Origin: an uncultured Oscillospiraceae bacterium
GTDB lineage: Bacteria; Bacillota; Clostridia; Oscillospirales; Oscillospiraceae
Assembly: GCA_947630645.1 (NCBI GenBank)
Contig: CANRIF010000005.1
Span: 1-52,238 of the forward strand
Reading direction: 5' to 3'
Length of the DNA: 52,238 bases
The notes under the pieces are model-generated. The model was not told the origin of the DNA and did no database searches. It worked only from the letters and a program-made list of their open reading frames with translations. The translations under genes were made by a program, and so were the position numbers. Shown piece by piece: positions 1-52,238 of the stretch. Within the stretch, counting starts at the first letter, position 1. Every line of letters starts with the position of its first letter.

Positions 1-312
1 GACAAGGGCCGCCGGAACGTGGACACCGTGTCCTCCAGCCTGCCCTACACCGTCCGGGCCAAGGCCGAGCGGCTGACTGCGCCGGTGGCGGCGGCCATGC
101 GCCGGGCCAGCATGATCGAGACGGACATCGAGCCCGGCCCCAAGGGGGGCAAGAGCGTGAGCCTGCGGCTGTCCGACGGGGTGGGGGAGATCGTATCCAT
201 GCGCCTGGCGGTGCCGGACGAGGACGTGGCCCGCGCCGTGGAAAAACGCTTCCGTGCCGGAGCCGAGGACATATACAACCAGTTGATCGAACTGCTGACG
301 GCAGAGGAATAA
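1..312 (+). CDS. Unknown protein, 5' end cut by window
   Basis: The reading frame is already open at base 1 and ends with TAA at 310-312, so the true start probably lies upstream; a GTG at 19 is the first internal start candidate but has no clear ribosome site. The visible 103 residues are soluble, charged and without membrane segments. They hold a Ser/Leu-rich start, a mid stretch rich in G and K (GPKGGKSVSLRL), and an acidic helical C-terminus (YNQLIELLTAEE). I do not recognise the family. A strong hairpin terminator follows 12 bases after the stop, so this is the last gene of its transcript. Confidence 0.55.
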   Translation, partial: DKGRRNVDTVSSSLPYTVRAKAERLTAPVAAAMRRASMIETDIEPGPKGGKSVSLRLSDGVGEIVSMRLAVPDEDVARAVEKRFRAGAEDIYNQLIELLTAEE

Positions 313-323
313 CATATCAAATG

Positions 324-356
324 AAAGGCGCGGCGCCGGGGCACCGCGCCTTTGCC
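324..356 (+). terminator. Rho-independent terminator
   Basis: A perfect 10-bp stem (AAAGGCGCGG at 324-333 with CCGCGCCTTT at 344-353) closes a 10-base loop. It lies just after the first gene, but the T run is short (TTT). Confidence 0.7.
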
Positions 357-413
357 ATAAGACCGACGCTGTCGGAATTTATATTTTTTTAAGAAACTCT
401 TTGCTGTCCCATC

Positions 414-442
414 TTGCCAGAAACGGGGAACTATGTTACAAT
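414..442 (+). promoter_or_regulatory. Sigma-A-type promoter
   Basis: TTGCCA (414-419), 17 bases, TACAAT (437-442), ending 40 bases before the nucleotidyltransferase start. Confidence 0.6.
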
Positions 443-482
443 AGCGCGGCATCTAAATTATTGAAAGGAAAACGGAAGCGAT

Positions 483-1397
483 ATGGACATCACACTGGTC
501 GTGCTGGCGGCGGGGATCGGCTCCCGGTACGGGGCTGGGATCAAGCAGCTGGAACACGTTGGGCCCGGAGGGGAGATCATCATGGACTATTCCGTCCATG
601 ACGCTATCCGCGCAGGATTCAACAGGGTGGTGTTCATCCTCCGGCCGGACATCCGGGAGGAGTTCATGGAGGCCATCGGCAACAGGATGGAGGCGCGGTT
701 CCAGGCGCTGGGCGTGAGGTGGGCTTATGCCTACCAGGAGACGAAGGACCTGCCCGAGGGCCGGACCAAGCCCTGGGGGACCGGACAGGCGGTGCTGTGC
801 TGCGCGCCGCTGCTGGACGGGCCTTTCGCTGTCATCAACGCCGATGACTATTACGGCAAGCAGGCCTTTAAGCTGGCCTATGAGTTTTTGTCCGGCTACC
901 GGCCCGAGGAGCCGGGGCGGTACGGGATGATCGGCTTCGTGCTGAAAAACACCCTGTCCGACGTGGGCGGCGTGACCCGCGGCGTGTGCGAGGTGGACGG
1001 GGACGGCGACCTGGCCAAGGTGACGGAGACTAGGGGCATCGTCCGCACGGCGGGCGGCGGCGCGGCGGTCCCGGATGGGGACGGCTGGCGGCAGCTGGAC
1101 CCGGACAGCTTGGTGTCCATGAATATGTGGCTTCTGACCCCGGCGTTCCTGGACGGGCTGGGGGCGCGGTTCGACGCGTTCCGCGCCGGGCTGGCGGACC
1201 CCAGGAAGGGGGAGTTCCTGCTGCCGGAGATCGTGGACGCCATGGTGAAGGAGGGTAGGGCCACGGTGCGGGTGCTGCGTACCACGGACCAGTGGTTCGG
1301 TATCACCTATCAAGAGGACCGGGCGCCGGTGACGGAGGCGTTCCGCGATCTGATCGCCCGGGGCGAGTACAGCGCCGACCTCTTCAGTGACCTATAA
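483..1397 (+). CDS. Sugar-phosphate nucleotidyltransferase family protein
   Basis: This 304-residue protein has the nucleotidyltransferase N-terminus: the glycine-rich nucleotide loop LAAGIGSRYG at residues 7-16 followed by KQ, and an acidic metal-binding stretch INADDYYG near residue 120. Such enzymes join an NTP to a sugar or polyol phosphate and release pyrophosphate. No left-handed helix repeats or mutase domain are present, so this is a bare catalytic domain with its own C-terminal part (YQEDRAPVTEAFRDLI). Substrate cannot be told from sequence. It stands alone between a promoter at 414-442 and a terminator at 1416-1447. Confidence 0.8.
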   Translation: MDITLVVLAAGIGSRYGAGIKQLEHVGPGGEIIMDYSVHDAIRAGFNRVVFILRPDIREEFMEAIGNRMEARFQALGVRWAYAYQETKDLPEGRTKPWGTGQAVLCCAPLLDGPFAVINADDYYGKQAFKLAYEFLSGYRPEEPGRYGMIGFVLKNTLSDVGGVTRGVCEVDGDGDLAKVTETRGIVRTAGGGAAVPDGDGWRQLDPDSLVSMNMWLLTPAFLDGLGARFDAFRAGLADPRKGEFLLPEIVDAMVKEGRATVRVLRTTDQWFGITYQEDRAPVTEAFRDLIARGEYSADLFSDL

Positions 1398-1415
1398 GGA
1401 TATAGAGACATCAAT

Positions 1416-1447
1416 AGCCGGAGGGACGTGCCCTCCGGCTGTTTTTT
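1416..1447 (+). terminator. Rho-independent terminator
   Basis: A perfect 10-bp stem (AGCCGGAGGG at 1416-1425 with CCCTCCGGCT at 1431-1440) is followed by G and six T. It ends the nucleotidyltransferase transcript and touches the stop of the converging acetyltransferase. Confidence 0.9.
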
Positions 1448-2016
1448 CATTGATACCGGGCCATCACCGCCGCCACCGCCGCCGGGTCCACCTCCGGGAA
1501 CGGGAGCAGGGGAGCGGGCGGCACGTCGTATGGCCCCAGGACCTTCTCGAACCAGGCCGCGTCGTGCCAAGCGCCATTTTTGTACCCGGAGTTGAGGGAA
1601 GTTCCCGCCCGGATGAAGCCGAGTCCCAGGTGCAGCGCCTCGCTGGCGGCGTTGGGCAGGGCCACGCAGCCCACGACGGTCTTGACGTTTTGCAGGGCCA
1701 GCAGGTCCGTCAGCAGCCCGTAGAGCTTCCGGCCATAGCCCCGGCCGGTGTAGTCCCGGTCCAGGTACACGCTCAACTCCGCGCACCAGTCGTAGGCCGC
1801 CCGCTCCCGCAGGCGGTGGGCGTAGGCGTAGCCCGCGATCCGCTCCCCGTCCAGGAGGACCAGGTAGGGGTAGGCCTGCCGGATGTCCCGGATGCGGGCG
1901 GCGAACTCCTCCGCCGTGGGCAGCGGCGCCTCAAAGGTGATGGCCGTGCCGATATACTGGGCGTAGACTGCCAGCAGTCCCGCCGCGTCCTCTTCCGTGG
2001 CAAAGCGTATGTCCAT
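1447..2016 (-). CDS. GNAT acetyltransferase, phosphinothricin acetyltransferase-like
   Basis: The 189-residue protein is a GNAT domain throughout. It starts MDIRFATEEDAAGLLAVY, has the pat-type core ITFEAPLPTAEEF, and the acetyl-CoA loop RGYGRKLYGLL near residues 92-102, then ALPNAASEALHLGLGF, the usual last strand-helix. Length and layout match the bacterial phosphinothricin/methionine sulfoximine N-acetyltransferase group, which acetylates amino groups of small toxic or amino-acid-like substrates; the actual substrate is unknown. A good ribosome site (AAGGAGGCTCC) precedes the start. It lies 19 bases after the HTH-TPR regulator and is probably co-transcribed with it. Confidence 0.85.
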   Translation of the reverse strand: MDIRFATEEDAAGLLAVYAQYIGTAITFEAPLPTAEEFAARIRDIRQAYPYLVLLDGERIAGYAYAHRLRERAAYDWCAELSVYLDRDYTGRGYGRKLYGLLTDLLALQNVKTVVGCVALPNAASEALHLGLGFIRAGTSLNSGYKNGAWHDAAWFEKVLGPYDVPPAPLLPFPEVDPAAVAAVMARYQ

Positions 2017-2035
2017 GTAGGAGCCTCCTTGTGTG

Positions 2036-3070
2036 TCACATTTCCTTTTCCGCCAGCCTGCCCAGCCGGGCGATCTCGTCCTTCAGCCAATCGTCCTCGG
2101 CCGGACAGCCGCCGAAGTCCTGCCGATCCGCCTCCAGGATGCGCTCATAGTCCCGGATGGCGGCGGCCCAGTCCTTCTCCTGCTCGTGCAGCTGGGCCAG
2201 GGAGTAGAGCCCGTCCGCGATCCGGGGCGGGGCCTGCATGGAAAAGCACTTCTCGTAATCCGCCTTGGCCTGGTCCCACATACCCAGCTTCTTGATCCGG
2301 TCCGCCCGGCTGCAATACGCCTGCCAGACATCGGGGCTTTTCGCCACCCCTGCGTCCCACTGCCGCAGCGCCTCGTCCCTGTCGCCCCGGCCCAGGGCCA
2401 CGTCGCCCAGGTAGAACAGCGCCAGGTAGTCGTCCCTGATCCTCTGCATGGCGAGGATATAGGGCTCTGCCTCGTCATAGCGGCCGTCCGCCAGCAGGTT
2501 CTCGATAAGGGCGTAATAGCCCTGGAAGATGTCGGGGGCCTTCTCCACGAACCGCTTGAAGTACTCGATGACGGCAAAGTGGTTGTCGTACCACTCGTCG
2601 CCCACCACGCCGCCCATGGCCTCCAGGTACGCCACCCAGCCGGGCTTTGCCTCCGGGGCCAGGTCCAGGGCGCGCTTGGCGTATTCCGCTGCCGCCATGT
2701 GGTCGTACTTCGCCCGGTGGTTGTAGAGGTCCGCCAGATCCGTCCAGGCCCGGGCGTTCTTGGGGTCGTCCACCGTGGCCTGGGAGAGGAACGCCGCGGC
2801 CTGGTCGAAGGCCTCCGGGGCGAGGCGGCTCTCCCGGTCCAGCATATTCTCGATCTGCTCGAAGCGGGACTCGGCGGGCAGCTGGAACAGCTCGTCGATG
2901 GTCACGCCAAAGTACGCGGCGATGGCCGGCAGCAGCGTCACGTCCGGCAGGCTCGCCCCCGTCTCCCATTTGCTCACGGCCTGGCAGCTGACGCCCAGGT
3001 GGGCGGCGGTCTGCTCCTGGGTGACCCGCTTTTGGGTCCGCAGGGCTTTTATGGTCTTTCCGATCTCCAT
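2036..3070 (-). CDS. XRE-family HTH regulator with TPR repeats
   Basis: The start chosen is the ATG at 3070, giving MEIGKTIKALRTQKRVTQEQ, which begins right at the helix-turn-helix. Upstream in-frame ATG at 3124 would add an unlikely basic tail. Residues 1-60 are a Cro/cI-type HTH (QEQTAAHLGVSCQAVSKWET) that should bind DNA. The remaining ~280 residues are helical repeats in TPR style (for example WTDLADLYNHRAKYDHMAAA and YALIENLLADGRYDEAEPYI), a layout used to sense peptides or protein partners. It sits between an MFS exporter-like gene and an acetyltransferase on the same strand, and may regulate them; the ligand is unknown. Confidence 0.85.
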   Translation of the reverse strand: MEIGKTIKALRTQKRVTQEQTAAHLGVSCQAVSKWETGASLPDVTLLPAIAAYFGVTIDELFQLPAESRFEQIENMLDRESRLAPEAFDQAAAFLSQATVDDPKNARAWTDLADLYNHRAKYDHMAAAEYAKRALDLAPEAKPGWVAYLEAMGGVVGDEWYDNHFAVIEYFKRFVEKAPDIFQGYYALIENLLADGRYDEAEPYILAMQRIRDDYLALFYLGDVALGRGDRDEALRQWDAGVAKSPDVWQAYCSRADRIKKLGMWDQAKADYEKCFSMQAPPRIADGLYSLAQLHEQEKDWAAAIRDYERILEADRQDFGGCPAEDDWLKDEIARLGRLAEKEM

Positions 3071-3164
3071 GTCTCTCGTCCTCTTCAAATGGATTCCGCG
3101 GCCTCGGTGATCTGAATATAGCACGGGCCGGGGAAAAGGACAATAGAGGCGCGGGAGAGGAAAA

Positions 3165-4397
3165 TCAACCGTCCGTTGCGCGCATGGCCAGGATGTAGAG
3201 GGGAATGGCGGCCAGCTGGGCGGCCACGGACACCGCCGCCATGGCGGGGATGCTCTGATCGTACAGCGCCCCCAGCGCCCAGCTTCCCAAAAACCAGAAC
3301 ACGCCGAAGGAACACTCGAAAAGCCCGTATCCCGTGGCCCGGCTGGACTTGGGCACCATGCCGGTGACGGCGGCCTTCAATATGGACTCCTGGGCGCCCA
3401 TGCCGATGCCCCACAGGGCCACGCCGGCCAGCAGCGCCGGGATGGAATCGCTCAAAAATACCAGCGGCGCGAAGGCCGAGGACAGGGCCGTGGAGATGAC
3501 GAGAGCGGTGAGGCCCTTTTTGTCGTAGAGATACCCGAACACCAGCGCCGCCACCGCGTCCACCAGCATGGCCCCGGCGTAGAGCAGCGGGAGATTCCCC
3601 GTGCTGACGAGGGAACCTGTCTCGGCCAGGGCGCCGGACAGGGCGCCGAACCGGCGGGTGACGTGCATGATGACCAGGGCGTAGTCGGCAAAGCCGAAGG
3701 CGAACAGGCTGATGCCCGCGATGTAGAGTTTGAAGGGCTTTTTCAGCTTGAAGGGGACATACTGCTTCGGCTCCGGCTCGAACCGCTCCGGGTGGGGGAA
3801 TCTGGCCCGGGTCACCAGCAGCAGCACGAGGGTGACGGCCCCGGGGATGGCCAGCACGGCAAAGCACAGCGCGTAGGTGGAAAAGGCGTCCCCGCCCCGC
3901 TTAAAGAGCATCACCACATACAGCAGCACAGGCCCCAGAAACGCGCCGATCTGGTCCAGCAGCTCTTGGATGCCGAAGCTCTTGCCCGCCCCCAGCTGGG
4001 AGGCGGCGAAGGACATGATGGTGTCCTTGGCGGGCTTTTTGATGGCCTTGCCCATCCGCTGCACGATGAGCAGGGCGCAGGCGGCGATCCACCCGTTCTC
4101 GCCCACCAGGGCCAGGGCAGGCACCGCCAGGATGTCCAGCACATAGCCCAAAATGGTCATGGGCCAGTACTTGCCCGTCCTATCGGTGAGCCGGCCGAAC
4201 ACATACCGCATGGAGTAGCCCACCAGCTCCCCCAGGCCCGAGGCGAACCCGATGGCCGCCGCGGAGGCGCCCATCATGGCCATATACGCGCCCCGGATGC
4301 TGGAGGCGCCCTCGTGGGTCATGTCGGAGAACAGGCTCACCACGCCAAACAGCACGATGAACCCCATGGCTGTGGACAGCTTTTTCCTCTGCCGCAT
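3165..4397 (-). CDS. MFS transporter
   Basis: The 410-residue protein has about twelve hydrophobic segments and the loop 2-3 signature of the major facilitator superfamily in the form GRLTDRTGKYWP near residues 88-99. A second conserved loop GKAIKKPAKDTIMSFA follows. Members of this superfamily move small solutes or drugs with ion gradients; the sequence gives no substrate. It begins 25 bases after the recG stop on the same strand and could be read with it. The downstream HTH-TPR gene and acetyltransferase suggest a small resistance or efflux group (inference). Confidence 0.85.
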   Translation of the reverse strand: MRQRKKLSTAMGFIVLFGVVSLFSDMTHEGASSIRGAYMAMMGASAAAIGFASGLGELVGYSMRYVFGRLTDRTGKYWPMTILGYVLDILAVPALALVGENGWIAACALLIVQRMGKAIKKPAKDTIMSFAASQLGAGKSFGIQELLDQIGAFLGPVLLYVVMLFKRGGDAFSTYALCFAVLAIPGAVTLVLLLVTRARFPHPERFEPEPKQYVPFKLKKPFKLYIAGISLFAFGFADYALVIMHVTRRFGALSGALAETGSLVSTGNLPLLYAGAMLVDAVAALVFGYLYDKKGLTALVISTALSSAFAPLVFLSDSIPALLAGVALWGIGMGAQESILKAAVTGMVPKSSRATGYGLFECSFGVFWFLGSWALGALYDQSIPAMAAVSVAAQLAAIPLYILAMRATDG

Positions 4398-4422
4398 ACG
4401 CTCGCCCCGCTACATTAAAATA

Positions 4423-6483
4423 TTAGTTGAAGGTGTCCCCGTGGAGGTCGAAGAGCGCGCCGATGCGATCCTTTAGGGGCTGGTTCTCCGGCCTGGCCAG
4501 CGCCGGGTCCGCCGCGAGAAGCGCCTGGGCCTCCTGCTGGGCCTCCTTAAGGACGCGCATATCGCCGGCCAGGTCCGCCACGTGCATCTCCGGCAGGCCG
4601 TGCTGCCGGGAGCCGAAGAAGTCGCCGGGACCCCGCAGGCGCAGGTCCTCCTCGGATATCTTGAAGCCGTCGTTGGTCTTCGTCATGATGCCGAGCCGGG
4701 CCTTGGCGTCGGGGGTGTCCGCGTCGGAGAACAGCACGCAGTAGCTTTTGTGCTGGCCCCGGCCCACCCGGCCCCGGAGCTGGTGCAGCTGGCTCAATCC
4801 GAAGCGGTCCGCGTTCTCCACGATCATCAGCGCCGCGTTGGGCACGTCCACGCCCACCTCGATCACCGTGGTGGACACCAGGATGTCGTAGTCCCCGGTG
4901 GCAAAAGCGGCCATGACCGCGTCCTTGTCCTTGGCCTTCATCCGGCCGTGGACACAGCCCACCCGCAGGTCGGGGAACACGTCCCGCTGCAGCGTCTTGG
5001 CGTAACTCTCCGCGCTCTTCACGCTGGGGGGCAGTTCCTCGTTCTCCTCCACCATGGGGCAGACGATGAATACCTGCCGGCCCTCGCCCACCAGCCGGCG
5101 CACGAAGCGCCAGATGCGCGCTCGCATATCCTCGCCCAGGGCGAAGGTGTCCACCTTCTGCCGGCCCGGGGGCAGTTCGTCCAGCACGGAGATGTCCAGG
5201 TCGCCGTAGATGATCAGCGCCAGGGTCCGGGGGATGGGAGTGGCGGACATGACAAGAACATGGGGCCGCTGGACCCCTTTGCCGGCCAGGGCGCTGCGCT
5301 GCTCCACGCCGAAGCGGTGCTGCTCGTCGGTGATGACCAGGCCCAGATCCGCGAAGGCCACGCTCTCGCTCAAAAGGGCGTGGGTGCCGACAGCCACTTG
5401 GGCAAGACCGGCCTGCAAAAGTTCGTTGGCGCCCCGCTTTTCCGCCGCCTTTATGGAGCCGGTCAGCTTCACCACCCGGATGCCGTAGGGCTCCAGCAGC
5501 TGTGTGAGGTTTACATAATGCTGCTCCGCCAAAATTTCCGTGGGGGCCATGAAGGCGGATTGCAGTCCGTTTTTCGCCGCCTGCCAGATAAGGGCCGCGG
5601 CCACCAGGGTCTTGCCGCTGCCCACGTCGCCCTGCAAAAGGCGGTTCATGGTGGCGCCGGAGGTCATGTCCGCCAGCGCCTCGTCCACCGCCCGGCGCTG
5701 GGCGGCGGTGGGGGCGTAGGGCAGGGCGGACCAGAACTGGCCCATGTCCGCGGCGGCCAGCTTCCGGCCGGGGACGGCGGCTCGCTTTTCCCGGATGGTC
5801 CCCAGGGCGGCGGCCAGGGTGAACAGTTCCTCGAACACCAGCCGCCGCCGGGCCTGGTCCAGGGCCTGCTCGTCCCGGGGGAAGTGGATATTCTCATAGG
5901 CGTACCGGGCCTGGGCCAGCTGCATCCGCTCCCGCAGGGCGGGGGGCAGCACGTCCGGCGCCTGATCGCCGCACAGGGCCAGGGCCTGGCCGACGACGCC
6001 CATCAGCTGCTTCTGGCTCACCCCGGCGGTGAGCCGGTAGATGGGCATGATGCGCCCGGTGACCACGCCCTGGCGGTCCTCCCGCTCAAAGATGGGATTC
6101 ACCATGGTCCGCCGGCGACCGTTGGCGCTGACCCGGCCGTAGAAGATGTAAGTCTCCCCGGTCTGGAACTGGCTCTTGAGGTAACTCTGGTTGAACCAGG
6201 TGATGTCCAGCGCCCCCGTCTCGTCCACGGCCCGGAGTTTCAGCAGTTCCATGCCCCGGCGCACGAAGGTATTCACCGGCGGGGAGGCGGCCATGGCTTT
6301 CACGCACACCGGCGTCTCCAGGGGCGCGGCGGCGATGGGATAGCTCTGCCGCCGGTCCTCGTAGGCACGGGGGAAGTACCCCAGCAGGTCCCGCACCGTG
6401 CGGATACCCAGCTTCTCCAGGGCCTTGGCACGGGCCTGGCCCACACCCTTCAGATATTGGATGTTGTCGTCTAATCCAGCCAT
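4423..6483 (-). CDS. recG: ATP-dependent DNA helicase RecG
   Basis: RecG remodels stalled forks and branched DNA. The protein is 686 residues from the ATG at 6483 (MAGLDDNIQYLKGVG, the usual RecG N-terminus with its helix-hairpin-like KGVG). A wedge/OB domain covers about residues 55-150, then the helicase core: Walker A GDVGSGKT at 285-292, the DEQH box near 385, SATPIPRT, and the motif VI QLRGRVGRG. An upstream in-frame ATG at 6501 would add six residues, but it falls between the -35 and -10 of the best promoter, so 6483 is preferred. That leaves almost no leader; see findings. Confidence 0.95.
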   Translation of the reverse strand: MAGLDDNIQYLKGVGQARAKALEKLGIRTVRDLLGYFPRAYEDRRQSYPIAAAPLETPVCVKAMAASPPVNTFVRRGMELLKLRAVDETGALDITWFNQSYLKSQFQTGETYIFYGRVSANGRRRTMVNPIFEREDRQGVVTGRIMPIYRLTAGVSQKQLMGVVGQALALCGDQAPDVLPPALRERMQLAQARYAYENIHFPRDEQALDQARRRLVFEELFTLAAALGTIREKRAAVPGRKLAAADMGQFWSALPYAPTAAQRRAVDEALADMTSGATMNRLLQGDVGSGKTLVAAALIWQAAKNGLQSAFMAPTEILAEQHYVNLTQLLEPYGIRVVKLTGSIKAAEKRGANELLQAGLAQVAVGTHALLSESVAFADLGLVITDEQHRFGVEQRSALAGKGVQRPHVLVMSATPIPRTLALIIYGDLDISVLDELPPGRQKVDTFALGEDMRARIWRFVRRLVGEGRQVFIVCPMVEENEELPPSVKSAESYAKTLQRDVFPDLRVGCVHGRMKAKDKDAVMAAFATGDYDILVSTTVIEVGVDVPNAALMIVENADRFGLSQLHQLRGRVGRGQHKSYCVLFSDADTPDAKARLGIMTKTNDGFKISEEDLRLRGPGDFFGSRQHGLPEMHVADLAGDMRVLKEAQQEAQALLAADPALARPENQPLKDRIGALFDLHGDTFN

Positions 6484-6489
6484 GGCCTG

Positions 6490-6518
6490 ATGATACCACA
6501 TTTTCCTGCAAAAGACAA
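6490..6518 (-). promoter_or_regulatory. Candidate promoter of recG
   Basis: Read leftward: TTGTCT (6518-6513), 17 bases, TATCAT (6495-6490). The -10 ends six bases before the recG ATG at 6483, so transcription would begin at or next to the start codon. Confidence 0.45.
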
Positions 6519-6530
6519 ATCCCGGCGCAC

Positions 6531-6559
6531 TTGATATTTTTCCGGGGCTGTGCTAAAGT
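6531..6559 (+). promoter_or_regulatory. Promoter of the M3 peptidase gene
   Basis: TTGATA (6531-6536), 17 bases, TAAAGT (6554-6559), 56 bases before the ATG at 6616, which has a strong AGGAGG site. Confidence 0.55.
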
Positions 6560-6615
6560 TGAAACGTTGTAAAAATAGCAGGCGCGTCCTGCGTTGATTA
6601 GGAGGATATACTGCG

Positions 6616-8319
6616 ATGAAGTTTTCCGAGATGCCCTATGCGCGGCCGGACCTGGACCAGGTCAAGCGGATGCTGGCGGACCTGACCCAGCAGCTGAAGG
6701 ACGCGCCGGACTATGCCGCGGCCAAGGCGGTGTTTTTGAAGAAGGAGCAGGAGCAGAAGCACCTGTCCACCCAGGCGAATCTGGCCCACATCCGCCACAC
6801 CATCGACACCCGGGACGCCTTTTACGACGGGGAGATGAAGTTTTGGAACACCGCCATGCCGGAGCTGCAGGCCTACCAGCAGCAGTGGACCATGGCGATG
6901 CTCGCCAGTCCCTTCCGGGCCGACTTCGCCGCGGAGTACGGGGACCTGATGTTCGTCAACGCCGAGATCGCCCTAAAGGCCTTCTCGCCGGAGATCATCC
7001 CGGAGATGCAGCAGGAGAACGACCTGGCCCAGGAGTACGAAAAGCTGCTGGCCTCGGCCCAGATACCCTTCGAGGGCAAGGTCTACACCCTTAGCCAGCT
7101 GACCCCCTACAAGAACGACCCTGACGACGAGCGCCGTCTCGCGGCCTGGAAGGCGGAGGGCCAGTGGTACAAGGACAACCAGCCCAAGATGGACGAGATA
7201 TACGATAAGCTGGTCCACCTGCGGGACGCCATGGGCAGGAAGCTGGGCTACGAGGGCTATACTACCCTGGGCTACTACAACATGGGCCGCAACTGCTACG
7301 GCAGGGAGGACGTGGAGAAGTTCCGCGCAGCGGTGGTGAAGTATCTGGTGCCTGTGGCGGACAAGATCTACCGCCGGCAGGCCCAGCGCCTGGGCAAGAG
7401 CTACCCCATGAGCTTTGCCGACAACGCCCTGGAGTTCCGCTCCGGCAACCCCCGCCCCCAGGGCACGCCCGACGACATCCTGGCGGCGGGGAAGAAGTTC
7501 TACGGCGAGTTGAGCCAGGAGACGGGCGAGTTCTTCAACACCATGCTGGATATGGAGCTGCTGGACGTGCTGTCCACCGAGGGCAAGGAGGCCGGCGGCT
7601 ACTGCACCAGCCTCGCCGATTACGGTGTGCCCTTCATCTTCGCCAACTTCAACGGCACCCAGCACGACGTGGAGGTGGTCACCCATGAGGCCGGCCACGC
7701 CTTCGCCGCCTGGACCAACCGGGACCGGGTCCCCAGCCAGTACATCTGGCCCAGCATGGAGGGCTGCGAGGTCCACTCCATGAGCATGGAGTTCATGGCC
7801 TGGCCCTGGGAGGAGGACTTCTTCGGCCCCGACGCCCGGAAGTTCCGTTACAGCCACCTGGCCGGGGCGCTGACCTTCATCCCCTACGGCACCATGGTGG
7901 ACCACTTCCAGCACGAGGTCTATGACCACCCGGAGATGACCCCGGCGGAGCGCCACGGCGTGTGGAAGCGGCTGCTGGGGGTGTATATGCCCTGGATGAA
8001 GCTGGACGGGGACATCCCCTTTTACAGCGAGGGCGAGGGATGGCAGCGCCAGCACCACATCTACTCCAGTCCCTTCTATTACATCGACTACTGCCTGGCC
8101 CAGACCGTGTCCCTCCAGTTCTGGGCGCTGCTGCAGGACGACCAGAAGGCCGCCTGGGCCAAGTATATGGCCTATACCCGCCAGGGCGGGAGCCGGGTGT
8201 TCACCCAGCTGCTGAAAAACGCCGGGCTGGAGAGCCCCTTTGAAGAGAGTTGCCTGCGGGGCGTGTGCGAAAAGGCCAGCAAGTGGCTGGACGAATACGA
8301 TCTCACAGGCATCCAGTGA
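6616..8319 (+). CDS. M3 family oligoendopeptidase (PepF-like)
   Basis: A 567-residue zinc metallopeptidase of family M3, which cleaves short peptides in the cytoplasm. The catalytic HEAGH lies at residues 357-361 (THEAGHAFAAW), with a further glutamate in EGCEVHSMSMEF as the likely third ligand. The C-terminal part QRQHHIYSSPFYYIDYCLAQ is the substrate-binding region typical of M3 oligoendopeptidases. No signal peptide. The ribosome site AGGAGGATATACTGCG supports the ATG at 6616. It is transcribed alone, but the next operon downstream is a peptide-type ABC importer, so imported peptides may be its substrates (inference). Confidence 0.93.
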   Translation: MKFSEMPYARPDLDQVKRMLADLTQQLKDAPDYAAAKAVFLKKEQEQKHLSTQANLAHIRHTIDTRDAFYDGEMKFWNTAMPELQAYQQQWTMAMLASPFRADFAAEYGDLMFVNAEIALKAFSPEIIPEMQQENDLAQEYEKLLASAQIPFEGKVYTLSQLTPYKNDPDDERRLAAWKAEGQWYKDNQPKMDEIYDKLVHLRDAMGRKLGYEGYTTLGYYNMGRNCYGREDVEKFRAAVVKYLVPVADKIYRRQAQRLGKSYPMSFADNALEFRSGNPRPQGTPDDILAAGKKFYGELSQETGEFFNTMLDMELLDVLSTEGKEAGGYCTSLADYGVPFIFANFNGTQHDVEVVTHEAGHAFAAWTNRDRVPSQYIWPSMEGCEVHSMSMEFMAWPWEEDFFGPDARKFRYSHLAGALTFIPYGTMVDHFQHEVYDHPEMTPAERHGVWKRLLGVYMPWMKLDGDIPFYSEGEGWQRQHHIYSSPFYYIDYCLAQTVSLQFWALLQDDQKAAWAKYMAYTRQGGSRVFTQLLKNAGLESPFEESCLRGVCEKASKWLDEYDLTGIQ

Positions 8320-8419
8320 GCCATTGGCAGAATCACCGGATTGTCCCGGGGATTTTCCTGCGCCGACTGTTCAATCTGACATAATTGGGTGGTTTGTGGT
8401 GATTTTCCACGAAGTTCCC

Positions 8420-8448
8420 TTGACAGTATTGTATTAAAGTAATAAAAT
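8420..8448 (+). promoter_or_regulatory. Near-consensus promoter of the opp operon
   Basis: TTGACA (8420-8425), 17 bases, TAAAAT (8443-8448) in an AT-rich patch. It lies 170 bases before oppA, leaving a long leader. I see no clear riboswitch or T-box in the leader. Confidence 0.75.
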
Positions 8449-8618
8449 AAATTAAAATTTTATACTCCCGGTGTGGATCATTGTCCGCAGGGCGCGGACG
8501 GGAAAGGGGTATACCCCTTTCCGCTTGCATCATGCTGATGCAAGCGATAATGGTTCGTGGACGTGGGCGGGCGCGCCCTGTTCATAAAGTTGTATTGTAT
8601 GACGAAGGAGGTCAAACA

Positions 8619-10799
8619 ATGAAGAACGCAAAGAAACTTCTTGCGCTCGTCATGGCGCTGTCTCTGTGCCTGGCTCTGGGCGCGACTGCTTTCGCCTCTG
8701 GGGAGGACGAAGAAGTCGTTTCCATCGCCGGCAAGGAGTACGGCACCGACTACGTGGAGCTGTATGAGCAGTTCTCCGACGTGACCATCGACGAGGTCAC
8801 CGAGGACGAGACCACCGGCTTGGCGTATATCGAGCGCGACGGTGTTGAGTATGAGCTGGGCATGGACTTCCTGTCCATGGCCATGGTCTACAACTGCACC
8901 GTGCCCGAGGATGGCCCTTGGGAGACCGAGGACGACGTGTACGCTACCTGGTGGAAGCTGTACATCCAGCGTTGGAACTACCTGATGCCCGAAGTGCCTC
9001 TGTACTCCAACGAGTATTATGATGTGTACAACGCCCAGATCACCGGCGTGGACGAGCATCCCACCAACCCGTTCTGGGGCCCCGCTGCCGCTATGATCGA
9101 CTGGGGCAGCGAGAAGGAGGACAACTCCATCATCCTGGGCAACTCCACCGAACTTTCCGGCCGTCTCCGCAGCAGCTCCTACGGCGTCACCAGCCCCGGC
9201 GCTGGCGACCTGGACGTGGAGAACCTGATCACCGGTCTGGAGACCGTCTCCACCACCAAGGAGGGCGGCTATGAGGTCAACCCCACCGTCGTGGAGAATA
9301 TGGAGACCGTTGACAACGAGGACGGTTCCCGTACTTACACCATGCATCTGTATGACGACCTGAAGTTCTCCGACGGCAGTGCTATCACCGCGAAGAACTA
9401 TCTGGTCTCCATGCTGGCCAACTGCGGCCCCGTGTCTCTGCAGGCGGGCGGCACTGGCACCGGCGGCCTGAACTTCGTCGGCTATGAGGCCTTCAACGCT
9501 TATGACGGCACCAACGGCGAGGAAGAGGGCGTCTCCAAGACCTTCTCCGGCGTGCGTCTGCTGGACGAGTACACCTTGCAGGTCACTGTTGACGCCGAGT
9601 ATTTGCCTTACTTCTACGCCATCACCTACGCCGGCTTCTCTCCCCAGCCCATCGAGCTGTGGCTGGGCGACGCCGACATCATGGACGACGGCGAGGGCGT
9701 CTACCTGTCCGACAACTTCTATGAGAAGGACGGCGATACCTACACCCACGCGGAGCAGATCACCAACGCTGTGTGGGATCACACCCAGGATTACCCCTAC
9801 TCCGGCGCTTACATGATCGACGAGTGGAACGAGGCCGACAAGTCCGTCACCCTGGTGAAGAACCCCGAGTTCAAGGGCAACTATGAGGGCACCGTTCCTG
9901 CCATCGAGAAGGTCGTCTACAAGCGCATCATTGCCGAGACCCAGCTGGCTGACTTCCAGGCCGGCGGCGTGGACATCCTGTCCGGCATCACCGGCGGCGA
10001 CGAGACCGACGAGGCTATCGCTCTGGTGAACGCCAACCCCGACAAGTACGGCGCTGTGCATTACAGCCGCGCCGGCTACGGCAAGCTGGGCTTCCGCGGC
10101 GACCTGGGCCCCGCCCAGTTCGTTGAGGTCCGCCAGGCTATCGCCTACTGCATGGACCGCGCCACCTTCGCGAAGGACTTCACCGGCGGCTACGGCGGCG
10201 TCGTTGACGGCCCGTACTACACCGGTTCCTGGATGTACCAGGCGGCTATGGCCGACGGTATGCTCCTGAACGCCTATGATACCTCCGTCGACAGCGCCAT
10301 CGAGGTGCTGGAGGCCGGCGGCTGGGTGTACGACGCCGAGGGCAATGAGTACACCGAGGGCGTCCGCTACAAGAAGATCCCCGCGGACGAGATGTATGAT
10401 TACGACATCACCTACGCCTCCATCGACGGCGCTTACACCGTGACCAAGGTGGGCGACGACTACTATATGCCTCTGGTCATCAACTGGTACGGCACCTCCG
10501 ACAACGTGTTCACCGACCAGCTGGTGACCGGCTTCATGGAGAACGACAACATGAAGTCCGCCGGCTTTGCCGTGCAGCAGACCATCGGCGACTTCAACCC
10601 GATGCTCGACGAGCTGTATCAGGGCGCTCTGGGCGTCAGCTACAGCGGCACTCCCACCTACAACGCCTTCAACTTCGCCACCGGCTTCAACTCCGCTGCC
10701 TATGACTACAGCTGGAACTGGCGTCTCGATCCCTACTGGTTCGAGAACAACTCCGTCTGCTACATCAAGGATATGGCCGACGTGTACTGGCTGAGCTGA
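8619..10799 (+). CDS. Oligopeptide-type ABC transporter substrate-binding protein, permuted layout
   Basis: The start is the ATG at 8619 behind AAGGAGGT; it gives a 726-residue protein with a clear signal peptide (MKNAKKLLALVMALSLCLAL, then GATAFA before SGED). The cleavage site is of signal peptidase I type; the single Cys17 sits inside the hydrophobic core after Leu, so there is no lipobox. The solute-binding fold of family 5 is visible from about residue 170 (IILGNSTELS, DLKFSDGSAITAKN). Residues about 105-165 (WNYLMPEVPLYSNEYYDVYN, PFWGPAAAMIDW) look like the normal C-terminal end of this family, while the real C-terminus stops early, suggesting circular permutation. First gene of the opp operon. 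Confidence 0.85.
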   Translation: MKNAKKLLALVMALSLCLALGATAFASGEDEEVVSIAGKEYGTDYVELYEQFSDVTIDEVTEDETTGLAYIERDGVEYELGMDFLSMAMVYNCTVPEDGPWETEDDVYATWWKLYIQRWNYLMPEVPLYSNEYYDVYNAQITGVDEHPTNPFWGPAAAMIDWGSEKEDNSIILGNSTELSGRLRSSSYGVTSPGAGDLDVENLITGLETVSTTKEGGYEVNPTVVENMETVDNEDGSRTYTMHLYDDLKFSDGSAITAKNYLVSMLANCGPVSLQAGGTGTGGLNFVGYEAFNAYDGTNGEEEGVSKTFSGVRLLDEYTLQVTVDAEYLPYFYAITYAGFSPQPIELWLGDADIMDDGEGVYLSDNFYEKDGDTYTHAEQITNAVWDHTQDYPYSGAYMIDEWNEADKSVTLVKNPEFKGNYEGTVPAIEKVVYKRIIAETQLADFQAGGVDILSGITGGDETDEAIALVNANPDKYGAVHYSRAGYGKLGFRGDLGPAQFVEVRQAIAYCMDRATFAKDFTGGYGGVVDGPYYTGSWMYQAAMADGMLLNAYDTSVDSAIEVLEAGGWVYDAEGNEYTEGVRYKKIPADEMYDYDITYASIDGAYTVTKVGDDYYMPLVINWYGTSDNVFTDQLVTGFMENDNMKSAGFAVQQTIGDFNPMLDELYQGALGVSYSGTPTYNAFNFATGFNSAAYDYSWNWRLDPYWFENNSVCYIKDMADVYWLS

Positions 10800-10838
10800 G
10801 TTTGAAAACCGCGTAAAAACTAGCATTTGACCCAAGCG

Positions 10839-10870
10839 CCGCAGGACGGGGCGCGAACCCCGTCCTGCGG
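10839..10870 (+). other. Intercistronic hairpin between oppA and oppB
   Basis: A perfect 13-bp stem (CCGCAGGACGGGG at 10839-10851 with its complement at 10858-10870) closes a 6-base loop. There is no T run, so it is more likely an mRNA-stabilising or partial-termination element that keeps oppA mRNA above that of the membrane subunits than a full terminator. Confidence 0.75.
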
Positions 10871-10947
10871 TGTCCTATTAACAGAGTGTGCGCGCGGCGT
10901 GAACATCTGTCCACGGCGCACGTTCCGGAAGAGAGCGAGGAACGAAT

Positions 10948-11991
10948 ATGGGAAAATACGTTCTCAAGCGCATCGGGTATATGCTGGTGGTGCTGGTCAT
11001 CCTGTCGTTCATCCTTTTCATGATCTACAGCCTTGTGCCTGCCAACCGGGCCTATACCGACGCGAACGCCGAATTTAAGGCGCTTAAAAACTCCATCCCC
11101 AAGGGACAGGAGCAGGAATACTTCGATAAGATCTATCTGCGCTATCAGCGCCAGTACGGCACCGATACCAATAACAAGATCATCCGCTATCTGCGGTGGA
11201 TCGGGCTGTACCCCCTTTACGACGGAAGCTACGATGGTCTTCTCCAGGGCAACCTGGGCTACTCCTACGACTACAAAAAGCCGGTCGTGGAGGTGGTGGC
11301 CCAGCCCATGGTGAATACCATTAAACTGAATATATACGCCACCATCCTGGCCCTGGGCATCACCATCCCCCTGGGCATCCACTGCGCGGTGAAGCGGGGG
11401 ACCAAGTTCGACCAGGGCATCCAGGTGTTCACCATCATCGGTTACAGCCTGCCGACCTTCCTGATCGCCATCCTGTTCATCTGGATCTTCTGCTCCAAGC
11501 TGCACATCTTCCCGCCCAGCGGCATGAAGACGCCCGGCTCCAGCTACACGGGCTTTGCCAAGTGGAAGGACGAGATGTACTATATGTGCCTGCCGCTGAT
11601 CGTGGAGACCTTCTGCTCCCTGGGCGGCATGACCCGTTACGTCCGCGCCTCCATGATCGAGGCCTTGAGCATGGACTGCATCAAGACCGCCCGGGCCAAG
11701 GGCCTGCGGGAGAAGGTCGTCATCTACTCCCACGCCTGGCGCAACGCCCTGATCCCCATCGTCACCCTGGTGGTGGGCTGGTTTTTGGGCATCTTCGGCG
11801 GCTCCATCGTCATCGAGAACATCTTCGGCTGGAACGGCATGGGCCGGCTCATGTTCCAGGGCCTGCGGGTGGCCGACTACGACGTGGTGATGCTGATGCA
11901 GATGTTCTACATAGCCGTATCCCTGCTGGGCACGCTGATCATCGACCTCATCTACGGCCTGGTCGACCCGCGCGTCCGGGTGAACAAGTGA
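10948..11991 (+). CDS. Oligopeptide ABC transporter permease, OppB/DppB type
   Basis: The 347-residue membrane subunit has the standard OppB layout: first helix RIGYMLVVLVILSFILFMIY, an extracytoplasmic stretch of ~90 residues, then five helices. The coupling motif that contacts the ATPase is MIEALSMDCIKTARAKGLRE near residues 235-254. The conserved tail IENIFGWNGMGRLMFQGL and DLIYGLVDPRVR are also as in OppB. Length is only modestly above the usual ~310. A ribosome site (GAGGAACGAAT) precedes the ATG. It forms the channel together with the next gene; unlike its partner it has no extra domain. Confidence 0.92.
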   Translation: MGKYVLKRIGYMLVVLVILSFILFMIYSLVPANRAYTDANAEFKALKNSIPKGQEQEYFDKIYLRYQRQYGTDTNNKIIRYLRWIGLYPLYDGSYDGLLQGNLGYSYDYKKPVVEVVAQPMVNTIKLNIYATILALGITIPLGIHCAVKRGTKFDQGIQVFTIIGYSLPTFLIAILFIWIFCSKLHIFPPSGMKTPGSSYTGFAKWKDEMYYMCLPLIVETFCSLGGMTRYVRASMIEALSMDCIKTARAKGLREKVVIYSHAWRNALIPIVTLVVGWFLGIFGGSIVIENIFGWNGMGRLMFQGLRVADYDVVMLMQMFYIAVSLLGTLIIDLIYGLVDPRVRVNK

Positions 11992-12007
11992 GAGGGGAGG
12001 CAGAAAT

Positions 12008-13960
12008 ATGAGCAAAAAACCTGGAAAGAGAAATGCCTCCTGGATCGTCCGCCTGTTCCGGGGCGGCTCCAACACCCTGGCCGACGAGATGGACGCGGCG
12101 AAGGCCGCCGACGTGGAGGCCATCGTCAGCCCTGTGCGGCAGATCGTCAACAACTTCCTGGAGCGGAAGCTGGCGGTGGGCGCGCTGATACTGCTCGTCT
12201 GTATGTTCATCTTCGTGTTCGTGGGCCCGCTGTTCATGCCCAAGTATAAGGACTCCTACACCGAGGTCACCCAGCAGAGCATGGCGCCCAATATGCGCCT
12301 GATGAGCGTACCCAAGGAGCTGCAAAACGACATCAAAATGATCGACAGCTACGGCTCCTTCACCGTGGGCCTGTCCAACGCGGGCAAGGTGTATATCTGG
12401 GGCTCCACCCAGCTGGGCACCACCGGCGTGGACATCGGCGATATCCCCGAGGAGGTCCAGAACGCCAAGATCGCCATGGTGGCGGCGGGCATCGACCATG
12501 TGGTCGCCATCGGCGAGGACGGACACATCTACTGCTGGGGCGCCAGCACCCTGGGCCAGTACGGCACCGAGGCCGAGGCCGAGGCCGCCGGCAAGGAGAT
12601 CAACCCCAACATCGCCTATATGCCCCAGGAACTGGCGGACAACGGCGTGGACGTGGCCAACGTGAAAAAACTCACCTGCGGCTACCAGGCCAGCGCCATC
12701 CTCATGAACGACGGCAGCTTCTACCTGTGGGGCAACAAGCTGACCTACGCCAACATGGACCGGTATCTGGCCATGCCCACCATCGAGGATCTGGACTTCA
12801 CCCTCAACTACATCGTGGGCCTGACCGAAAAACGCAACGCCGTCTATACCGGCTCCCGTGACCTTTACACCACCGTGCGTCCCAACGTGGGCGACGACGG
12901 CGTGAAGATCTCCGATTACCTGGATGGGCGCAAGATCGAGTCCATCACCGCCACCAACACCAGTATGTGCCTGCTGCTGGACGACGGCTCGGTGTGCTTC
13001 GCCGGCGACTTCCCGCTGGACGCGGTGCGCGTACCTGAACTGGAGGAGGGGGAGGACTTCACCCAGATCGTGGGCGGTTCCTACCACTACTCCGGCCTGA
13101 CCAACAAGGGCCATGTTTATTCCTGGGGCAGCGACGCGCTCAACCAGTGCCAGGTGCCCGACTCCGCCAACGAGGCCACGCGGCTGTTCTCCGGCTCCTT
13201 CCAGACCTACGCCGAGAACGCCAACGGCGACCTGTGCGCCAAGTGGGGTTTGAAGGGCTACCTCTTCGGCACCGATACCCGCGGCGCCGATATCTTCCAG
13301 CGCATCATCGCCGGCGGCAAGATGACCATGACCGTGGGCGCGGTGGCCGTCATCATCTCCACCATCATCGGCATCATCATCGGGTGCCTGGCCGGGTACT
13401 TCGGCGGCAAGGTGGACGTGCTGCTGATGCGTGTGGCCGAGATATTCTCCGCTATCCCGTTTTTGCCCTTCGCCATGATCCTCTCCGCGGTCATGAGCCA
13501 CATGGTACTGTCGGAGACCATGCGTATCTTCATCATCATGTGCATCCTGGGCGTGCTGTCCTGGCCGGGTCTGGCCCGGCTGGTGCGCGGCCAGATCCTG
13601 GTGGTGCGCGAGAGCGAATATGTGGTGGCCGCCCAGTCTATGGGCGTGAAAGAGGTCACCATCGCCTTCAAGCACATCCTGCCCAACGTCATGAGCGTCA
13701 TCCTGGTCAGCTTGATGCTGGACTTCGGCACCTGTATGCTCACCGAGTCCTCCTTGAGTTACCTGGGCTTTGGCGTGGCCTATCCCCGTCCCACCTGGGG
13801 CAATATGCTCAACGGCGCCAACAACGAGACCATCATCAACTCCTACTGGTGGCAGTGGGTGTTCACCTCCATCTTCCTGGCCGTGACCACCATCTGCATC
13901 AACATCGTGGGCGACGCCCTGCGGGACGTGATGGACCCCAAGTCCAGCGTGGAAAAGTGA
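12008..13960 (+). CDS. OppC-type ABC permease with inserted RCC1-like propeller
   Basis: At 650 residues this is about twice the usual OppC (~300). Residues 1-55 are cytoplasmic, 56-77 form the first membrane helix, and the normal core resumes at GTDTRGADIFQRIIAGG (421-437; the usual GRD is GAD). Five helices follow, with the ATPase coupling motif SEYVVAAQSMGVKEV (536-550). Between them, residues ~110-415 hold seven RCC1-like repeats, each a short G-x-V/I-Y-x-W-G strand pair: near 115, 162, 226, 266, 317, 359 and 398 (for example GKVYIWGSTQLG, GHIYCWGASTLGQYG, GHVYSWGSDALNQ). The frame is continuous with no stop. By OppC topology the insert lies outside the membrane, where the binding protein docks. 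Strong ribosome site GGGGAGGC. Confidence 0.9.
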   Translation: MSKKPGKRNASWIVRLFRGGSNTLADEMDAAKAADVEAIVSPVRQIVNNFLERKLAVGALILLVCMFIFVFVGPLFMPKYKDSYTEVTQQSMAPNMRLMSVPKELQNDIKMIDSYGSFTVGLSNAGKVYIWGSTQLGTTGVDIGDIPEEVQNAKIAMVAAGIDHVVAIGEDGHIYCWGASTLGQYGTEAEAEAAGKEINPNIAYMPQELADNGVDVANVKKLTCGYQASAILMNDGSFYLWGNKLTYANMDRYLAMPTIEDLDFTLNYIVGLTEKRNAVYTGSRDLYTTVRPNVGDDGVKISDYLDGRKIESITATNTSMCLLLDDGSVCFAGDFPLDAVRVPELEEGEDFTQIVGGSYHYSGLTNKGHVYSWGSDALNQCQVPDSANEATRLFSGSFQTYAENANGDLCAKWGLKGYLFGTDTRGADIFQRIIAGGKMTMTVGAVAVIISTIIGIIIGCLAGYFGGKVDVLLMRVAEIFSAIPFLPFAMILSAVMSHMVLSETMRIFIIMCILGVLSWPGLARLVRGQILVVRESEYVVAAQSMGVKEVTIAFKHILPNVMSVILVSLMLDFGTCMLTESSLSYLGFGVAYPRPTWGNMLNGANNETIINSYWWQWVFTSIFLAVTTICINIVGDALRDVMDPKSSVEK

Positions 13961-13972
13961 GGAGGGAAGAAG

Positions 13973-14986
13973 ATGCCACTGCTTGAAGTGAAAAACCTGC
14001 GTACCTTTTTCAAGACGAAAAGGGGCATAGTCAAGGCGGTCAACGACGTGTCCTATTCCCTGGAGCCCGGCAAGACCATCGGGATCGTGGGCGAGTCCGG
14101 TTCCGGCAAGTCCGTGTCCGCCATGAGCATCCTCCAGCTGCTGGACGAGAACGGCTACATCGACTCCGGCGAGATCATCTTCGAGGGCAAGGAATTGACC
14201 AAACTCTCCCGGGAGGAGATGTACCACATCCGCGGCAACGCCATCTCCGTCATCTTCCAGGAGCCCATGACCAGCCTCAACCCGGTGTTCACGGTGGACA
14301 GGCAGCTGTGCGAGCCGTTCATCATCCACCAGGGCATGAACAAAAAACAGGCCCATGAGCAGGCCCTGAAAATGCTCTACGACGTGCAGATACCCAACCC
14401 CGAATCGGTCATCCGCCAGTATCCCCACCAGCTGTCCGGCGGTATGCGCCAGAGGGTGATGATCGCCATGGCCCTGGCCTGCCGGCCCAAGATCCTGATC
14501 GCCGACGAGCCCACCACGGCCCTGGACGTGACCATCCAGGCCCAGATCCTCCGGCTGATGAACGATCTGCAAAAGGAAAAGGGCACCAGCATCATCTTCA
14601 TCACCCACGACCTGGGCGTCATTAACGAGATGGCCGACGACGTGGCGGTGATGTACTGCGGCCAGGTGGTGGAGAAGGCCTCCGCCCGGGTGATCTTCGC
14701 GGACTGCCCCAAGAGCCACCCCTACACCGAGGGCCTGATGATGTCCATCCCCCGGCTGAACGCCATCGACAAGAAGATCGAACCCATCCCCGGCGTGGTG
14801 CCGCACCCGCTGGCGCTGCCGAAGGGCTGCAAGTTCGCCCCCCGCTGCAAGTACTGCACGCAAAAGTGCGTGGACGAGGAGCCGGAGCTGGTGGACGTGG
14901 GCAACGGACAGCTGATCCGGTGCTTCTATCCCGAAAAGGAGGTAAGGTGCAGTGAAGACCACAAAAAAATTACTGTCGATCAGTAA
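13973..14986 (+). CDS. Oligopeptide ABC transporter ATPase, OppD/DppD type
   Basis: The 337-residue ATPase has normal length and all motifs: Walker A GESGSGKS (~42-49), Q-loop [12 protein letters not shown], signature LSGGMRQRV, Walker [10 protein letters not shown] and the H-switch THDLG. The C-terminal oligopeptide extension holds the Cys pattern [15 protein letters not shown] and a later Cys, a site that carries an iron-sulfur cluster in some OppD proteins (known for the family; not shown here). It pairs with OppF to power the permeases. The stop overlaps the next gene by 35 bases. Confidence 0.94.
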
Positions 14987-16577
14987 TCTGAAGAAATACT
15001 TCCCTGTGGCGAAGACCTCCCTGTTCCAGCGGGAGCAGCTGTATGTGCGCGCCAACGAGGATATTTCCCTGGACATATACGAGGGCGAGACCCTGGGCGT
15101 GGTGGGCGAGTCCGGCTGCGGCAAGTCCACCCTGGGCCGGGTGCTGCTCCAGCTCTACCCCCAGACCGCCGGCACCACCATGTACTATGGTTCGACCCTG
15201 GCGGAGACGGCGCCGGAGTATGTGGAGCATACCCTCAAGGAACTGGGAAAGTACAAGGAGAAGCTGAAAAAGGCCTCCGCCAAGGCGGCGGAGCTGGACA
15301 AAAAAGTGGCGGACGTAGGCGGCAAGGACAACGCCGACTTCTACCTGCTGCAAGAGCAGAACCTGGCCCGGTGCGAGGAGCAGACCTGCCTGACGAACAT
15401 CGTCAAGATCATGGGCGGCTTCTTCGCCGTGGACGAGAACGACGCCGGCCGCCATCTGCTGCTCAAACAGTATGAGGAGCAGGTCAAGCGCCGCAAGGCC
15501 CGGGAGGCCTATCTGGCCGCAAAGCTGGACCACGACGCCCTGGCCGCCGACGCCGAGGCCGGCTCCGAAAAGGCCAAGGGGCGCCTGGCCGAGGCCCAGA
15601 GCAAGATGGACGCCGCCAAGAAGCACCTGGACGCCTGCGACGCCGACGTGGCCGCCGTGGACCAGCAGCTGGACGCGCTGCGGGCCAAGTACGCGGACAA
15701 CGAGGAATTCGCCAAGTACGAGGCCATGCGGGACGACGGCATCGATCTGTCCCGGCTGAAGTACAACGAGATGCGCCTGTTCCGCAAGGACTTGCAGATC
15801 ATCTTCCAGGACCCCTATTCCAGCCTGAACCCGCGCATGACCATCGGCCAGATCATCGAGGAGGGCCTGCTGACCCACAACTTCTTCAAGCACGGCTCCG
15901 ACAAGATGCGCGAGCATATCGTCAACACCATGAAGATGTGCGGCTTGCAGGAGTATATGCTCCACCGCTATCCTCACCAGTTCTCCGGCGGCCAGCGGCA
16001 GCGCGTGGCCATCGCCCGCGCCCTGGCGGTGCAGCCGAAGTTCATCGTGTGCGACGAGTGCGTGTCGGCCCTGGACGTGTCCATCCAGTCCCAGATCATC
16101 AACCTGCTGCAGGAACTGCGGGATAAGCAGAACCTGACCTATATGTTCATCAGCCACGACTTGAGCGTGGTGCGCTACATCTCCGACCGCATCTGCGTGA
16201 TGTACCTGGGCAACGTGGTGGAACTGGGGGAGAGCGAGACCATCTTCAACGATCCCCGCCACCCCTACACCGTGGCGCTGCTGTCCGCCATCCCCACCAC
16301 GGACACGGACAGCCTGCAGCGGGAGCGCATCCTGCTGGAGGGCAACATCCCCAGCCCCATCAAACCGCCCTCCGGCTGCAAGTTCCATACCCGGTGCTAC
16401 ATGGCCTGCGACAAGTGCAAGACCGTCCCGCCCGAACTGACCGAAGTGGAGCCGGGCCACTTCCTGGCCTGCCACTTCCCCCAGCGGAAGATGGACGAGA
16501 ACGGCAATTACCTCTTCGAACTGCCTAAGATGACCACCGTGGCCCGGAACACCGACGCCCCGGCCCAGGCGGAATGA
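14952..16577 (+). CDS. OppF-type ABC ATPase with long coiled-coil insert
   Basis: At 541 residues it is ~200 longer than usual OppF. It starts at GTG 14952 ([20 protein letters not shown]), with AAAGGAGGT nine bases before, overlapping oppD. Walker A GESGCGKST is at 52-60. Then, before the Q-loop IFQDPYSSLNP (284-294), residues ~84-262 form a charged, Ala/Lys/Glu-rich helical stretch (KELGKYKEKLKKASAKAAEL, RRKAREAYLAAKLDH, EAQSKMDAAKKHLDA) that reads as an antiparallel coiled coil. Signature FSGGQRQRV, Walker B FIVCDECVSALD (usual Pro is Cys370) and SHDLS follow, then the Cys-rich oligopeptide tail. ATP-hydrolysing residues are intact, so it should be active. Confidence 0.92.
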   Translation: MKTTKKLLSISNLKKYFPVAKTSLFQREQLYVRANEDISLDIYEGETLGVVGESGCGKSTLGRVLLQLYPQTAGTTMYYGSTLAETAPEYVEHTLKELGKYKEKLKKASAKAAELDKKVADVGGKDNADFYLLQEQNLARCEEQTCLTNIVKIMGGFFAVDENDAGRHLLLKQYEEQVKRRKAREAYLAAKLDHDALAADAEAGSEKAKGRLAEAQSKMDAAKKHLDACDADVAAVDQQLDALRAKYADNEEFAKYEAMRDDGIDLSRLKYNEMRLFRKDLQIIFQDPYSSLNPRMTIGQIIEEGLLTHNFFKHGSDKMREHIVNTMKMCGLQEYMLHRYPHQFSGGQRQRVAIARALAVQPKFIVCDECVSALDVSIQSQIINLLQELRDKQNLTYMFISHDLSVVRYISDRICVMYLGNVVELGESETIFNDPRHPYTVALLSAIPTTDTDSLQRERILLEGNIPSPIKPPSGCKFHTRCYMACDKCKTVPPELTEVEPGHFLACHFPQRKMDENGNYLFELPKMTTVARNTDAPAQAE

Positions 16578-16584
16578 TCGACGT

Positions 16585-16779
16585 ATGATCTGGAATCGCA
16601 TCAAGCCGCCTGACCCGGAAAAGGAGGCGCAGTTCCACGAGCAGATGAAGGATGTCAAGCTTGGCTGGAAGGATAAGCTGGCGATGATCCTGTCCGCTTA
16701 TGTGGTGCTGCTGTTGCCGGCGCTGCTGGTGGTGGTGGGCATGGCGCTGCTCATGCTTTGGCTGTTCGGCGCGCTGTGA
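16585..16779 (+). CDS. Small single-span membrane protein at the end of the opp operon
   Basis: A 64-residue protein starting seven bases after the oppF stop. It has a charged cytoplasmic-like N-terminus (NRIKPPDPEKEAQFHEQMKD) and one long hydrophobic segment (ILSAYVVLLLPALLVVVGMA, ~36-62). No strong ribosome site, so translation may be coupled to oppF. It lies before the operon terminator, so it is transcribed with the transporter and may be an accessory subunit (inference). No family recognised. Confidence 0.65.
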   Translation: MIWNRIKPPDPEKEAQFHEQMKDVKLGWKDKLAMILSAYVVLLLPALLVVVGMALLMLWLFGAL

Positions 16780-16789
16780 TGACAAAAAG

Positions 16790-16823
16790 ATACGGCCGGT
16801 GCAAAACGCACCGGCCGTATTTC
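16790..16823. terminator. Bidirectional terminator between opp operon and orphan TRAP gene
   Basis: A perfect 13-bp stem (ATACGGCCGGTGC at 16790-16802 with its complement at 16808-16820) and 5-base loop. T-rich tails follow on both strands (TTCTCT rightward, CTTTTTG leftward), between converging genes. Confidence 0.85.
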
Positions 16824-16838
16824 TCTATGATCTGACGC

Positions 16839-17897
16839 TCACTGGGCGGCAAGGAGCCCGGTGAGGAGGGACTTGTTGTACCAGGTCTGCTCCTGGTAGC
16901 GGTCGTAATAGGCGTCGCCGCCCAGGGCGGTGCGGAAGGAGGAAAGGCTGGGATCGGATATCACCTCGACGCCGGCCTCCTCCATGGCGGCCAGGGCGTC
17001 CGCATCCGCCGCCGCGCCGGTGTCCAGGCTGTACTGGGCCGCGGCCAGGGCCTGCTCCTGCAAAACCGTTTGCACCTCGGCGGGGAGAGCCATCCAGGTC
17101 TTCTGGCTCACGGTGATGGTAAAGCCCTTCCACATATAGCCCAGGCTGGAGAAGTAGATGGTGGGAGGGGGTACGGGCGTCTCCGCCGGCGCCTCCTCGC
17201 CCTCGGCGGGGGCCTCGGTGGGCTCGGGTTCGGGGGACGGCTGGCACAGCGGGGCGATGTCGGCGGCCACGGCGGCGCCGTTGCTCCCGGCCGCGGGCAG
17301 TTCGGCCGCCGATGTGACGCTGGGAACGGCGCCGAGGGCGGTCCAGAAGTCCGCGCACAGCCCGTCGTCCGGTATGCTCAATGTAAGGCCCGCCACGTCC
17401 CCGGCGGTGCGGACGGGCTGGCCGGTGGTCAGGACGTGGCGCATCCCCGCGCTGCCCTCCGCCAGAAAGACCAGGCCGCCGTCGGCGAGGCCCCGGAAGA
17501 GGGAGGCGCCGGCGGAGCCGTTGGCTGCGGAGACGGCCTGCTCGGCGCTGTCGAACACCAGGGGCAGCTCCAGCATCCGCACTGGCTCACAGAGGGCCGC
17601 GTAAGCGGCGGTGTCGGCGGCCAGGATGTCGATGGCGCCGGTCCCGGCGGCGGCAAGCGCCTGGGCGCCGTCCCCCAGCAGACCGGAGCTGGTGACATCC
17701 AGCCGGACGCGCCCGCCGGAGGCCTCGTCCACCAGACGGGCGTATTCCTGGAGCGTTTTCGTCATCATCGAGTCCGCGCCGCCGGTGGAATAGGCGACAA
17801 GGACGTAAGGCGTTCCGTCCCCGTCCGAGGCCAGCGCACAGGGCGCGGCGGCGAGGAACAAAACGATGGCAAGGATCATGCACAGGCTCTTTTTCAT
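16839..17897 (-). CDS. Orphan TRAP-type (DctP-like) solute-binding protein
   Basis: The 352-residue exported protein has a signal peptide (MKKSLCMILAIVLFLAAAPC, cut after ALA) and a DctP-like layout: early LVAYSTGGADSMMTKTLQEY, a RVRLDVTSSGLLGD region, AIDILAADTAAYAALC, LPLVFDSAEQAVSA, and a later GYMWKGFTITVSQKTWMALP typical of TRAP binding proteins. At residues ~232-258 a Pro/Glu/Ala-rich linker (PSPEPEPTEAPAEGEEAPAE) interrupts the fold just before the strand PTIYFSSLGY, and the usual ligand-anchoring Arg region is weakly kept (GMRHVLTTGQPVRT). No TRAP membrane subunits are nearby, so it may be a stand-alone binder or sensor. Confidence 0.75.
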   Translation of the reverse strand: MKKSLCMILAIVLFLAAAPCALASDGDGTPYVLVAYSTGGADSMMTKTLQEYARLVDEASGGRVRLDVTSSGLLGDGAQALAAAGTGAIDILAADTAAYAALCEPVRMLELPLVFDSAEQAVSAANGSAGASLFRGLADGGLVFLAEGSAGMRHVLTTGQPVRTAGDVAGLTLSIPDDGLCADFWTALGAVPSVTSAAELPAAGSNGAAVAADIAPLCQPSPEPEPTEAPAEGEEAPAETPVPPPTIYFSSLGYMWKGFTITVSQKTWMALPAEVQTVLQEQALAAAQYSLDTGAAADADALAAMEEAGVEVISDPSLSSFRTALGGDAYYDRYQEQTWYNKSLLTGLLAAQ

Positions 17898-17929
17898 AGG
17901 CGGCGTGTCCTCCTCATTGGCATGACCTT

Positions 17930-17958
17930 ATTCTACAACCGCTGTCGCCGCCCGTCAA
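17930..17958 (-). promoter_or_regulatory. Promoter of the TRAP-type binding protein gene
   Basis: Read leftward: TTGACG (17958-17953), 17 bases, TAGAAT (17935-17930), 32 bases before the ATG, with an AGGAGGA ribosome site between. Confidence 0.7.
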
Positions 17959-18008
17959 CTCTTTCCATCGGTTTTTCCGCGCCGCGGCGGGGCGAGAAAG
18001 AGCATAGC

Positions 18009-18037
18009 AAAAGCGCAGGGACCATCCCCGCGCTTTT
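18009..18037 (-). terminator. Terminator after the GNAT-like gene
   Basis: AAAAGCGC at both ends (18009-18016 and 18030-18037) pairs with further GGG/CCC pairing across a small loop. Read leftward it ends in TTTT, just past the stop at 18044. Confidence 0.65.
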
Positions 18038-18043
18038 ATACTT

Positions 18044-18760
18044 TTATATCAAGATGTAGGCGTCATAAGTATCTGTGCCGGGGTCACGGAAAAAGGCCCG
18101 CAGGGCCATCGCGGCCGGATCGCAGTCGTCGCACTCAAAGCGGACGGTGCCGTACTGCTCCAGCATCCGGGAGAGCAGCGTCTGGGCAAAGCCGGGAAAG
18201 CCCGGCGGATGGACGGTCCCGATATAGGCGATCTCGTTCCCGTCTACAAAGGCATAGTGTACGATGCCGCCGTCCTTCCGGCTGAAAAGGACCACATCCG
18301 GCAGGACGCGGTAAAACGAGGTTCTGTCCGCCGTCAGCGGGCTGACCGTCGCGTGGGTCAGAGCGTAGCTTTCGTAGAGAAGCGCGCCGCAGTTCTCAAA
18401 AGCGGGGTCGCCGCGCGCTGCCTGGACCAAGGAAACAGTGGGCTTTATAGGCGCGAGAAGGTCTTGTACGCCTGCCTCCACCTCATAGCACCGGCGTTTT
18501 CTCTGAAAACCGCCGGCGGCCAGGAAAGCGCATTTCTCCGCGTCCCGGGAGGGGAGCATGACCTGCAACGGCCGGGCCAGCGCCGTCCGGAGCAGGCCGA
18601 AAAGTTCCCTCGCGCCGGCCGGATCGTACCGTGCCAGCGCCAGCTCCAGGTGGCAGGTCTGTGCGTGGAACGGCTCGATGCGGGCGGAGACGTACCCGAT
18701 GCCCTCGCCCTGATCGTACACGTCCCACCGGCCGTTATCATGTGCTTTGATCGTTATCAT
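18044..18760 (-). CDS. GNAT-like acetyltransferase, two-lobed
   Basis: The ATG pair at 18763/18760 follows GAGGA; the second ATG has the better spacing, giving 238 residues starting MITIKAHDNGRWDVYDQGEG. A longer frame reaches 18973 but runs through the upstream small membrane gene in another frame and is not credible. The C-terminal half looks GNAT-like: VVLFSRKDGGIVHYAFVDGN, EIAYIGTVHPPGFPGFAQTL (usual acetyl-CoA loop region) and a last strand VRFECDDCDPAAMALRAFF. The N-terminal half looks like a second degenerate GNAT lobe (RDAEKCAFLAAGGFQRK). Substrate unknown. It is 23 bases after the small membrane gene. Confidence 0.65.
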   Translation of the reverse strand: MITIKAHDNGRWDVYDQGEGIGYVSARIEPFHAQTCHLELALARYDPAGARELFGLLRTALARPLQVMLPSRDAEKCAFLAAGGFQRKRRCYEVEAGVQDLLAPIKPTVSLVQAARGDPAFENCGALLYESYALTHATVSPLTADRTSFYRVLPDVVLFSRKDGGIVHYAFVDGNEIAYIGTVHPPGFPGFAQTLLSRMLEQYGTVRFECDDCDPAAMALRAFFRDPGTDTYDAYILI

Positions 18761-18783
18761 CATGTTTCCTCGGCTACGTGCCG

Positions 18784-18966
18784 CTATTTCTTCCGGGCGT
18801 AACTTTTGTATAGCAGCCCGGTCAGGCACCCCAGCGACACGCCGAAGCACAGCCCCACGCCGATCCCGGCGTAGCTGTCCAGCACCTTGCAAAAGATGCC
18901 GCAGAACAGAATGGCCATGGAGATGCCCACGCTCAAGCCCACGCTGATATAGGAACCGCGTTTCAT
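18784..18966 (-). CDS. Small two-span membrane protein
   Basis: A 60-residue protein (MKRGSYISVGLSVGISMAIL start) with two hydrophobic segments, ~6-27 and ~34-52, the second Gly-rich (GIGVGLCFGVSLGCLTGLL), and a basic tail KSYARKK. The AAGGAGG site lies 8 bases before this ATG; the other ATG at 18973 is only one base from it. Gly-rich double-span proteins of this size are common and mostly of unknown role. Probably co-transcribed with the GNAT-like gene. Confidence 0.7.
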   Translation of the reverse strand: MKRGSYISVGLSVGISMAILFCGIFCKVLDSYAGIGVGLCFGVSLGCLTGLLYKSYARKK

Positions 18967-19007
18967 TTTTCATGCCTCCTTGTTTTCAAGTCCCCTTGAC
19001 ATTCGGC

Positions 19008-19013
19008 ATTGTA
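19008..19013 (-). promoter_or_regulatory. Possible -10 box for the small membrane gene
   Basis: Read leftward TACAAT with an upstream TGG, 41 bases before the ATG at 18966; no good -35 at standard spacing, so the call is weak. Confidence 0.3.
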
Positions 19014-19140
19014 CCACAAGGCCATGGAAAAATCCACCGTCCCCGGCGGCGGCCGCGTTGCTTTGCCATAGGCATTATGATATACTAAATATAATAAGCG
19101 CATCGGATGGGATGTCGGACGGAACGCGAGGGGACGGGGA

Positions 19141-20484
19141 ATGAAAAAGCGTATTTGCGCCGGGCTGCTGGCGATGTTGCTGGCATGGACGCTGGCGGCG
19201 CCGGGGGCCGCGTCGGACCGGGACGGGGCGCCGGGGCCGCTGCACCTGGAGGGGACCCAGCTGACGGACGCCAACGGCGAGCCGGTGCAGCTGCGGGGCG
19301 TCAGCACCCACGGCCTGGCCTGGTATCCCCAGTATGTCAACGCCGACTGCTTCCGCCAGCTGCACGACCAGTGGGGCGCGGACCTTGTGCGTCTGGCCAT
19401 GTACACGGCCGAGTACGGCGGCTATTGCAGCGGCGGCGATCAGGAGGCGCTGAAGGCACTGGTGCTGGACGGGGTGGCGTATGCCGCCGACGCGGGGATG
19501 TACGCCATCGTGGACTGGCACATCCTCTCGGACGGGGACCCCAACATCCATAAGGACGAGGCGCTGGCCTTTTTCAGCGAGATGTCGGCGGCGCTGGCGG
19601 AGCGGGACAACGTGATCTATGAGATATGCAACGAGCCCAACGGAGGCACGGACTGGACCGCTGTGAAGGCCTACGCCCTGGAGGTGATCGGCGCCATCCG
19701 GCAAAACGACCCGGACGCGGTCATCATCGTGGGGACGCCCGAGTGGTGCCAGCGGGTGGACCTGGCTGCCGCCGACCCCATCACGGAGTACGACAATGTC
19801 ATGTACGCCCTCCACTTTTACGCCGACACCCACCGGGACCAGCTGCGGGACAGGCTGGAGGCGGCGGTGGCGGCGGGGCTGCCCGTGTTCGTGTCGGAGT
19901 TCGGCATCTGTGACGCCAGCGGCAGCGGCGCGGTGAATGAGGACGAGGCCGCCAAGTGGGTCCGGCTCATGGACCGGCTGGGGGTGAGTTACGCGGCATG
20001 GAACCTCTCCAATAAGGACGAGACCAGCGCCATGCTGGATAGCGGGTGCCAGAAGACATCCGGCTTCGACGAGGCGGACTTGAGCCAGTCGGGCCGGTGG
20101 GTGGTCGGCCTGCTCTCCGGCCAGGCCCCGCCGGAGGTGAGCGCCCCGGCGGAGAGCGGCGCGGCGGCAGCAGATGCGCCTGTGGAGCAGGACGGGCTGC
20201 TGGTGGAGGCGAAGCTGGCCAACAGCTGGCAGTCCGGGGGAGAGGGCTATTATCAATATACGTTGACGCTGACCAACGCCTCCGGCGCGGACCGGGAGGG
20301 GTGGACGGTGGAACTTGCCTTTGACGGGCCGGTGACCCTCCAAGACGGTTGGAACGGTGTGTACAGCGTCCAGGGCAGCACCCTGACCGTCCAGGCCAAG
20401 GACTACAACGCCGACCTCCCCGCCGGCGGGACCGTCGCGGACGTGGGGTTCATCGTCTCCGGCGCGGCCTTGGCCGGGGATTGA
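19141..20484 (+). CDS. Secreted GH5 endoglucanase with CBM2-like module
   Basis: The 447-residue protein has a signal peptide (MKKRICAGLLAMLLAWTLAA, cut near GAA). Residues ~30-320 are a glycoside hydrolase family 5 domain: RGVSTHGLAWYPQYVN at the start, acid/base Glu165 in EICNEPNGG, and nucleophile Glu253 in FVSEFGICDASG, with WHI and HFY strand motifs in the right places. A short A/P-rich linker leads to residues ~350-447, which resemble a family 2 carbohydrate-binding module (GYYQYTLTLTNASG, EGWTVELAFDG, WNGVYSVQGSTLTVQ). It should cut beta-1,4-glucans outside the cell. No cohesin/dockerin or sorting signal is present. No convincing promoter pair seen upstream although TATACT and TATAAT occur at 19081-19095. 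Confidence 0.9.
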   Translation: MKKRICAGLLAMLLAWTLAAPGAASDRDGAPGPLHLEGTQLTDANGEPVQLRGVSTHGLAWYPQYVNADCFRQLHDQWGADLVRLAMYTAEYGGYCSGGDQEALKALVLDGVAYAADAGMYAIVDWHILSDGDPNIHKDEALAFFSEMSAALAERDNVIYEICNEPNGGTDWTAVKAYALEVIGAIRQNDPDAVIIVGTPEWCQRVDLAAADPITEYDNVMYALHFYADTHRDQLRDRLEAAVAAGLPVFVSEFGICDASGSGAVNEDEAAKWVRLMDRLGVSYAAWNLSNKDETSAMLDSGCQKTSGFDEADLSQSGRWVVGLLSGQAPPEVSAPAESGAAAADAPVEQDGLLVEAKLANSWQSGGEGYYQYTLTLTNASGADREGWTVELAFDGPVTLQDGWNGVYSVQGSTLTVQAKDYNADLPAGGTVADVGFIVSGAALAGD

Positions 20485-20498
20485 GGGAGGGGGACAAA

Positions 20499-20867
20499 AT
20501 GGAATTGAAGAAGCTGGATGGGACGTTTTCGGTGTGCCAGGTGGAGGACTATTCGCTGGCCGACCTGGACGCGGCATATTGTTTCATTGGGAAGACGGAG
20601 GGGGAGAAGTCCCTGGTGTGCCGCACGGAGGACGTTCCAGCCAACGCGACGCGGCGGGAGGACGGCTGGCGGGGAGTGCGTATCCAGGGGGTCCTCGACT
20701 TCTCGCTGGTGGGGGTGCTGGCCGATATCGCGGCGGTCCTGGCCAGTGGCGGCATCCCCATCTTCGCGGTGTCGACCTATGACACGGACTACATCTTCGT
20801 CAAACGGGAGAACTTCCAAAAGGCGCTGGACGCGCTCCAGTGTGCGGGATATGAGGTCATAGACTGA
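20499..20867 (+). CDS. ACT-domain protein
   Basis: A 122-residue protein behind GGGAGGGGG, 14 bases after the GH5 stop. It matches the small ACT_7-type family (annotated in many genomes as ACT domain-containing protein): MELKKLDGTFSVCQV, then SLADLDAAYCFIGKTEGEKS, SLVCRTEDVPAN, WRGVRIQGVLDFSLVGVLAD and IPIFAVSTYDTDYIFVK, the ACT core strand-helix. ACT folds bind amino acids or other small ligands; here no catalytic domain is attached and the ligand is unknown. Confidence 0.85.
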   Translation: MELKKLDGTFSVCQVEDYSLADLDAAYCFIGKTEGEKSLVCRTEDVPANATRREDGWRGVRIQGVLDFSLVGVLADIAAVLASGGIPIFAVSTYDTDYIFVKRENFQKALDALQCAGYEVID

Positions 20868-20889
20868 CTGACGAAAGATCAAGGAGGAA
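20868..20889 (+). repeat. 22-base leader repeat, copy 1
   Basis: An exact 22-base match to 21782-21803, starting CTGACGAAAGATC and ending in AAGGAGGAA. It carries the ribosome site of the acetyltransferase at 20893. Confidence 0.85.
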
Positions 20890-20892
20890 CTG

Positions 20893-21414
20893 ATGGACGG
20901 GATATCGCTGCGCGTCATGACGAGAGAGTTGTGTTACGCGCTGTATAAGGACTGGGAAAATGACCCTGCCATCTATGCGGACAAGCGCCTGTTTGTGCCC
21001 TATCGGTACAGCGCGGAGGCGGTGGATCGGTATTTTGACGCCCGGCAGGAGCCATCCCGCGTCCTCTTCGCCATCATGCGGGAAGGCAGGCCCGTCGGGG
21101 AGGTGCAGCTCAAGCGCATCGACCTGGCGCGGGGGACGTGTACGTTGAGCATCCATATGCAGAACGACGCCGTGAAGGGACGCGGGTATGGCACGGCCGC
21201 GGAGAGGCTGGCTGTGCGGTACGCATTTGAGGTCCTTGGTCTGGACACGGTGGAGGCCGACGCGGTCGCGGGGAACACCCGCAGCCAGCATGTGCTGGAA
21301 AAAGCGGACTTTCGATTCGTGGGGGAGGCGGACGGCTTTCGGTATTACCGCCGCACCCGGGAGGACCAGAGCGGCGGGGCAGACGAGAGGACGGAGGAAG
21401 GAACATGGACATAG
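20893..21414 (+). CDS. GNAT acetyltransferase, RimJ/RimL type
   Basis: The 173-residue protein has the RimJ/RimL-style order: ISLRVMTRELCYALYKDWEN, FAIMREGRPVGEVQLKRID, then SIHMQNDAVKGRGYGTAAER with the acetyl-CoA loop GRGYGTAA, and the closing NTRSQHVLEKADFRFVGEAD. Such enzymes acetylate ribosomal protein N-termini or small amines; which one is not visible. AAGGAGGAACTG precedes the ATG. Its stop overlaps the next start by 10 bases, so the two are translated together. Confidence 0.85.
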   Translation: MDGISLRVMTRELCYALYKDWENDPAIYADKRLFVPYRYSAEAVDRYFDARQEPSRVLFAIMREGRPVGEVQLKRIDLARGTCTLSIHMQNDAVKGRGYGTAAERLAVRYAFEVLGLDTVEADAVAGNTRSQHVLEKADFRFVGEADGFRYYRRTREDQSGGADERTEEGTWT

Positions 21415-21776
21415 AGCGGTTTTGGCGGGACGTGCTGGCCCAGGACAGGGACGCGCTGCAAGGGTATTTCGCGCCGGACGCGGTGGTGGACTGGCACTGC
21501 ACCAACGAGCGGTTCACGGCGGCGGAGTACATCCGAGCCAACTGTGACTATCCCGGCGACTGGGAGGGGAAGATCGAGCGGATAGAGCGGGCTGGGGAGA
21601 CATATATCACCGCGGTCCGGGTGTTCCCAAAGGACAGATCCGCGTCCTTTCATGTGGTGTCCTTCATTCGTGTGGTGGAGGGAAAGATACAGGCCATGGA
21701 CGAGTATTGGGCCGACGACGGCGAGGTACCGCTGTGGCGGCGGGAGATGAAGCTGGGACGGCCCATACGGACATGA
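21405..21776 (+). CDS. NTF2-like (SnoaL) family protein
   Basis: A 123-residue cone-shaped NTF2-type protein: FWRDVLAQDRDALQGYFAPD, DAVVDWHCTNERFTAAEYI, then three curved strands (TYITAVRVFPKDRSASFHVV, FIRVVEGKIQAMDEYWADDG). Members act as small-ligand isomerases/hydrolases or as binding folds; the DEYW end is common in the nuclear transport factor 2 family protein group. It overlaps the upstream acetyltransferase and its leader GGAGGAACATGG lies inside that gene. Confidence 0.8.
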   Translation: MDIERFWRDVLAQDRDALQGYFAPDAVVDWHCTNERFTAAEYIRANCDYPGDWEGKIERIERAGETYITAVRVFPKDRSASFHVVSFIRVVEGKIQAMDEYWADDGEVPLWRREMKLGRPIRT

Positions 21777-21781
21777 TGATC

Positions 21782-21803
21782 CTGACGAAAGATCAAGGAG
21801 GAA
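21782..21803 (+). repeat. 22-base leader repeat, copy 2
   Basis: Exact copy of 20868-20889, carrying the AAGGAGGA ribosome site of the flavodoxin gene. Confidence 0.85.
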
Positions 21804-21807
21804 GACC

Positions 21808-22287
21808 ATGAAAACGCTGATCGTGTATTATTCGTTGGAAGGAAATACCAAATGGGCGGCGGAGCAGATCGCCGCGCAGCTGGGCGCGGACACGCTGCGT
21901 CTGGCGCCCAAGGCCGTCTATCCTGACAAGGGCTTCAAGAAGTTCCTCTTTGGCGGTAAGAGCGCGGTGATGAAGGAGGCCCCGGAACTGGAGCCGTATG
22001 AAGTTGACATAACGAAATATACGCGCGTCATACTGGCCACGCCGGTGTGGGCCGGGACCCTGGCCCCGCCTCTGCGTACATTCCTTCAGCGGGAGGACCT
22101 GTCCGGCAAGCAGTATGCCCTGGTGGCCAGCAGCATGGGCGGCAGACCCGGCAAGACCTTTGAACACCTAAAACAGCTGCTGGGCGTGACGGGGGACATC
22201 CCGGTGTTGAGCCTCAAGGACCCCAAGAGCCACCCCAGCCAAGCCAACGAGGCCGCCCTGTCGGCGTTCTGCGATAAGTTGACATAA
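21808..22287 (+). CDS. Flavodoxin family protein
   Basis: The 159-residue protein has a flavodoxin fold: first strand and FMN phosphate loop LIVYYSLEGNTKWAAEQIA (residues 3-21), then VILATPVWAGTLAPPLRTFL, the usual aromatic FMN-stacking segment, and YALVASSMGGRPGKTFEHLK. The long insert of short-chain flavodoxin-like proteins is present (KKFLFGGKSAVMKEAPELEP), so it is closer to NAD(P)H-oxidoreductase-like or menaquinone protoporphyrinogen-type flavodoxins than to electron-carrier FldA. Last gene of the 20499-22287 run. Confidence 0.88.
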   Translation: MKTLIVYYSLEGNTKWAAEQIAAQLGADTLRLAPKAVYPDKGFKKFLFGGKSAVMKEAPELEPYEVDITKYTRVILATPVWAGTLAPPLRTFLQREDLSGKQYALVASSMGGRPGKTFEHLKQLLGVTGDIPVLSLKDPKSHPSQANEAALSAFCDKLT

Positions 22288-22312
22288 TATTATATCTTTT
22301 TGAAATGACGAT

Positions 22313-22339
22313 CCCCGGATGCGGCCATTGCATCCGGGG
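22313..22339. terminator. Hairpin between converging genes
   Basis: A perfect 10-bp stem (CCCCGGATGC with GCATCCGGGG) and 7-base loop. No T run on either strand, so its strength as a terminator is doubtful. Confidence 0.5.
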
Positions 22340-22365
22340 GTCAAACTATTTGGAGCGAGAGCGGC

Positions 22366-23673
22366 TCAATAGCATTTTTTACATGGTGTAAAGCCCTTGC
22401 TCTCCGCTTCTGAAACGGTCACTTGTATGGGACCGTTCATGCCGCTGCATGTGCTGGTCTTGTGATATTTTTTGCCGCCCTTCGTCGGTATCCAGACCAA
22501 CGGCTCGGACTGTTTCTCCGGCGGGGCGGTCACAGGGGGATCGGTGACCGCAGGGGGACTGGTATAGCCGACGAACCGGGACTCCCCGCCGCCTTGGCTG
22601 ACGGCGGCCGCGCCGGATGCTCCAACGCTTTCAGAGGAGGATGCGGACTGCTGCGCCTGGGGGAGAGGAACATCGTGTACCACAGTCTCATTTGGCGGCG
22701 CGAAATACCGCTGGCTGCTCACGCCGCCGTTTTCGTCAGGCAGCGAAACGATGTCGGACTTGTTTTTCACGACCTTTCCATAGGCCCCATAGTCCACCGT
22801 CATAGAATCCCAAAGGGGGTCGTACTGATCCCCCAGGGCCAATATGGGTCCCACTATTCTATCGCTGTTTGCCAGGAGAAGATCATCGTCATAGCTGTTT
22901 AGATAGGATGGGTCGGTATAGTCTACGGAGATCAGCAAGTTTCCGGCAGCAAGGGTGACATCTTTGATCTGGACCCCCTCGCCGGCCTGCCCGCCGGCCG
23001 CCGCTTTCGCCTGTTCCAAAAAGGCGCTGGCGTCGGGAGCCGCTGACAGGCTCTCCTGCCGCGCCGCGGGCGCCGACCACGAATCACTGATCACGGTGGG
23101 CGTATGTTCAGCGACCATATCGTCTTTTGGCGTGTTGTCAAAGAGTAGGGCGATCCCACCGATGGCCAGCAGCGCCGCATAGCCGCCGGCCACGCCAATG
23201 AGTATCTTTTTCACTCTGCCGCCGCGCTTCGGTTTTTGCCTTTCAAAGCGGCCGGTCCGTGTGTTTCCCTGTGGAGGGCGCTGCCGGACCGGGCGCTGTT
23301 CCCCTGCCGGGCGGAGCGCCGTGGAGGGCCTTGCCATACGGGGTGGCGTGGAGGGTGGGAATATCTCCAACGGCGTCGGCGCGGTCAGCGACCGGCTCTT
23401 TAGGGTATCGAACGCGACTTTGAATCGGACGGCCTCCTCATACTGCTCTTCATCGAAAAACAGGGCGTTGGCGTTCGAAGGCTGTCTTTCGCCGATCAGG
23501 CGGAAACGGATGTTCCCGTCGTCTCCAAACAGCGGTTCAAATACTTCCATGGAGGCGATCTCGGCAACAGGGATGATCCTGCCCTGTGCTTCGTCGCGCT
23601 TTTGTATCTTCAGAGAACTCTCGGAAAAAGCGATGCCCCCATCATACGAGACGAATCTGGCGATGGCTGCCAT
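22366..23673 (-). CDS. Membrane-anchored protein with PH-like N-terminus and Cys/His tail
   Basis: The ATG at 23673 (MAAIARFVSYDGGIAFSESS) follows GGGAGG; 435 residues. Residues ~1-85 look like a DUF4429/SHOCT-type pleckstrin-like domain (LKIQKRDEAQGRIIPVAEIA, NIRFRLIGERQPS, ALFFDEEQYEEAVRFKVAFD). A basic linker and one membrane helix (KILIGVAGGYAALLAIGGIA, ~152-172) follow. The outer part holds a soluble domain (DVTLAAGNLLISVDYTDPSY), a T/P-rich linker, and a tail KYHKTSTCSGM ... FTPCKKCY. The tail, H-x3-Cys with a later Cys-x2-Cys, looks metal-binding and matches the tail of the upstream gene. Function unknown. Confidence 0.65.
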   Translation of the reverse strand: MAAIARFVSYDGGIAFSESSLKIQKRDEAQGRIIPVAEIASMEVFEPLFGDDGNIRFRLIGERQPSNANALFFDEEQYEEAVRFKVAFDTLKSRSLTAPTPLEIFPPSTPPRMARPSTALRPAGEQRPVRQRPPQGNTRTGRFERQKPKRGGRVKKILIGVAGGYAALLAIGGIALLFDNTPKDDMVAEHTPTVISDSWSAPAARQESLSAAPDASAFLEQAKAAAGGQAGEGVQIKDVTLAAGNLLISVDYTDPSYLNSYDDDLLLANSDRIVGPILALGDQYDPLWDSMTVDYGAYGKVVKNKSDIVSLPDENGGVSSQRYFAPPNETVVHDVPLPQAQQSASSSESVGASGAAAVSQGGGESRFVGYTSPPAVTDPPVTAPPEKQSEPLVWIPTKGGKKYHKTSTCSGMNGPIQVTVSEAESKGFTPCKKCY

Positions 23674-23718
23674 TATATTCCCTCCCAAAGTAAATTAAAT
23701 TTGCCGCGATGCTCATCG

Positions 23719-24798
23719 TCACGGGTCACACCAGCCGCAAGGGTCATACCCCATGGCGATCACCTCGTCCCGCGTGCCTTGATAAATTAGTTTGTTTTTC
23801 TCGCTCATTTTGGCCGCTGCCGGACATTCCAGGTAGTGAAACTTGTGGCTGCGGGTGTTCAAAATGTATTCTGTGCCGGAGGATAGATCGGCGTCTGCGC
23901 TGGACTGGACGCTGTTGGGGCCGACAGGGGCCAGCGTGTCGATGTCCGGGTCTCTCTCCACGGTGAAAGTGACCGCTGTGCCGTCGCTGGTACAGATGAC
24001 ATCCCCTTGCAAATCCGTCCGATAGACCTCCACGTCCGCGTCGCGCAAGCGGCTGAGCGTGTTCTCCGCCGGATGGCCGTATCCGTTGTTGGCGCCCACG
24101 GAGATCACCGCGTATCGGGGCGACGCGGCCAGGAGAAAGGGATAAGAGGTGGATGTGTCCGAGCCGTGGTGGCCCACTTTCAGTACGGTGCAGCCTATAT
24201 CCATGCCGGAGTCGAGAATGGCCTGTTCCTCGTCGCGGGAACAGTCGCCGGTAAAGAGAAAGGCGGTGCTGCCGTAGGTCACCCGCAGGACGATGGAGGA
24301 ATCGTTTAGGTCGCCGGGGTCGTATGCGGCGGGACCCAGCACTTCCACCGTGGCGTTTCCCAGTGGGAAGCTGTCACCAGGGCTTGGCACGGTGATGGGG
24401 ACGCCCTGCCGTTCCAGGTATGTAGTAAAGCTGAAAAATAGATCGCTGTCGAAACTGGACACTGGGGAGAGCGCATGATCCACCGTCGCCGCGTTGAGGG
24501 CGGCGGGCAGACCGCCCAGATGATCCTCATGGGGGTGGGTGCAGACGATGTACGCCAGGTGGTCTACCGCCAGATCGGTCAAATAGGTGTAGATCAGGCT
24601 GGAATCCTCTTTGTTCCCGCCGTCGATCAGCATCGCTTCGCCATCACACAGCACCAACGCCGCGTCTGCCTGCCCCACGTCGATGAAATGGACAGTCAGA
24701 GAAGAACTTGTCCCGCCCTCGGCGTATCCGGCCGGGGCAACACACAGGACGAGGGCGGACAGTACTGCCACCATCGCCAGGAGGCACTTTTTCATCAT
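23719..24798 (-). CDS. Exported ComEC-like metallo-beta-lactamase-fold hydrolase
   Basis: From the ATG at 24798 (24795, 24813 and 24834 are also possible; no strong ribosome site separates them) the protein is 359 residues, with a signal peptide (MMKKCLLAMVAVLSALVLCV). The hydrolase domain follows the stand-alone ComEC C-terminal family: VHFIDVGQADAALV, metal motif HPHEDHLGG, FTGDCSRDEEQAIL and LKVGHHGSDTSTSY. These proteins are thought to act on nucleic acid or phosphoesters outside the cell. The last ~45 residues add KFHYLECPAAAKM ... GYDPCGWCDP, a Cys/His tail also found in the next gene. Together they form a two-gene leftward unit. Confidence 0.85.
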   Translation of the reverse strand: MMKKCLLAMVAVLSALVLCVAPAGYAEGGTSSSLTVHFIDVGQADAALVLCDGEAMLIDGGNKEDSSLIYTYLTDLAVDHLAYIVCTHPHEDHLGGLPAALNAATVDHALSPVSSFDSDLFFSFTTYLERQGVPITVPSPGDSFPLGNATVEVLGPAAYDPGDLNDSSIVLRVTYGSTAFLFTGDCSRDEEQAILDSGMDIGCTVLKVGHHGSDTSTSYPFLLAASPRYAVISVGANNGYGHPAENTLSRLRDADVEVYRTDLQGDVICTSDGTAVTFTVERDPDIDTLAPVGPNSVQSSADADLSSGTEYILNTRSHKFHYLECPAAAKMSEKNKLIYQGTRDEVIAMGYDPCGWCDP

Positions 24799-24913
24799 AG
24801 CGATCACCAGCATCCTTGTAGTTTGCTCCACCATAGCGTATGCCCGGCGCGAAATTTGCCGAAATCTGTCGAAGATGGGAAAACGCTGTATTTTTGTTCG
24901 TCACTATTGCGTC

Positions 24914-24942
24914 ATAATACCACCATTTTTGCCGAGACGCAA
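24914..24942 (-). promoter_or_regulatory. Candidate promoter of the ComEC-like gene
   Basis: Read leftward: TTGCGT (24942-24937), 17 bases, TATTAT (24919-24914). It overlaps the rightward promoter at 24929-24957 and CGTCA repeats. Confidence 0.5.
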
Positions 24943-24957
24943 TAATGACGCTATAAT
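24929..24957 (+). promoter_or_regulatory. Promoter of the ribbon-helix-helix gene
   Basis: TTGCCG (24929-24934), 17 bases, TATAAT (24952-24957), 42 bases before the ATG at 25000. Confidence 0.65.
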
Positions 24958-24999
24958 TTCGTCATACTGATGATGTTCTCATATCCGGGAGATGCGACC

Positions 25000-25179
25000 A
25001 TGGACGACAAACTTTTGCGGTATACTTTGCGGGTGGACAGGGTGCTATTTCAGAAATTCCGCTATATCGCGGAATCCGAAGGGCGCTCGGCGAACAAGGA
25101 GATCGAGCAGTATCTCAAGCGGTGTGTGGCCCAATATGAAAAGGAAAACGGGAAGATACCGTTGGAGAGAAACGAATGA
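25000..25179 (+). CDS. Arc-like ribbon-helix-helix DNA-binding protein
   Basis: A 59-residue protein from the ATG at 25000 (GGGAG nine bases before; an ATG at 24970 lies too close to the likely transcription start). The sequence LLRYTLRVDRVLFQKFRYIA then SANKEIEQYLKRCV is the strand-helix-helix pattern of the Arc/MetJ group: the basic strand reads the DNA groove as a dimer. Such small proteins usually repress their own promoter, and the promoter here carries CGTCA/TGACG repeats. No toxin gene is adjacent. Confidence 0.75.
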   Translation: MDDKLLRYTLRVDRVLFQKFRYIAESEGRSANKEIEQYLKRCVAQYEKENGKIPLERNE

Positions 25180-25205
25180 GAGACGGCCGATGGGCCGTCT
25201 CTCTT
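25179..25205 (+). terminator. Terminator after the ribbon-helix-helix gene
   Basis: A perfect 10-bp stem AGAGACGGCC with GGCCGTCTCT, loop GATG, then CTTG. The stem begins at the stop codon. Confidence 0.75.
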
Positions 25206-25233
25206 GCTATCCGCGTCGGAGAGGGTTTATAAT
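25204..25233 (+). promoter_or_regulatory. Promoter of the nitroreductase gene
   Basis: TTGCTA (25204-25209), 18 bases, TATAAT (25228-25233), 24 bases before the start at 25258. Confidence 0.55.
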
Positions 25234-25257
25234 ATGGAAAAACCAAGGAGGCGCGTT

Positions 25258-25929
25258 ATGGACGTTTTGGAGGCGATGCGGGCGCGGCACAGCGTTCGGC
25301 AGTATCTAGATAAGCCCATCCCGGCGGATGTGGCGGCGGCGCTCCGGGCGGAGGTGGAAGCCTGCAACCGGGAGGGGGATCTGAACATCCAGCTGGTGAC
25401 CGACGAGCCGGGGGCCTTTGACTGCGCCATGGCCAAGTACGGCAGCTTTTCCGGCGTGTGCAACTACTTCGCGCTGGTGGGGCCGGACGATGACGGCCTG
25501 GAGGAGCGGGCCGGGTACTACGGCGAGCGGCTGGTGATCCTGGCGCAGACGCTGGGGCTGAACACCTGCTGGGTGGGGCTGACGTTCTCCAAGAAGAAGG
25601 CCCATATCCAGGTGGGGCCGGGGGAGAAGCTGGCGCTGGTGATCGCGCTGGGCTACGGCGCCACCCAGGGCGCTCCCCACAAGGACAAGCCCATGGAGAA
25701 GCTGTGCCAGGCGGACGGCGGGATGCCGGACTGGTTCCGCCGGGGGATGGAGTACGCGATGCGGGCGCCCACCGCCATCAACCAGCAGAAGTTCCGCTTT
25801 GTCCTGGAGCCGGACGGGAAGGTGCGGGCCGAGGCCCTGCGGGGGCCGTTTTCCAGGGTGGACCTGGGCATCGTGAAGTACCACTTTGAGCTGGGCGCCG
25901 GCCGGGAGAACTTCGCCTGGGCGGAGTGA
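25258..25929 (+). CDS. Nitroreductase family protein
   Basis: A 223-residue flavoprotein starting MDVLEAMRARHSVRQYLDKP behind AAGGAGG. The R-x-S-V-R-x-Y start is the FMN phosphate motif of nitroreductases. Later parts fit: GERLVILAQTLGLNTCWVGL (FMN and dimer helix), LALVIALGYGATQG, and APTAINQQKFRFVLE. The middle AKYGSFSGVCNYFALVGPDD gives the substrate side of the pocket. Enzymes of this group reduce nitro compounds, quinones or flavins with NAD(P)H, but the physiological substrate is seldom known. A member of the TM1586-type small subfamily is plausible. The Tag gene follows 19 bases later. Confidence 0.88.
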   Translation: MDVLEAMRARHSVRQYLDKPIPADVAAALRAEVEACNREGDLNIQLVTDEPGAFDCAMAKYGSFSGVCNYFALVGPDDDGLEERAGYYGERLVILAQTLGLNTCWVGLTFSKKKAHIQVGPGEKLALVIALGYGATQGAPHKDKPMEKLCQADGGMPDWFRRGMEYAMRAPTAINQQKFRFVLEPDGKVRAEALRGPFSRVDLGIVKYHFELGAGRENFAWAE

Positions 25930-25948
25930 TGTGGCAAAGGAGGACGTG

Positions 25949-26584
25949 ATGACAGAGCGGCGGAGATGCCCCTGGTGCCTGATGAACGAGCGGCAGACCC
26001 GCTACCACGACGAGGAGTGGGGCGTGCCGGTCCACGACGACCGCAAGCAGTTTGAATTCCTCATGCTGGAGGCCATGCAGTGCGGCCTTAGCTGGGACAC
26101 GGTGCTGCGAAAGCGGGAGGTGTTCCGGGCCTGCTTTGACGGGTTCGATTATGATAAGGTGGCGGCCTATACCGACGGGGACATAGACCGGATCATGGCC
26201 GCGCCCGGCATGATCCGCTCCCGGCGGAAGATCGAGGCGGTCATCAATAACGCCCGGTGCGTTCAGCGCATCCGGGCGGAGTTTGGTTCCTTTTCCGATT
26301 ATCTCTGGGGCTGGACCGACGGGAAGACGATGCTCTACGCGGGCCATGAACGGGGCTTTATCCCGGCGTCCAACGGGCTTTCCGACCGTATCGCAAAGGA
26401 CCTAAAGAAGCAGGGGATGAAGTACATCGGCACCGTGACGGTCTACGCCCACCTGCAGGCCAGCGGCGTCGTCAACGACCATGTGCGGGAGTGCTTCCGG
26501 TATGGGGAACTGCTGGGCGGCGACGTGGTGCGGACGGAGGACGGGAGCGGCCCTATTTCTGTTCCACGTCCTCGCAGCGGATGA
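25949..26584 (+). CDS. tag: DNA-3-methyladenine glycosylase I
   Basis: Tag removes 3-methyladenine from alkylated DNA. The 211-residue protein shows the family zinc site: an N-terminal Cys (Cys7 in RRCPWC), His20 in YHDEEWGVP, and His178/Cys182 in DHVREC. The base-recognition helix QFEFLMLEAMQCGLSWDTVL (with Glu41) is also intact. AAAGGAGG precedes the ATG. The last ~15 residues (TEDGSGPISVPRPRSG) extend beyond the usual end, and the final 32 bases overlap the converging sugar transferase gene. Downstream of the nitroreductase and probably in one transcript. Confidence 0.93.
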   Translation: MTERRRCPWCLMNERQTRYHDEEWGVPVHDDRKQFEFLMLEAMQCGLSWDTVLRKREVFRACFDGFDYDKVAAYTDGDIDRIMAAPGMIRSRRKIEAVINNARCVQRIRAEFGSFSDYLWGWTDGKTMLYAGHERGFIPASNGLSDRIAKDLKKQGMKYIGTVTVYAHLQASGVVNDHVRECFRYGELLGGDVVRTEDGSGPISVPRPRSG

Positions 26585-27194
26585 CCTTGCCGACGGTGGC
26601 CCAGAATATCCGCCAGTCCTGGCCGAAGCTAAGGTGTTCCAGATAGGCCCGGTCATAGGCGGCCTTGCGCTCGTCGTCCACCATGTCCCGGCCGCTGATC
26701 TGGGCCAGGCCGGTGAGGCCGGGGCGGAGGCGGTAGACCCCCGCGGCGCGGCGCAGCCGGTGGACGGACGCCTCCTCGGGCATCAGCGGCCGGGGGCCGA
26801 TCAGCGACATGGAGCCAGACAGCACCTGGACCAGCTGGGGCAGTTCGTCCAGACTGGCCTTACGCAGCACCCGGCCGAGGGGCGTGATGGCGCCGGTGGC
26901 GGCGTCGATGCTGCGGAACTTCCAGAGCAGGAACGGCGCGCCATCGCGGCCCACCCGCTCCTGGCGGAACAGCACCGGCTGCCGGGGGGACGATAGCTTC
27001 ACCAGCCCGGCGATGACCGCCATGGGGATGGCCAGCAGCGCCAGCAGGACCAGCGAGAGCAGCCCGTCCAGGCACCGCTTCACCGTCAGATACCGCTCCT
27101 GGCGGGCGGTCAGGCGGTAGGCCCCGGCCGGGAGGATGTATTCGGTTTTTCCCGTTTCTGACGCCAAAGCAATGTCCTCTGCGAGTAAGATCAT
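26553..27194 (-). CDS. Bacterial sugar transferase (undecaprenyl-phosphate type)
   Basis: The protein has one membrane helix (LLSLVLLALLAIPMAVIAGL) after a basic KRCLDG, then the catalytic half: FRQERVGRDGAPFLLWKFRS, LRKASLDELPQLVQVLSGSM, LIGPRPLMPEE and RPGLTGLAQISGRD. This is the C-terminal WcaJ/WbaP-type domain that loads the first sugar phosphate on undecaprenyl phosphate. No glycosyltransferase cluster is near. A perfect TTGACA-N17-TATAAT sits at 27199-27227, so the start is either the ATG at 27194, essentially leaderless, or a TTG at 27167 behind AGAGGA; an ATG at 27230 lies upstream of the promoter and is excluded. Confidence 0.88.
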   Translation of the reverse strand: MILLAEDIALASETGKTEYILPAGAYRLTARQERYLTVKRCLDGLLSLVLLALLAIPMAVIAGLVKLSSPRQPVLFRQERVGRDGAPFLLWKFRSIDAATGAITPLGRVLRKASLDELPQLVQVLSGSMSLIGPRPLMPEEASVHRLRRAAGVYRLRPGLTGLAQISGRDMVDDERKAAYDRAYLEHLSFGQDWRIFWATVGKVIRCEDVEQK

Positions 27195-27198
27195 ACAA

Positions 27199-27227
27199 AT
27201 TATATTCGATTCGCGGCGGCCTGTCAA
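27199..27227 (-). promoter_or_regulatory. Perfect consensus promoter of the sugar transferase gene
   Basis: Read leftward: TTGACA (27227-27222), exactly 17 bases, TATAAT (27204-27199). Confidence 0.85.
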
Positions 27228-27271
27228 CAAACGGGCCGCCTGCCGACGGACCCGGGGGGTGGTGATCAGCC

Positions 27272-27841
27272 ATGGAACAGGATACGATGCGATATGATGT
27301 GGTGCGAAGCGCCCGGCGGACGGTGTCCCTGGAGATACGGCCGGACGGGAGCCTGCTGGTGCGGGCGCCGGCGCGGATGCGGGACGGGGACATACGGGCG
27401 TTCGTCGCCTCCCGCCGGGACTGGGTGGAAAAGCACCGGGCGGCCGTGACGCGCCGTCGGGAGGCGCTGGCCCAGCCCTTCCGCCGGGAGGAACTGGCGG
27501 CCCTCCGCACCGCCGCGGAGAGGACGCTGCCCCAGCGGGCGGCCTATTATGCGCCGCTGGTGGGGGTGCGCTACGGCCGCGTTACCATCCGGTGCCAGCG
27601 GACCCGGTGGGGCAGCTGCAGCGGCAAGGGGAATTTGAGCTTCAACTGCCTGCTGATGCTGGCCCCGGAGCGGGTGCAGGACTATGTGGTGGTGCATGAG
27701 CTGTGCCACCGGAAGCACATGGACCACTCTCCCCGGTTCTGGGCGGAGGTGGAGCGCCTCATGCCCGACTGGCGGGAGAGCCGCCGCTGGCTCACCGAGA
27801 ACGGCGCGGCGCTGCTGGCCCGGGTGGAGCGCCGGGGCTGA
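27272..27841 (+). CDS. YgjP-type (DUF45/M48-like) metallopeptidase
   Basis: The 189-residue protein belongs to the YgjP/SprT-like family. It starts with the usual strand pair (YDVVRSARRTVSLEIRPDGS), then the substrate groove CQRTRWGSCSGKGNLSFNC, and the zinc motif VVHELCHRKHMDHSPRFW, with HELCH and a third His six residues on. Members are predicted zinc proteases of unclear substrate. No signal peptide. It is read divergently from the sugar transferase across a 77-base gap. Confidence 0.9.
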   Translation: MEQDTMRYDVVRSARRTVSLEIRPDGSLLVRAPARMRDGDIRAFVASRRDWVEKHRAAVTRRREALAQPFRREELAALRTAAERTLPQRAAYYAPLVGVRYGRVTIRCQRTRWGSCSGKGNLSFNCLLMLAPERVQDYVVVHELCHRKHMDHSPRFWAEVERLMPDWRESRRWLTENGAALLARVERRG

Positions 27842-27868
27842 CTGACGCCGGGACAATAATATGATGTG

Positions 27869-27906
27869 CAGGACCCTCTCCGGGCGGAGGGGGTCCTGCT
27901 TTTTTG
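27869..27906 (+). terminator. Terminator after the YgjP-like gene
   Basis: A 13-bp stem (CAGGACCCTCTCC pairing with GGAGGGGGTCCTG, one G-T pair) and a short loop are followed by CTTTTTT. Confidence 0.9.
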
Positions 27907-27976
27907 TCGCCCGGTTTTGGTCAGCTTGTCCAGAGTGGGGCAGAAGAGCGGCGTCATTTCTATTTTCTCCACAAAA

Positions 27977-28015
27977 AACGCGCGGAAAAAGTTCCTTCCG
28001 CGCGTTCGTGTTTTT
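27977..28015 (+). terminator. Second hairpin terminator before mraZ
   Basis: A perfect 11-bp stem AACGCGCGGAA with TTCCGCGCGTT, then CGTGTTTTT. It stands in the 374-base gap before mraZ; an A run on its left side would let it also work leftward. From 28016 to 28118 nothing else was seen. Confidence 0.75.
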
Positions 28016-28118
28016 CCGACCCTTTCTGTCAAAGCTAGATATTGTGGCGGTAAAAACCGCCGCGCACAATAGGAAAAAAATGGCAGGCGTTTTTCGCAAA
28101 AAAACTCCTTTTGCCCCC

Positions 28119-28147
28119 TTGCAATTTGGTTTTTGGCCCTCTATAAT
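28119..28147 (+). promoter_or_regulatory. dcw cluster promoter (mraZ promoter)
   Basis: TTGCAA (28119-28124), 17 bases, TATAAT (28142-28147), 69 bases before the mraZ ATG. Confidence 0.8.
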
Positions 28148-28156
28148 ATAGCCAAG

Positions 28157-28181
28157 TGGGGCGAAGTGGGGGAAAGTGTTT
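28157..28181 (+). promoter_or_regulatory. MraZ operator repeats
   Basis: TGGGG at 28157-28161 and 28167-28171, and a weaker TGTTT at 28177-28181, each 10 bases apart and starting about ten bases after the -10 box. TGGGN boxes with 5-base spacers just past the promoter are the known MraZ binding pattern, so mraZ is probably self-repressed. Confidence 0.75.
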
Positions 28182-28215
28182 CAAATTCCCACACTGGTGA
28201 CAGGAGGTGAGCCGG

Positions 28216-28632
28216 ATGACAGGTGAATATCAACATTCACTGGACGCCAAGGGGCGGCTGTTCATCCCGGCGCGCCTGCGGGACGAGTTGGGGGCGGAGT
28301 TCTATGTGACGCTCTCCATGGATCACTGTCTGAACGCGTACAGCGCGGAACAGTGGGATATCTTCTCCTCGAAAGTCAACGCCATGCCCTACATCAAGCA
28401 GCGGGCCATGCGGCCGCTGTTTTCCAACGCCTGCAAATGCGAACTGGACACCCAGGGGCGCATCCTCCTGCCCCAGAAGCTGCGGGATCAGGCGGGACTG
28501 ACGAAGAACGTCACCGTCCTCGGCTCCAACAACCACGCGGAGTTCTGGGACAGCGACGAGTGGGCCAAGATCCGCGATGTGGAGGCCTCGCCGGAGAACA
28601 TCGCCGCCGTGATGCAGGAGCTTGACTTCTGA
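28216..28632 (+). CDS. mraZ: Transcriptional regulator MraZ
   Basis: A 138-residue double AbrB-fold protein that binds TGGGN repeats in its own leader and controls the dcw genes. The two repeats show the family DAKGRLFIPARLRDEL (residues ~10-25) and DTQGRILLPQKLRDQAGL, each with the D/Q-x-(K/Q)-G-R core. The ATG at 28216 follows AGGAGGTGAGCCGG; a GTG at 28207 overlaps that site and is rejected. Its stop overlaps the rsmH start by one base. Confidence 0.96.
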   Translation: MTGEYQHSLDAKGRLFIPARLRDELGAEFYVTLSMDHCLNAYSAEQWDIFSSKVNAMPYIKQRAMRPLFSNACKCELDTQGRILLPQKLRDQAGLTKNVTVLGSNNHAEFWDSDEWAKIRDVEASPENIAAVMQELDF

Positions 28633-29558
28633 TGCGGCATGAGAGCGTGTTGCTCCAGGAGTGCCTGCACTACCTGGACATAGACCCTGCGGGCACCTAT
28701 GTGGACGGGACGCTGGGTATGGGAGGCCACGCGGAGGCCGTCTTGGAGCGGCTGGAGAGCGGGCGGCTGATCGGCATCGACCGGGACGACCGGGCGCTGG
28801 GATACGCCAGAGAGCGGCTGGCGCGGTTCGGAGACCGGGCCGTGCTGGTAAAGGGGAATTTCGGCGACCTGGGCGCCATCCTGGACGGCATGGGGATCGA
28901 CAAGGTCAACGGGATGCTGTTCGACCTGGGCGTATCCTCGCCCCAGCTGGACGACAGGGAACGGGGCTTTTCCTATATGCAGGACGCGCCGCTGGATATG
29001 CGGATGGACGAGACGACGGTGCTGACGGCCCGGGAGGTCCTCAACACCTGGTCGGAGACGGAACTGCGGAGCATCTTCTGGCGCTACGGCGAGGAACGGT
29101 ACGCCGGGCGCATCGCCGCGGCGGTGGCCGCCAAGCGGCAGGAGGCACCCATCGAGACGACGGGGCAGTTCGTGGACATCATCCGCAAGACCATGCCGGC
29201 GGCGGCGCTCCGGGAGAAGCAGCACCCGGCCAAACGGTGCTTCCAGGCGGTGCGTATCGCGGTCAACGACGAGTTGGGCGAGTTGGAGCGGATGCTGGAA
29301 ACGGCGCCGGACAGGCTCCTTCCCGGGGGCCGGATGCTCGTCATCAGCTTTCACTCCCTGGAGGATAGGACCGTAAAGGAGGCCATACGCAAGAGGGAGA
29401 ACGGCTGCACCTGCCCGCCGGATTTTCCGGTATGCACCTGCGGCTTTGTCAAGACGCTGCGGAGCGTCACGCGCAAGCCGGTCGTCCCCGACCGGGAGGA
29501 ACTGGAGAGAAATCCGCGGGCCAGGAGCGCCCGCCTGCGTATAGCGGAGAGGGTTTGA
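28632..29558 (+). CDS. rsmH: 16S rRNA (cytosine-1402-N4)-methyltransferase RsmH
   Basis: The enzyme adds an N4-methyl group to C1402 in the decoding site using S-adenosylmethionine. The 308 residues match the family: MRHESVLLQECLHYL start, SAM loop VDGTLGMGGHAEAVLE, LFDLGVSSPQLDDRERGFSY, DMRMDETTVLTA, and the end FHSLEDRTVKEAIRKRE with NPRARSARLRIAERV. It follows mraZ directly, as in most Gram-positive dcw clusters. The ATG overlaps the mraZ stop codon (TGATG). Confidence 0.97.
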   Translation: MRHESVLLQECLHYLDIDPAGTYVDGTLGMGGHAEAVLERLESGRLIGIDRDDRALGYARERLARFGDRAVLVKGNFGDLGAILDGMGIDKVNGMLFDLGVSSPQLDDRERGFSYMQDAPLDMRMDETTVLTAREVLNTWSETELRSIFWRYGEERYAGRIAAAVAAKRQEAPIETTGQFVDIIRKTMPAAALREKQHPAKRCFQAVRIAVNDELGELERMLETAPDRLLPGGRMLVISFHSLEDRTVKEAIRKRENGCTCPPDFPVCTCGFVKTLRSVTRKPVVPDREELERNPRARSARLRIAERV

Positions 29559-29561
29559 GAC

Positions 29562-30149
29562 ATGGCGGATGTAAGGACGTTCAAGAGCTACAACTTCATC
29601 ACCGGCGCCGTGGACGGCACCCAGGCCTATGACTTCAGCTACCCCGGCCTGTACACCGACGAGGAGGAGTACAGCGTTCCCGAGGAGAGGCCCCGCCGCC
29701 GACAGCGTTTGCAGCCCCGGGAGTGGGTCAAGGAGAGCGTCCGTACCCGCACCCGCGTCCGGGCGGAGGCCAAGCACGCCCAGGGCATATCCGTGCTATC
29801 CCTGCTGGGGGCGGCGGTGGCGGTGGTGCTGCTGACCATGATGCTGCTGGCCCAGATCCGGCTCACGGACATCTCCGACACGGCCGCCAGGCTGGAGAGC
29901 CAGATCGACCAGCTGGAGCTGGAGCGGGACAAACTCACCGTGCAGTATGAAAAGATCTTCAACCTCAAGGACGTGGAGACCATCGCCGTGGAGCAGCTGG
30001 GTATGCAGGAACCCATGAACGAGCAGATCTATTACCTCACCGGCGTGGCGTCCGCGGACAAGGCCGTTGTGGTCACGAAAGACGACGCGGATCTGTTCTC
30101 CATGGGCTTGAGCGACATCCTAAATTCCATCAAGGCATATTTTAGTTGA
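29562..30149 (+). CDS. ftsL: Cell division protein FtsL-like
   Basis: A 195-residue bitopic protein: a long cytoplasmic tail with a basic stretch (RPRRRQRLQPREW), one membrane helix (ISVLSLLGAAVAVVLLTMML, ~77-97), and an extracytoplasmic leucine-zipper coiled coil (ISDTAARLESQIDQLELERD, KLTVQYEKIFNLKDVE). The order rsmH-ftsL-PBP is the conserved dcw order, which supports the call more than sequence does. FtsL joins FtsB/DivIC and FtsQ/DivIB to activate septal wall synthesis. The cytoplasmic part (~75 residues) is longer than in E. coli FtsL. Confidence 0.85.
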   Translation: MADVRTFKSYNFITGAVDGTQAYDFSYPGLYTDEEEYSVPEERPRRRQRLQPREWVKESVRTRTRVRAEAKHAQGISVLSLLGAAVAVVLLTMMLLAQIRLTDISDTAARLESQIDQLELERDKLTVQYEKIFNLKDVETIAVEQLGMQEPMNEQIYYLTGVASADKAVVVTKDDADLFSMGLSDILNSIKAYFS

Positions 30150-30207
30150 CAAGGGTATTATACTGGTATTGGTGGACAGCATTTAGCCAGACCAAAGGAG
30201 ACTCCCT

Positions 30208-32523
30208 ATGTTCAACAGGCGTCGGGACAAAGAACCCGTTACACCCAACCGAATGATGCTGCGCCGCACACTGTTCCTTATGATCGTGTGCGGCATAGTT
30301 GCATTTTTCGCGCTGGGTGCGCGGCTGTTCCAATTGCAGATCGTCGACCACGATATGTACGAGACGGCCGCCGTGGAGCAGCAACTGCGCCAGACCAACG
30401 TGCCCGCCCAGCGCGGCACGATCTACGACCGGAACATGAACATACTGGCCATGAGCGCGTCGGTGAGCAACATCTACATCAGCCCGGCGGAGATCGCCAT
30501 GTACGACGAGGACCCGGTGGCCATCGCCAGCGGCCTGGCCAACATCCTGGGCGTGGACTACGCCACGATCTTCGAGAAGACCACCCACACCGACAGCTGG
30601 TATTCCACCGTGGCCCGGAAGGTGGAGGACGACCTGGCGGACCGGGTCCGGGAGTTCAAGGAAAACGGCTATTACGACAAAGACGGCAAACAGCACAGCT
30701 ACAACGGCATCAAGATCGAAGAGGCCAGCAAGCGGTATTACCCCTACGGCACCCTAGCCAGCCATGTGCTGGGCTTCGTGGGGGCGGACGACCATGGCCT
30801 GGCCGGACTGGAGTACAGCTACGACGAGCAGCTGTCCGGCATCGACGGGCGCATCGTCCGGGCCACCAACGCCTACGGTACGGACATGATGTTCACCGAC
30901 TTCGAGGATTACTACGACGCGGTGGACGGCCAGAGCATCGTCACCACCATCGACGAGACGGTGCAGTTCTACCTGGAAAAGCACCTGGACGAGGCCGTCG
31001 TGGATTACGAATTGCAGGACGGCGCCTGCGGCATCGTCATGGACGTGAACACCGGCGCCATCCTGGGCATGGCGTCTGTGGGGGACTTCGACCCCAACGA
31101 CTACCTCGCCATCAGCCCGGAGGCCCAGCAGCGGGTGGACACCGCCATGGTGGCCACGGACGAGGAGCGCAGCGCCCTTTTGGCGGAGGAGCGGAACCTG
31201 CAGTGGCGCAACAAGGCCCTCACGGAGACCTACGAGCCGGGGTCCGTCTTCAAGATCATCACCCTGGCGGCCGGCCTGGAGTCCGGCGCCATCGACACCA
31301 ACTCCACGTTCTACTGCGGCGGGAGCCTGCAGGTGCTGGGCCGTACCGACCCGCTGAACTGCTGGAACACCGCCGGCCACGGCAACGAGACGCTCACCGA
31401 GGCGGCCATGTACTCCTGCAACGTGGCCTTCACCCTTATCGGCCAGAAGGTGGGCGCGGAGCGGTTTTACCAGTACGCCCGGGCCTTCGGCCTGTTCGAC
31501 AGGACCGGCGTGGACCTGCCCGGCGAGGCGTCCAGCCTATGGTGGAGCGAGGACGTGTTCTTCAATAAGGCCAACCTCTCCCAGCTGGCGGCTGCCTCCT
31601 TCGGCCAGACCTTCACCGTCACCCCCATGCAGCTGATCACGGCGGTCAGCGCCGTGGCCAACGGCGGCTACCTGATGGAGCCGTATGTGGTGCAGAAGAT
31701 CCTGGACGCCGACGGCACCGTCGTCAGCCAGCGGGAGCCTATCGTGGTGCGCCAGGTGATCAGCGAGAAGACCAGCGAGACTTGCTGCCTGATCCTGGAG
31801 CAGGTGGTCAGCGGCAAGAACAGCACCGGTAAAAACGCCTATGTGGCGGGCTACCGGGTGGCGGGCAAGACCGGGACCTCCGAGGACGTTACCTACGAGA
31901 TCGAACACGGCGAGAAGAAATACATCGCCTCTTTCCTGGGCTTTGCCCCGGCCAACGACCCCCAGGTGGCGGCGCTGGTGCTGTGCGAGAACCCCGACCA
32001 CGGGGCCAGCGGCGGCGCCATGGGCGCGCCCACCGTGGGGAAGATCCTCACCGACGTGCTGCCGTATCTGGGCGTGCAGCCCCAGTACGGCGAGGGCGAA
32101 GAGGGCATCGTGGACCAGCGGGTGCCTCGGGTGCTGGGCAAGACCCCCGAGGAGGCCCGGGAACTGATGGAGAGCGCCGGCTTCGTGGTGAAGTCCGTCA
32201 AGGGCAGCGGCGCGGCGGTGACCGCCCAGCTGCCCGCGGCCAACGCCAAGGTCGCCTCCGGCAGCGAGGTCATCATCTACTGCGGCGAGGAGCCGCCCAC
32301 CGAGCCGGTGGAGATGCGTGATCTGATCGGGTTGAGCTACGAGATCGCCAAGATACGCGCCGGATGGGACGGCCTGTACGTCCGGGGCGAGGGCGTCATG
32401 ATGAACAGCAACAGCATCCTGACGGTCAGCCAGAGCATCGAACCGGGCACCATGGTGGCGCCCGGGACCGTGGTGACGGTCACACTATCTGATTCCAGTT
32501 GGGGGGCGACGGCGCGGACATGA
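30208..32523 (+). CDS. PASTA-containing class B penicillin-binding protein (SpoVD/FtsI type)
   Basis: The 771-residue transpeptidase crosslinks septal or spore peptidoglycan. One membrane helix (LFLMIVCGIVAFFALGARLF, ~22-42), a dimerisation domain beginning RGTIYDRNMNILAMSA, then the catalytic domain with active Ser346 (SVFK), Ser403-x-Asn405 and Lys554-Thr-Gly. Two C-terminal PASTA-like units follow (VPRVLGKTPEEARELMESAG and MRDLIGLSYEIAKIRAGWDG). PASTA tails occur in SpoVD and PBP2B; which role applies cannot be told here, though one FtsW-type partner lies downstream. The stop overlaps murE by four bases (ATGA). Confidence 0.92.
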   Translation: MFNRRRDKEPVTPNRMMLRRTLFLMIVCGIVAFFALGARLFQLQIVDHDMYETAAVEQQLRQTNVPAQRGTIYDRNMNILAMSASVSNIYISPAEIAMYDEDPVAIASGLANILGVDYATIFEKTTHTDSWYSTVARKVEDDLADRVREFKENGYYDKDGKQHSYNGIKIEEASKRYYPYGTLASHVLGFVGADDHGLAGLEYSYDEQLSGIDGRIVRATNAYGTDMMFTDFEDYYDAVDGQSIVTTIDETVQFYLEKHLDEAVVDYELQDGACGIVMDVNTGAILGMASVGDFDPNDYLAISPEAQQRVDTAMVATDEERSALLAEERNLQWRNKALTETYEPGSVFKIITLAAGLESGAIDTNSTFYCGGSLQVLGRTDPLNCWNTAGHGNETLTEAAMYSCNVAFTLIGQKVGAERFYQYARAFGLFDRTGVDLPGEASSLWWSEDVFFNKANLSQLAAASFGQTFTVTPMQLITAVSAVANGGYLMEPYVVQKILDADGTVVSQREPIVVRQVISEKTSETCCLILEQVVSGKNSTGKNAYVAGYRVAGKTGTSEDVTYEIEHGEKKYIASFLGFAPANDPQVAALVLCENPDHGASGGAMGAPTVGKILTDVLPYLGVQPQYGEGEEGIVDQRVPRVLGKTPEEARELMESAGFVVKSVKGSGAAVTAQLPAANAKVASGSEVIIYCGEEPPTEPVEMRDLIGLSYEIAKIRAGWDGLYVRGEGVMMNSNSILTVSQSIEPGTMVAPGTVVTVTLSDSSWGATART

Positions 32524-33980
32524 CGCTTGGCGAACTTTTGAAGGACATCCCCGTGTCCGCCATGACCGCGGACCCGGAGACGGAGATACACGATATCCGC
32601 TACGACTCCCGCGCCGTGGGGCCGGGAGACCTGTTCGTGGCGGTGAAGGGATTGCAGAGCGACGGCCACCGCTTCATCGACGCCGCCCTGGCCAAGGGCG
32701 CGGCGGCGGTGCTGTGCCAGACCGCACCGGACAGGGCGGACGCGCCCTATGTCCTGACGGCGGATAGCCGCCTGGCCCTGGCGCTGGTATCCGCGGCCTG
32801 GTTCGGCCATCCGGCGGAGAAGATGACCATGGTGGGCGTCACCGGGACCAACGGCAAGACCACCGCCACGGTGCTGCTCAAGCACCTGCTGGAGGACGCG
32901 CTGGGGACCAAGATAGGCCTCGTCGGCACCATCTCCAACTGGATCGGGGACCAGGAGCTGCCCACCGAGCGGACCACACCGGAGTCCTATGAACTGCAAA
33001 AACTGTTTGCCCGGATGGTGGAGGCCGGCTGCACCCATGTGGTGATGGAGGTGTCCTCCCACGCGCTGGCGCTGGACCGGGTGGCGGGCGTCCGCTTCCA
33101 GGCGGCGCTGTTCACCAACCTGACCCAGGACCATCTGGATTTCCACAAGACCATGGAGGATTACGCCGGGGCCAAGGCGCTGCTCTTTGCCCGGAGCGAC
33201 GCGGCCGCCGTGAACGTGGACGATCCCTGGGCCGGGTTCATGGCGGAGCGGGCCAAGTGCCCGGTGATGACCTATTCCGCCGCCGGCGGCCAGGCCGACC
33301 TGCGGGCGGAGGACGTGCGCCTGGCCGCCTCGGCGGTGGAGTTCACCGCCTGTCTCGGCGTCGAGCGGGTGCCGGTGCGCCTGGGCGTGCCGGGTGCCTT
33401 TTCCGTGGCCAACGCCCTGACCGCCATCGCGGCCGGGCATCTGCTGGGGGTGAGCCTGGCGGACTGCGCCGCGTCCCTTGGCCGGGCCAAGGGCGTGCGG
33501 GGCAGGGTGGAGGTGGTCCCCACGCCGGGGGATTACACCATCGTCATCGACTATGCCCACACCCCCGACGCGCTGGAGAAGATCCTGCGTACCATGAAGG
33601 AGGTGTCCCAGGGCCGGGTGGTGGCGGTGTTCGGCTGCGGCGGCGACCGGGACCGGACCAAGCGCCCCAAGATGGGCGCCATCGCCGCCAGGGAGGCGGA
33701 CTTCTGCGTGGTCACCAGCGATAACCCCCGCACCGAGGACCCGGAGGATATCATCCGGGACATCCTGGCGGGGATGCCGGACGACGCGCCCCGGACCGTG
33801 ATCGCGGACCGGCCGTCGGCCATCTGCTGGGCCATCGACCACCATCAGCCGGGGGACGTGATCGTCCTGGCCGGCAAGGGCCATGAGACGTACCAGGAGG
33901 TCTGCGGGACGAAGCGGCCCATGGACGAGCGGGTGATCGTGGCGGAACACTTGAAGAAGATCGGAGAAGCGGGAAAATGA
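32520..33980 (+). CDS. murE: UDP-MurNAc-L-Ala-D-Glu:meso-diaminopimelate ligase MurE
   Basis: MurE adds the third amino acid of the peptidoglycan stem. From the ATG at 32520, overlapping the PBP stop, it is 486 residues: N-terminal UDP domain (IHDIRYDSRAVGPGDLFVAV), ATP loop GVTGTNGKTTAT (~105-116), the carbamylated-lysine region, and the specificity motif DNPRTEDP at residues 401-408. DNPR is the signature for meso-diaminopimelate rather than L-lysine. The end GKGHETYQEV is also family typical. Confidence 0.96.
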   Translation: MTLGELLKDIPVSAMTADPETEIHDIRYDSRAVGPGDLFVAVKGLQSDGHRFIDAALAKGAAAVLCQTAPDRADAPYVLTADSRLALALVSAAWFGHPAEKMTMVGVTGTNGKTTATVLLKHLLEDALGTKIGLVGTISNWIGDQELPTERTTPESYELQKLFARMVEAGCTHVVMEVSSHALALDRVAGVRFQAALFTNLTQDHLDFHKTMEDYAGAKALLFARSDAAAVNVDDPWAGFMAERAKCPVMTYSAAGGQADLRAEDVRLAASAVEFTACLGVERVPVRLGVPGAFSVANALTAIAAGHLLGVSLADCAASLGRAKGVRGRVEVVPTPGDYTIVIDYAHTPDALEKILRTMKEVSQGRVVAVFGCGGDRDRTKRPKMGAIAAREADFCVVTSDNPRTEDPEDIIRDILAGMPDDAPRTVIADRPSAICWAIDHHQPGDVIVLAGKGHETYQEVCGTKRPMDERVIVAEHLKKIGEAGK

Positions 33981-34987
33981 CGGTGCGACTGGTGATGAGC
34001 TTTCTGGCGGCGTTGGCGCTGGCCGCGGCGCTGGGCAGCGTATATGTGCCCTGGCTGCGGAAGATCAAGGCCGGCCAGGAGATAAAGGAGATCGGCCCCA
34101 ACTGGCACAAGACTAAGGCGGGCACCCCTACCATGGGCGGCGTCATCTTCATCGCGGCCGTGACGGCGGTGGTGTTCTCCTTCGGCTTCCCCTTCATCCG
34201 GGACGGGGAGCTGGGGGCGCTGTTCGTGCTGGTGTTCTCCCTGTTTTACGGGGCCATCGGGTTTTTGGACGACTATGAGAAGCTGAAGAAAAAGCAGAAC
34301 CTGGGCCTGACGGCCCGCGCCAAATTTATTTTGCAGCTGGCGGTGGCGGTGGCGCTGCTGTACCTGCTGCGGCTGGAGGGGTATCTGACCCCCAGCCTGT
34401 ACGTCCCTTTCTGGCAGGTCACCTTCGATCTGCCGGAGTGGCTGTATTTCGTGCTGGCCGCGTTCATCATCGTGGGGACGGTCAACGCCGTGAATATCAC
34501 CGACGGCATCGACGGCCTGGCCGCCAGCGTGTCCGTGCCGGTGTTCGTGTGCTATACGGCCGTGGCCTTCGTGTGGGGGGAGCGGTTCAACTCCCTGGGG
34601 GTGTTCGCCGCGGGGCTCACCGGCGGGCTTTTCGGCTTCCTCATATACAATTTCCACCCCGCCAAGTGCTTCATGGGGGACACGGGGAGCCTGTTCCTGG
34701 GCGGGGCGGTATGCGGCATGGCCTTCGCGCTGGATATGCCGCTGATCCTGGTGCCGCTGTGCATGGTGTTCATCCTGGAGACCCTGTCCGACATCATCCA
34801 GGTGACCTATTTCAAGCTTAGCCACGGCAAGCGCATCTTCAAAATGGCCCCTTTCCATCACCATCTGGAGATGGGCGGCTGGTTTGGCCATAAGTGGACG
34901 GAGGTGCAGATCGTCGCCCTGTTCGCGGGGGTGTCGGTGATCTGCGCCGTGGTGGCGTTCTTCTCCTGCGCCGGGCGGTATGTCTGA
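33977..34987 (+). CDS. mraY: Phospho-MurNAc-pentapeptide transferase MraY
   Basis: MraY makes lipid I by moving phospho-MurNAc-pentapeptide to undecaprenyl phosphate. The 336 residues have about ten membrane helices and the conserved cytoplasmic loops: KTKAGTPTMGGVIF, FLDDYEKLKKKQNLGLTARA with the Asp pair, NAVNITDGIDGLAA, FMGDTGSLFLGG, and APFHHHLEMGGW. The ATG overlaps the murE stop. murF, which usually lies between murE and mraY, is missing, and so is murD after it. Confidence 0.97.
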   Translation: MTVRLVMSFLAALALAAALGSVYVPWLRKIKAGQEIKEIGPNWHKTKAGTPTMGGVIFIAAVTAVVFSFGFPFIRDGELGALFVLVFSLFYGAIGFLDDYEKLKKKQNLGLTARAKFILQLAVAVALLYLLRLEGYLTPSLYVPFWQVTFDLPEWLYFVLAAFIIVGTVNAVNITDGIDGLAASVSVPVFVCYTAVAFVWGERFNSLGVFAAGLTGGLFGFLIYNFHPAKCFMGDTGSLFLGGAVCGMAFALDMPLILVPLCMVFILETLSDIIQVTYFKLSHGKRIFKMAPFHHHLEMGGWFGHKWTEVQIVALFAGVSVICAVVAFFSCAGRYV

Positions 34988-35013
34988 CGCGGGCGTGACG
35001 GGGAGGTAGAGCG

Positions 35014-36201
35014 ATGGCTTCCAAAAATGAAGGGACGCTGACGTATGAAAACTCGCGTCTGGCGGACTATACATACGATAACTCCATCGACCGGGGCGCC
35101 ATCGACATCCCCTTCGCGCTGCTGACGCTGGTGTTGCTGACGGTGGGGGTGGTGATGGTCCTGTCGGCCAGCTTCGCCCGGGCCTATTACGACCCCACCA
35201 ACGAGACAGGCGGTAACGCCACCTATTACTTCGTCCGGCAGGCGCTGTTCGCCATGTGCGGCGTGGGCGTGATGTTCGTCTGCTCCCGGTTCCCCATGGG
35301 CTTTTACCGCCACATCTCCCGCATCGTGATGCTGGTGTCCATCGCCCTGCTGGTGCTGGTGCTGGTCCCCGGCATCGGGGAGAAGGTCAACGGTTCACGG
35401 CGGTGGATCAACCTGGGCTTCACCACGTTCCAGCCCTCGGAGGTGGCGAAGATCGGCATCATCATGTACTTCTCCTTTTTGATCTGCACGCTGAAGGAGA
35501 AGGTCACCGACCTGCGGGAGGGGCTGCTCCGGTTCATCGTCACCCTGGGGATCGTCTGCGCGCTGCTGGTGCTGGAGCCCCATATGTCCGGCATCATCAT
35601 CATCCTGGCCATCGGGCTGGTGATGCTGTTCCTGGGCGGGCTGCCTATGCGCTGGTTCGTGATCGGCGGCTTGTCGGGCGCGTCGCTGCTGGGCATCGGC
35701 TACGCGCTGTTCCCCTATGTGCGGGAGCGGTTCTTCGCCTGGCTCAACCCCTTCGCCGATATGTCCGGCGACGGCTACCAGATCGTCCAGAGCCTCTACT
35801 CCATCGGCTCCGGCGGGCTGCTGGGCCTGGGACTGGGCAATTCCCGGCAGAAGTACCTGTACCTGCCGGAGGAACACAACGACTTCATCTTTTCCGTGGT
35901 GTGCGAGGAACTGGGCTTCATCGGCGCTATGCTGATCCTGACGCTGTTCGCCCTGCTGATCATAAGGGGCTACTGGCTGAGTATGCACGCCCGGGACCGT
36001 TACAGCGCCCTGGTGGGCGCCGGCATCACCACCCATCTGGCCATGCAGGTCATCCTCAACGTGGCCGTTTGCACCAACTCCATCCCCTGCACGGGCATCT
36101 CCCTGCCGCTGTTCAGCTACGGCGGCACGGCGCTGTTGCTGCAAATGGCGGAATTGGGCATCATCCTGTCCCTGTCGCGGGACGTGACGGAGAAGCGTTA
36201 G
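35014..36201 (+). CDS. SEDS glycosyltransferase FtsW/SpoVE
   Basis: A 395-residue SEDS-family polymerase that extends glycan strands with its class B PBP partner. About ten membrane helices, with the family marks SRRWINLGFTTFQPSEVAKI, the EHNDFIFSVVCEELGFIGA loop holding the likely catalytic Asp, and the end NSIPCTGISLPLFSYGGTAL. A soluble N-terminal tail of ~30 residues is long for the family. Placement in dcw between mraY and murG favours FtsW or its sporulation paralogue SpoVE over RodA. Strong ribosome site GGGGAGG. Confidence 0.93.
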   Translation: MASKNEGTLTYENSRLADYTYDNSIDRGAIDIPFALLTLVLLTVGVVMVLSASFARAYYDPTNETGGNATYYFVRQALFAMCGVGVMFVCSRFPMGFYRHISRIVMLVSIALLVLVLVPGIGEKVNGSRRWINLGFTTFQPSEVAKIGIIMYFSFLICTLKEKVTDLREGLLRFIVTLGIVCALLVLEPHMSGIIIILAIGLVMLFLGGLPMRWFVIGGLSGASLLGIGYALFPYVRERFFAWLNPFADMSGDGYQIVQSLYSIGSGGLLGLGLGNSRQKYLYLPEEHNDFIFSVVCEELGFIGAMLILTLFALLIIRGYWLSMHARDRYSALVGAGITTHLAMQVILNVAVCTNSIPCTGISLPLFSYGGTALLLQMAELGIILSLSRDVTEKR

Positions 36202-36202
36202 T

Positions 36203-37324
36203 ATGCGTATTTTATTCACCTGCGGCGGCACTGCCGGACACATCAATCCCGCCCTGGGCGTGGCGGGACGCATCCGGGAACTGGTCCCGGACGCGGAGAT
36301 CCTCTTCGTGGGCGCCAAGGACCACATGGAGACGGAGCTGGTCCCCCGGGAGGGGTATGAGATCAAGACCGTCACCATCTCCGGCTTCCAGCGGAGCATG
36401 AAGCCCGCCAAGATCGCGGAGAACATCCGCGCCGTGGGCCGGGTCATCTCCGCCCGCCGGCTGGCCAGGCGCTATCTGGAGGAATTCCGCCCCGACGTGG
36501 CGGTGGGCACGGGGGGCTATGTGTGCTATCCCGTGCTGCGGACGGCCGCCGCCATGGGCATCCCCACGGCGGTGCATGAGTCCAACGCTGTGCCGGGCCT
36601 GACCACGAAGCTGCTGGAAAAGACCGTGGACCGCATCCTGGTGGGGCTGGAGGACAGCCGCGCCTTCTATAAGGACCCGGGCAAGGTGGAGGTCACCGGG
36701 ACCCCCGTGCGGGTGGACTTCCGGGGCCTGGACCGGGCCAAGGCCCGGCGGGAACTGGGGATGGACCCGGACCAGCCGGTGGTGCTGGCGGTGTTCGGTT
36801 CGCTGGGCGCGGAGTATATGAACGACGCCATGGCGCAGTTCATCCGCCGCATGGGGCCGGGCGGCGGCTTCCGGCTCATTTACGCCACCGGGAAACGCTA
36901 CTATGAGGCCGTGCGGGCGCGGCTGGAGGCGGAGGGGACCCGCTGGGCGAACGCCGACGTGCGGGAGTATATCTACGATATGCCCCGGGTCATGACCGCG
37001 GCGGACGTGATCATCTGCCGCAGCGGCGCGTCCACCATCAGCGAGTTGACCTACCTGGGAAAGCCCGCCGTCATGATCCCCAGCCCCAACGTGGTCAACA
37101 ACCACCAGGAGAAGAACGCCCGGGTGCTGGAGCGGGCCGGGGCGGTGAAGATGCTGCTGGAGGGCCAGTTCGACGGCAGCGCGCTTTTCGACACGGTGAC
37201 CGGGATGCTGGGCGACCGACCCGGTCTGGAGCGGATGCACGAGGCGTCCCTGCGCCTGGGGGTGCAGGACGCCACCGATCGGATCGCGTCCATCGTGCTG
37301 GGCCTGGCACAAAAGGGCAGGTAA
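36203..37324 (+). CDS. murG: UDP-GlcNAc:lipid I GlcNAc transferase MurG
   Basis: MurG makes lipid II at the inner face of the membrane. The 373-residue GT-B protein has the first glycine loop TCGGTAGHINPALGVAG at the start, DVAVGTGGYVCYPVLRTA, AVHESNAVPGLTTKLL, and the donor site ICRSGASTISELTYLGKPAV with SPNVVNNHQEKNARVLE. Starting one base after the ftsW stop, it is probably translated by coupling; GGAG lies 11 bases upstream. Confidence 0.96.
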   Translation: MRILFTCGGTAGHINPALGVAGRIRELVPDAEILFVGAKDHMETELVPREGYEIKTVTISGFQRSMKPAKIAENIRAVGRVISARRLARRYLEEFRPDVAVGTGGYVCYPVLRTAAAMGIPTAVHESNAVPGLTTKLLEKTVDRILVGLEDSRAFYKDPGKVEVTGTPVRVDFRGLDRAKARRELGMDPDQPVVLAVFGSLGAEYMNDAMAQFIRRMGPGGGFRLIYATGKRYYEAVRARLEAEGTRWANADVREYIYDMPRVMTAADVIICRSGASTISELTYLGKPAVMIPSPNVVNNHQEKNARVLERAGAVKMLLEGQFDGSALFDTVTGMLGDRPGLERMHEASLRLGVQDATDRIASIVLGLAQKGR

Positions 37325-37404
37325 CGAGACGCTGTCACAAAAACCGTCCCCGCGCATAGTATATCTTGACGTTTTATCGAGACATACTGGCCGGAGGGCG
37401 GAAA

Positions 37405-38658
37405 ATGAGCATATGGCGAGTGCGGGGCGGTGTCCCGCTGGAGGGGAGCCTGACCATCCAGGGCGCCTGCGGGGCGGCGCTGCCGGTCCTGGCGGCGTGC
37501 GTGCTGATGGGGAGCGAGACGGAACTGACCAACGTGCCGGCGCTGCGGGACGTGGAGACGGCGCTGGACATCCTGGTCCGGCTCGGCTGCGCTGTCCGGC
37601 GGCAGGACGACGTGGTGAGCGTGGACAGCCGCGGCATGACGGGCTGGACCATACCGTGTGAGGAAGGGATACGCCCGGCCATCCTCTTTCTGGGGGCGAT
37701 CCTGGCCCGCTGCGGCCGGGCGCGCATCGCCATCCCGGCGTGCGGCGAGTTTGGCTCCCGGCCGCTGGAGGGATACCTGGCCCCCTTGGAGGCGCTGGGC
37801 GCTAAGGTGGAAATGGAGGGCGGCGCAGTCCTCTGCACCGCGCCCGACGGTTTCACCGGTGGGCATATCGCCCTGGAGCGGCCCAGCGTGGGCGCCACAG
37901 CGAGCGCCATGACCGCTGCTTGCGCGGCCAGAGGGGAGACGGTGATCACCGGCGCGGCCTGTGAGCCCCAGATCGCGCATTTGCAGGGATTCCTGCGGGC
38001 CTTGGGCGCGGAGGTGAGTGGGGCCGGTACCCCAGTCATCCGCATCCGGGGAGGTCATCTTGCATCGCGGCCTGTGGGCTGGCGGGTGATGCCGGACCCG
38101 GTGGCGGCCGCCACCGTGCTGTGCGCCTGCGCTTCGGCCGGCGGCGACGTGGAACTGCGGGGGCTGGAACCGGAGAGCCTGGGCGCCATTGCCGAAACTC
38201 TGGCCGCCATGGGCGCTGGGATCGCAAGGGGCGACCGCCGGATGCGGATACGCTGCGCCGGGCGTCTCCGGGGCGGCGGCACCGTGATCGGCGGGCCGTG
38301 GCCCTGCTTTCCCGCCGAGGCCCTGCCGCTGCTGATGGCCGCTGGCTTGAAGGCGGAGGGGACCACGGTGCTGGCGGAGAGGACCTTTTCAGACCGCTTC
38401 CGCGCGGCGGAGGAGATGCGCCTGCTGGGGGCGGATGTCCGCCAGGAGGGGCGGGTGGCCGTGGTCACAGGCGTGGAGCGGCTCACCGGCGCGCCGGTGC
38501 TGGCGGAGGATACGCGGGGCGGCGCCTCGCTGGTCCTCGCGGGCCTGGGGGCGGAAGGGACGACCGCCGTTACCGATCACGGCCATATCGCCCGGGGATA
38601 CGAGGGCCTGGACAGGACCTTGAACGGCCTGGGCGCACACATCGAGATGTCGGAATGA
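37405..38658 (+). CDS. MurA-like EPSP-synthase-fold protein with altered active site
   Basis: The ATG at 37405 follows GGAGGGCGG and gives 417 residues aligned end to end with MurA (UDP-GlcNAc enolpyruvyl transferase). Yet the key residues differ. The E. coli SGAKNAALP (Lys22, Asn23) reads QGACGAALP here. The GGCTIGARP loop with Cys115 reads ACGEFGSRP, so the aligned residue is Gly with a Cys one place before. Asp305 is replaced by Glu in FPAEALP. Arg91, Arg120 and Arg397 equivalents (GIRPAILF, SRPLEG, DTRGGASLV) are kept. It is therefore likely a MurA paralogue with lost or changed catalysis; a canonical murA should exist elsewhere. Confidence 0.85.
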   Translation: MSIWRVRGGVPLEGSLTIQGACGAALPVLAACVLMGSETELTNVPALRDVETALDILVRLGCAVRRQDDVVSVDSRGMTGWTIPCEEGIRPAILFLGAILARCGRARIAIPACGEFGSRPLEGYLAPLEALGAKVEMEGGAVLCTAPDGFTGGHIALERPSVGATASAMTAACAARGETVITGAACEPQIAHLQGFLRALGAEVSGAGTPVIRIRGGHLASRPVGWRVMPDPVAAATVLCACASAGGDVELRGLEPESLGAIAETLAAMGAGIARGDRRMRIRCAGRLRGGGTVIGGPWPCFPAEALPLLMAAGLKAEGTTVLAERTFSDRFRAAEEMRLLGADVRQEGRVAVVTGVERLTGAPVLAEDTRGGASLVLAGLGAEGTTAVTDHGHIARGYEGLDRTLNGLGAHIEMSE

Positions 38659-38668
38659 GGGAACTGCA

Positions 38669-39427
38669 TTGGCAAAGATAGACCGCTACGGCGTGGCGAG
38701 AAAAAAGAAAAAGAAGAGCGCCCTGTTCGCGCCGCTGACCTTCCTGCTGGTCTGCGTGGCGCTGGTGTTCGGCATGGGCGTTTTTTTCCGCGTGCAGTCG
38801 ATCCAGGTGATCGGCACCACCAATTACACCGCCGAGGAGATCATCGAGGCCGCCGGCATCGATACGGGGGACAACCTGCTGTTCGTCAATAAACCCGCCG
38901 CCGCCGCCCGCATCTACTCCCGGCTGCCCATGGTGGAGAAGGCGGACGTGGAATCCGTCATGCCCAACCGCATCATCATCACCGTGGAAGAGAGTTCCGC
39001 GCTGGCCTACGTCAACTGGATGGGGACCAACTGGGTGATCACCGGTAACTGCAAGCTGCTGCAAACGGCCACCCCGGAGGAACTGGGCGGCCTGATCCAG
39101 GTGCTTAGCGTGACGCCGGTGGACCCGGAGTCCGGCAAGGCCATGACCGTGGCGGAGGAGGACAGCCTGAAGCTGACCTACTTGCAGGACCTGCTGGGCG
39201 CCATCCAGGACCTGGGGATGGCGGCGGACGTGCGGGACCTGGATATGTCCAACGTGGCCAACCCCACGTTCCAGTACCTGGGCCGGTTCAGCGTCCGCAT
39301 GGGGCCCAACAACAACTCCGAGTACAAGCTGCGGATGCTGCTGGCGGGCGTCGCCCAGCTGGCCGCGGACGAGACGGGGACCATAAACCTGGCCGATGGC
39401 ACCACCGTGCGGTTCACACCCAACTAA
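38669..39427 (+). CDS. ftsQ: Cell division protein FtsQ/DivIB
   Basis: A 252-residue bitopic protein starting at TTG 38669, ten bases after GAGGG. After a basic tail (ARKKKKKSALFAP) comes one membrane helix (LTFLLVCVALVFGMGVFFRV), then a POTRA domain directly outside: VQSIQVIGTTNYTAEEIIEA, AGIDTGDNLLFVNKPAAAAR, LPMVEKADVESVMPNRIIIT. A beta domain follows. FtsQ/DivIB joins FtsL in the divisome and recruits the PBP-SEDS pair. Its place between the MurA-like gene and ftsZ fits Gram-positive dcw clusters. Confidence 0.92.
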   Translation: MAKIDRYGVARKKKKKSALFAPLTFLLVCVALVFGMGVFFRVQSIQVIGTTNYTAEEIIEAAGIDTGDNLLFVNKPAAAARIYSRLPMVEKADVESVMPNRIIITVEESSALAYVNWMGTNWVITGNCKLLQTATPEELGGLIQVLSVTPVDPESGKAMTVAEEDSLKLTYLQDLLGAIQDLGMAADVRDLDMSNVANPTFQYLGRFSVRMGPNNNSEYKLRMLLAGVAQLAADETGTINLADGTTVRFTPN

Positions 39428-39474
39428 AAATGAAAAATTTTCCGCTGTTTGACATAATATTTTTAAATAAACTA

Positions 39475-39503
39475 TTGACCTGTGCGGGTTTTCGTAATAA
39501 AAT
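39475..39503 (+). promoter_or_regulatory. Promoter of ftsZ
   Basis: TTGACC (39475-39480), 17 bases, TAAAAT (39498-39503), 79 bases before the ftsZ ATG; an AT-rich gap of 155 bases. Confidence 0.75.
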
Positions 39504-39582
39504 GTAACATATGTAAGTTGGGAACGGGTGCATTGTGTCTGTTTCCATGCGCCCACATTGAATACGCGGGAGGCAAATAAAG

Positions 39583-40731
<1,149 letters not shown>

Positions 40732-40751
40732 AACGCTTTACGGACTTTATG

Positions 40752-40783
40752 GCCCCTGCCGCTCCGCGGCAGGGGCTTTCCTT
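40752..40783 (+). terminator. ftsZ terminator
   Basis: A perfect 11-bp stem GCCCCTGCCGC with GCGGCAGGGGC, loop TCC, followed by TTTCCTT. Confidence 0.85.
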
Positions 40784-40846
40784 ATGCATTGTGGGGCAAG
40801 ATTGGTAAAATATACGGTTTTTTTGAAAAAATCCATCGTCTTTTTC

Positions 40847-40875
40847 TTGCAAAATGACACATACGGGGGTAAAAT
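40847..40875 (+). promoter_or_regulatory. Promoter of the DUF1508 gene
   Basis: TTGCAA (40847-40852), 17 bases, TAAAAT (40870-40875), 52 bases before the ATG. Confidence 0.75.
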
Positions 40876-40927
40876 ACATCATAGCGTCAAGGCCCAAAAA
40901 TTTGCTATGCAGAAAGAAGGAACAGCA

Positions 40928-41305
40928 ATGGCAGCGAGATTCGAGATCAAGCAGGCGAAGAACGGCGAGTATGTATTCAACCTGTATGCCACCAACGGGC
41001 AGGCCATCGCCGCCGGCGGCGAGACCTACGCCAGCGTGGACAGCTGCGAGAAGGGCGTGGAGAGCGTCCGGAAGAACTGTGCTGTCCATGTGGAGGATCA
41101 GACCGTCTCCGGCTGCGAGGCGCTGGCCCACCCCAAGTATGAACTCTATAAGGACAAGGCCGGCGAGTTCCGCTTCCGCCTGAAGGCGTCCAACGGCGAG
41201 ATCATTGCCGTCAGCGAGGGCTACAAGTCCAAGGCCAGCGCGAAAAACGGCATGGCCTCCATCGGCAGGAACGCCCCGGAGGCGCCTGTGGTCGTGGTGG
41301 ACTGA
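40928..41305 (+). CDS. YegP/DUF1508 family protein
   Basis: A 125-residue protein with two tandem DUF1508 units: FEIKQAKNGEYVFNLYATNG ... YASVDSCEKGVESVRKNC, and YELYKDKAGEFRFRLKASNG ... YKSKASAKNGMASIGRNA. Each is a small beta-beta-beta-alpha unit. The family is widespread and its role is unknown; in some bacteria members respond to stress. It has its own promoter and AGAAGGAA ribosome site, and is not part of the dcw operon. Confidence 0.9.
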   Translation: MAARFEIKQAKNGEYVFNLYATNGQAIAAGGETYASVDSCEKGVESVRKNCAVHVEDQTVSGCEALAHPKYELYKDKAGEFRFRLKASNGEIIAVSEGYKSKASAKNGMASIGRNAPEAPVVVVD

Positions 41306-41323
41306 AGGCATATTGACCAGAGC

Positions 41324-41350
41324 AAGGGCGCGGGATTGACCCGCGCCCTT
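41324..41350. terminator. Hairpin between converging genes
   Basis: A perfect 11-bp stem AAGGGCGCGGG with CCCGCGCCCTT and 5-base loop, lying between the DUF1508 gene and the leftward nucleotidyltransferase. No T run on either side, so activity is uncertain. Confidence 0.55.
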
Positions 41351-41357
41351 GGCATAT

Positions 41358-42314
41358 CTACTCCATCCGCTCCTCCAGCCGCCGGGCCAGCGCCTCCAGC
41401 CGCCGGACCGCGGCCCGGTCCCCCTCCAGGGCCAGGGCGGAGCGGTCCGCCAGCGGCGCCAGGTGGGCCTTACCGTGGCCGTCGGTGACGGTGAGGCCGT
41501 CGGAGAAGTCCGCGCCGAACTCCGCCAGCGCCTCGCCCATGGCCCGCATGAGCCGCGCCCGGTCCCGGCAGGGGAGGATGCGCCGGGGCGCTTCGCTGCC
41601 GCCGGGCAGGTGATACAGCCCGTTCAGCGCGTCCAGGTTGCACTGGTAGTACGCCTGGGGCGTGCCGATGTCGCACCAGTAGCCGTCCATGACCCGGCCG
41701 TACAGGGGCACGCCGGCCTCCAGCAGTCGGGGGAACAGGTCCCGGGCGAAGTCGTAGGGCCGGCCCTGGGGGATGTAGGAGAGGATCTCCGGGGACAGGA
41801 CGTAGATGCCCGTGCTGACCCGGTCGGTGACCACCCGCTCCCAGGCGGGCTTTTCCAGAAAGCCGGTGACCCGGCCCTGCCGGTCGGTCAGCACCAGGCC
41901 GTAGGGCAGCGGCTCGGCCTGGGCCGTCAGCGCGATGGTGACGCCGCCCCTGTGGCCCTCCGCCAGCTCCCGCAGGTCAAAGTCGCAGGCGCTGTCGCCG
42001 CTCATCACGAGGCAGGGTTCGCTGCCGATGAAGTCGGCGCAGTTACGCACCGCGCCCGCCGTGCCCAGGGGAGCGCGCTCCTGGCGGTACTCGATGGACA
42101 CGCCGTAGCGGGAGCCGTCGCCCATCCGGTCCCGGATGGCCTGGGGCTGGTAGTGGAGCGTCAGGCACAGCTTATCGAAGCCGTTTTCCCGCAGCAGCGC
42201 CACGGTGCGCTCCAAAAGGGGCGTGCCCAGCAGCGGCATCATGGGCTTGGGCAACCCTCCGGAAATGGCCCGCAGACGGGTGCCTTCCCCGCCGGTGAGT
42301 ATGACTGCTTTCAT
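41358..42314 (-). CDS. Sugar nucleotidyltransferase with vestigial mutase-like tail
   Basis: The ATG at 42314 behind GAGGTGAAAGC gives 318 residues starting MKAVILTGGEGTRLRAISGG, the nucleotide loop, with PKPMMPLLGTPLLE next. Residues ~1-235 are a mannose-1-phosphate guanylyltransferase-like domain (APLGTAGAVRNC, VMSGDSACDFDLRELAEGHR, GFLEKPAWERVVTDRVSTGI, YWCDIGTPQAYYQCNLD). The hexapeptide left-handed helix is missing. The last ~70 residues (FGADFSDGLTVTDGHGKAHL ... LEGDRAAVRRLEALARRLEE) look like the final domain of a phosphomannomutase, as if the middle of a transferase-mutase fusion had been lost (inference). Confidence 0.82.
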   Translation of the reverse strand: MKAVILTGGEGTRLRAISGGLPKPMMPLLGTPLLERTVALLRENGFDKLCLTLHYQPQAIRDRMGDGSRYGVSIEYRQERAPLGTAGAVRNCADFIGSEPCLVMSGDSACDFDLRELAEGHRGGVTIALTAQAEPLPYGLVLTDRQGRVTGFLEKPAWERVVTDRVSTGIYVLSPEILSYIPQGRPYDFARDLFPRLLEAGVPLYGRVMDGYWCDIGTPQAYYQCNLDALNGLYHLPGGSEAPRRILPCRDRARLMRAMGEALAEFGADFSDGLTVTDGHGKAHLAPLADRSALALEGDRAAVRRLEALARRLEERME

Positions 42315-42383
42315 GCTTTCACCTCGGGGATATTGTTTGCCGGGCGGTGGAAAATATGTGGAGGCGGCGGGCCAAAAATGTAT

Positions 42384-42412
42384 TTGTAATATCATGGGAT
42401 ATCTGCTATAAT
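42384..42412 (+). promoter_or_regulatory. Promoter of the gdpP-rplI-dnaB group
   Basis: TTGTAA (42384-42389), 17 bases, TATAAT (42407-42412), 32 bases before gdpP. Confidence 0.75.
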
Positions 42413-42444
42413 AACACAGTATATTTATTTTGGAGCATTGCGCC

Positions 42445-44436
42445 ATGAACAAGATCACAAAGAGATTGGGCGACCCCGGTTCGCGGTTTTATATTCTCTG
42501 TCTGTTCGTGTTCGCCGCGGTGACGGCGGTGTTCTGCCGGGAGTACTATCTGGCGGCGGCGGAGGCGGCCTCCGCCGTGGTGCTGCTGGGCGTGCATACG
42601 GCCATGTCCCGGCGGCGGCAGCGGGAGCTGATGCGGTACATCCAATCCGTCACCTATGAGTCGGAGGCGGCCCGGGACAACGCCATGATGGGCTTCCCGC
42701 TGCCCATGGCGGCCTATTTCGTGGACTCCGGGCGGCTCGTGTGGGGCAACCAGGAGTTCTTCGCCGCCTGCGGGCGGAAGGAACCCAGCATGGACGCCAA
42801 GATCACGGACCTGGTGCCGGGATTCCAGGGCAAGTGGCTGCTGGAGGGCAAGAGCCGCTGCCCGGCCCTGATCCCCATCGGCGGACGGCGCTATCAGGTC
42901 AACGGCAACCTGGTCCGGGGCCAGAACAAACTCAAGGACACCATGGGCGTCACCTACTGGGTGGACGTGACGGACTACGACGACATCAAGCAGGAATACA
43001 CCGCCTCCCGGCCGGTGATCATGCTGATCATGATCGACAACTTCGACGAGCTGATGAAGCCCGTCTCGGAGCGGACGAAGACGGAGATGCGAAACCAGCT
43101 GGAGGACCTGATCGCCCAGTGGACGGAGGGGATGCGGGGCTTCCTGCGCCGGTACGACCGGGATAGGTACATCTATCTTTGTGAGCGGCGGTATTTCGAC
43201 AAACTCGCCGAGGGCCGGTTCACCATCCTGGACACGGTCCGGCAGGTGGCCAACAGTTCCGGTATCCACGCTACCTTGAGCATCGGCGTGGGCCTGGACG
43301 GGGCCAGCCTGGAGGAGGACTTCAACTTCGCCTCCATGAGCGTGGAGATGGCCTTGAGCCGGGGCGGTGACCAGGCGGTCATCCGGGACCGGATGAACTT
43401 CCAGTTCTTCGGCGGCCGGGCCACGGAGGTGGAGACCCGCACCAAGGTCCGCAGCCGCGTGGTGGCCAACGCCCTGGGCGCGTTCATCAAGGACGCCTCC
43501 ACCACCTACGTCATGGGCCACCGGTACGCGGATATGGACGCGCTGGGCGCGGCGGTGGGCATCTGCTGCATCGCCCGCAGCTATGACAAGCGGGCGCGCA
43601 TCGTCCTGGGGGACGGCCCCAACGCCTGTGGCCCCATGATCGAGGAGCTGAAAAAGCACAAGGAGTACGAGGATATCTTCGTCTCCCCGGAGGAGGCCAT
43701 GCTCCAGGCCAACTCCCGCAGCCTCCTCGTGGTGGTGGACACCAACCGGCCCGAGCAGGTGGAGGACGAGGCGCTTCTCCAGACCATCAGCCGCCTTGTC
43801 ATCATCGACCACCACCGGCCGGCGGCCAACAGCATCAGCAACGCCGCTCTCAAATTCCACGAGCAGTACGCCTCCTCCGCCTCCGAACTGGTGGTGGAGT
43901 TGTTGCAGGAACTGGTGGACCAGGAGGGCATCAGCCGCGTGGAGGCCGAGGTGCTGCTGGCGGGCATCGTGCTGGACACGAAGAACTTCACCATCCGCAC
44001 CGGCGAGCGCACCTTCGAGGCCGCCGCGTTCCTGCGGCGCATGGGCGCGGACACCGTCTCCGTCAAGCGGCTGCTGCAAAGCGATATGGACAAGACCGTC
44101 AGCCGCTATTCCATCCTGGAACATTCCACCATCTACCGGGACAATATCTGCCTCGCGGTCATGGATCACGAGGTGGACCGGGTGGCGGCGGCCCAGGCGG
44201 CGGACGAGATGCTCAACATCTCCCATGTGGAGGCGTCGGTGGTGCTTTATCCCACCGCGGACGGCGGGGTCATCCTGTCGGCCCGGAGCATCGGCAGTTT
44301 GAACGTGCAGGTGCTGCTGGAAAAGCTGGGCGGCGGCGGCAACCAGTCCTCGGCGGGCGCCCAGATGGAGAACATCTCCATCGGCCAGGCCGAGGCGGAA
44401 CTGAAAAAAGCCATAGACGAATACCTGGATGCGTGA
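42445..44436 (+). CDS. gdpP: GdpP-type c-di-AMP phosphodiesterase
   Basis: The 663-residue membrane enzyme breaks down cyclic di-AMP, which governs potassium, turgor and wall stress. Start ATG 42445 behind GGAG. Two membrane segments (~17-55) lead to a PAS-like domain, then a degenerate GGDEF domain (VIMLIMIDNFDELMKPVSER; ATLSIGVGLDGASLEEDF) that lacks the GGDEF box. The DHH phosphoesterase core follows, with GHRYADMDALGAAVG, VVVDTNRPEQ and IIDHHRPAANSISNA, and the DHHA1 end GGGGNQSSAGAQM. Position before rplI and dnaB is conserved in Gram-positives. Confidence 0.94.
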   Translation: MNKITKRLGDPGSRFYILCLFVFAAVTAVFCREYYLAAAEAASAVVLLGVHTAMSRRRQRELMRYIQSVTYESEAARDNAMMGFPLPMAAYFVDSGRLVWGNQEFFAACGRKEPSMDAKITDLVPGFQGKWLLEGKSRCPALIPIGGRRYQVNGNLVRGQNKLKDTMGVTYWVDVTDYDDIKQEYTASRPVIMLIMIDNFDELMKPVSERTKTEMRNQLEDLIAQWTEGMRGFLRRYDRDRYIYLCERRYFDKLAEGRFTILDTVRQVANSSGIHATLSIGVGLDGASLEEDFNFASMSVEMALSRGGDQAVIRDRMNFQFFGGRATEVETRTKVRSRVVANALGAFIKDASTTYVMGHRYADMDALGAAVGICCIARSYDKRARIVLGDGPNACGPMIEELKKHKEYEDIFVSPEEAMLQANSRSLLVVVDTNRPEQVEDEALLQTISRLVIIDHHRPAANSISNAALKFHEQYASSASELVVELLQELVDQEGISRVEAEVLLAGIVLDTKNFTIRTGERTFEAAAFLRRMGADTVSVKRLLQSDMDKTVSRYSILEHSTIYRDNICLAVMDHEVDRVAAAQAADEMLNISHVEASVVLYPTADGGVILSARSIGSLNVQVLLEKLGGGGNQSSAGAQMENISIGQAEAELKKAIDEYLDA

Positions 44437-44454
44437 CATAAGGGGGAGAGGGAT

Positions 44455-44904
44455 ATGAAAGTCATTTTACAGCAGGATATCAAGGGACAGGGCAAGAAGG
44501 GCCAGCTGAAGGAAGTCTCCGACGGCTACGGCCGCAACTATCTGCTGCCCCGGGGACTGGCGGTGGAGGCTACGGCAGACAACCTCAACGCCATGCGTCT
44601 GAAGGACAAGGCCCGCCAGGCGCAGATTGCCCGGGAGAGGGCCCAGGCACAGGAGAACGCCGAGAAGCTGGGCGCGGTGATGGTCCATGTGAAGGCCAAG
44701 GCCGGCGCCGGCGGGAAGCTGTTCGGCTCCATCACCTCCAGCCAGATCGCCGAGGCGCTCAAGACCCAGCATGACATCGCCATTGAGAAGAACCAGATCG
44801 TGCAGACCGAGCCCATCAAGCAGTTCGGCAACTATGAGGTCAAGTGCAAGCTGGGCTATGAGATCACCGGCACCATTCATGTGATGGTGACCGAGGAGAA
44901 GTGA
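44455..44904 (+). CDS. rplI: 50S ribosomal protein bL9
   Basis: The 149-residue bL9 has its classic start MKVILQQDIKGQGKKGQLKE with VSDGYGRNYLLPRGLAVEAT, the rRNA-binding N-domain, a long linking helix (RQAQIARERAQAQENAEKLG) and the C-domain AKAGAGGKLFGSITSSQIAE. A GGGGGAGAGGG ribosome site lies 18 bases after the gdpP stop. Confidence 0.98.
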   Translation: MKVILQQDIKGQGKKGQLKEVSDGYGRNYLLPRGLAVEATADNLNAMRLKDKARQAQIARERAQAQENAEKLGAVMVHVKAKAGAGGKLFGSITSSQIAEALKTQHDIAIEKNQIVQTEPIKQFGNYEVKCKLGYEITGTIHVMVTEEK

Positions 44905-44909
44905 GTTAG

Positions 44910-46259
44910 ATGGACGAGCTGCTGGGGCGCAAGGTCCCCTACGCCGCGGAAGCGGAGCAGGCCATTTTGGGCGCCATGCTCATCGACCCCGCCTGTGTGG
45001 GCGATGTGGTGGCGAACATCAAGGGCTCGGAATTTTATATCGACATCAACCGCGACATCTTCGACACCATCTTCGCCATGTTCAGCGTGGGAGCGCGGAT
45101 CGACCCGGTGACGGTGCTGGCGGAGATGCGGGTACGCAAGTGCTGGCGGGAGAACTCCCAGCAGTATCTGCTGGAGCTGATGGACGCCACGCCCACGGCC
45201 TCCAACGTGCTGCGCTACTGCGCCATCGTCCGGGACCGGGCGCTGCTGCGCGCCCTGGGCGAGTCGGCGTCGGAGATCACCGACCGGGTGTACCAGGGCG
45301 GCGACGAGGCCCAGCAGGTGCTGGAACTGGCGGAGCAGAAGATCTATAAGCTGCGTAAGCAGAGCGTCAGCGGCGGCCTGGAGAAGATGCCGAAGGTGCT
45401 TCAGGACGTGCTTAGCCACATCTCCCAGGCCGCGGCCGGCGGCAGCCAGCTGCCGGGCATCTCCACGGGCCTGGCGGACATCGACGACTGCCTGCAGGGC
45501 CTGGGGGAGGGGGACTTCGTGCTGATCGCCTCCCGGCCCGGCATGGGCAAGACCAGCATCGGCCTCAATATCGCCGTGAACGCCGCCAAGACCTCCGGCA
45601 AGACGGTGGCCATCTTTTCCCTGGAAATGAGCCGCCAGCAGCTGGCGCTGCGGATGCTGTCCAGCGAGAGCCACATCGACCAGTACCAACTCAACCAGGG
45701 CCGGCTGAACGCCGAGGAGTGGACCCGGCTCATGGAGGCCGCCGGGGCGCTGTCCCAGATGGACATCCGCATGGACGACAACCCCACCATGACCGTTGCG
45801 GAGATGGCCGCCCAATGCCGCCGGGTGGAGAACCTGGGGCTGGTGGTGGTGGACTACCTGCAATTGATGCAGTCCGCCGGCAGCGGCAACTCCTGGGCCA
45901 ACGAGAGCCGTACCCAGGCCGTCAGCGACATCAGCCGCATGATGAAGGTCACCGCCAAGGAGCTGGGAGTGCCGGTGGTGTGCATGAGCCAGCTGAGCCG
46001 CGCCAACGAGGGTCGGCAGAACAAGCGGCCCATGCTGTCCGACTTGCGTGAATCCGGCTCCATCGAGCAGGACGCGGACGCGGTGATCGGCCTGTATCGG
46101 GAGGGGTACTACGACCGGGAGTGCGAGGACCCCAACGCCGCCGAGGCCATCATTTTGAAGAACCGCCACGGCCGGGTGGGGACGGTGTATCTGCGCTGGA
46201 TCCCGGAATTCACCACCTACGTCAATGACGAGCGCCGCCACGACGGGGATGGATACTGA
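44910..46259 (+). CDS. dnaB: Replicative DNA helicase DnaB
   Basis: The hexameric replicative helicase (called DnaC in Bacillus). 449 residues: N-terminal domain starting VPYAAEAEQAILGAMLIDPA, a linker, then the RecA-type motor from GISTGLADIDDCLQGLGEGD with Walker A RPGMGKTS, AIFSLEMSRQQLALRML, the Walker B LVVVDYLQLM, and VCMSQLSRANEGRQNKRPML, DLRESGSIEQDADAVI. It starts five bases after rplI. The 3' end overlaps tilS by about 11 bases. Confidence 0.97.
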   Translation: MDELLGRKVPYAAEAEQAILGAMLIDPACVGDVVANIKGSEFYIDINRDIFDTIFAMFSVGARIDPVTVLAEMRVRKCWRENSQQYLLELMDATPTASNVLRYCAIVRDRALLRALGESASEITDRVYQGGDEAQQVLELAEQKIYKLRKQSVSGGLEKMPKVLQDVLSHISQAAAGGSQLPGISTGLADIDDCLQGLGEGDFVLIASRPGMGKTSIGLNIAVNAAKTSGKTVAIFSLEMSRQQLALRMLSSESHIDQYQLNQGRLNAEEWTRLMEAAGALSQMDIRMDDNPTMTVAEMAAQCRRVENLGLVVVDYLQLMQSAGSGNSWANESRTQAVSDISRMMKVTAKELGVPVVCMSQLSRANEGRQNKRPMLSDLRESGSIEQDADAVIGLYREGYYDRECEDPNAAEAIILKNRHGRVGTVYLRWIPEFTTYVNDERRHDGDGY

Positions 46260-47562
46260 TCTGCTGCCCCGGGACGGGCTCATTTTGTGCGCCGTGTCAG
46301 GCGGGGCGGACTCTGTGTATCTGCTGCTGCGGCTGGCGGAGATGGGCTATGCTGTCGCGGCGGCCCACTATAACCACCAGCTCCGGGGCGCGGAGTCGGA
46401 CCGGGACGAGGCCTTCGTCCGGGACCTGTGCCGGGAGCGAGATATCCCCTTCGTATCCGGGCGGGGCGACGTGCGCGCCCTGGCCGAAAAGGAGAAGCTG
46501 GGCATTGAGGAGGCCGCCCGGGCGCTGCGGTACGCCTTTCTGGAGGAGGCGGCGGATGCGCTGGGCGCGGCGGTGATCGCCACGGCCCACACCGCGGACG
46601 ACAACGCCGAGACGCTCCTGCTGGCCCTGGCCCGGGGCACGGGCCTGAACGGGCTGGGAGGCATCCCGCCCCGGCGGGGGCGGATCGTGCGGCCCATGCT
46701 GGGGGTGACCCGGCGGGAGGTGGAGGACTACCTCCGCGGCCGGAACGCCGCCTGGGTGGAGGACGCCACCAACGCCGACGATGCCTTTGCCCGCAACCGG
46801 GTGCGCCATGGGGCCGTGCCCGTGCTGGAGACGGTCGATCCCGCCTTCCTGCGGACGGCGGGACGGACGGCGGCGCTGTGCCGGGAGGACGAGGCGTATC
46901 TGTGCGACCTGGCCCGGGCCTTCATCCGGGAACACGGCGGGGAGGACTGGCTGGACGCCCGGGCGCTCGCGGCCCAGCCCTGGCCGGTGGCCTCCCGGGC
47001 GGTGCGGCTCATGGCGGGCCGGTCCCTCACGGCGGGCCACACCCGCGCCATACTGAAGGCGGCGCGGGACGGCGGCGCGGCGGACGTGCCGGGGCTGCGG
47101 GCGGCGCGGACCGGGGGGGAGCGGCTGGTGTTCGGCGTGAAGGCGGCCGCACCGCTTCCAGAGCGGACGCTGGACCTGCCGGGGCGGGTGTTCCTGCCCG
47201 AGGCGGGGCTGCTGGCGGCGGCGGAGAAATTCACAGGCTGTCCCCAAGTTGTTCACAAATCGTACAACATTTTTTACTTTCAATGTGAGAATATATATGG
47301 TAGTATAACTCTCACCGGCCGGCGGCCGGGGGACCGGTTCCGCCCGGCGGGGCGCGGCTGCACCAAGGAGGTGCGGCGGCTGCTGGCGGAGGCAGGGGTG
47401 CCTGCCTGGGAGCGGGACGCGGTGCCTGTGGTGCGGGACGAGGCCGGCATCCTGGCCGTCTATGGCGTGGGCCAGGCGGAACGGGCCTTCGCCCGGCCCG
47501 GAGACGGCGGGACGGTGGCAAAGATAGAATTTATCCGGCTGGAGCCGGATGTGGGAGGATAA
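46249..47562 (+). CDS. tilS: tRNA(Ile)-lysidine synthase TilS
   Basis: TilS converts C34 of tRNA-Ile2 to lysidine so that AUA is read. The PP-loop CAVSGGADSVYLLLRLAEMG is near the start, with AAHYNHQLRGAESDRDEAFV and ATAHTADDNAETLLLALARG as in the family. Residues to ~437 include the C-terminal tRNA domain (GRRPGDRFRPAGRGCTKEVR). The ATG at 46249 is used; another at 46225 lies further inside dnaB and neither has a clear ribosome site. An AT-rich patch at 47230-47310 stands out inside this GC-rich gene. Confidence 0.92.
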   Translation: MDTDLLPRDGLILCAVSGGADSVYLLLRLAEMGYAVAAAHYNHQLRGAESDRDEAFVRDLCRERDIPFVSGRGDVRALAEKEKLGIEEAARALRYAFLEEAADALGAAVIATAHTADDNAETLLLALARGTGLNGLGGIPPRRGRIVRPMLGVTRREVEDYLRGRNAAWVEDATNADDAFARNRVRHGAVPVLETVDPAFLRTAGRTAALCREDEAYLCDLARAFIREHGGEDWLDARALAAQPWPVASRAVRLMAGRSLTAGHTRAILKAARDGGAADVPGLRAARTGGERLVFGVKAAAPLPERTLDLPGRVFLPEAGLLAAAEKFTGCPQVVHKSYNIFYFQCENIYGSITLTGRRPGDRFRPAGRGCTKEVRRLLAEAGVPAWERDAVPVVRDEAGILAVYGVGQAERAFARPGDGGTVAKIEFIRLEPDVGG

Positions 47563-47568
47563 GAGCGT

Positions 47569-48105
47569 ATGCACAGCGACGTGGAACGGTATATCGCCAC
47601 AGAGGAGGAACTCAAGAGCATCGTGGCCCGGCTGGGCCGGCAGATCACCGCGGACTACCGGGGGAAGAACCCGCTGTTCGTGGGCGTGCTGCGCGGCTGC
47701 TTCATCTTTATGGCGGACCTGGTGCGGGCCTGCGACATCCCCTGCACCGTGGACTTCATGGTGGTGTCCAGCTACGGCTCGGGGACCACGTCCACCGGCG
47801 CGGTGAAGATCATCAAGGACCTGACCGAGAACATCGAGGGCCGGGACGTGATCATCGTGGAGGACATCCTGGACAGCGGCAATACCCTTAGCTATCTGAA
47901 AAACTACATGATGGCCCGCAAGCCCAATTCCATCCGCATCGTCACGCTGCTGGATAAGCCGGACCGCCGGGTGGCGCCCATCAAGGCGGACTACGCGGGC
48001 TTCACCATCCCGGACGCCTTCGTGGTGGGCTACGGCCTGGACTATGACGAGAAATACCGGAATCTCCCGTATATCGGCCTTTTGAAGCCGGAAATCTATT
48101 CTTGA
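47569..48105 (+). CDS. hpt: Hypoxanthine phosphoribosyltransferase
   Basis: A 178-residue purine salvage enzyme that joins hypoxanthine or guanine to PRPP. The PRPP loop VIIVEDILDSGNTLSYLKNY (~103-122) is complete, with NPLFVGVLRGCFIFMADLVR early and FVVGYGLDYDEKYRNLPYIG near the end. GGGAGG lies before the ATG, and the tilS stop is 6 bases upstream. The order tilS-hpt-ftsH is conserved in Firmicutes. Confidence 0.96.
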   Translation: MHSDVERYIATEEELKSIVARLGRQITADYRGKNPLFVGVLRGCFIFMADLVRACDIPCTVDFMVVSSYGSGTTSTGAVKIIKDLTENIEGRDVIIVEDILDSGNTLSYLKNYMMARKPNSIRIVTLLDKPDRRVAPIKADYAGFTIPDAFVVGYGLDYDEKYRNLPYIGLLKPEIYS

Positions 48106-48114
48106 GGTAGGAAA

Positions 48115-50199
48115 ATGGACAATATGCCTGGCAACAACAATAACGGCAACAGGCCAAGCCCTGGCCCCGGCCCCGGCGGCGGACGGAACCGGCGGGCGCG
48201 GGATATCGGCTTTTATGCCCTGATCCTGATCATCCTGCTGGCCACGGTGTTCTCCCTGACGAACAACGGCCGGTCGGTGGAGCTGACCTACTCCCAGATC
48301 ATTGACCTGTTCCAGGAGAAGAAGGTGGAGGAGTTCAAGATCTCCGGCAACGAGCTGTACCTCTACCTGCGCGAGCCTTACGAGGGCCAGCGGGAGCTGA
48401 CGCGCAACCTCCGGGACGTGGACAAGTTCTATGACGACCTGGGCGCTCTCATCCGCCAGCAGAAGGACGCCGGCATCATCAAGGAATACGACGACGACGA
48501 GGGCTTTGTGGCCCCCTGGTGGCTCAGCTTTTTGCCCTACCTGATCGTGGTGGGCGTGTTCGGCGTGCTGTGGTATGTGATGATGAGCCGGGCCACCGGC
48601 GGCGGCGCCGGCGGCGTGGCCAAGTTCTCCAAGGCGCGGACCAAGGTGGCCGCCGAGGGCCAGACGAAAAAGACCTTCGCGGACGTGGCCGGGTGCGACG
48701 AGGAGAAGGAGGAACTGCAGGAGATCGTGGAGTTCCTCAAAAATCCCGCCGCCTATACCGCCATGGGCGCCCGTATCCCCAAGGGCGTGCTGCTGGTGGG
48801 GCCTCCGGGCACCGGTAAGACCCTGATGGCCAAGGCCGTGGCCGGCGAGGCGGGGGTGCAATTCTTGTCCATCTCCGGCTCCGACTTCGTGGAACTGTAT
48901 GTGGGCGTGGGCGCCAGCCGCGTGCGCGACCTGTTCGACCAGGCGAAAAAGGTGGCTCCCGCCATCATCTTCATCGACGAGATCGACGCCGTGGGCCGCC
49001 AGCGCGGTTCCGGCCTGGGCGGCGGCCACGACGAGCGTGAGCAGACCCTGAACCAGCTGCTGGTGGAGATGGACGGCTTCACCAACAACGAGGGCGTCAT
49101 CGTCATGGCGGCCACCAACCGGGCCGACATCCTGGACAACGCCCTTCTGCGCCCCGGCCGTTTCGACCGGCAGGTGTATATCGGCCTGCCCGACGTGAAG
49201 GGCCGCGAGGCCATCCTGCGCGTCCACGCCAAGGATAAGCCCCTGGGCGACGACGTGGACCTCAACTCCATCGCCCGCGGCACCGCCGGCTTCTCCGGCG
49301 CGGACCTGGAGAACCTCTTGAACGAGGCGGCCCTGCTGGCCGTGCGCCGCCATCGCCGTTTCGTTGTCAACGACGACATCGACGAGGCCATTTTGAAGGT
49401 GGCCATGGGCCCGGAGAAGAAGAGCCGGGTCATCACCGACAAGGAGCGGCGGCTGACCGCCTACCATGAGTCCGGCCACGCCATCGCCGCCAAGTACCTG
49501 CCCCATGTGGACCCGGTACACTATATCACCATTATCCCCCGGGGCCAGGCGGGCGGCTTCACCCTCATGCGGCCCAGCGAGGACAAGTCCTTCCAGGCCA
49601 AGAGCGATATGTTCGAGCAGATCGTCATGGCCCTGGGCGGCCGGGTGGCGGAGAAGCTGTTTTTGGACGACATCTCCACCGGCGCCTCCGGCGACATCCA
49701 GCAGGCGTCCAAGATCGCCCGCGCCATGGTCATGCAGTACGGTATGTCGGAGCGGCTGGGGCCCATCAGCTTCGACGACTCCGGCCACAGCCTGTTCATC
49801 GGCCGGGACTTCGGCACCACCAAGTCCTACTCCGAGGAGACTGCCGGCATCATCGACGAGGAGGTCAAGCGCATCTTCGACGAGGCCAGCGCCAAGTGCG
49901 AGGAGCTGCTCACCGAGCATCGGGAGACGCTGATCGCCGTGGCGGAGTACCTGCTGGAGCATGAGTCCATGGACGGGGCGGATTTCGACTACTTCTGCGA
50001 CCACGGCGAACTGCCGCCCAAGCAGCAGGCCGCGCCCGCGGCGAAGGAGCCAGAGGCGCCCGCGCCCGGCCCCGGTGCGGCGGAGAACGCGCCGGAGCAG
50101 GAGGGAGCCGCCAAGGAGGAGGCCCGCCCCCTGGGACCGGACGAGTACAAAGGCCCCGACGAGCGCCCGCCATACTGGGTGGACGACCTAAGGAAATAA
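48115..50199 (+). CDS. ftsH: ATP-dependent zinc metalloprotease FtsH
   Basis: A membrane AAA+ protease that removes damaged or unassembled membrane proteins. 694 residues: a Gly/Pro/Asn-rich N-tail ([20 protein letters not shown]), helix 1 ([20 protein letters not shown]), a small outer domain, helix 2 ([20 protein letters not shown]), the AAA domain with [29 protein letters not shown] and [10 protein letters not shown], then the zinc motif HESGH (usually HEAGH). The last ~60 residues are a long A/P/E-rich tail ending YWVDDLRK, not usual in the family. Confidence 0.97.
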
Positions 50200-50211
50200 A
50201 ATAACGATTAT

Positions 50212-50246
50212 GCAAGCCGGGCACGTCCCGGCTTGTATGCTTTTTA
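50212..50246 (+). terminator. ftsH terminator
   Basis: A 9-bp stem CAAGCCGGG with CCCGGCTTG and a five-base loop, followed by TATGCTTTTT; ends the gdpP-to-ftsH run. Confidence 0.8.
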
Positions 50247-50332
50247 TGCCCGCAGGGGACGGATGGGGGGACAATGCCCATTGGATTGAAACGAGGAGGA
50301 TTCGCAACGGAAATATAAGAACGTTAAAGGCT

Positions 50333-50361
50333 TTGATTTTTCCTGGCTTCTGTGTTATCAT
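50333..50361 (+). promoter_or_regulatory. Candidate promoter of the recombinase-like gene
   Basis: TTGATT (50333-50338), 17 bases, TATCAT (50356-50361), ten bases before the ATG at 50372. A TATAAT at 50381 has no good -35. Confidence 0.4.
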
Positions 50362-50371
50362 CGCCTGGGTG

Positions 50372-51307
50372 ATGATAGTGTATAATGACGAGATAAAGCG
50401 GGCTTTTATAGGGTATTACTGTGCCGATAAGCCGGGTAATACTTCTGCACAGTCAACGATGAACGCCGTGGAAGCGGCGGAAATTCAGACGGGCAAGGAT
50501 ATTGCACAGATGTCTGAAGTGGAAGCATCTGCCGCGGTTTCTAAAATGGACTTGAACAGTCTCGGCACGGTTTATGGAAAGCGTATCGTGATACGTGAAT
50601 ATCTGGCGTGGTGTAAAAATAACTCTGTTTTTGACCCGGTAAGTGACGGGTTTTTGAAGGCACTGTCCCCGGATCTAGATATTTCCCCGGAGATTACAAG
50701 AATGATTTTCCGGGATGATGCGGATCTTGTGCTGTCTATGCAGAAGGTATGTCCGCTGAATAACGGGCATTTTGAACCGGTGGTTTTAGCACTTGCGTGG
50801 ATGGGTTTAACAAAGCAGCAGGCGCTGGCTTTGCGGGATTCCGAGATCAATTTGGATGAACGCTGGGTCATGCGCGGCGATCTTGTAGAATATATCCCAG
50901 ACGCGGTTTGGGAGGTTCTCTCACTTTTTGAACAGGGGAGGATCGGGTTTCGTGAGAATAGGACTGCGACATATCAAGTCGTCAAGGACTATTCATTCGA
51001 CAGGTTTGTCAAGCGGTTTGCCCCGCCGGATTCTTCCAAAATAGGTGAACCGCTTTCCCAGCGACAGGTGGAGTCCGGGATTTACAGGATGAATCAGCGG
51101 TATATCGAAAAGGGTTATCCGCCGCGTTTGACATACTCGAACGTCTGGAAATCAGGCAGATTCCACGCTTTGCTGGAATTGGAACGAACGGGTGTGGATG
51201 TTTTCAGTTTTGAAAACAAAGACAAGGTTATGCTCACATTCGGTTCGATGAATTACAGGAATATCCTGTGGTTTTACAAAGCGTATAAGAGGGCTTTCGA
51301 TCTATGA
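50372..51307 (+). CDS. Degenerate tyrosine-recombinase-like protein
   Basis: From the ATG at 50372 the protein is 311 residues (MIVYNDEIKRAFIGYYCADK); a start at 50513 behind AAGGA is also possible. An N-terminal SAM-like helical part (SLGTVYGKRIVIREYLAWCK) is followed by a catalytic-fold-like region (VVLALAWMGLTKQQALALRD, like the first integrase helix) and a C-terminal YSNVWKSGRFHALLELERTG ... NYRNILWFYKAYKRAF that recalls the H-x-x-R and final Tyr of integrases. The first catalytic Arg is not visible, so activity is doubtful. Base use is more AT-rich than the housekeeping genes around it. Family assignment is inference. Confidence 0.55.
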   Translation: MIVYNDEIKRAFIGYYCADKPGNTSAQSTMNAVEAAEIQTGKDIAQMSEVEASAAVSKMDLNSLGTVYGKRIVIREYLAWCKNNSVFDPVSDGFLKALSPDLDISPEITRMIFRDDADLVLSMQKVCPLNNGHFEPVVLALAWMGLTKQQALALRDSEINLDERWVMRGDLVEYIPDAVWEVLSLFEQGRIGFRENRTATYQVVKDYSFDRFVKRFAPPDSSKIGEPLSQRQVESGIYRMNQRYIEKGYPPRLTYSNVWKSGRFHALLELERTGVDVFSFENKDKVMLTFGSMNYRNILWFYKAYKRAFDL

Positions 51308-51420
51308 CCTTGTTTTCCACCGGGAAAACGAAACGATTCTCGCAGAAAAGAAGTAAATCTTCAGTGGGTTCCGGGCATCTAGGGGCTTTGGCGCCCGCAT
51401 AGTGAGAGGAAGTGGTATCT

Positions 51421-51981
51421 TTGTGGGAGTTTCTTGCTCTAGCCGTATGTGCTGTCGCGTATGTGATCATCAAACTGCCGGATTGGAGGTACGAAATAAA
51501 GGACCGGCTCGATAAAAATGACCTTGAAAAACGAATGTCAAGCTGGACGGTCGCTGTTGTAGACCGGGAGCTGGAGGCATCCGCCATGAAGCAGGTGGTC
51601 CATATCAAGGACAAGAGTGCCATTTTGGATAAAAGAGACGCGGAGATCAAAGCAGAGTACAGTGAGTATGGCGGTAAGGCGTGGTTTGGTTCGGGGATTG
51701 AGAGGGAGATAGTACGTGTCCTTTTGGCAAGGCGGGGAAAACTCTGCGAAGAGGACGCATTGCTCGGCATCAACGGGATGGCCACGAGGGACAACATCCT
51801 GTTCATTCGATGGATCAATGAGCGGCTGAAGGAACACAACGTAGATTATCCGGTGTATTTTGTTTTTATAAATCACAACGGGCCCACGACCGCGTATGCG
51901 CTGGATGCTATTCCAGGCGCATGGGAAGGAAAGTTCATGTGGGGACCGGCGATCAAGCGGGGATACAAGATGGTGAAGTGA
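51421..51981 (+). CDS. Unknown membrane-anchored protein in the AT-rich island
   Basis: The TTG at 51421 is ten bases after AGAGGA; a GTG at 51412 is too close. The 186-residue protein has one N-terminal membrane helix (LALAVCAVAYVIIKLPDW), then a charged soluble part: DRLDKNDLEKRMSSWTVAVV, a FGSGIEREIVRVLLARRGKL segment, NILFIRWINERLKEHNVDYP and YFVFINHNGPTTAYALDAIP. The second half may be a small alpha/beta domain. I do not recognise it. Its base composition resembles the recombinase-like gene 113 bases upstream. Confidence 0.55.
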   Translation: MWEFLALAVCAVAYVIIKLPDWRYEIKDRLDKNDLEKRMSSWTVAVVDRELEASAMKQVVHIKDKSAILDKRDAEIKAEYSEYGGKAWFGSGIEREIVRVLLARRGKLCEEDALLGINGMATRDNILFIRWINERLKEHNVDYPVYFVFINHNGPTTAYALDAIPGAWEGKFMWGPAIKRGYKMVK

Positions 51982-52007
51982 CTTCTGCCGGATCGTGGTT
52001 GTTTCTA

Positions 52008-52036
52008 TTGAGAAAGTGTGGATGGAGTGGTATAAT
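52008..52036 (+). promoter_or_regulatory. Promoter of ychF
   Basis: TTGAGA (52008-52013), 17 bases, TATAAT (52031-52036), 114 bases before ychF. Confidence 0.75.
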
Positions 52037-52053
52037 CCCAGTGTTATACTGGG
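52037..52053 (+). promoter_or_regulatory. Palindrome at the ychF transcription start
   Basis: CCCAGT and ACTGGG with a 5-base centre begin at the base after the -10 box; an operator or a 5' mRNA hairpin. Confidence 0.5.
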
Positions 52054-52068
52054 TTCTATCCAGGAGCG

Positions 52069-52097
52069 GGCGTAAAATGGCGTAAAAATGGCGTAAA
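52069..52097 (+). repeat. Three tandem GGCGTAAA units
   Basis: GGCGTAAAAT, GGCGTAAAAAT and GGCGTAAAT follow one another, with no other gene in the 168-base gap before ychF. Confidence 0.75.
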
Positions 52098-52149
52098 TCG
52101 CAAATCAAAAGCCCGCAGACCCTTGGAAATAGGGAGGATATAAGAAACT

Positions 52150-52238
52150 ATGAAATTAGGAATCGTCGGACTTCCGAATGTGGGGAAAAGCACCCTGTTC
52201 AACGCCCTGACCAACGCCGGGGCCGAGTCGGCCAACTA
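52150..52238 (+). CDS. ychF: Ribosome-binding ATPase YchF, 3' end cut by window
   Basis: The first 29 codons read [20 protein letters not shown] followed by TNAGAESAN, the exact start of the YchF/OLA1 family with the P-loop GLPNVGKST. YchF is an OBG-type P-loop protein that prefers ATP and binds ribosomes. An AGGGAGG site lies about 12 bases upstream. The rest is outside the window. Confidence 0.95.

Follow-up and report, generated by a model that had tools for sequence, protein, structure and literature searches.

OppC and DppC permeases, such as those of E. coli (OppC, 8z21_B; DppC, 8z1v) and M. tuberculosis (8j5q, 8wd9), combine an OppC_N helix with a BPD_transp_1 core and a GTD motif, and are encoded in an oppABCDF operon. 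They comprise about 300 residues, mostly with 20-33 residues between the first transmembrane helix (TM1) and GTD. Work on how binding proteins dock to ABC importers has mostly relied on bare permeases. For the maltose importer MalFGK2, a study cited in PMC3150292 and PMC3328499 describes MalF-P2 as a large extracytoplasmic domain whose interactions with the binding protein extend through the cycle. Here, we report on an OppC-like permease that shares helix, core, GTD motif and operon with the ordinary proteins. In contrast to these, members of its type (RCC1-OppC) carry about 300-400 residues between TM1 and GTD, for which a closed propeller is predicted.

The gene was found in an uncultured Oscillospiraceae bacterium; the window is the whole stretch of 52,238 nucleotides that was analysed. 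Its gene order is pepF-oppA-oppB-oppC-oppD-oppF (Table 1), with genes for an SBP_bac_5 protein, OppB, OppD and OppF all beside oppC (8619-16577) and a purine-rich stretch upstream of the oppC frame that fits a ribosome-binding site. The M3 peptidase gene is located directly 5' of oppA, and strong pepF matches also occur near the operon in the same-genus loci L115-L117, L119 and L120. Judged from the OppA family and the adjoining peptidase, the substrate is presumably an oligopeptide. Strong pepF matches were also observed in L123, L230, L235 and L238.

Table 1. Features of the opp locus in the window.
Feature	Positions	Strand	Basis
M3 peptidase gene (pepF-like), 5' of oppA	6616..8319	+	Pfam Peptidase_M3, 6.2e-26
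oppA, solute-binding protein, circularly permuted, signal peptide without lipobox	8619..10799	+	SBP_bac_5, 3.1e-34; segment order
OppA, relocated C-terminal segment between signal peptide and main body	8853..9122	+	Similarity to orthologue C-termini
oppB, permease	10948..11991	+	Pfam BPD_transp_1, 2.2e-38
oppC, permease with inserted RCC1/BLIP-II-type propeller (predicted), 650 aa	12008..13960	+	Pfam, predicted model, fold comparison
OppC TM1, about residues 54-77	12167..12238	+	OppC_N 41-84; model helix 54-76; N-terminus inside
OppC seven-bladed propeller (predicted), about residues 103-415	12314..13252	+	RCC1 repeats, model, fold comparison; extracellular by topology
OppC permease core, residues 416-650	13253..13957	+	NCBIfam Opp4C, 7.7e-87 (below cut-off); E. 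coli OppC 8z21_B 80-301
oppD, ATPase	13973..14986	+	Pfam ABC_tran and oligo_HPY
oppF, ATPase, 541 aa, insert of ~190 residues	14952..16577	+	ABC_tran in two stretches, oligo_HPY

Within one frame of 650 residues, Pfam places OppC_N at 41-84, RCC1 repeats at about 100-410 and BPD_transp_1 at 455-645. OppC_N and BPD_transp_1 both score above cut-off in the same chain, which, together with the operon, marks the protein as an OppC-type permease, in agreement with the first-pass annotation. Opp4C is the best of the NCBIfam models listed, with 291 bits against an equivalog cut-off of 350 bits; therefore, we speak of an OppC-like protein and make no Opp4C assignment. A phmmer comparison with E. coli OppC (8z21_B) aligns residues 416-646 with 80-301 (163 bits), and a weak piece (8 bits) aligns residues 48-96 with 31-78. 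By this alignment and the position of OppC_N, the insert is in the loop following TM1. Because basic residues precede TM1, the positive-inside rule puts the N-terminus inside and this loop outside the membrane, where the annotation had located it.

The repeats score above the Pfam cut-offs for RCC1_2 (74 bits, cut-off 22) and RCC1 (48 bits, cut-off 21.7). The whole-domain model WD40_RLD remains below its cut-off (102 vs 150 bits), and the ring is thus a divergent one. The predicted OppC model exhibits seven strand groups, and its propeller superposes on complete rings, so that a closed seven-bladed ring is predicted. A seven-repeat RCC1-like ring had been proposed from the letters alone; profile search and structure prediction both bear it out, with one amendment. 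The ring is of the RCC1 type, but in the fold comparison of the model its nearest solved fold is the bacterial BLIP-II (1jtd_B, 3qi0), with UVR8 and RCC1-like domains matching as well. BLIP-II, UVR8 and RCC1-like domains are mostly protein-binding rings. The model is of low confidence over the permease part (pLDDT mostly 33-61). The spacing between the xG of blade 7 and GTD is 8 residues in 59 out of 64 proteins by script, and was read by eye as the same in the other five. Since the last blade enters the GTD motif via a junction of fixed length, the propeller appears to be rigidly mounted at the extracellular mouth.

The window assembly consists of 134 contigs and is 73% complete, which might suggest that an assembly join or a frameshift fused two genes. 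However, full-length orthologues with 95, 93 and 85% identity occur in genomes of the same genus, and further members are encoded in G900 and G886, genomes of a single contig each (3.13 and 1.81 Mb, respectively), as well as in Clostridium sp. Cult1, which is not marked as a MAG and has the gene on a contig of 2.6 Mb. With orthologues in many independent genomes, we reject an artefact as practically negligible, and the single uninterrupted gene read by the first-pass annotation stands. The architecture is not a one-off, as the search of related genomes revealed a widespread clade. Counting the own genome, RCC1-OppC is present in at least 10 of 149 relatives, at least 29 of 394 genomes at the level of the order (ten families), at least 17 of 391 at class level and at least 14 of 398 at phylum level, these sets being overlapping samples of the groups. 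Within the genus, it occurs in at least 6 of 35 genomes, and among the matches listed in 8 of 80 loci. Carriers also include Oscillospiraceae SIG705 and an Erysipelotrichaceae MAG. RCC1-OppC is thus widespread, both in numerous families within the Clostridia and elsewhere in the Bacillota.

Altogether, at least 64 distinct RCC1-OppC proteins were collected among at least 198 distinct OppC cores. A tree was calculated from 148 of 195 usable cores, i.e., all 63 RCC1 rows and 85 of the 132 others, by a quick method without mixture model and with long-branch warnings. The 63 RCC1 rows form one clade (SH-aLRT 100, one change of state) in which no member lacks the propeller. The propeller was therefore probably gained by OppC a single time; which clade is nearest is not settled by this tree of 148 cores.

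A separate OppC clade (L015-L031, L034, L208, L211-L213, L215, L218) carries a different extracellular insert of about 150-410 residues at the same site after TM1. No Pfam domain above cut-off was found in this insert (eight insert-bearing proteins), and a fold search with the whole model returned matches filled by the permease core. Apart from this clade, the OppC-like proteins of L209, L210 and L220 (474-487 aa) have an N-terminal extension with extra hydrophobic segments before OppC_N, and L216 and L217 were grouped with them by length. A propeller protein of the RCC1 type which is not a permease was noticed in L154 near an ordinary opp operon (reverse-strand frame 17372-19027, propeller profile 5.6e-26).

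For six pairs from four close species, dN/dS is 0.06-0.39 in the propeller and 0-0.11 in the core. The propeller is under purifying selection, yet evolves faster than the core. Alignment variability agrees with this, at 1.6-2.5 bits in the propeller vs 1.12 bits in the core (60 of 64 sequences; four partial ones were dropped). The conserved residues of the propeller are mostly repeat-structural, and hence no conserved docking patch was identified on the ring in the 60 aligned sequences. The fast evolution and the different insert of the other clade could point to a mere structural spacer or a decoy, e.g., a shield against phage or bacteriocins, with no role in transport. Purifying selection, the constant junction and the 63-row clade free of propeller-less members argue against this, and we consider it quite improbable.

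The reading that we prefer, at a probability of roughly 45%, is drawn by analogy to MalF-P2: the propeller would be a permanent docking platform and gate for OppA on the oligopeptide importer OppABCDF. OppC would have gained a seven-bladed propeller of the RCC1/BLIP-II type in the extracellular loop after TM1. Rigidly fixed at the extracellular mouth of the permease, the ring would hold OppA beside the translocation path and help to report its loaded state, as MalF-P2 does for the maltose-binding protein. The mostly protein-binding fold relatives, the use of this site for another insert by a separate permease clade, the single clade with its fixed junction from blade 7 to GTD, and the dN/dS values of the propeller all speak for it. 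On the other side, ordinary OppC proteins function although they have no propeller, the ring varies more than the core and shows no identified docking patch, and the model is poor where it covers the permease.

Distances between subunits were compared in the RCC1 operons, and an insert in OppF served as control. In the window, it comprises about 190 residues and separates Walker A from the Q-loop (about 15204-15737, boundaries judged by eye); a long OppF insert at that place is present in 39 out of 42 RCC1 operons and absent in L038, L122 and L237. Of the 48 loci, six had been excluded in advance because they were truncated or nearly identical to others. Two versions were calculated, both with the other subunits held fixed: one over 42 operons with Kimura distances and linear controls, the other over 39 of them with raw distances and squared controls. 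The partial correlation between propeller and OppA amounts to 0.49 in the former and 0.47 in the latter (rank version 0.33), and 0 of 1000 Mantel shuffles reach the latter value. Propeller distances follow neither the own core (-0.06 and -0.03) nor OppD (0.05 and 0.06), which is in favour of docking on OppA. The link to OppB varies with the method (0.14 vs 0.41, respectively), which is not. The OppF insert, cytoplasmic and equally fast, yields 0.17 over the 39 operons both with the propeller and with OppA, values reached by 4 and 5 of 1000 shuffles, respectively. As this control also beats most shuffles, the shuffles alone prove little.

The signal is unevenly distributed. For 27 operons not seen permuted in OppA (three of them unresolved), the propeller gives 0.17 with OppA and 0.43 with OppB; the control gives 0.20 (OppF insert with OppA) and 0.25 (with the propeller), so that the OppA value is no higher than control level and counts against docking. 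In the 12 permuted operons, propeller and OppA reach 0.84, with the control raised too (0.45 with OppA, 0.42 with the propeller). A strict-motif version with 23 operons, 19 being lost to the motif, gives 0.67 overall and 0.20 for the non-permuted ones. This pattern suggests that the propeller is linked to the extracellular side of the complex, and speaks only in part for a specific contact to OppA. The first-pass annotation had located the propeller exactly where the solute-binding protein docks; this is a candidate site, as the position fits and some of the distance correlations agree.

The control-level value outside the permuted operons would also suit a propeller that binds an extracellular partner other than OppA, such as a wall glycan, a peptidase, or a neighbour or host protein, and thus positions the importer or recruits a source of peptides. 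RCC1-type rings have very different partners, BLIP-II binding an unrelated enzyme, and a ring that evolves faster than the core and shows no conserved docking patch is compatible with this. Over all operons, however, the distance correlation is with OppA, and a short fixed junction to the permease would be odd for a free adhesin. We regard such a partner as a doubtful but serious candidate.

In most relatives, OppA ends with the segment LGMDYLSMAMVY...PLYSNYYFDVYNAKI..., whereas in the window this C-terminal segment of about 90 residues sits after the signal peptide and before the usual N-terminal strand. BLASTP recovers the swapped order: residues 226-764 of the window frame match 96-643 of the L118 protein (48%), and residues 135-216 match 682-751 (54%, 1e-23). 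Across the 48 RCC1 loci, which represent 47 different contigs because L041 and L226 share one, OppA is permuted in 13, normal in 31 and unresolved in three; one has no oppA match. A literature search on circularly permuted ABC binding proteins, judged by titles, found no peptide-binding protein. Among ABC solute-binding proteins, the glucose-binding TpMglB-2 of Treponema pallidum is described as naturally circularly permuted (PMC4990184). That protein belongs to the proposed cluster Bc, whereas the window OppA is an SBP_bac_5 protein in which the C-terminal segment now follows the signal peptide.

An oppA match adjoins the permease in 47 of the 48 loci, although some frames are cut by contig ends. 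This is at odds with a propeller that itself captures peptides or filters their size above the channel, i.e., a second, permease-fused receptor. The topology, with the ring at the extracellular mouth, would allow such a role, and fused receptor domains occur in other importers; the solved rings closest to it mostly bind proteins, though, and we judge this reading unlikely.

The lipobox pattern is matched by 40 out of 47 OppA frames of RCC1 operons. It is missing in the window, L115, L116, L117 and L250 and in the short frames L228 and L236. The window signal peptide (8619-8720) reads AFA-S, and those of the same-genus L115-L117 are alike; the L037 protein matches the pattern, although the SVSC-AFA found there looks closer to an ordinary signal peptide. 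In view of the 40 matching frames, we reject the idea that the propeller generally stands in for the lipid anchor and that this was the cause of the fusion. Replacement of the anchor by the ring would apply at most to the window's own lineage, as a secondary loss. There, a permuted, soluble OppA without lipobox might be kept at the surface of a cell that lacks an outer membrane solely by docking on the propeller, which we rate as rather unlikely. To our knowledge, no such capture-by-permease importer has been described. In L134, which belongs to the other-insert class, an OppA-like protein (frame 5206-7467) also has a signal peptide without lipobox.

The length of OppA was rejected as a clear-cut mark of the insert. 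In a smaller set, 18 OppA proteins of the RCC1 type span 627-821 aa and 10 of the other-insert class 754-810 aa. This set was filtered by length, at the cost of a single frame at a contig end (L130, 476 aa) and of none of the ordinary ones; it does not include four ordinary loci and an additional binding protein of L119. In the larger set, three whole-looking OppA proteins of RCC1 operons (567, 599 and 602 aa) overlap 24 ordinary ones (530-613 aa). Long OppA proteins in RCC1 operons are therefore only a tendency, and the overlap counts against docking and gating by the propeller.

Each part of the protein comes from a known family; the combination of OppC with an RCC1/BLIP-II-type propeller was not found described in the literature searched. 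A ring of a protein-binding type has been attached to the outside of a peptide importer and retained in numerous clostridial families and elsewhere in the Bacillota. The RCC1-OppC importer is experimentally accessible: as the ring is open to deletion, exchange and mutation, one can directly test how the binding protein docks, how it is retained and how gating works. Moreover, the binding proteins of the RCC1 operons form a natural series, some being circularly permuted and others not, some having a lipid anchor and others lacking it.

The likeness to BLIP-II is one of fold only. BLIP-II, a secreted RCC1-type propeller of Streptomyces, is a free beta-lactamase inhibitor, whereas the OppC ring is built into a subunit of a transporter. 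RCC1, UVR8, the RLDs of HERC2 and RPGR are eukaryotic, and no role with Ran, in chromatin or as photoreceptor is implied for the OppC ring. MalF-P2 resides in another loop and has another fold than the OppC propeller. It would be a counterpart in the way of working, not a homologue: as far as MalF-P2 is described in the sources cited above, both are large extracytoplasmic inserts in one permease subunit of an importer, and the contact with the binding protein reported for MalF-P2 is one that we infer for the OppC ring.
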